DNA of 64,000 bases from Pempheris klunzingeri. Lineage: Eukaryota; Chordata; Actinopteri; Acropomatiformes; Pempheridae. The notes under the pieces were generated by a model, which saw only the letters and a program-made list of their open reading frames with translations, was not told the DNA's origin and did no database searches. The stretch covers positions 17,161,915-17,225,914 of the forward strand of contig NC_092032.1 of NCBI RefSeq assembly GCF_042242105.1, written 5' to 3'. Below, in pieces: positions 1 to 64,000 of this stretch (positions within the stretch are counted from its first letter, which is position 1; each line of letters starts with the position of its first letter). A program made the translations under genes and the position numbers.

Positions 1-279
1 AAGAAAGGCCCTTTTAAAGGTATCCGAGAAAAACAGCTATAAAATCCACAGTTGGTGATTTTTCTCCTCTGACTTAATCTGCAATGGGATTAAAAAACAT
101 CTCTGTCGGCTGAGGAAATCGACTGTTCCCCAAGTGTCTTTACTGTTCGAACGCGTGTTAAACTCTCCATTCTTACACTGCTCGTACAGTATGCAGTGAA
201 CAATGAAAATGGAGGCAGACTAATCAATCAAAATTCCTCTTCTTGTGAACACTTTATACTACAGCCTAGGATTTAGAGC

Positions 280-1190
280 AGGGGTGTCCAAACTGTTTTC
301 ACTGAGGGCAGAAAAACATACAAAGGGCTGGGCCACTCACTAGAAGTGAGCTATGCTGCTAACTTTAATCCACTAGAGGTGATGTATATCTCCTCACCTC
401 TAGTGGATCAAAGTTGGCAAAATCAATCAAATGTAGGTAAATTCTGCTTGATAACTGAATATGATTCAAGAAAAAAAAAAAACACCCTTTCCATTAGTGG
501 GCTTTCATTTATTAGCTGTGGTCCAAGCTGGTCTTTGCCTTGTAGGCTCTTGTTCAGTGTGTTTCAGTGTGTCCTGCTCTCTTCAAAACTGGTCCATTTC
601 TGATCCCCCCCAGCACCAGCACCAGCACCAGCACCAGCATCAGAGAGGGAAGCTTGAAATAGCCTGTGTTAGAGCCCTGGTGCTCGAATTAACAGCCTTA
701 CCTCAACTTTCTTGCCCCTCGGCGGACACCGTAGAGGCCCTTCCCTTGCACTCTCCTGTCCCAGCTGGAGCTCCATCCCGTCGTACCTCCACACAGCTCG
801 TCCCATGTAAGTCCCATCATGCACACTGCACCTGGCACAGCTTCAGAAACATCCTCACCCGTCCTGGTGCTCTTCAGACTGCTAACATCAAGCAGCTCCT
901 CCGTAATGCAAAAGTGATCTTCATTAGTTATTAGCTGTGCTCTCATCGCACACCGCGTCTGAAACTTTCTACACTCACTTGCTCTCTTACGTTTCCTCAA
1001 TTCTGCCATTTTGGGTCACCTGTAGCACATTTCTTCTTCTATTACTCATTTTATAGAGAAGCTGCCTCGTTTAGGACAGTTACTCCACCTAGTGGTGAGA
1101 CTAAGAAGTACAACACAGTCCTGTGCAGGTTCCATATGTGGGCCGTGTTCCAATAAATTTTTACAATTTCCTGCGGGCCAATGAAATATA
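280..1190 (-). mobile_element. hAT-like DNA transposon remnant
   Basis: The left edge reads CAGGGGTGTCCAAACT, a terminal sequence typical of vertebrate hAT elements, followed by degenerate gggctgggcc-type subterminal sequence. Near the other end, a minus-strand reading frame starting at 1009 begins with a Lys/Arg-rich run (MAELRKRKRASECRKFQTR) that loosely recalls the BED-finger start of hAT-derived transposases. No right terminal repeat matching the left one is visible, so the copy is decayed or truncated. A CAGCAC hexamer microsatellite lies at about 611-643. Family assignment is inference from short motifs. Confidence 0.35.
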
Positions 1191-4042
1191 ATGGAAGAAA
1201 AGGTTTTAACAATTAGGCATTTTAGAAGAAAGAAGAAATAAATGACACTATAGTTGTATTGTACCTATAAAGTCATCGTGATAACATATTTAACAGGTAC
1301 AATTCTGGGGGACAATTTGTGTCCTAGTCAAATCCTAAATATACTCAAATATACCTTTTATTTTTACAGCACAAACAGGGCAACACTTTCATACCTCTGA
1401 GAAACATGCAGAACATTATGAGGCTGTTTTAACACTATAAATGAAAAAAACAGTACAATATTTAGAGTGAAAATAGTTTAAACTTACAGAAAAGCAGGTC
1501 AAAGTAATTCCTAATAATCCTAAATTAGGTGTTTTAATTGTTTACCCAGATGATTTTGTAAGTTAAAGCAATTTAAGTTTCAATGTTTGTGTTTTTTTGC
1601 TGCTTTAGTTGCTCGTGGTGGGAACAACCACCCAGTGGAACTTCCCAGTAGCTGAAAGGAAAAGATAATTGTATAAGTTTGGGAAAATTTGGAATGTTTT
1701 CTAAAATGTCCTGGAGAATAATGACATTCAGATTGATTTTTTTGTGTGTTTTATGTTAATTCCAGTGCTCGTTTGAGGTTATAACTGTTGGCACCTTTAA
1801 GGTTTGAACACACAAGCACATTGTTCTTTTCACATTATAACACACACAAAAACACTCGTTATATGAGCCATTTTTGGTGATGTCAAACAGGAACACAGTG
1901 AGACCTCATGGTTACACAAGTCTAAATACCTTATTTGTGTGTGTGAGACACAGAAGGTGCATGAGTACGAGTGTTACAGTTTATATGTGTGTGAGTGTGT
2001 GTGTGTGTGAGTGTGTCCCCAGTATCATCAGCGAATGTGACAGAGTGCTTACTGCTGTAGCAGAGAAGTGCTGGGCCGCTGAACCGAGCTGTCCAGGGAT
2101 CACACTGAGCAATTGGACCACAATGCACTGCAGCTTCGATCAATTTAGACGCAAAGGAGTGTGTGTGTGAGTGAGTGTGGGAGACAGGATAGTGGAAGCG
2201 AGGGTGTACTGGCAGTCCCATAACGGAGAGGTCACAGGTTTGATCCCAGAGGAAGCAGAGACAAGACTTCCATTAGAGAGAGGACTCCAGGACTATCTGA
2301 ACCCGTCACTCTGCTCAGAGCCGATTGGAGGACGTCTGGTGGCTAAAAGCAAGTTTCAGTCAAACATGGTTAGCCTTCAACTCTGGGACTGGGACGTGGC
2401 TCCTGTGGAAAATATTCAACACCAGTGAAAACTTCCTCTAAGTAACATTAGATGGTGCATTTAATGTGTTCATTTGTCAAAGTGATCAAAGCAAGAATGT
2501 AGTTGTGAATATTTATGTTTTTGTGGTTGTGTCAACATATATGAACCAAATCTGACTCATAAAAATAATAAAGGAATTAATAATGTAATTAAAATGGATG
2601 AAAAAAATTTATTGATAGACTAGAACAATATCAATAAGATTCAAAAACATATTAAAGAGAAATGAAAAATAAATATAAATATGTATTATTTCTTCCTCTT
2701 CATTTACTTCAAATGTCACTTACATTTTCTTCTTTTGTTGGATCTATTTCCCTTCTGCAGAGTCATATTCACTGGTGTGACCTGCTACACTGTATTAAAC
2801 CTTTTAGATAAGATATATGAGATATTTAGATATTTTTCCCAAGAAAAATTGTGCAGCAGTTGCAGTTAAAGTAAGAAGAGTGTAAATATACAATATGAAA
2901 TGCAAATCCATAATTTACACTATGCCAAAAATATAAGAATTAACAAAAACAATGAATACATGTAAATAAGAGAATGGCCTGATTTATTTTCACTCTATAC
3001 AGCAAATTACATCAAGTGAAACCTCAAAGATGTAATTTATTCATTTACTTTTTTACCTTATTTGACCATAGTATTTATTCATTAACATATTAACTAATTT
3101 ACGCCAATATAAGTTAGCTTTGGTCTTCCATACCCCTGTGGCCAGAGTTTTAAAGATCAGAGCAATTTTCATCTTTGACAGCCTGTCAAGTCCAGTTTCC
3201 TCTGAAACAAAAAACACTCCATCAAAATTTATTATTTTATCGGTGCACAGCTGATGGCGTGAGAGGAGACTTTCATGTTGGCTGTTTGTTCAAGACATTT
3301 ACGAAGTAACTACACAACGCCAAACATTTTGAAAAGAGAATGACTCAAATTTCACTTTATTATAAAACAGTGGAGGCCATATTTGTATAGTTCATTAATA
3401 AGCTGCTCTAATGTTACAGCATAAAGCAGTCAGCATCACATACAGCAGTGTGACTACAAGAGCTTACAGCTGAGCATAAGACACACAGACACAGACACAC
3501 ACAGACACAGACACACACACATACACACACACACATTTTTCCCACCTACCACAGAAATTGTCTCACTTTTCTAATTTTGCTGTCTAAATTATATCTTGGC
3601 ATGAGAGCATCCTGTAACTGATGGCCTCCTACCATGCAAAGTGGCTGCAAGAATGGACAAATTATATCCATTTCTATCTCGGTTTTAAGTATACGCTCAT
3701 AAAACAGTTAAGTGATTATATTTAGGACCAATATCTAAGCACACATGCACACACTGACACACAGCAGTTGGCCACTTATTCAGGAGAAGAGCAGTTAAGC
3801 GCTTCAGCATGTGTGTATGATTATCATGCAGCAGTAATTTTTATAGGAAGAAAATACATAAACATCTATTTTAGGTTCATTAAATTTGCGGAGGTTCAGC
3901 TCAGTGCCTAATACCCTGTATTCATAAGGAAATGTTAGACATCTTCACATTTCTGTTTTGGCATCTTATCGCCCACATTAAGACAAAACTAAAAATCTCT
4001 CCTCTCACAATCTATACCTTTATAAAGCCTAAAAAGCCTTAT
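1191..4042. other. Gene-free AT-rich stretch
   Basis: No exon with conserved protein similarity and flanking splice sites is seen. Short GT-rich tracts lie at about 1985-2015 and 2160-2175, and an imperfect CA/CAGA microsatellite lies at about 3478-3534. Part of this stretch could belong to a long tnk2 3' UTR or to the downstream intergenic region; the sequence does not decide. Confidence 0.5.
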
Positions 4043-4437
4043 TTAAAGGTAGAATGAGTAGGATTTCTTCTTTGCGGTTTTTAAACAAGTCATTCAAAGA
4101 TGGCCCCTCCTCAAGTCACCGCTGTTCACTTGCTGTTTGACGTTGCTATGTTTGCGTTTCTTCTGTGGTGTGTCCACCATTTCTGTGGCTTCCTCTCGGA
4201 TGTGTGGTTACGATCTAGAACCTGGTCGTTATTGCCTGGGGGCCACACGCCCGCTGCCCAAAGGTTGACAACCAGAAACATCAAAAGCACAACAAAATAA
4301 AAAAAACAGGCAGAGGACAGCAGGGTCTCTGTGGATACAGACACCGCCACACACTTCTACTGGGTCGTAAGTGATGATTGAGGAGGGTTATTTTTCTTAT
4401 TTTCTTTTCAAGAAAATCCTACACATTCAACCTTTAA
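4043..4437. mobile_element. MITE with TTAAAGGTNGAATGNGTAGGATTT inverted ends
   Basis: The left end reads TTAAAGGTAGAATGAGTAGG. The right end is its reverse complement with few changes (aaaatcctacacattcaacctttaa). The element is about 395 bp with no transposase, so it is a non-autonomous inverted-repeat DNA element. A related terminus (aaaatcctacacactgcaccttta) ends the repeat near 10.6 kb. Confidence 0.65.
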
Positions 4438-5593
4438 GACACAAATGATACATTAATAACACTTAATTTGCTATTAGCTCATATTGGTATCTTATTCACT
4501 TCACTATCTTCTGACCAGCAGTTAATGTGTCCTCAAAAATATCGGCTTGTGCGTCGACACACTCAGTAAAGTGCTATACACAATACAGCATCTTATCTGT
4601 ACATTTTCATAAAAACATACAAGTGCAACTATAACGTTAGCTAACATGTCCCTGATTTTATATCGCTTCATTAACAGCAAAAAGGCATGGACATTTACAA
4701 GGTTTGTACACAGATGCAAGCTTGTGCGTGCACACACCTGAACATGCACGCATTCACAGCAAAATTCACATCCAGTAAAGGTTTGCAGTAGCTACCAGCA
4801 GAAACAAAAATTCTCATTATTCATGTCAGAACAAGAAAAACATAAATAGCGACTGTTCAAGTAAATAGTGTGACTCATTCAACAAGCTGCTCTGATCGAT
4901 AATAATGAGCATGCGTGCTTATGACACCGGTAATAGCAGATATTTACAGTACATAATATGAGGCACATACTGTTAACTGCTTTTTGTCCCTTGTAAAAAA
5001 AAAAAATCACTGTGTCTTGGATCAGAGGAATGAGTCATCCAAGCAGTTCGGTATTTGCGTGTTCAACCCAACGACACCAGGAGCTCTTCAGTAGTTCATT
5101 ACCACTCAGTGTGTCCTCCTGCTGTCACTTCCTGAGAGACAGACAGACAGAGAGCGAGACAGAGAGGAAGAGGTGGCATTATACACAGTATGTGCAGGGT
5201 GAGAAAATCTGTGATGTAACTGCAAATCCTCTACTGAGATGTTTGAGGAAAAGTGAAAATTCTGATATGTTTTCTTCCTAAAATTTCAAAGCTGCACTAA
5301 TATATTTTTGTTGGTCATTAGCCAATAATGCACCTGGTGTAATATTTTAACCCAAAATGGTGATATTTTCCTAAACCTAACTGAATAGTTTTGATGCCTA
5401 ACCTAACTGGTAATGAAAATTAATAATAAGGAAATAAAACTCAAATATGTCCAGTATTTTTTATATTAACAATTGAACAAATCACTACATTTAAAACAGT
5501 CATGTGTGTATGCTAACTGGAGCTGCAGCCAGGGGGATTCAGCTGAACACTTGTAAAGCATGTAAATATTTAACTTGTTAATACTTGGTGCGT

Positions 5594-5960
5594 TTACATG
5601 AGCGATATTAATATATTTATGCAATTCCTGACAAAAAAGTGAATGAGAACATTTCCCAAACTAAGTGAACCAGATATAAATAAATAAGGTAAAAAAAAAA
5701 AAGAAGTGAAAGGAAAAGTCAAATGAAATAAAACCCAAAATAAAAACACTGAGTAATAGGAAGATACCAATGAGTGATAAGAGATGCCATTATTACAGAT
5801 AATGTGACCCTGAACAAACAAATGTATAAAGAGAAAAATAGTGGTCCTAGCATTGACCCTTGAGGTACACCATACTTGATTTGGTGATTAAAAAAAATGA
5901 TAATAGTTCCTGTTCCACTTGTTCTAATCACTGAAAATGTGTCAACCACTAAACTGATAA
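5594..5960 (-). mobile_element. LINE reverse-transcriptase remnant
   Basis: On the minus strand, 5719-5949 encodes YGVPQGSMLGPLFFSLYI, the diagnostic GVPQGS-LGPLLF motif of LINE reverse transcriptases (L2/CR1/Rex-type). The expected downstream YADD box is not intact. Similar residues continue only after a frame change toward 5594, so this is a short, dead fragment. Confidence 0.7.
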
Positions 5961-6319
5961 AGAAATTTAAGAAAATTACATTTCATTTATGAACAAAACT
6001 TCAAAACAGCATGTGGGCACTCAGTCTGGGTGTAACAGTGACAGCAGCACCAGACCGACAGGCATACGGGGGAAGAAGAGCAGATGGAGTGACATCGTCA
6101 TCCCGTATGTAGATGTCAGACACTTGGGAGGGTTTGGTATCTATGGCTGCATCATTTGTAAAACAAAAGCAGTCCAATGCAATGAGGAGCTTATACAACA
6201 TAACATGTATGTTTACATATAAACTTGGAAGAGAAAACACCTGTTAAATACTGTCAAGCATCGACTGGTTTTGCAGACATTTTCTTTTTTGTTCTTTTAT
6301 TCTCTAAGTTGGATTTTAC

Positions 6320-21936
<15,617 letters not shown>

Positions 21937-24900
21937 ACTGTAGCAGCTCCTCTCGTCCTTCGTATCCCTCTCTCTCCCTTTTTTTTTTTCTGGCTCTCTT
22001 TTTTCTGTGCAGCTGCTATTCAGAGGAGGCGTTAGCGGTGCCTCTGAGCCTAGTTTGCTAATCTGCTCTGTGACCTTCTCTGCTCAATCGATCCGCGCAT
22101 GCACACACACGTACACAAACGCACCGGGAGGCATTTGACGCCACTCTCTCCAGCCGTATCACCTAAAGCTATCTATATACTCTCCCCCCCCCCACTGGTT
22201 CTTTCTCTCCCTGCTGACTCACGGCTTCCTGCAGCGTCGGACACCTCCACACTTCCCTTCCTCTCTCCATCTTTTCCTCTCCCTAGCTCTCCATCTCCTT
22301 CTGGCTCAGCAGCCGAGCCCACCGTCTGATGTTAAATAATTCAGCAGCTCTAACAAGAGGACGAGAGGGAGGGAGAGGGAGGGGGATGTTGGAGGAGGGA
22401 GGGGTGGACATGTAGATGCAGAGAGGTGGGCAGATGGATGGCTAAATGGACGAATGGTCAGAGAAATAAAAGAGCTCCCAGCATGCACTTGATAGACGCT
22501 GACATGCAGATGGTACAGCAGCAGCTGAGCTTCACATTAACCCAAACAAGCATGACATTTTTCAAGTGTGGTAAATCTGACAATGCAAAATCAGCTATGA
22601 GCTCATTTCAGGACCACTTTTAAAGAAACAGTTGTATTCAAGCATACATAGCATGACTGGTTAGTTATTTAAGTCATTCATGAAGCGAAAATGTAAAACG
22701 ATCACTGCTGCCAAACTGAGTTTTGGTTGGGTTGTTGTGTCGATGATAAAATCTGAAAGATCTCCGTTTCGGTCTCTTTGCTGACACCTCTGGTGATCAG
22801 CTGTAACTGCAGGTGAGTTTTAGGACTGTTTGTATTCACGTCCAATTTGTTTCTTTTACTTTGGATTGTTTTTCCAGCCATAGTAAATGTTAATTCACAA
22901 CGTTAGCAGAGGCTAACAGAGCTGGACCTGGACCAGCCACTGCTGGGTAAGGGAAGCCACCTCTGATTTTTCTGTGAATCTCACCACCGACACTTAGTTC
23001 GTATTGCCAGACAACACTGCAAAGTCAAGTGCTTTCATCAGTAGCTCATAGGCTCAGTCACCATTGATTGATTTAACAGCCATTTATTCCACTGAAGATT
23101 ATAAGTTTAAGACGTAATCTTGGGCCCTGGAAAACTACGACTGGCATTTCCAGAATTTTCAGCTTTCAATGAATTAGTCAACAATGAGAATAATCATTAG
23201 TCTCAACCCAAAATCTATTGTTTAGGACAAATGTCAAGTAAAATGCCAAACAGGTGTTGGTTTCAGCCTCTCGAATGTCAGGAAAATCTGCTTTTTTCCA
23301 TTTTTTATTCATCGTTTCCCAATTTCTCCCCTCTGGTACGGAGCACTGGACAGATTCAGCAGGTAATCGCTCTGATGAACAGTTAAATCATTGTGTCACT
23401 ACACATTTACATTTTAAAATACACACTGTGCTTTAACATGTATGTGATAGTTATCCATAAATCTTGCATGCAGCTCGTACTCTATGTAGACATGTATACG
23501 CACATACTGGATATAAGTAAAGTATTACATTAGCCATCCAGTATTCATTCTATGTGTGTTCGTTAACAACTAACAGAAACAATCTAAGTTGTTCAATGTT
23601 GTTTTTATCTACCACCATCTTAACTTCTCTGCACTGCCAGGTGTTTGTTCTGAGGAGACATTTAAAACATAATATATTGAGATAACATTCTCAGAAAATA
23701 CTGAATGAATACATGGAAATGTGATGTGAAACTTTGTGGTAACATTTTTCTTTACACTTTGTCAGGTTGCCAGCTTTGTAAATTCAGATTCACACATTCA
23801 GTATATATTTTCATTTTTAAAGTTCTTATTTATCTAATCTTTATTATCTTTTAATTGTTTTGATGTGCTTTTATCCTTTAGTTTTACCCTCATTTTTAAC
23901 TGTCTTGTCTGGTTTTACTTTGTTTTGTAAAGCACTTTGAAACGCTGTTAAAAAACGTGGTACACAAATGAAGTTATCATTACTATAAAAGTTATTCAGT
24001 ATTTTCTAAAATCCAGACCATGTTTGGGCACTGACTGGAGCAGCTGTAGTAGATATTAGGGACATCTCTCTGCAGACTCTTTCCCTCATTTAAAATGTTC
24101 AAATCCTTCAAAATCTCCTCTTTTTATCCTCTGCATCCAGATCTTCTCTTGAGTTATAAAACAACAACAGCTTTCAAATCCACAAGTATTGTTACAGACT
24201 TCCAAATCACATATTTAACATCAAGACGTCCTTTCACGGACACATTAATTATGGTGACACGAGGAGGATCTGGGTGATATTCCAGCAATAATTCAGTTCT
24301 CATCAGTATGTTTGGTAAAAGCTTTTCCACTGCTTGCACTGAGCTTTGGACGAAGATAAAATGTACACAAAAATCCTACCCGCCTGATCCAGTGAGCTTC
24401 AACCCAAATATGATGAGCTCCACCGTCTTACAGTGAGAACTCATTTGAATGTGACTTTGGCGCTTGTCAAATAAGGAAAAAGATGATAAAAGAGTCATAA
24501 TTTGATATAATATCCTATATTTCACAAGTGTGTTTATGTGCATCTGTGGCCTAAATGAGCAGAAAATCAGTGCCTTCATTTCTCTGCATGCAAGTTTTAT
24601 TGAGGGCGACGCTCTAAATATAGGAAAGCTAAATTTAGTTACATTCACTGGCATGGCGAGTGGAGCGGTGCCAGCAGAGCTGCTTTACTTTGCTCTCATC
24701 TCAGCATCAGACATCTGAGATTCAGTCAGAAGTGTTGACAGATATTTCTGTGTCTGATGGGAATGATGATCTGCATCTGCACTCGTAGTTTCCTCTATTC
24801 GCTCTCCCTTCTGCTTTGACCACTGACTAATTACAGAAGCCGAGAAACAGACATTTTCGGAGCAGCTTTCCTGTAATTTGATACATTTATAGTCAAATCA

Positions 24901-25157
24901 GATCATATACAGGCAGAAATTATGAAAAAAATTCTAAGAGGCTGCGGAAAAGTCTTTTAGTTACTTGTTTTGTCAGACCGACGGTCTAAAGCCTTTAGAT
25001 ATTACATTTTCTGTCATGTTTGGCAGCAAAGTGACACATTTGAGAAGCTGGAACCAGAAAGTTTGTCATTTTCATACTGATTAAACTACAATACTACCAT
25101 AGAAAACACAAAACAAACAAAAGCAGAGGAAGTTTGGTACATTCTTTGGCTAATTAC

Positions 25158-25244
<87 letters not shown>

Positions 25245-26930
25245 TGAATTTAGAAAGCTTATTTCTTGCCGTGAAGCAAATTTTTTTCTTATGATTATGT
25301 TAAAGTCAGTGTTGCAGGGCCTTGGAGGCCAATCTGTATGCCAAACAAACTAAAATTAAATCTTAGTTTTAATTATTTTGGTGAGTTTCGCAGTCTAACT
25401 GGTTTGTAAGAAAACAACACAACCTCCAGATATTAGTAACTTAACTTCTATTTAACAGTGGGGGAAAAAAACTAGATTGAAGCTTCTAGTTTTGGATTTT
25501 AAACTGTTGCAATGAAGGTACATCTGAATAAGTGGAAACAGAGTGGATGTGTGTTTCTCTGGTCTCACCCTGCACACGTCCTCTGGTGGATCAGGAGTTT
25601 AAAGCTGCAGTCAGGAGGGACTGAGGTCGCTGGAGGTCACCTGGAGGAGGCCATGGATGGAGAGACCCCACATCTGCACACACACAGAGAAAGACAGGAC
25701 AGCAGAGTTAAAAAAACTGAGGAAGACTGCGAACACAGACGAAGAAACAGGCAGGACTGGCACCCAATAGTGGGATTGAATAGATTTAATATCACACGGT
25801 GGGCTGTGCGTCCTCCTGGTCCTCTCTGTTCTGGTCTAACATCCCTACACAGTTGTCTGTCCGATGCCCCACTGACCTCTGTGATGCTTTGCTGTTTTGG
25901 CGGATGGTTCAAATTCGTAGCTTATATAAATAAAGGACACATCTGATGTCCAAGACGAGTCATGTCAAGACAAAACCACAGATCATTTTGGTTTTCAGCA
26001 GCCTGGAGGGTGTTTACATCTTACAGCTACAAGCTCACAGGACGTGGAGCACACTGATTGATTTGCAGACTTTATATGATGTCAAAAAACAACTTCTTTT
26101 TGAAGACAGCGGTGTTGAAATGTCAGAAGTCTCTAATTCGGCTGCACATTACAGGAAGATTAACAGATGCACCAACACAGCAGCTACTTTTGGACCAACA
26201 AAATAAACAGATGAGCTTATTTATCATCTTTTGCTTACAAGATAATAAAATGCACTCTTTCTCAACTTGCTGGCTTTAATATTCCTAAATCTCTTTCCTG
26301 ATGTAGAGGGCAGAATAAATCAAATACCCAATATAAATGTGACATATATTTTATTTATTTTGTTCTATTCATGATTTTTGACTTTGCAGTGTTTGGTTAT
26401 TATTTTCTTACATTATTGTTCTGCAATATATTATTGTAAACACAGCAAATAAAAAAAAAAAACAGTATATGAAAACCTCCATGGCAAAAAACCTGATTCT
26501 GATTGTGAGGACATTATTTTTGGTGAAAATGGGATGGAAGTTGGTATTTGTTAAAATCTAAATGATCATTTACTTAGATCTTATAAGAAAGTCTGTGTTA
26601 AGTGGGTGTTTTTGATATTAAAAAAGGAAAATTGGATTTTAACAACAGTAAATGTTGACATATATTAGACAAGTTCAACAGGATTGAACGTAAACGTGTG
26701 AAATGAGCACAGCAACAGAGAGATGACCACAGAACAGATTTTAATTGATCAGCTTCAAAGCTGATTATCGGTCACGTTAGTTTCCCACCTGTCCGTGGGT
26801 CAGTAAACACCTCACCGTTACAGCTTCCCTCCTAACACGAAACCTCCTTTATTTATTTCACGTTTCTTCGGTGCAACACGTTTCATGAGCTGCCATAAAA
26901 AATAAGAATGAAAGATAACCCGGCACACCG
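21937..26930. other. Gene-poor stretch upstream of tnk2 exon 1
   Basis: The first 400 bases are CT-rich with GA-rich tracts near 22,360-22,400, compatible with 5' UTR or promoter sequence of the alternative tnk2 first exon. Beyond that I see no exon with recognisable similarity. A (TA)n microsatellite occupies about 25,157-25,243. If the GC-rich island at 27 kb is a tnk2 promoter, most of this stretch is intron. Confidence 0.5.
25157..25243. repeat. (TA)n microsatellite
   Basis: About 85 bases of almost pure TA, able to form cruciforms. No gene feature is adjacent. Confidence 0.95.
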
Positions 26931-27200
26931 ACCTGTGAAGACAGGCTTCGCGGGGGAAGCAGCCCCTTCCTCCGGGCACGTCTAGCTCCGTCCGCCGCTG
27001 CCGCCGGAGGGAGGCCCCGCTGTTTTTTTGTTTTTTTTACCGGTAACCAGTTAAATCCAACGGATCCGTTATCTCCCCTTTTCCTCCGTTAATTCCGGGA
27101 CTCTGCCCTGTGCGTCTGCCGGGATTCATGAGCGTCACCGTGCGTAACCTCACACGCAAATAGAGCGCCGCATTCAACGCCCGGAACTACCAAAATAACA
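26930..27200 (-). promoter_or_regulatory. GC-rich island, candidate upstream tnk2 promoter / non-coding exon
   Basis: This is a CpG-dense block in otherwise AT-rich DNA (for example 'gtccgccgctgccgccggag'). On the minus strand it contains a good donor, CTTCACAG|GTCGGTG, with the exon side ending at 26,933. It lies between the end of tfr1 and the start of tnk2, which run in the same direction, so a tnk2 5' UTR exon is the simplest reading. No transcript evidence is available here. Confidence 0.45.
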
Positions 27201-28827
27201 GCACTTCCTGTTTGCCTCCAAAATAAAAGCACACGTTTAAATTGTTTTGAATTATTTCCACATTTCATATAAATTAATATCTTTATACCTTCTCTTATGC
27301 ACTTCTAATTAATAAAATTTATATTCATTATATATGTTATTAATATTTATAACTGTGTTAAATAATGCAGTCAAATATTTTTAGACCATAACACTTTAAA
27401 CTTCACAGTGACAATATAAAGACTTTAGAATATTTGTGAAAGGTAAAAAAGAACAAAACCACAACTATAAAGGGCTAAAAGTTTTTTAAAAAGCTACAAA
27501 AAGTCACTTTAATACTTTGTCACAATGCTTTTAATTCTTTATATAAAGCACTTTGAATTGCCTCGTTAAATCATAAACTCGAATTGCCTGCTAAAGCTAA
27601 AATGGCCTTTTATTTGCAGCATTTTCTGCAAACAAGCTGTCATGTTAATGTTGCATATATGCAAGATTTTATTTCTTTTAAGTGTAAATGCGTCTGATAT
27701 TCGTGAAGCACCAATAGAAAATTGGCGTTCACAGTAGGCACGAATGGTTTTAATATTCTAGCTCTAGTGCAGTAGGTGAGCACTTGTGAACATCAAGCAA
27801 AGCTACCAATTTCTGTGGTGGAGAAACTGAAAAACCTTGGAGACAACCACAAATGTCAGACCTGTTGCATGACTGTGTTTGTGTGGTAAAAGGAAAAGCT
27901 GGGTGCAAACTGCACTTTCAATATGAAAAGAAAACCACAGGAAATGGTCTAAACGACGTGTGTATCCTCTGCAGTGAAAGGCAGACTTAGATTCACTGGA
28001 TGCTAAGCCAAGAGGGTTTATTTCTTATTTTCTGCTGAACATAGAGATCACAGAAACAGAACTTCATGAACTTTTCAGGTACAGAAATCATACTGAACAG
28101 GTTTCGTGACAAAGTATTTCGACATAATGTACAGTATGTTAGTTACACAGTGAGCCCGATTGAGTAAACTTACTTTTAATACTTGTGACAGATATAGGAA
28201 AATGACACAAGGCAAAAATGTATTTAAGCATGTAATAATCTAAGTTATGAGACAGACATTTTGTTTGCTCAAATTAATGTTAAAATGAAGAAAGTGGATT
28301 TTAATGATTCATATTATGTTTTCACTGGGTCTGATTTATTTGGTTCTTTTAACATTGTTTCAATAAGTTCTGGGTGAGATTACAGTTATTTATCTTAAAT
28401 TTAATTTTTTTTTTGCTGCTTTATGTTGAGAGGCCTGACAATATTCTGGAAAAAGTACTGACTACAACTTTTATAGGAAGAAAATGGTCAAAATATCACG
28501 TATATGCAGGTTGGACACAATAGTGTCGTTTTGTAGCTTGTGCTGAGCTACATTTCTATAAAGAAACACAGTAACACGCAGTGAAGAGGAAATATGTTAG
28601 TGACACACATGCGAGGAGAGCTGTGGCTTGTGTAGGTACAGCATGTTTTTAAAGAAACACCAGAGAGGATTGGGAGGCCAAACAGACATGAAATTTCAGA
28701 TTCTACTGCACGAGAGTCGCAGATACAGAAATGTAACGAAAAATGGAAAAAGGACATACACCTCCTGACACACACACACACACACACTCGAAAAATAAAG
28801 ACAAAACAAATAAATAAGTCAAGTATA

Positions 28828-28857
28828 AAACTCTGGGAAACACTGTCCCCGATAAGT
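28828..28857 (-). promoter_or_regulatory. Iron-responsive element 6, weaker (tfr1 3' UTR)
   Basis: The transcript strand reads ACUUAU-C-GGGGA-CAGUGU-UUCCC-AGAGU. The loop and C bulge are present and the upper stem pairs with one G-U, but the lower stem has mismatches, so it is the most diverged of the six. Confidence 0.75.
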
Positions 28858-28877
28858 TGTTCCACCCTTCAAGTGAA

Positions 28878-28905
28878 ATATGAGAGACACTGCTCCCGAT
28901 AAATA
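28878..28905 (-). promoter_or_regulatory. Iron-responsive element 5 (tfr1 3' UTR)
   Basis: The transcript strand reads UUUAU-C-GGGAG-CAGUGU-CUCUC-AUAUU. The loop ends in U (CAGUGN is permitted), and the upper stem has one G-U pair. Confidence 0.88.
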
Positions 28906-28957
28906 CACATGTAAAACACAAACACACTGGTAGGAAAAAACTACCATCACTGTTTGT

Positions 28958-28986
28958 CATTATGGAAGGCACTGCTCCCGATAATG
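28958..28986 (-). promoter_or_regulatory. Iron-responsive element 4 (tfr1 3' UTR)
   Basis: The transcript strand reads CAUUAU-C-GGGAG-CAGUGC-CUUCC-AUAAUG. It has one G-U pair in the upper stem and a fully pairable lower stem. Confidence 0.94.
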
Positions 28987-28993
28987 GATTTTA

Positions 28994-29020
28994 AGTATGG
29001 AAGGCACTGCTTCCGATAGC
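28994..29020 (-). promoter_or_regulatory. Iron-responsive element 3 (tfr1 3' UTR)
   Basis: The transcript strand reads GCUAU-C-GGAAG-CAGUGC-CUUCC-AUACU. The bulge, upper stem and loop are canonical. It lies only 8 bases upstream (5' on the transcript) of IRE 4. Confidence 0.94.
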
Positions 29021-29600
29021 TTTATCATACTATTAACTGCTCCATAGTAGACTGTGCAACATAAATGGCTTTCTTGCAAATCAATTAGCTCAGTTGCTGC
29101 GCTAAAAAAAAAGGGTGTTTGATAATGTTTTGCTTTCTTTTGGTGGCTCCTTGAGCATTTTTTTCCCCCAATTATCATCATTCTGCCATCAAGCGCAGAG
29201 TAAACCCAGTAAAGCGCTTGATTTATTTCTGGGTTTGTGGTGTATAAATAGAGATTCCCAAATATCCACACATATATTCAGTTAATTCTCTTCCTGGTCT
29301 ACTTTTTACGAGACAAATTTAAATACTGACTGACACTAGATCAGGAAAAACTCTTCTCTTCCCTCCATTTCTCCCTTTCAGTGCTTTTTGAAATCGCCAT
29401 GTTGTCAACAGAGCGAGCTCATGTGCGGCAATTTCTCATGATTTCAGAAAAATTACCAATTCTACTGGAAACACGAAAAAGGAAGAAATGAAGGCCACGA
29501 AAAAATCTCACTTTGTCAGGGGCTCCATTTTGTCAGCAACAGTTGAGGAGTCATTTCTGTAGCAGATGCTGCCGTAGGATTCGACAGTATAACCGTCATA

Positions 29601-29627
29601 ATTATGGAAGGCACTGCTTCCGATAAC
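29601..29627 (-). promoter_or_regulatory. Iron-responsive element 2 (tfr1 3' UTR)
   Basis: The transcript strand reads GUUAU-C-GGAAG-CAGUGC-CUUCC-AUAAU. It is a perfect canonical IRE with C bulge, 5-bp upper stem and pairable lower stem, and its core matches mammalian TFRC IREs. Confidence 0.95.
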
Positions 29628-29650
29628 GTCGTATAAAAAGACAAACAATA

Positions 29651-29680
29651 AGCTTATAGTGGGCACTGCCACTGATAAAA
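29651..29680 (-). promoter_or_regulatory. Iron-responsive element 1 (tfr1 3' UTR)
   Basis: On the transcript: lower stem ending UUAU, bulged C, upper stem AGUGG, loop CAGUGC, then CCACU and AUAAG. The five upper-stem pairs are all Watson-Crick, and the C bulge and CAGUGN loop are canonical. IRP1/IRP2 binding here would stabilise the mRNA when iron is low. Confidence 0.92.
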
Positions 29681-30057
29681 AAACTTAAGTATAAATAAGG
29701 TTTCTTGTGTTCTGATGGCAAGAGGTCACAGCAAAGGCTTCGACTGGCCGAGTATGTTGAGGTGCAGGAAGATCTGTCAGTAGTATTTGATTTCTTACAG
29801 TATTTAGTTCACTTTGTTTTTAAAGAATTTACGCTTTTCTTCCTCCTCCTGGACCTTCGACGGTTTACGTCCCAGAACAAAGCCGATCATAAGCCTGTTT
29901 TTAAAGGGTGGGGCTTTGACCTCTGATTGAAAGCTTGTGCTTAAGTGCTGATATTGGAGCTCCTCCGTCTGCTCTGCCTCAAATTTCTTTCCAACGACAC
30001 ACACACACACACACAAACACGCACACGTTCACTACGTAGTCGTCTCCCCCTCCTCCT

Positions 30058-39305
<9,248 letters not shown>

Positions 39306-39333
39306 TGTCGATGCTGTTGTTGTTGTTGTTACT

Positions 39334-41962
39334 CTGAGGACAGAGACAATGAGGGTGTGAGTGGCAAATTAGGAAAGCAAAAGCACACGGAAAGATGACA
39401 GAGAGAGAGGGTGGCGAGGAGGATGAGGAAGGGAAGAGGATGAAGAGGCCAGGGTGGGAGGAGGGGGAGGGAGGGGAGAGGACGCGTGGTGAGTCAGGTT
39501 TACAACAGAGAAGCTATTCAGGCGACCATTAAGGGTTGTTGTAGGTCTGCAGGGTGGAGAGTGTTTTCTCTGTACACAGGCGCATTGTTATTCAACCTGA
39601 AACCTAAACAGGTTCAACAAACACTTTATATACACACACACAAAGTATTTCATTTACAGTATGAAGTATGTGTTTGTCTGCACTGATTTATGGCATCATG
39701 GATCTAAAATAATAACTTCTATGTGTCAGATATTTAATTTTCTCAATGACCCAAAAAAATGTTCCTAACTGATTATTTCTCAAATATATACAGAATATAA
39801 ATAATAAAAAGAGTCTCCATTGTGAGGATTTTCTGCTTCTCTCTGTTTGATATAACTGTAAACTGAACATCTTTGGGTTTTGGATAAAAGACATTTAAAG
39901 ACATTGGGCTTAAAGGAATTCTGATTTTTTCCCCTTTTTTTGATAATTTACAGTCCAAACAATTAGTTAACAACACAAGTAAAATAGTAATAGTTGCAGA
40001 GCTGAATATTACAATTGAAATTAATCTCAAAATGTATAGGTTTTCAATAAATACATAATGGATACCAGCAAGAATGCTAGGTTAAAAAGATTACAATAAA
40101 AAAACACAAATGACGGTTAATCAGTGGCGAATGCTTTATTCGTCCTGTCTCGATGTCAGATTTGTGTCTTAAATGACAGGACAATGACACTGGACTGGTT
40201 GGCATTTTACGCATAATTACAAAACACAAGGAGGATTACACCTGGCAGACGTGACCTTTGGGTGTTGTTTTGACACCAGAACAGTGATAGCTTTGTTTAA
40301 TTTCTAAACATGTCAGACGCAAACCACACTGAGGCGTCAGTCAAGGTGTCTGACCTACAAAAAAAAAACCCAAAACTTTCAGGATAAGTCAGATGTTCTT
40401 CCTTGCAGTAGATGACTGATGCAACAAGAAAGCAGCCAACTAGTAAATAAAACTCTTCCTCGTTACTGAGCTGGGAGCAGGAAATAACAACTGATCCAGC
40501 AGATTACATCCAGTCATTTACTGTACAAAACAACATCAAAATGGCAGAAAAGACGTTCAGTTTGCCGTCCTGGCTGAGCAGAAACTTAAGCTCTGAAATC
40601 ATAAACCAGAGCCTGAAAAGCTCAGTCATGCCTCAAGAGACATTTTTTCCGCCCCCGGCAAATAATCTGGAAATTTCTTTGTGCTATTGGAAACTATTTA
40701 TCAAATAGAAACTTCAGCCAGGCTCATATTAGTCATTTTAGCCAATAAGAAATGTGAGCACAGACATGCCTAAAATGTGTTTGAGGTAATTAAGATACAG
40801 TTACTAGTAACTACCAATTAACTGCATCATCAGTTAATCTGCTGATTATTTTCTCCATTAATCAATTGGTCAATAAAGTCAGTGCAAATGGCCGTTACTA
40901 TTTCAAATTGCTTGGGTTGTCTGACAAACAGGCCAAAACCTTCATTACTGTTCTGATTAAATTGTTCACTTGATAAAGTGTCAGAAAATAATTTTAAAAA
41001 AATGCACATCACAAAGTCCCAGAGCCCAACGTGACGTCCAATCAAAGTCTAAATATATTAACTTTAAGATGATATAGAACTTCATATTTTGAGAAGCCAG
41101 ATTCAGAAAATCACATTTGATTATAAACTGAATCTTGAATCAATACCAGTTCATTTTTGACAGTTAACTAATCAATTAATGGATTTATTTAACTATAAAA
41201 TGTCCCAAGCATCATGCTTTGAACACAACTGTGGCTGCAAATGGGGATTATTTTCTTTACAGATTAATCAGAAAATAATTTTCATTCATAAAACATCAGA
41301 GAGCTAAAAGTGGCACCATCAGGGGTATAGTATTATCACATAGCATGATAGGTTTGCTTGAAATATGATTAAAAATGATCAGTAAAGCATCTTTACCAAT
41401 ATTTTTGGTCATCATTTTGGCCTTTTATACTAAATAATCAAATAAAGATTTAATATAAAAGCGTCCAAATTGACTGGGCCCCGGTGGGGAGTGGTTATAC
41501 AGTAAGGTTGCATCATTGTCTGACTCCACATGTAAACTCTGCCTGCATTAGAAAGACAAAACATTTTCTCCAGACACATTTTAAGAGATTTAATGTCTGA
41601 ACAACTATTATTTTATTTATTTATTTTTAACATTTTTGAGGGGAAAATGTATCCTCCACACATGCTGGTACCTGCACACCAGGGGACGAAAAGAACAAAT
41701 ATCAAAGCCAGATATTAAGTCCACTAATAATAACTATAACAGGCCTGTGGATTTACAGAGAAAAGACAAGCATATGTTCAAGGAGAGGGCAGGTGACATT
41801 TACAGCATCATTTAAGCTAACCAGCTAGTTAGCGGCACGTTTAGTGTCCTAAATGTGTCTTATGCTGAGGGAAAACTTACGGGAAAGGCAGAGCAGCGCA
41901 ATAACAAGCTGCTTTTATACGACATAAACCAATAAAAGGTCCGTCAATGAAAGTCATCTCAC
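39334..41962 (-). other. tfr1 intron 1
   Basis: The stretch lies between the non-coding first exon and the coding start exon. I see AT-rich sequence with no recognised exon; a G-rich purine tract lies at about 39,400-39,485. Confidence 0.6.
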
Positions 41963-42040
41963 CTTATTGCCGCCTCGCTTCTTCTCCTTGCTAGTCAGTG
42001 AGTCAACGTCCTCATCATGGATGTCTAAATACGGTTGCGC
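41963..42040 (-). other. tfr1: tfr1 non-coding exon 1 with short uORF
   Basis: The minus strand here is GC-rich and ends AATAAG|GTGAGAT, a strong donor at 41,963/41,962. The matching acceptor CTCAG is at 39,334, 28 bases before the coding ATG. The exon contains a uORF at 42,018-41,995 (ATG ATG AGG ACG TTG ACT CAC TGA). The upstream end (transcription start) is inferred from the promoter motifs. Confidence 0.65.
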
Positions 42041-42085
42041 CACTTCCGCATTTCGTCATTTCGTAATCAGGCACGTACGCATCCT
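42028..42085 (-). promoter_or_regulatory. tfr1 core promoter with HRE-like and ETS-like sites
   Basis: The minus strand reads GCGTACGTGC (42,080-42,071), then a TGACGAAAT element, then GCGGAAGTGGCG. TACGTGC is the HIF core of the mammalian TFRC promoter, and GGAAGTG is an ETS site. The order HRE then GGAAGTG resembles what I recall of the mammalian promoter. No TATA box is visible. Confidence 0.55.
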
Positions 42086-43797
42086 TAAAGGTGACGCCCA
42101 CTCAAATTAAACACTGTACGTGAGAGTGCTTCATTCAAAACCTGTCCTCAAAGTAATCACTGTGCAATAAAATGGTCCCTGTTAGTGTTTTATTTTTATA
42201 TCTGATGTTTCTGGATTCATATTACTGCTGCATTAATGTGTTTGTTGCATTTTATTGCTGTTGATAAGGGTTGGGTACTTTAATCTAAAGCAATGCATCA
42301 TATTTCAAATACCTCCATTGATGTCATGGGACCCTGGAGTACACCTGTGCATCACTGCGGCAACACATAAACCACTGCAGGTCAGCAAAAACCAAACAAG
42401 ATTTTCAGGTTATTTCAGTTACTCGTTAGGTTCAATAGTGGGATAATCATGTGTTTGTTTTTCAATTTGCATCCACATTTTATAACACTTTATACTCGTA
42501 GTCCACTACATTTAAGATACAAGTATTGTATTTTCTACTCTCCGATTAGCTATAGTAATTTGAGGATTAAAATGTTCTAAACAAATGATCAATGGTGATT
42601 GAAATAGCAATAAACACTTTTAATTTGGCTCCACCATCATCAGCTACATTAAAAAACTGCTTTAAAGGAATTTTGTCTGTTTTTGCAGTATACATATTGC
42701 ATATTAATTACAACCAGAAAATAGAACCTGTAAGAGCATAAACACAGCTACACACGTTAAAAGTCTACCAAAGACAGGCTGACATTCATTCATTCATTTT
42801 ATTGGATAAATGTATATTTGACTGGTTTACTGATGGAAATGACCAACAATTACTCCAAAAGATAATAAATACCCCCATGTTACCTGACACCATTTTATGC
42901 ATGGGAAGCTCCAACAATCCTCTTTAACCTTGACATTGCTGAGGCATTACAAATAGTGTTGTTCAGTGGGTGGAGTTGAGGGCAACGATCACACACAACC
43001 TGTTGACACCTCTGACCTTCTTAAGGTGCTAATCCTGCGAAGGTAAGATGACTCTGAGGTGCCGGTACACTGCATTTAATCCTGTTTGGCCAACCCGTGC
43101 ACTGTAAGAGTAAGCTGCACGCTGCCAAGCATATTATAGTTTCTGCTGGTCCATTATTTACTCCATTTTGCTTGCAGAATAGTTCTGTGGTCCTAGTTGT
43201 GAATCCTAGACGGATGTTACATTAGCAGAGTAAGCACATGGAGGTATGATGTTATAACCACTCAGTTCCATTCAAGTGAATCCATATCATTTCCCCTCCA
43301 TATCATCAGCTGGTCCAAACGACCAAACAGGAAGTAAGAGCATCCAATGGGCTTCATGGTACATGAGCTCAGACTGTACCATGCTGAGTAGAGCACATAG
43401 AGAAGGGTTTCATTGTTGTCAAACAACCTATAATGTTAATATTTCTATATTAGGATGGTTAGAATAATGATTAGCAGTTGTGGTCACTGATTGAAATACT
43501 TATGTTCTCATAAGTTTGCTTTGCTTTTGTCTCACTTTCTTTCATTTAAATAGAACATATACTTGGTGAAGGTTACTCCGGCCTCCGTATGTTCTTCCTC
43601 CACCACTCCTTGACAATCGCTCTTCTTGCATCTTTTAACTGTGACCCACTTCTCTCTGACATCAAGCAACAGAACAAACGTGTTAGTAATTCAAGTTGTT
43701 TCGCTTGTAACAACAGAAGGTGAAGTAGGCGCTGCTATAGATGCTGCTTTTTTTTTAAATCAATAATCCAGAGAAATGAAACTCTACCACATCCTCC

Positions 43798-43822
43798 GGG
43801 GGGGGGGGGGGGGGGGGGGGGG
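43798..43822. repeat. Poly-G tract (G25)
   Basis: Twenty-five consecutive G follow CTCC. Such a run can form G-quadruplexes and is prone to assembly or sequencing length error. Confidence 0.9.
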
Positions 43823-45204
43823 AGATTTACAGTGATATGATGTCACACTGCAGTAGCATCACAGATGGTTTCCGTCGGTCATCTGTCGGTGCAAACTGTT
43901 GCACAGCAGGACTTCAAAGTGTGGGAAATGTGTGCATAAAAAGACGTTTGAGTCAGTAACTGTAACTGAGGGACTGCATTAAAATGATTAGGGGGTTACA
44001 GTATGTATTTTTCCTCTGCTGATGGAGGGCAGGAAACTAAACCTTAAATCTTTTAATACCCCAGATTTATATTTAATTTCATTCTTGCAAGATTTATCGT
44101 AAAAAAAACAGATTGGATGCTTTTTGTGTGTGTCATGGATCATAAAGGCCTGTAACAGGGCTTTTTATTCTAGGAACAATATGACAGGGTTGAGGAACAG
44201 TAGACAAGAATCTTTATAGGGGATTGTGCGATTGTTTTAGCAGTGGATTATGCTGCAGAATGCAGTTCAAACGCCTTTTTGTGGTGTTTCAATCAACACC
44301 ATCAGACCTGTAGCAAACTGTTTCACATCTGCAACTACAGTTGCAAGGAAGCTCATCATCTTATAATGGACATGTGTTGGTTTGAGCAAAAACTTGATGA
44401 AGTTAAATTAATTAATCAGACTTTTGTGTCGCTCTTAATTTGATTAGTGCTATCATTAAGAGTTGTTATTTTATATACTGATAAGAACTGAAAAAAGGGA
44501 TAAAATAATAATAATTAATGTAGTCTCTACTGGCTTCCCATCATACTTTTATATCTCTGTGAAACAGGTATGAAATTATATTTTTGCAAATGTGTGCAAA
44601 GGAGGGCTGAAGGCTCTAGAAATAGTGTCTCTGCAGTACTGAGACCTCTCACTGCGTGTGTGATCGTGTGTTTCCACATGCACAGCAAGTGACAAAACTT
44701 AATTGGGGCTGAGCACATCGTGTAATAGCAGCACTGTCCCAGATGGTGTCACCTTAGTGCTTTGTGTTAAAATTACCTCTCTTCTCTGGGGAGAATTAAC
44801 CTCCATCTCTGGATGAGAAAACAATTTGTCTCTCCAAAGGCAAACTGCACATACAGCAGCGCAGATGGCAGCAATGTGGGAAAAGATTTGTTACCGTACA
44901 CCACACTTTCTGCATTTCAGGCATTTTTGTTTACATTTCACTGAAGGCTTCTAGTGTTTCAGAGCTGGTTCACTGTGTTCCTCAGGAGCCTATTTGGTAA
45001 ATGGGTTTGTAGGCTGTTGTGGGATCAAAAGTGAGATATTTTAGTGACAAAGTGGTCACTAAAATATCACAAGTGAGATAACCTGAAAGAGATGCAATAG
45101 TGTTTAAATGTCACAATTCAAAGGCTTCACTCCTGGCAATGAAATGTTTGAAACATTTTACAAATATGGGTGCAGCATAACACTATAGGCTATAAGTGTG
45201 CTAA

Positions 45205-45560
45205 CAAATTGTCTCAACGTTAGCTAAGATTAGCCACTCTCTTTTCTGTGCATTAAATATGAAGCTGGAGCCAGCAGCTGGCTAGCTTAGCATAAAGACT
45301 GGAAGCAGGGGGAAACAGCTAGCCTGGCTCTTGCCAAAGGTAACAAAATCCGCCTTCTAGTCCCTCTAAAACTCACAGAATCATACAATATGTGTTGTCT
45401 GTTTAATTGATACAAAAACTGAAGTATAAAAAGGTAAACTTCAATTATAATCAGGATTATGTACCAAACTTTTCTAAATTTCTTCTTTTCTATCTCTTTG
45501 TAAGTGCAGTCTTCATGCTAAGCTAAGCTAACCACCCCCTGGCTACATCCTCATATTCAA
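45205..45560 (+). mobile_element. Fish interspersed repeat ('agcttagcataaagactgga')
   Basis: 'agcttagcataaagactgga', 'gggggaaacagctagcctgg', 'ggtaacaaaatccgccttct' and 'atgctaagctaagctaacca' are characteristic of a common teleost non-autonomous repeat whose ends are inverted ('gctagcttagc' versus 'gctaagctaagc'). A fragment of the same family is in tnk2 intron 1. Confidence 0.55.
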
Positions 45561-45604
45561 CAGACATATTATCAGTGGTAATATTACCAAGAGTTAATCA
45601 ATAC

Positions 45605-45840
45605 TATAGACTGTATAAAAGAAGTGAACGTAGCCACTGTGACGCCATCCATTGCTTTGAAGCCTCAAATTTGGCAGTTTGGGTGCTTTCTCAATGACTT
45701 CAATACAATCAGACTTCTATTTGCAATCAGGCGAGTCGTTGATGGATAATTATATAACATTAAGCTCATAGAGACACTCAGCAAAGTAGATTCCAGGTCA
45801 TGCAAGTATCGTCTGTCTTACATCACAGATACTTGAGATG
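45605..45840 (+). mobile_element. MITE left half ('tatagactgtataaaa')
   Basis: 'tatagactgtataaaagaag', 'gaacgtagccactgtgacgc' and 'tttgaagcctcaaatttggc' match the family at 7,883-8,904. No inverse right end follows, because sequence resembling an LTR begins directly at 45,842. Confidence 0.5.
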
Positions 45841-45841
45841 T

Positions 45842-46591
45842 TGTTAGGGACCAAGCAGTAAGAGCAGGGACACAAGAGTACATTTTCAGACATTAAGGCT
45901 TTATTTAGCCAAATTAAACAATCAAATGGGGAAAATCAAGGTTGTAAACGCTTAAAAAACATAAGCATGGAAAAGTATCAACAGAAAGTCTAACTATGGG
46001 CCCCTTAAATAAACTGAGGTCAACAAACCCATAATCTAAACTGAACAAACCTGATATGGTGAATGACAGGGGTATATATACACATAGGCTAACCTACAGA
46101 CAAACGAGGGGGGGGGTTCCAACTCCTTACCATTAAACACCCCAAAATAAACCCAACTGGCATTTAAAGATGTAACACAAATAATACCAATATATACTAA
46201 AACTACCCAAAACCCAAAGAAACATCCATACTACATAATACAATACAACAACATGCTGCTTTCTGGAAACGTCTGCAACTCAGAGCACCCCTGCCCAGCA
46301 CTGGGAGTTGAGACCTTCCACTTCCTGCGTTCCAGCATAAAATGGTGCTTTAAACTCCTTCTCCCCCTTTTGCCAGGAACTCAGCAGCATGTGGAGAACC
46401 AAAGAGAAGGTAAAATGTATTAACTCAAAACCTTATGACCTTATTAACTTATGATACTAACTAAATGTTAACCAAAATACGTGCACTCAAACTGGAGAAC
46501 GATATCATAATGTAAATCAAAGGAAGAATAAACATTCTTAAACTAAAAATTGTGTTGTGATTATTTGAAATGAAAGGGAACATTACTACAT
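45842..46591 (+). mobile_element. Possible LTR with adjacent primer-binding-like site
   Basis: The segment begins TGTTAGGGACC and ends ATTACTACA (TG...CA), with AATAAA at 46,527-46,532 near the 3' end. It is followed at once by TGGTGCCAAATG, which has the TGG start of a primer-binding site. No coding internal region follows, so it would be a 5'-LTR fragment. No target duplication was found. Tentative. Confidence 0.35.
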
Positions 46592-48226
46592 GGTGCCAAA
46601 TGTTGATGGGTCCACCACAGATGCATTTGCAAATATGAATGCTATTTCTGAACTGTGCTATAGTTTATCTTATCAGAGCTTCTTCATTGTCCATACAGCA
46701 GCCTGCACTGCCACTGCACCCAAGGCACAGCTGATTGTGGAAAAAAATCTGAATTCTTTCTCTTTTTCTCTCGGCTATCGCTGCATCATTTTATCGCCTT
46801 CATCCTGCTGCTGCCAGCACATTCTCCCCTGCATGTAGTTTGATCCAGAGGGGGCAACAACACTGCAGTCATGGTATTGGTGTGTATCTGTATCTGTTTG
46901 ATAAGGTTTCTGCAAATTAAAGCTATTTTTCATTGAGGTTCACCTAAAACAGTCAGACCACTAGATTACACTGATTATCCAGTAAAAATTAATCAGTTCA
47001 GTTTGAGTTCACCACATGCACAGTGCAATGTTGTGGTGCCCGTTAAAATCTAAATACCGCGAGATTTGGGGTACACAGGTGCGAGGCTTTGAGTTTACAG
47101 AGATGCTGCCTTCACAGGCTGTTGGATATATGGACATTCTTAGTGAAATGCCAATGAATGACCCTGGGGAAAAAAAAAGTTTTGATAGTAGAGAGCAAAA
47201 GACACCATCACACAAAACTAACATTTATATAAAAGACTCCACACAACGTTTTGTTGAAATAATTGTATTCAACTGATTGATTGGTTTAAAACATCAGTTA
47301 AATTAACAATTAGTCCTTAATATTTAATATACCTCCCCTAAGTCCTAGAATACAACACCAGAGTTTGCAGAATCAGTTGTGTTAATAATTTATGACCAAG
47401 AAATGAAACCTGTGCATTGTATGCTCTTTTTGTACTGTTTGCATTTTCAGTATCATTTGATATCTCACTATTGATCTGTGTAGTACTACAAGGCCTCAAT
47501 TTCGTCCCTCTTTCATGGACATATTTTGATATTACCTACCTGTACACACATGCAAGGCTTAATCAATTTATCGAAAATTAATCTGCAACTGTTTTGATAA
47601 TCAAATCGTCACTTTAGTAAATTTTAAGGAAAAATACGCCAAATGCTGCCTTCAACTTCTCCAGTTTGAAGTATTGATGCTTATTTTTGTTGCACATAGT
47701 TCAATGAACATCTTTGTGTTTTGGACTGTTGGCCAGACAAAACAAAACATTTGAAGAAAATTATAATAAATACTAATAGCATATTCCCAGCCACTGTCAT
47801 TTGTCATAATCCAGCCAGTTTATTTTATTGATAAAATAAAGAAATACTAAGTAAGTCAGGTTTGTGTGTTAGGATATGTGATGCAAAGTGTTATAAACAA
47901 ACCAAAAACCAATTCACTGTGCAGGTTATTCCTGCCACCAAAAACTGGCAAAAATGTCTTTACACCAAAGGAATTTGTTTGAAAATTGAATATGAAATAC
48001 TCTAAATGTTAAAAACATAATATAGATAAATCCACGTTTGTTTTCATTATACAGCAGCTCTTTTTTTTAGTTGGTTTTTAGATGTGCAGCCTCACATTAC
48101 AGAGTAATTGTGTGTCCATCTGTTTGCAGTGCATCATTCATGGGGCAAGAAATTGCACCACATTGCGTCCACATGAAGATGAAAAACGGGTGAAGCCGGA
48201 ATTTACGCGGTGCACATGAAGGCAAC

Positions 48227-48227
<1 letters not shown>

Positions 48228-48252
<25 letters not shown>
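48228..48252. repeat. (GA)n microsatellite
   Basis: About twelve GA units just upstream of the sh3kbp1 first exon; probably promoter or 5' UTR sequence. Confidence 0.85.
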
Positions 48253-48257
<5 letters not shown>

Positions 48258-48508
48258 TCATCAGCGCTTTTCCGTTTTCTGGGTCCTCGCTCTGCCTCCT
48301 CTGTCGTGTCACCGGAGAGAAAAAAAGAGGAAGGAATATGGTTTCATCTGACGCTCCTCCCGTTTCAGCGCTGCTGTAGCGGATCTCTGGTAGGAGCAGG
48401 AGGCTGGGGCTCGGTCCGGTATACTAACCCCCTCTACACCTGGAACCAACCACCTTCCCCGTTACCAACCAGCCTGCAGGAGCACTACCAGCACACCGGG
48501 ACACATAA

Positions 48509-50751
48509 ATGGGTGAGATGCAGCGCTTTTTTCGCTTCTAATTTGGAGAATGCCCAAAAATAGCCTCCAGCGCCTCTGCGCATCTGGATGAGCAGGAATA
48601 AACGCCCGGTCCAGATGCGCGCTGGGTTCAGCCTCTCTCCTTCCCTTCCTCCCCCTCTCCCCTCCTCTCCTCCCCGCCTCACCTCCACTGACGTCGCTCC
48701 TTTCAGACATAGCCGAGCTGTTTGTAAGTGACCGCACAGCTCTATCCATGATTAGAAATCTCTGTGCGTGGGTGTGCGCAGCGCGGCCGTGCGGATGCGT
48801 TTTCAGGAAAGCAGCGGGTCACATTGATGAGTTGCAGATGTTGACACGTTTACATTCACTCTCTGTCCGTGTGCCCATTGTGTTACACAGTGTTTGACTC
48901 TCTCCGTGGATGAAACGGGCCTGCCCGTGACATTCCTCCCATCATCGCCATCATTTCCCACAGCACTGCGCTGTTGCACGCAATGCATGGAAATTAATAA
49001 GTGATTACAGGCTTGGTGGACAAATGGGCCTAATCTGTCAATTAAGCTCATATGCAAATTAGCTGATTATTTCACAGATGCCATGCAGGGAGCTTCATTT
49101 TTCTTCTCATGCTACTTTTTAATTTGTGTATCCAGGAAAGCCTCTCCTTGGGTTACTTGCTCTGCAAAGGAGCACTTGTAAAGTCATGGATGAGTGAATA
49201 ATATTAACTAGTAATATAGATAAGCATTAGTTGCAGCTCTTGTCCAAAATACTTCTTTTCTCCTCCCTTTGTATGCATACTTTCTACTGGATGTTAGTCT
49301 CTGCTGTATGTAAACAACCAATGTGCAGCTATAGCCTCAAGGGAAACACTCACAGGCACAATTATACACAACCGTCAAGGCTTGATTACCCACTGGGAAA
49401 CACGATCTCCCAGATTCACTGTGTGTACGTGCTGTGGAGGTTTAACTAATTGCAAAAGTGGCTGTAATATGCACCATTAAATTACAAAATCAGCCGAAAT
49501 GGAAACCACAGAGGTCTTTAAACAGGTCCTGAATATGCCTGTAGTTTAATACCTGCATTCACAGGCTGCCAGTACACCCATCTGTTAAATTTGTGTACTT
49601 GACAGTGGCAGGGTGTATGCACAGAAAGGTGGTGGTGGTGCGAGGTGTCAGTGGGGCCCTCAGCCGTTTTTTAAGCGCCAGGCCCCTGAGTGGGTTAATC
49701 CTTCCCTGACATTTGTACAAGAGGAATAAGTTGCCAAGTGGCCTCCTATAGTCTAGTTATTATTTAACCTGCTGTTCAGGTTTCCACTTTTATGGGTTCA
49801 TCATAGTTAAATGTGGTGTTGGACTGGACTACATTATATTATGTGTATCTCATATAGACACCATAAAAGTAACTAAATGGCAGAACAGCTGCATTGGATT
49901 GTATTAGATTGTAGTGGTGTACCTAATAAAACGGCCATTGAGTGTTACGGTGCTGTGCAAGACTACTTGTTACTTTACATTAAACTGGTCTGAAAAGCCT
50001 ACAAACAGCCAGTAGTAAGTCACATCCTTCGGCCCTTTTGTTGTTTTGGTGATTTCTTTGCTTGGTGCTTCGGATAAATTTAGAAAAAGACTACAGAAGA
50101 CAAAACATCACACTTACAGCGAATCACTTTCTGTAATTCTGCTGTTGCTGCAGTTTTGAAGGAGGAGAAACGTCAGTTCCTCAAAACTGAAACAGACGCA
50201 TGCTGTATGCTAAAGAAGTTCTGAAAGCAATACAGTGTGACCAAAAGACATGTTTCACTTTTCTCACCCGGAACTGAAAAACTTTCAGTCTCTGATTTTG
50301 CTATGCTGTGTCTGCATTGCTCTCCCCGCCTACGATTACAAACCCACACTTTGAATGCATAAAGTTCATATCTATCCTCAAAAGCTTTTTGTGTGAACTG
50401 GGAGTTAGAATCAGACAATGCAGGTTGATGGAGTAGTCCAAGTGACAAAACATGTCAGAATAATGAGCAGAGAATGGCTGGAATTTTCCTTTAATGTGGG
50501 AGAATTTGCTGAAGTCTGTGATCCGATCTGCAGTTGGAGTGGGTGGCTTTGACTCCCAGTGGGCTCCAGTCCAGCGTGAATGTTTTACCGACAGAAACAT
50601 GCAGCTGTTCTTGACATCATCAGCGACAGCAGTGAAACATACCCACAGTAAACCAGCGAAACGTCAGCGTGGCTCTGCAGAGCTCAGTGTGCCTGTATGT
50701 GGAGTTTCTTCTTATCTAAACTGACTGCAGCTGCTCAGAGGACGCGCAGTT

Positions 50752-50784
<33 letters not shown>

Positions 50785-53700
50785 CTTGACCGCTTGAGTG
50801 GGAGTTTTGTTTTGTCTGCAGACTTTCAAATATTCTGTCTGTTGTCATCGAGGCCTCCCGTCTGTCATTTGTAGCCCTGAAAACACAAGCAAGCCAACAT
50901 GAGTGTCGTAAATAAAAGTAGGGCTGAAAATCGCTGTAACACTTTTATATATTGCTGAGCAGCAGAAACGTCATAAAGTAGTTGGGGGGAAAAAAGCCAA
51001 TTCCCAGATTGATGTCCTTAAACCTCTTTAAGTTTCTACTTTAAAAGAATGACCCCAATGATTAGTTGCAGTGATTGATTTGACTTTGATCGACTCATCG
51101 ATGCGCACGTTTGGTTGAGCATCGTGTTTGTTTAACATTAGCTGTAAATGGAGCCCCAGACGTTTTTGGTACTTTGTTCCACATGCTTGACTTATTCTAC
51201 TCGTTCTTATTCTACTACTTTGCAGCGATCAAGCAGCATTAGCGTTCATTTGGAGTCCAGTATTTAAACTTCGCCACCTCCTTAGAAAAATATCAGGCTT
51301 TTTTAGCTGATAAACGTTCATTTTTCTTCACCAGCTAGTTGCTACCTAGCGAGCAGGCCATAAAACACCAACAGTGAGCCGAAAGAGGCCAATAAGCCTC
51401 TTAGAGCTGCAGACTTGTGCCCATTCTCTGTGGATCGGTCATTGTTACCCCACTTCCACTTGGTATTAACATGCAATCTATATGTGGAATGACTTCCAGT
51501 TATGGACCTTTTTACCGGTATTTGAAAATCATCCTTGTTGTCTGCCCACAATGTGATCGTATTTCTATGTGCAATACAATGCTGGTGCGCCCCAGGTCAA
51601 GGGAAGTGATGCTACTGTACTGATACTCTATTTATATATCCTCAGGGCGGATTTGTGTTTATATCGGGTTTAAATGGGATCAATAAGTGACACCCTCTTC
51701 CGATAAATGTTACTAAAACAGTAGTAAATGTTTTTTCTGGGGAAAAAGCGGGAAGGTGTTTGTGGGGAGTCAAAATAAACTAGGTTGTGTTCACGGTTGT
51801 AAATGTCATCCAGTCCAACAGTGTGGCTCACTGATGTGTTTTTAATCATCTTTGGACAACAGTGTTAGGCTTTAGATACACAGGCACTTGTTTATAGGAG
51901 CAGTTCATTGTTGATTTGGGTTTTTTCATGGGTTTAGGTGACAATAATAAAAATATCACCAGACCAGAATAACACCAGACTTATCATTTGATATAAAAAA
52001 ACATGAATTACTCGAGTTTTGGTTGATTCTTTTGTAAGAATGAGTGTCATTTTCAGTGACTGTCATATTGCCTGGGTGGGTTGTGTTTGCGTCCCTCCCG
52101 TCAAAGTGCGTCTTCATATCGACAATGAAGTGGTTGGTTTTGTAAAATTATTTCCAGTGTACATCTTTTGCAAGGCTTCTCTTCCTGCCTAGCTTTGCAC
52201 ATGAGAGTTCCTTTCCAGACCCCATTTGGTGTTAACTTCTCATCACTCTTAACTTGCAGCCTTCTTTGCACTCAGCGATTTGCGTTGTGCTCAGAACCAC
52301 AAGCTGCCGTCTTCCTCGGTAGAGTATGTGTTGTTGACTGACATGGGTAAGTGGGTGGGTGGACAGCAGAGTGTTCTGCCACTCGCATGCATCGTAATCG
52401 TGGTGATTTTCAAGACAACTGCTACAAACTATGAATTCAGTGTCCGCGCTTCCTCTAACTGAAGAGCCTTCGACTTCCACTCTGCTTCTGCCACTTCCCC
52501 ACACACATCACAACTGAGAGCAAAAAAAGAAAATGCTATTTATGCCACGTCGCTGTCTCGTCTGCAGCTAATCTCTCTAGTTATCTCAAGCCAGGATCAT
52601 ATCCTCCCCATCTGAGCACCAGGCCAACTTGGACTGCAGTCATGTGCTTTGTCTGCTTAATATTGATGTGTAATGGAAGCCCTCCTCTTTTCCCATGATA
52701 TAAACTCTCAGCGACACCCTGACCTTCCACTTTAACACAACTACTTTCTTAAGAGATGTGGTCTTGTGGTTGTTTCTGGCCACTTGCCTGTTGGGGCAAT
52801 AGTGTGTAAAGAACTTTTTGTGTATGTGATACTTTATGTATGTGTGTGCATGTATTTGTGTGAAGGAGAGATCAGTTTGGGGAGGAAGCCAGTGTGTCTG
52901 AGTCATAGCTACCCCATTATGCTGTTGTTCCCATGGTTACCACACCACTGAAACTCCCCCACCCCACCAACCCCTTTAGCTGCCCACACAGTTTAGACAA
53001 GGATCAGGCCTCAGTGGATAATGTATGTGTGTATGTGAGTGTGTGCAGCAACAGTTAGGGTTAAGAAAGCTATATTTGACACAGTGTTATCAGCTGCTTG
53101 AGTGACGAGGTGTTAATGTGTGTGATGTTTAGAGAAAATTAACTAATCAGTATATATTACCAGACAGTGAGACATTTTCCAACTCTAATTATGTTTGTAT
53201 CATATCATAGTGATCATCAGTTTTCTTTCTTCTTTGATTTTCTTTTTTAAACAGACATCGTGTTTCACATGATCAGTTATTTCCATTTGCATCTACTTTG
53301 CCATTTATTTGATCTGTGTTAAGCCCTTCCTGCTTTCTTGGTAGACTTGACATGACAGACTACACTACTCTTATATCGTATCATTTAATCTATCCGCCTC
53401 TTAAGAATGACACTTTTACCAGAGATTACATTTTTTTTCAGCCACATTTACAACTTATATTGAAAGATAAATGTTTTTATGACATGACAACACTATGGTT
53501 AAAGTTTGGTGATGTTTAGGCACAAAAATGAACAGAACAGACTCAACTTTATCACTACAGGCCAGAGTAAACTGTATTTTCATGTAAAACTACATTGTTG
53601 TTGTAGGACTGTGGGTGTTTATATGTATGTGTGTATATCCCTCTTTCAGTTTTGAGTCAATGAATAAAACCTCAAACATCAAGACAGTGAATATAGAACA

Positions 53701-53957
53701 ATGTGACACCTTTGCAGTGTTTGGCCTTTTATTCTGGCTTATTGTTAACAACTTACTTTGTCTTTCTCATTGTCTGTGTCTCTCGCCCTCTGCCTCCAGT
53801 GGAGGCTGTGGTGGAGTTCGACTATGAGGCTCAGCAGGATGATGAGTTGAGCCTGACGGTGGGCGACATCATCGTGAACATACGGCGGGACGATGGAGGA
53901 TGGTGGGAGGGCGAGCTGGGCGGACGCAGGGGCTTGTTCCCGGATAACTTCGTCAGG
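48509..53957 (+). CDS. sh3kbp1: SH3-domain kinase-binding protein 1 (CIN85), first two coding exons
   Basis: Adaptor linking Cbl and endophilins in receptor endocytosis. Coding exon 1 holds only ATGG (48,509-48,512) before a GTGAGA donor. Exon 2 is 53,800-53,957, after TGCCTCCAG and before GTGAGT. Joined, they give [13 protein letters not shown] then [35 protein letters not shown]: 53 residues forming SH3-A. The ALYDY-like FDYEA, the WW pair and the FPDNFV end are intact. CD2AP begins MVDYIVEYDY, so CIN85 is the better match. The one-codon first exon matches the mammalian gene layout. Further SH3 exons, proline-rich region and coiled coil lie beyond the window. GC-rich sequence at 48,270-48,500 is likely 5' UTR. 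Confidence 0.88.
48513..53799 (+). other. sh3kbp1 intron 1
   Basis: A 5.3-kb intron. The first 200 bases are GC-rich (promoter-proximal). A (GT)n run lies near 50,755-50,782. No other exon is recognised. Confidence 0.7.
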
Positions 53958-56900
53958 GTGAGTAATCACAGTCAACCTACCCCCCTCTGCGCCCCGACTC
54001 CTGCCCCCCCCCCCCTCAACACTTCCTTTTCTGTCTTTCTTCGCTCATTCTCACTCTCTTACGTGCTTCACAAACCCACATAAATAGCAGCAGAGTAAAC
54101 ATCCAGTTTCCAGCGTCACTTCAGTGTGGTTTACTTTTGATGTTCATGTGCTTCCACCTTTTGCAAAGTGAGGTGAGGGTTTAGGTTTAAAAGTAGGATT
54201 ACGTGGAGATTAAGAGATAAGGTTTCGTTAGGGTTGAGTTTGTGGTCAGACCTTAGATTAAGGTTAAGATTGGGTTAGTTTAAAGGCAGATGCTGCCACA
54301 GACTGAGTGAGTCTGCAGGTATGAACAGATTAAGCCAGTTTTTAGTTTTTTTTTCTTCTGTTATTGCCTCCTTTGGAAACCAATATTATTTTATATCTTC
54401 CTTACATCTAAATGTATTGCATTTGAAACCAGTGACAGCATTGTGAAATATTTATCACATGCAGCACACAAAGTATGTTGTTTATATCCAAATATAACAT
54501 ATTAGTGGCAAGAAAAATAACAGAAAAAGTCTGTTAGCTTTTCTGTTAATGCTTGTGGAAACATGTTTGTCCAAAATCACCCGTATTGATTCTACTGGGT
54601 TGTAGATTTTCTTCAGAAAGATGGAAGTTTTAAGTCTCACTGCAGTTAACAAATGCTGATAAAGCCTGAAAAAAAGAGCAAGGTTAGAACAAAGTTTGTA
54701 CCAACGGTAGTCTGACCTGATCTAAATGTAAAAGTATTTATACTTGTCTTGAAACGTCAGAAAAATGTGAGGAAGGGGGATCAGATGCTATTTGACTGTC
54801 TGATAAGCACTTCTGATTAAGTTTACTGATGCCTCAAGACTCCTACAGTACATTCAGAGGCCCTGTTGGTCTAGTTCTAGCTGGCAGTGGTCTAGCAACA
54901 CAGAAATTGAGCTAAAAATGTTTGATGGGCTTGCGAAATTAGTGCATCTCATGATTTCCTCTTTCTCTCGCCTCCAACTTTACTTTTCTGGTTTTCATAT
55001 ATCATGGTGAATATTGTGTGAATCTGTTTTTAAAACTGTGACTGCTCCACCCGTCCACCCACAGCGGACACTGTGATCGCTGGGGTAAACATGGGGATTT
55101 TCTATGAAACAAAGAAAGCTGCATTCATTAAGAACTAAAATGATTAGCAACAAGTTGGATAATCAATTCAAGTGGTTATTTAAGCAAAACTTCCAACGAA
55201 ATCAGCCTCTCAATGTGAATATTTATTGCTCTTAGGATAGAGAACTGACCATCTTTGGGTTTTGGACTACTGATCGGACAAAAGAAGACATTTGAAGATG
55301 TCACACAGGTTCTGAGAACATGGACAATCTGTACCATTTTCACCAATTCATTTTATAGACTTTGTTACAGACAGCTCTAGTTCACATCCTTTCTGTCAGA
55401 GGGTGATAGATGAAAGCATCTAGTAGGACAGATCTGATGATTCAACTTCAAGGGCCATTGTTTTTTCAGTCCAGTCTGCTGGTGGCTCAAAGTGAATCAG
55501 ACGTGTTGGTGTGAGTAAAGGTTCGAGAATGAGCAAAGGCAGTCAAAGCCTCTGATATGCATAGTAAAACAGTCTGTTTGCGGTGATGAGAAGAGGGAAG
55601 TATTTTGTTCACTGTACCGTGAGGGGAAGTAGAAAAATTCCACAAGTCAAGGGCGACAGAGTGCTGTTCACATTTTGACAGCGCTGAAGAAGTCAGGTGG
55701 TCGACTGTGCAGCCAGGCTTTATTTGTGCTGACTGAATGTCACAGCTCTCATTCACTGTCAGGGAGCCGGACAATGGGCCTGTGAAGGCTCATGTACAGT
55801 GTTTGCGTGGGTGTGTGTGTGTGTGTGTGCGTGAGAGAGAGAGAGAGAGAGAGACGGAGGGAGGCTGTGAGTAATGCAGTAATTCCAGACTGGTCTGTCA
55901 CAAGACTGCAGTTATGGGAATCAGTGACATTAAGCTTTGCAATGCTGGTGTGTGTGAGTGTGGGATGTGGACAGGTTCAAATGGGGGCAGGAAGTGAGGG
56001 TATGCAAGCAGCCTCCATCATGACTGACAACCTACGACTGAGATTATCCTGGTTAAAAGTCACTGAATTCACTTTTTCAGTAAGAAAGGCCTGTTTGTAT
56101 CCACTCAGAGTTGCGATTTGCGAAGGGTCGGCTCAGGTTAAGGAGCTGCTAATTCTGGACTTTGTCAGTCTTGTTAGGCGGTTAATTGATCAAATCAACC
56201 AATGATACAGAGATCATGAGACTGTAGGCTACCAGTGCCTGCTGTGTTTGTCAAAGTCTGGAGCAGTTATTTGCTATTCAACAAATGATGATGATTCAAA
56301 CAACCAAATAGCTCACAGCGGAAATGAAGACATAAACCATATCTTTTAAAAGATGCTGATAATCATCTTCTGTCAACTGTTTCTCATGAACAGGGAACTC
56401 CAGTATCGCTGTCAAGTACAATACAAGTACTTTAAAAGACTAATGATGATATTAGGACACAAACGACAATTATTGTCACATTTGATTGACCTGCTGAATA
56501 ATTCCTCAGTTCTTCAGTTAAGTGATTCGTCTGTGTCTGAAAACAGTCTGGGAAGAAGCGCTGTAATGATCTGACTCCTGTGGATTAGACAGGCAGGTGT
56601 TACAAATCTGAGTCCCTCGCTCTGATTTGACATAAAATGCTTAACATCGCTCTTCATGGTGCAGAAGAGCAGCTGGATTTGCTGTTGTCACTGCGGATGT
56701 CTGACAGTACAGCATGGTAAAGTCTACATTCCTTTTTATTTACCAGTGTATCTTATTGAATTAAACTTTAGCAAATAAACATATTTTATTTAAAAGGCAC
56801 ACATTATGCAAAAATGCACGTCTTAATGTTTTAAGAGTTAACTTAATGTTTAAAAAATCTTTTTTTTCTGTCAGTCTGAGCAGTGTTGCACAATGCAATG

Positions 56901-57390
56901 TAAGAAAAAGGGGGGAAAACATATTTTGCGTCATTGTTCCTGTGCATTTCACAAGGTTTTTTCAAGCATATCCTCTGTTTCCCCATTCCTTCTCCCTACG
57001 TCTGAGTAACGGCCACAAAGGCTGCAGCTCATTGTTTATCATTATCTGTGGCTGGGAGGAAAGGTCAGAGGTCTGGTGATAGGGGATGCACAAAGCAATG
57101 TTTAGCACTAAGGCATTGCAGTGTAAAGCACATACTTTCTGTCAGGCCTTTTCACATTATACAGACAAACACACAAGCAACAGTGCAGTGTACATTATGC
57201 AGGTGTTTCCTGTTCAGATATGATGAATCATGTTGTCTTCCTCTCCTCTTTTCAGCTGGGTTTCCTTTAACTCTGCGTTACCTCCATATCCCCACAGGAG
57301 GAATTGCAGTAGAGCATGAATGCGGTCCAAGTAGTAACAAAGGCCTCCAAGAACAGTAGAGTTAGCTTTGTCTTTGATTTCTCCTGCAAA
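53958..57390 (+). other. sh3kbp1 intron 2, left of the retroelement
   Basis: AT-rich non-coding DNA. There is a GT/GA microsatellite at about 55,809-55,854. I looked for the next sh3kbp1 exon (expected to start EIKK-like after NFVR) and did not find it. Confidence 0.6.
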
Positions 57391-57394
57391 ACCT

Positions 57395-58946
57395 TGTTGG
57401 GCTTCACTATACAGTGAATGACACATAGTGAAACCGCATGTTTCTTTGTCTGTAAAACTATTGGGCTCCTTTCCCCAATGCCCCCCAGTTTCACAGATAG
57501 GTGTGAAATCACCCCCGCGCCCAGCTCCACTGTCACCATTGGCCGGAGGGGACACATGATTTTACGACCGCAGGCCCACAAAACCAGTTCACCCCCACTG
57601 AACTCTCTCTCTTTCTCATCGTCTCTCCTGAAGTGGAGAGACCAGGTCTTTCCTGCTCCCTCTCCTCCTGCAGAGGAGAGACCAGCTCTCCTGATCTTTC
57701 CTGAAGAGGAGAGACCAGCTCAACTCAGCTGAGCTCTGCCTCAGTGTGGTCTGTCCAGAGCAGCCACCTCCTTCATGGTAGCGACACAAGGTCCTGCCTG
57801 AAGTAAGCAGATCAGCGCCAGCAGGCACGACCCAGAGTCTGCCAGCTGATAACCAGAACCAACAACAGGAGCACACCAGCAAGTTAGCACAGAGCTGCTA
57901 ACTAACAGGAACAAAGGAGCGACCGGATTCCTCCAGCCTGCAACCACACAGCACGGACACGAACCACACCTTTCCTCCAGCAACAAGCTGAGAAAGCAGC
58001 ACCCTCAAGGACACTCCGTCTCCCCTTTTAAGGACTGGTAACAAACTCTAACTGGGCATAATTAGCATAGCATTACTGCATACATGGTTTACCCTTGTTA
58101 ATGTATTGACTTGCTTTAATGTTCATTGAGTTTGATTATTGTGATGTGTTGTAGATTACTGTGCATCCATTAAGTTTAGTGATGTTAGCCTACAAACTAA
58201 CCATCCTGTCTTAACCTGCACCTTTATCTCTCTCACACACACAGTCTGGCAACAGGCCACTGAGGGACAAGGCTAAGCTAACAGCACTTAGCTTTCCTTT
58301 GTCTGCCTCTGACCCACACCCCAGGGGGTCTGGCCATCACCATTTGGTCTCTCTCCCCCACCTTTGTGGGACCCATCTCACATTCCTCAGCCTTATCACA
58401 CACACACACACACACACACACACTCTTACACTCATATTATTCTAGTTTAGTCATAGAGATTTAGTTAGATTGTTTGATTGATTTTGTTTCTGCAACAGCA
58501 GATGTCTTTAACACCTACTCTGCTCCAGCCGTACTTACAACCGAAGTACAAGTCCTTAATGCATAACAAATGATGTCCCTGAATTTTGCTCTGTTTTAAT
58601 AAATGTTTTAATACTTGCTGTCTCCGTTAATGTTGTACAATTGTGGACACTGCCAACCTCTACACTGTCAAGAACTCCAAAAATCCTTCAGCTAGCTATC
58701 AATGTGGTAATTTTGGTAGTAATTATTAAATTAATTATAAAACATAATTCCAAATTGATAGTTTAGTATTTTTATGAGACTAAATCAATTAAAACGGCTG
58801 TCTTTTCCTCGTTTTTCGAGGTGGTGCCCCAATCGAGGTGGACTTTAATCAAAGTTCATTTATTTTAATAATTATTAATTATCTTTGATAATCATTAATT
58901 ATTTCTGATAGCCAAATTGAACATTACCACTTGTTAAAGCACAACA
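57395..58946 (+). repeat. 5' LTR
   Basis: Starts TGTTGGGCTT and ends GCACAACA (TG...CA). It carries a poly(A) signal AATAAA at about 58,599, a (CA)n tract, and three imperfect repeats of 'gaggagagaccagctc' at about 57,628-57,722. Short open frames inside (up to 104 codons) recur identically in the other LTR and show no protein similarity. Confidence 0.95.
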
Positions 58947-58948
58947 AA

Positions 58949-58966
58949 TGGTGTCCCGTGTGAGGC
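58949..58966 (+). other. Primer-binding site
   Basis: TGGTGTCCCGTGTGAGGC begins two bases after the 5' LTR and starts with the TGG complementary to a tRNA CCA end. I cannot assign the tRNA with confidence. Confidence 0.65.
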
Positions 58967-59402
58967 AGAGTACTGTTGGCAATTGTTCATATTTGTACAA
59001 TATTAATTTTCAGCAAAATTTTGGTCAAAACCAAAATTTTTGAAAAACTTTAAAACGAGCAAAATTATTTTTTTAACCACTAGTCAGTCACAGAAGTACT
59101 TCCAGCTGTACTTTCAAGTGCATTGTGGTGAAAATCAATCTAACTAAATTAAGCTAAAAGCAATTTGAAGAGTTAGTGTAGTGTACTGTGAATTAAGGCT
59201 AAAGCTAATGCTAATACTGGTGCCTATGTTTGAAAGCAAACATTGAAAGCCCCATAGTGTTACATTTAGAGCTTGCTACTGCTGCTAACCCTTCAGGTAA
59301 ACCTATCCTGTAGGAAGATTTTTGGTTCTGCATTTGAATGTCACACATTCAATGCAATCTGTCCATTTGCTGTTAACTTAAGTGCTTCCTGTTTGTTAAG
59401 AC

Positions 59403-59615
59403 ACAGCGTGCCACCGGCCCTGTGAACTTAGAGCTTGAACCTGGCTGTTACTGCCGTGCATTTCAGCCTGATTAAGAAATAGAGCCTGAGAGAGAGCCAC
59501 AGCGTGCTATCAGCCCTGTGAAGTTAGTACCTAGCTGCAACTGCCACGTGTTCCAGCTTGAGTAACTTAAAGAGACATTCCTAACTGTTACTGCCGTGCA
59601 TTTCAGCTAGAGAGT
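59403..59615 (+). repeat. Degenerate tandem repeats in retroelement leader
   Basis: 'cacagcgtgccaccggccct' recurs as 'cacagcgtgctatcagccct' 96 bp later, and 'ctgttactgccgtgcatttc' appears at about 59,442 and 59,587 with a diverged copy between. They sit in the untranslated leader, where packaging signals are expected; that function is inference. Confidence 0.7.
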
Positions 59616-59620
59616 CAAAA

Positions 59621-59851
59621 TTTTGGTGAGTAAACTTTTTTTGTGTAAATCTACATTTACCTTAATTGGCCGTAGTTTGCTATCCCCACCAGTTCCACTA
59701 GATAGTGTATAACTACCTTCTAGTGTAGGCCACCACAGTGTTAGGCTAGTAGTATTCCCCAAGCTACACTTCAAGGTGTCTGCCACCGCAACACCACAGC
59801 CAACCACTTGAAATTTCGCATTTTAACTTGTTTTACCTCACCCCTTTTCAG
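59621..59851 (+). other. Possible intron in retroelement leader
   Basis: A donor-like TTTTG|GTGAGTAAAC (59,621) and an acceptor-like run CCTCACCCCTTTTCAG (ending 59,851) bracket about 230 bases directly upstream of the second gag ATG at 59,858. Splicing would remove the ATG at 59,828 and leave a short leader before ATGGAG. Confidence 0.4.
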
Positions 59852-59857
59852 GCAACA

Positions 59858-61654
59858 ATGGAGAACCCCTGTGTAGAACAGTTTATTTCTTCCCTAGCAC
59901 AGAGCCTAAAGCCCGGCTACCCCGAATTCATTAACAAATTGAATTTCAGTAAGTGTACAGAAGAGATAGACTCCCTACTCAACGACAGGTGTGATGCACA
60001 GACTGCATCCAAGGGCTCCTTGTTAAAATGCTTGCTTTTGACTTTTCACAGGCAAACCAGCCTCGCCCTTCAGAGTAGAGCAGCCATAGAGAAGGAGGTA
60101 GAAATCCTGAGAGCGCAAAATGCTAGCCTCTTCCATGAGGTTCAGATGGCTAATAAGAAAGCCCTGCGCTACTTAGAAGACCTGCACACAGCAGAGTTAG
60201 ATCTCTGTTCACAGAAAGAAGAAATGTATAGACTGAAGTCAGAACATTTGGCCCGACCAGAGTCGATCAGCCAGTGTGATTCCGGTTACTCCGATTCACA
60301 CTCTTCTACCAGTGACAGGTTCAGTTTTTCCCCAAACAGAGGACATGAATTATTCCCACCTGAACACAAGTTCTTGGGAATGAAGTCAGCCCCTCAGCCT
60401 CCGCTGAGAGACCGAGCTCAAAGCCACCTGACTTCCCATTCCTCTGAAACAGACATAGAGGAGTTGTCTAGCATATCTTCTAGAAGATATTCCGTCCCAA
60501 GTCCCTCATTCACATCACTGCACGACACATTTCTCCATGCTTGTCCCTCCAAAGATGGGACTAGAACAGTCCAGGACTGCTCAGCCTCCTCTCTGCATCA
60601 CCGTCAGAGTGGCCGCTGTTCAGCCCCTGTTCTTCCACCACAGAGAAGTGTAGGGCATGATTTACATATCAATGACACTAGCTTAGTCTCGCCTTCACAG
60701 AGTCCCCGCCTTGAAGAGCTTGAGCTTCTAGCTAGAAGCATTGACAGGTTTGATCCAGACAACTGTGATCACCAAGTTGAGGACTATTTCAGGGAGCTAG
60801 ACTACAACTTAATTGACTTACCCCATGCAACTGAAAGGGAGAAAGTTAGACTTGTGTGGAAAACCAGCTCTAAAGCAGCCCACAAGTTTATACAGTCACG
60901 ACCTCCCAGTGTCAGAAATGAGTATAAATTGCTACGTCAAGCACTGACAGAAGAATTTTCCTGTGCCACTGACGACACCACAGCAATAGTTGCGGCCCTA
61001 CAAATTAAGCATGCCCGTCGTGAGCATCCAAAAGAGTACTACAAACGTTTGAGACAGGCATATTTCCAGGGAAAGAATGCACCAGGCTTAGAAGAAAGCT
61101 CCACCTTCAAGGCCTTATTCTTGAGGAACCTCCACCCATGTGTGCGCACTCACGTTGTACTCAGGACACAAGAAGGTGACCCCTCATTGCAGGAGATCCG
61201 GAAGATGACACAGGTAGTCTGGGAAACTATTGTCTCTTCCAAAGCAAGGGGGGGGACAAGTGAGCCACCCAGCTCACACACCAAGGTGTTAAACAGGTCA
61301 GCTGCCCCAAAAGTTCACCCTCACAACAGACGGAAGGGGGGTGACAAAAGACCACATAGGGACACTGAGCGTAACCACCAGGTCCGTCCACTGCCCAGGG
61401 ATAGACATTCCAAGCATAGGAGCAGGAGACTGCCATATGCAGAAATCCAGGCAAGGAACAATGACCAGGTAGCGTACGGGTCAGATGATGACTACAGCAT
61501 CTCTGACTGCAGCTCAGAACATGGCCATAATCTACCCGACACTGACAGTGACTCTGAATGTCTCTCTCCCTCTGGCTACCAGGAGCGTTACAGCCCTGGG
61601 CCAAGAAAGAATAAGAGCTCTAGAGCTCACTCCTTTTGGTCATGGCAGCACTGA
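59858..61654 (+). CDS. Gag-like protein of LTR retroelement
   Basis: A single open frame of 608 codons from the first ATG (59,828), or 598 from the second at 59,858, preferred because it follows a splice-acceptor-like site and has an A at -3 and G at +4. Approximate layout counted from 59,828: heptad-rich N-terminal region (85-140), Ser-rich linker (150-260), capsid-like helical region (290-470; RFDPDNCDHQVEDYF, then EYKLLRQALTEEF), strongly basic segment (495-535) and an acidic Ser/Asp tail (548-578). No CCHC zinc knuckle is visible; the basic stretch may bind RNA instead. It is intact, with no stops. Similarity to Gypsy/retroviral gag is inferred from layout and motif spacing. It could also be called a novel gag-family ORF. 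Confidence 0.75.
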   Translation: MENPCVEQFISSLAQSLKPGYPEFINKLNFSKCTEEIDSLLNDRCDAQTASKGSLLKCLLLTFHRQTSLALQSRAAIEKEVEILRAQNASLFHEVQMANKKALRYLEDLHTAELDLCSQKEEMYRLKSEHLARPESISQCDSGYSDSHSSTSDRFSFSPNRGHELFPPEHKFLGMKSAPQPPLRDRAQSHLTSHSSETDIEELSSISSRRYSVPSPSFTSLHDTFLHACPSKDGTRTVQDCSASSLHHRQSGRCSAPVLPPQRSVGHDLHINDTSLVSPSQSPRLEELELLARSIDRFDPDNCDHQVEDYFRELDYNLIDLPHATEREKVRLVWKTSSKAAHKFIQSRPPSVRNEYKLLRQALTEEFSCATDDTTAIVAALQIKHARREHPKEYYKRLRQAYFQGKNAPGLEESSTFKALFLRNLHPCVRTHVVLRTQEGDPSLQEIRKMTQVVWETIVSSKARGGTSEPPSSHTKVLNRSAAPKVHPHNRRKGGDKRPHRDTERNHQVRPLPRDRHSKHRSRRLPYAEIQARNNDQVAYGSDDDYSISDCSSEHGHNLPDTDSDSECLSPSGYQERYSPGPRKNKSSRAHSFWSWQH

Positions 61655-62189
61655 CCAGATGACAGACACCCAATCTACCTCACCTTCACTACAGTTATTT
61701 AGGCAAATTTGAATTTGTTAGCAACAGCAGCAAACTCATTTGAGCACTCAGTAATAAACAAACATTACTGAAAGCCTAAATTCTGATTGGATTCAACACC
61801 ACTGCTCAACTTCCAAGTACACTTGGACCAACTTCATATTTTGTCAGTAAAATCATACAAAACACACGTAGGACACACTGTTATGACTTTGTCATTTTAG
61901 GTGCCTCTATCTCTGCTACATAACACTGACATTTCCTGTTCCCACTAACCCTCACTAACAACTGAGAAACACAGGTTATTAGGATGCAGTATGTCATTGT
62001 TGTGTATGAAGAACTGTTTTGTAATGTATGTCTGTTCTAGCTTAGCCAAGATAGATTCAGCATATGCCCAGTTGGATAACAAACTGCCCAGTAGTTACCA
62101 ACTTGTTTCACCTGGACTGACAAAAATGAACAATGGCCGAAACATGCACAATTATCCCATCAGCATCCCACATCAGGTGACATCCTGAT
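61655..62189 (+). other. Retroelement region between gag and PPT
   Basis: There is no polymerase or envelope motif in any frame. Only a 65-codon frame (61,991-62,188) is open, with no recognised similarity. This is where pol would have been lost. Confidence 0.6.
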
Positions 62190-62200
62190 GGCAGGGGGGA
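62190..62200 (+). other. Polypurine tract
   Basis: GGCAGGGGGGA immediately precedes the 3' LTR, the expected site of plus-strand priming. Confidence 0.8.
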
Positions 62201-63752
62201 TGTTGGGCTTCACTATACAGTGAATGACACATAGTGAAACCGCATGTTTCTTTGTCTGTAAAACTATTGGGCTCCTTTCCCCAATGCCCCCCAGTTTCAC
62301 AGATAGGTGTGAAATCACCCCCGCGCCCAGCTCCACTGTCACCATTGGCCGGAGGGGACACATGATTTTACGACCGCAGGCCCACAAAACCAGTTCACCC
62401 CCACTGAACTCTCTCTCTTTCTCATCGTCTCTCCTGAAGTGGAGAGACCAGGTCTTTCCTGCTCCCTCTCCTCCTGCAGAGGAGAGACCAGCTCTCCTGA
62501 TCTTTCCTGAAGAGGAGAGACCAGCTCAACTCAGCTGAGCTCTGCCTCAGTGTGGTCTGTCCAGAGCAGCCACCTCCTTCATGGTAGCGACACAAGGTCC
62601 TGCCTGAAGTAAGCAGATCAGCGCCAGCAGGCACGACCCAGAGTCTGCCAGCTGATAACCAGAACCAACAACAGGAGCACACCAGCAAGTTAGCACAGAG
62701 CTGCTAACTAACAGGAACAAAGGAGCGACCGGATTCCTCCAGCCTGCAACCACACAGCACGGACACGAACCACACCTTTCCTCCAGCAACAAGCTGAGAA
62801 AGCAGCACCCTCAAGGACACTCCGTCTCCCCTTTTAAGGACTGGTAACAAACTCTAACTGGGCATAATTAGCATAGCATTACTGCATACATGGTTTACCC
62901 TTGTTAATGTATTGACTTGCTTTAATGTTCATTGAGTTTGATTATTGTGATGTGTTGTAGATTACTGTGCATCCATTAAGTTTAGTGATGTTAGCCTACA
63001 AACTAACCATCCTGTCTTAACCTGCACCTTTATCTCTCTCACACACACAGTCTGGCAACAGGCCACTGAGGGACAAGGCTAAGCTAACAGCACTTAGCTT
63101 TCCTTTGTCTGCCTCTGACCCACACCCCAGGGGGTCTGGCCATCACCATTTGGTCTCTCTCCCCCACCTTTGTGGGACCCATCTCACATTCCTCAGCCTT
63201 ATCACACACACACACACACACACACACACTCTTACACTCATATTATTCTAGTTTAGTCATAGAGATTTAGTTAGATTGTTTGATTGATTTTGTTTCTGCA
63301 ACAGCAGATGTCTTTAACACCTACTCTGCTCCAGCCGTACTTACAACCGAAGTACAAGTCCTTAATGCATAACAAATGATGTCCCTGAATTTTGCTCTGT
63401 TTTAATAAATGTTTTAATACTTGCTGTCTCCGTTAATGTTGTACAATTGTGGACACTGCCAACCTCTACACTGTCAAGAACTCCAAAAATCCTTCAGCTA
63501 GCTATCAATGTGGTAATTTTGGTAGTAATTATTAAATTAATTATAAAACATAATTCCAAATTGATAGTTTAGTATTTTTATGAGACTAAATCAATTAAAA
63601 CGGCTGTCTTTTCCTCGTTTTTCGAGGTGGTGCCCCAATCGAGGTGGACTTTAATCAAAGTTCATTTATTTTAATAATTATTAATTATCTTTGATAATCA
63701 TTAATTATTTCTGATAGCCAAATTGAACATTACCACTTGTTAAAGCACAACA
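62201..63752 (+). repeat. 3' LTR
   Basis: The same 1552 bp as the 5' LTR, preceded directly by the purine-rich GGCAGGGGGGA and followed by the ACCT duplication. Apparent identity of the two LTRs points to very recent insertion. Confidence 0.95.
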
Positions 63753-63756
63753 ACCT

Positions 63757-64000
63757 CACAGTCGTTAGTCTCTGGTTCCAAACTTAAATATATTAATTAT
63801 TTAAAACAAGCAGCTTTAATAGATAACAGATGTTACTTGAATTTATTTTCCATTACTTTTCATGAAGCATAAAGCCAGTAAACATAGGCTTTTCTTCACT
63901 AGTGATAAAAAAAGGAAGCTCTGAGCTAACAAATGGCTGCTGTGGGTTTTTGCGTAGGTTGGCTTGTGCAGTGTCTCCGAGTTAAAAGTGTTTTTTCTTT
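63757..64000 (+). other. sh3kbp1 intron 2, right of the retroelement
   Basis: AT-rich non-coding sequence to the window end; no exon seen. Confidence 0.6.

What the first reader, a model, noticed from the sequence alone, without database searches (positions are those of the whole stretch)
57391..63756. Recently inserted gag-only LTR retroelement
A structurally complete element (identical-length LTRs, matching microsatellite length in both, TSD, PBS, PPT) keeps one uninterrupted gag-like ORF but no pol. Gag-only 'TR-GAG' elements are described in plants; an intact, apparently active animal counterpart is notable. The retained ORF suggests Gag acts in cis while pol comes from a partner.
Basis: partly seen in the sequence, partly recalled or inferred. 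Interest (0 to 1): 0.78.

Follow-up and report, generated by a model that had tools for sequence, protein, structure and literature searches.

The report
Gag-only jumping element in fish
A recently inserted fish mobile element makes only its own shell protein and probably borrows the copying and inserting enzymes of a rarer, complete relative in the same genome; a similar arrangement is known in zebrafish, but here a likely helper is also found.

Summary
Window 57391-63756 is a complete LTR element: two 1552-bp LTRs with 0 differences, 4-bp TSD, PBS, PPT and one 598-aa ORF. The ORF is a Gag with a predicted coiled coil and CA-like domain. It is not a deleted copy: 48 (near-)full-length gag matches were found, 44 without a stop, and 39 of 40 scored copies run unbroken from gag through tail and PPT into the LTR, the fortieth ending 22 bp short. 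In 13 copies read, gag shows purifying selection.

A probable pol donor lies in the same genome: a low-copy lokiretrovirus-type element (gag-TGA-pol-env, two RNase H domains) with the same LTR tips, PBS, purine tract and TSD length. Only one open pol frame was found.

The kind is known: zebrafish Bik-1 and Bik-2 are gag-only lokiretrovirus relatives (PMC10996621). Added here: a candidate donor, a second gag-bearing RT-less family, a selection test, and copies whose two LTRs end differently. Dependence on this donor and action of Gag in cis are inferred.

The parts
57391..57394 (.). 5' copy of the 4-bp target site duplication (ACCT)
57395..58946 (+). 5' LTR, 1552 bp, TG...CA
   Evidence: identical to 62201-63752
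58598..58603 (+). AATAAA poly(A) signal in the LTR; 9 bp before the base (58612) after which five other copies have a short alternative 5' LTR end
   Evidence: sequence
58949..58965 (+). primer binding site, complementary to the elongator tRNA-Met 3' end with one mismatch (4 of 13 copies match perfectly)
   Evidence: tRNA recalled, scored as tRNA-Met(cat) by ARAGORN; its presence in this genome not checked
58947..59857 (+). untranslated leader; all 40 scored copies of it lie before a gag of this family
59858..61654 (+). gag ORF, 598 aa
60011..60247 (+). predicted N-terminal coiled coil of Gag (residues 52-130)
60704..61246 (+). capsid (CA)-like domain of Gag (residues 283-463)
61655..62200 (+). 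untranslated tail between gag stop and 3' LTR; no pol
62190..62200 (+). polypurine tract GGCAGGGGGGA, identical in 13 of 13 copies
62201..63752 (+). 3' LTR
63753..63756 (.). 3' copy of the target site duplication (ACCT)

Best explanation
This is a young copy of a successful gag-only, semi-autonomous LTR element related to lokiretroviruses in a teleost. Its RNA encodes Gag and carries LTR tips, PBS and PPT that fit a lokiretrovirus-type reverse transcriptase and integrase. Gag is kept because it packages its own RNA (inferred). RT, RNase H and integrase come in trans, most likely as the Gag-Pol of a rare lokiretrovirus-type element in the same genome, which joins mixed particles through the conserved CA domain (inferred). 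Shown: structure, copy number, absence of pol in the copies seen, constraint on gag, identical LTRs, shared ends, existence of the donor-type pol. Inferred: particle formation, co-assembly, packaging in cis.
For: 0 of 1552 LTR differences and a TSD. 13 of 13 complete copies gag-only with no stop in gag and 4-bp TSDs. 44 of 48 (near-)full-length gag matches without a stop. 39 of 40 scored copies unbroken from gag end into the LTR, the other up to 22 bp before the end of the query, and 40 of 40 scored leaders before a gag of the family. Purifying selection, strongest in CA. CA-like fold. A lokiretrovirus-type element with an open 1739-aa pol frame and env shares PBS, purine tract, LTR tips and 4-bp TSD. 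None of the eight donor-type RT places lies inside one of the 48 copies.
Against: No expression or transposition data. Gag of this family and of the partner family are far apart (40-48% identity over CA-centred stretches), and their leaders share nothing above chance beyond the PBS, so mobilisation by exactly this partner is not shown. Only part of the candidates was scored (73 of 140, 40 of 67, 73 of 704), and the assembly may lack a closer autonomous copy. The disordered linker and tail of Gag show little constraint. Short common termini could be shared by other retroelements, whose ends I did not examine.
Confidence: 0.82

Rival explanations
1. Plain deletion derivative: an autonomous element with this gag lost pol recently and this copy, or a small burst, is dead-end debris.
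For: A related family (L029, L039, L040) does look like an internally deleted gag-pol element with an integrase remnant.
Against: Gag relatives of similar length exist in other fishes (14 of the 15 best hits have 560-612 aa), although that search admits only proteins of 0.55 to 1.75 times the query length, so Gag-Pol fusions would not show.
Confidence: 0.05
2. Host-beneficial Gag: the frame is kept because the fish uses the protein, as proposed for zebrafish Bik-1 and Bik-2 ('addiction' model), while spread by borrowed pol is secondary.
For: Gag of Bik-1 and Bik-2 is reported as needed in zebrafish development and has a coiled coil plus CA layout (PMC10996621). Constraint is seen here too.
Against: 44 stop-free frames on many contigs, with near-identical LTRs where read, point to selection on replication of the element rather than on one locus. 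No function data in this host.
Confidence: 0.1
3. Mobilised by another retroelement: pol comes from some other Gypsy-type family rather than the lokiretrovirus-type one.
For: Many other open pol frames are in the genome, at 37% identity or less to the lokiretrovirus-type RT.
Against: The lokiretrovirus-type element and L029 share LTR tips (TGTTGGGC...CAACA), the tRNA-Met PBS, the purine tract and TSD length with this family and hold the nearest Gag relatives found in the genome outside the family. PBS and LTR ends of the other families were not examined.
Confidence: 0.15

Closest known systems
Zebrafish BHIKHARI elements Bik-1 and Bik-2 (PMC10996621, preprint; sections 5 and 11 and passages read)
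   Same: Gag-only LTR elements related to lokiretroviruses; Bik-1 Gag of 617 aa (598 here) with N-terminal coiled coil and CA; no pol; recent insertions.
   Different: Other fish; sequence kinship not established. Here 44 stop-free gag matches against eight intact Bik-1 copies, and a candidate pol donor in the same genome; for Bik-1 the parts I read infer a partner but name none.
Lokiretroviruses (PMC9040795, abstract and passages)
   Same: The partner family here has dual RNase H, gag-pol-env order and an env with weak Fusion_gly similarity; Gag CA is homologous.
   Different: The window element has neither pol nor env, and its Gag lies on the other side of a fully supported branch.
Plant TR-GAG elements (search listings only; features recalled)
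   Same: LTRs, PBS, PPT and a gag ORF without pol.
   Different: Plant lineages; no common descent claimed.
Wheat RLG_Sabrina_SA, 'semi-autonomous' (PMC9744471, passages)
   Same: Keeps structural coding capacity without RT and integrase.
   Different: Keeps Gag plus protease; no protease match here.

Membership tests
gag-only (TR-GAG-like) LTR element | two LTRs, PBS, PPT, TSD | tested here: met
gag-only (TR-GAG-like) LTR element | intact gag ORF and no pol, as a family trait | tested here: met
   (of the copies scored)
gag-only (TR-GAG-like) LTR element | depends on pol supplied in trans | not testable with these tools
   inferred from recent insertion without pol; donor-type pol present
Bik-type (lokiretrovirus-related gag-only) element | Gag with N-terminal coiled coil and retroviral CA | tested here: met
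   predicted model only:
Bik-type (lokiretrovirus-related gag-only) element | sequence kinship with Bik Gag | tested here: inconclusive
   28 hits, 6 with a name, none of those zebrafish; the search needs shared 5-residue words
Bik-type (lokiretrovirus-related gag-only) element | insertion polymorphism within the species | not testable with these tools
   one assembly only
Lokiretrovirus (partner family L030/L032/L033) | dual RNase H in pol | tested here: met
   RT_RNaseH_2/RT_RNaseH and RNase_H in separate stretches
Lokiretrovirus (partner family L030/L032/L033) | Env similar to Mononegavirales fusion glycoproteins | tested here: inconclusive
   Fusion_gly E 2.8e-6, 26.3 bits, below the curated cut-off of 29.8
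Lokiretrovirus (partner family L030/L032/L033) | RT places it with lokiretroviruses in a tree | not tested
   no reference lokiretrovirus RT at hand

The most novel reading that the evidence does not exclude
The family belongs to an old, separate gag-only lineage spread over spiny-rayed fishes that lives permanently off rare lokiretroviruses. In addition, a sub-lineage with a short 5' LTR end and a long 3' LTR end spreads only when its RNA is packaged together with a long-ended RNA, so that the two ends come from different RNAs (strand transfer between two packaged RNAs).
Probability: 0.35. Interest if true: 0.68.

Novelty: new member of a known kind. Interest (0 to 1): 0.52.

Why it matters
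Gag-only vertebrate elements raise two open questions: who supplies pol, and why Gag is kept. This genome holds a numerous, recently active gag-only family together with a low-copy, probably lokiretrovirus donor that has matching cis-acting ends, so division of labour between Gag and Pol can be studied in one host. The selection test separates a maintained Gag from a merely young one. The copies with unequal LTR ends offer a natural marker of strand transfer between packaged RNAs, if that reading is right.

Tried and rejected
Rejected: simple deletion copy; chance ORF; host cellular gene (LTRs, TSDs, CA-like fold). An early alignment suggested 7 mismatches between the LTRs of L010 and of L011; this came from aligning the short end, and over the shared part there are 0 substitutions in either.

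Not answered, machine busy. The questions of gag, leader and LTR-end patterns were answered on a later try; the tRNA check, asked 12 times, never was; the integrase-fragment query was replaced by an RT query.

Full report
1. The element. The two LTRs (57395-58946 and 62201-63752) have 1552 bp each and differ at no position; the 4-bp TSD is ACCT. Between them lie a PBS, a 911-bp leader, one 598-aa ORF and a 546-bp tail that ends in a purine tract. The next longest stop-to-stop frame of the internal region has 130 aa, antisense within gag.

3. Not a broken copy. With Gag as query, 73 of 140 candidates were scored and 79 matches listed. 48 are full length or nearly so (47 cover residues 1-598, one 5-598) at 95% identity or more, and 44 of the 48 have no stop. 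With the stretch from gag end to LTR start as query, 40 of 67 candidates were scored; all 40 are single stretches of 841-862 bp, 39 reach the last or last but one base of the query, one stops 22 bp earlier, before the PPT; 39 lie over one of the 48 gags, the other over a frameshifted copy. With the leader, 40 of 76 candidates were scored; 39 abut one of the 48 gags, the other a gag with stops. I read 13 complete copies (window, L009-L019, L024), picked as the best LTR matches: 13 of 13 have gag without a stop (1797 or 1782 nt), an identical PPT and 4-bp TSDs. In the seven copies besides the window with both LTRs fully read and of the usual type (L009, L012-L014, L017, L019, L024), LTR pairs differ by 0 to 3 substitutions; six of the seven also have one indel event, of 2 to 39 columns. 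Of 16 unpaired LTR hits, nine were fetched: six are complete LTRs with no other part of the element found within about 5 kb (L021, L022, L023, L025, L026, L027; L022 has a diverged gag scrap), one is a partial LTR (L028), and two belong to elements (L020, partly masked; L024).

4. Selection. Pairwise over 13 gags: mean dS 0.062, dN 0.013, ratio 0.21. Of 141 variants 76 are synonymous and 65 not. With the same mutation types and CpG context placed at random, 41.8 synonymous, 94.7 nonsynonymous and 4.6 stops are expected, and 0 of 2000 simulations reach 76. CA is tightest (9 nonsynonymous, 25 synonymous); linker (22 and 15) and tail (21 and 18) show little constraint. Relatedness of copies is not modelled, and the 13 copies are not a random draw. 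Since this gag was not seen with pol, the constraint is best read as selection on Gag of gag-only elements.

5. The partner. The next Gag relatives in this genome, 11 matches with frames of 568-666 aa, are 40-48% identical over CA-centred stretches. One of them (L030, with neighbours L032 and L033) has gag, an in-frame TGA, a 1739-aa open pol frame with RVT_1, two RNase H regions, Integrase_H2C2 and rve, and an ORF of at least 567 aa with similarity to Fusion_gly below the curated cut-off. Its LTRs are 99.9% identical over the 1616 columns compared, its TSD is ACCT, its LTRs begin TGTTGGGC and end CAACA, the PBS is TGGTGCCCCGTGTGAGG, and the purine tract abuts TGTTGGGC. Dual RNase H and such an Env are named as lokiretrovirus features in PMC9040795; an RT tree was not made. 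A search with RT and RNase H (73 of 704 candidates scored) found matches of 55% identity or more at eight places; only one has an open frame over the whole query, the others are broken or partial; all further matches have 37% or less. None of the eight lies inside one of the 48 copies. One partial gag of the window's family (C10:2736741, not among the 48) lies 6 kb downstream of an RT fragment on the same strand, the wrong order for gag-pol. So a rare donor stands against a numerous gag-only family. In L029 and L030 the gag stop TGA is followed by CTA, known to me (recalled, no call) as a readthrough context; the 13 gag-only copies have CCA, CCG, CCT or CAG there.

6. A second gag-bearing, RT-less family. 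L029 carries an open 666-aa gag frame followed by an integrase remnant without RT, with the same PBS and purine tract; L039 and L040 match it at 99% over 2.3 kb each, from within gag to within the 3' LTR. Eight of the 11 gag matches of point 5 are taken as this type by identity and frame length, with no donor-type RT beside them; three of the eight were read, two of them only in that stretch. The other three stand before pol sequence.

7. Age of the lineage. 19 Gags (window and P0001-P0018) form one side of a branch with full support, and six lokiretrovirus-type Gags the other (midpoint root, one long branch flagged, many inner forks unresolved). Named hosts in the first group are Seriola, Sebastes, Sparus and Epinephelus. 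Whether those relatives are gag-only could not be seen: protein hits come without context, and the search does not admit proteins over 1.75 times the query length. Horizontal spread is also possible.

8. Unequal LTR ends. The 19 bp CCCAGCGGTGCCTCCAACA occur exactly five times in the genome, each between the LTR body and the PBS of a gag-only copy. Four of the five were read: all have the short 5' end and a full-length 3' LTR. The shared parts of the two LTRs are identical in L010 (0 of 1219) and in the C20 copy (0 of 1225), differ by a 4-nt microsatellite change in L011, and by 2 mismatches and 4 gap columns of 1257 in the C17 copy. Ordinary reverse transcription makes both ends alike. My reading (inference) is that the first strand begins on a long-ended RNA, jumps to a short-ended one, and the second transfer uses R instead of the PBS. 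No exact short end was found at a 3' LTR; ten further matches with one or two mismatches were not read, so short 3' LTRs are not excluded.

9. Primer. The PBS fits elongator tRNA-Met, whose sequence I recalled; ARAGORN calls it tRNA-Met(cat). The search for it in the genome did not complete. Of 13 copies 4 match perfectly over 17 nt; the window copy has one mismatch; the other 8 carry small changes.

10. What is known. PMC10996621 (preprint; [quoted passage not shown] The window element works like these and I file it as a new member of that kind by organisation; kinship with Bik by sequence is not established. Paper searches for gag-only or nonautonomous elements, lokiretrovirus and bhikhari (15 of 42 listed) showed, in the listings seen, no description of this family or of a pol partner; most subscription papers are not in that library, and two zebrafish transposon papers listed were not opened. 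PMC9744471 and PMC8672886 were seen as passages, PMC12440569 as abstract and outline, the TR-GAG papers as search listings only.

11. Verdict. Observation confirmed; mechanism likely but partly inferred; kind already known; the added value is the candidate donor, the selection test and the unequal LTR ends.

Noticed in passing
L010, L011, L041/L043 (C17), L042/L044 (C20); fifth copy at C22:16201588 not read: Five gag-only copies have a short alternative 5' LTR end; in the four read the 3' LTR is of full length and the shared parts of the two LTRs are (nearly) identical. This does not follow from ordinary reverse transcription.
   Followed up: partly
L029 1654-4311; L039; L040: Second family with an open gag frame, an integrase remnant and no RT; same PBS and purine tract.
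   Followed up: partly
L032 (reverse strand 1874-1992): The lokiretrovirus-type element appears to sit inside an antisense LTR fragment of the window's family (92.5% over 120 bp): a nested insertion.
   Followed up: no
window 28957-29681, minus strand: Four iron response elements (Rfam IRE_II), which suggests the 3' UTR of a transferrin receptor gene (recalled).
   Followed up: no
window 58565-58579 and 58943-58957: The LTR holds an internal echo of its own LTR-end/PBS junction (AACAAATGATGTCCC against AACAAATGGTGTCCC), perhaps a trace of an older, shorter LTR.
   Followed up: no
C15:8550415 and C15:8555294: Two gag copies 4879 bp apart, each with one TAG: probably a tandem pair sharing an LTR.
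   Followed up: no
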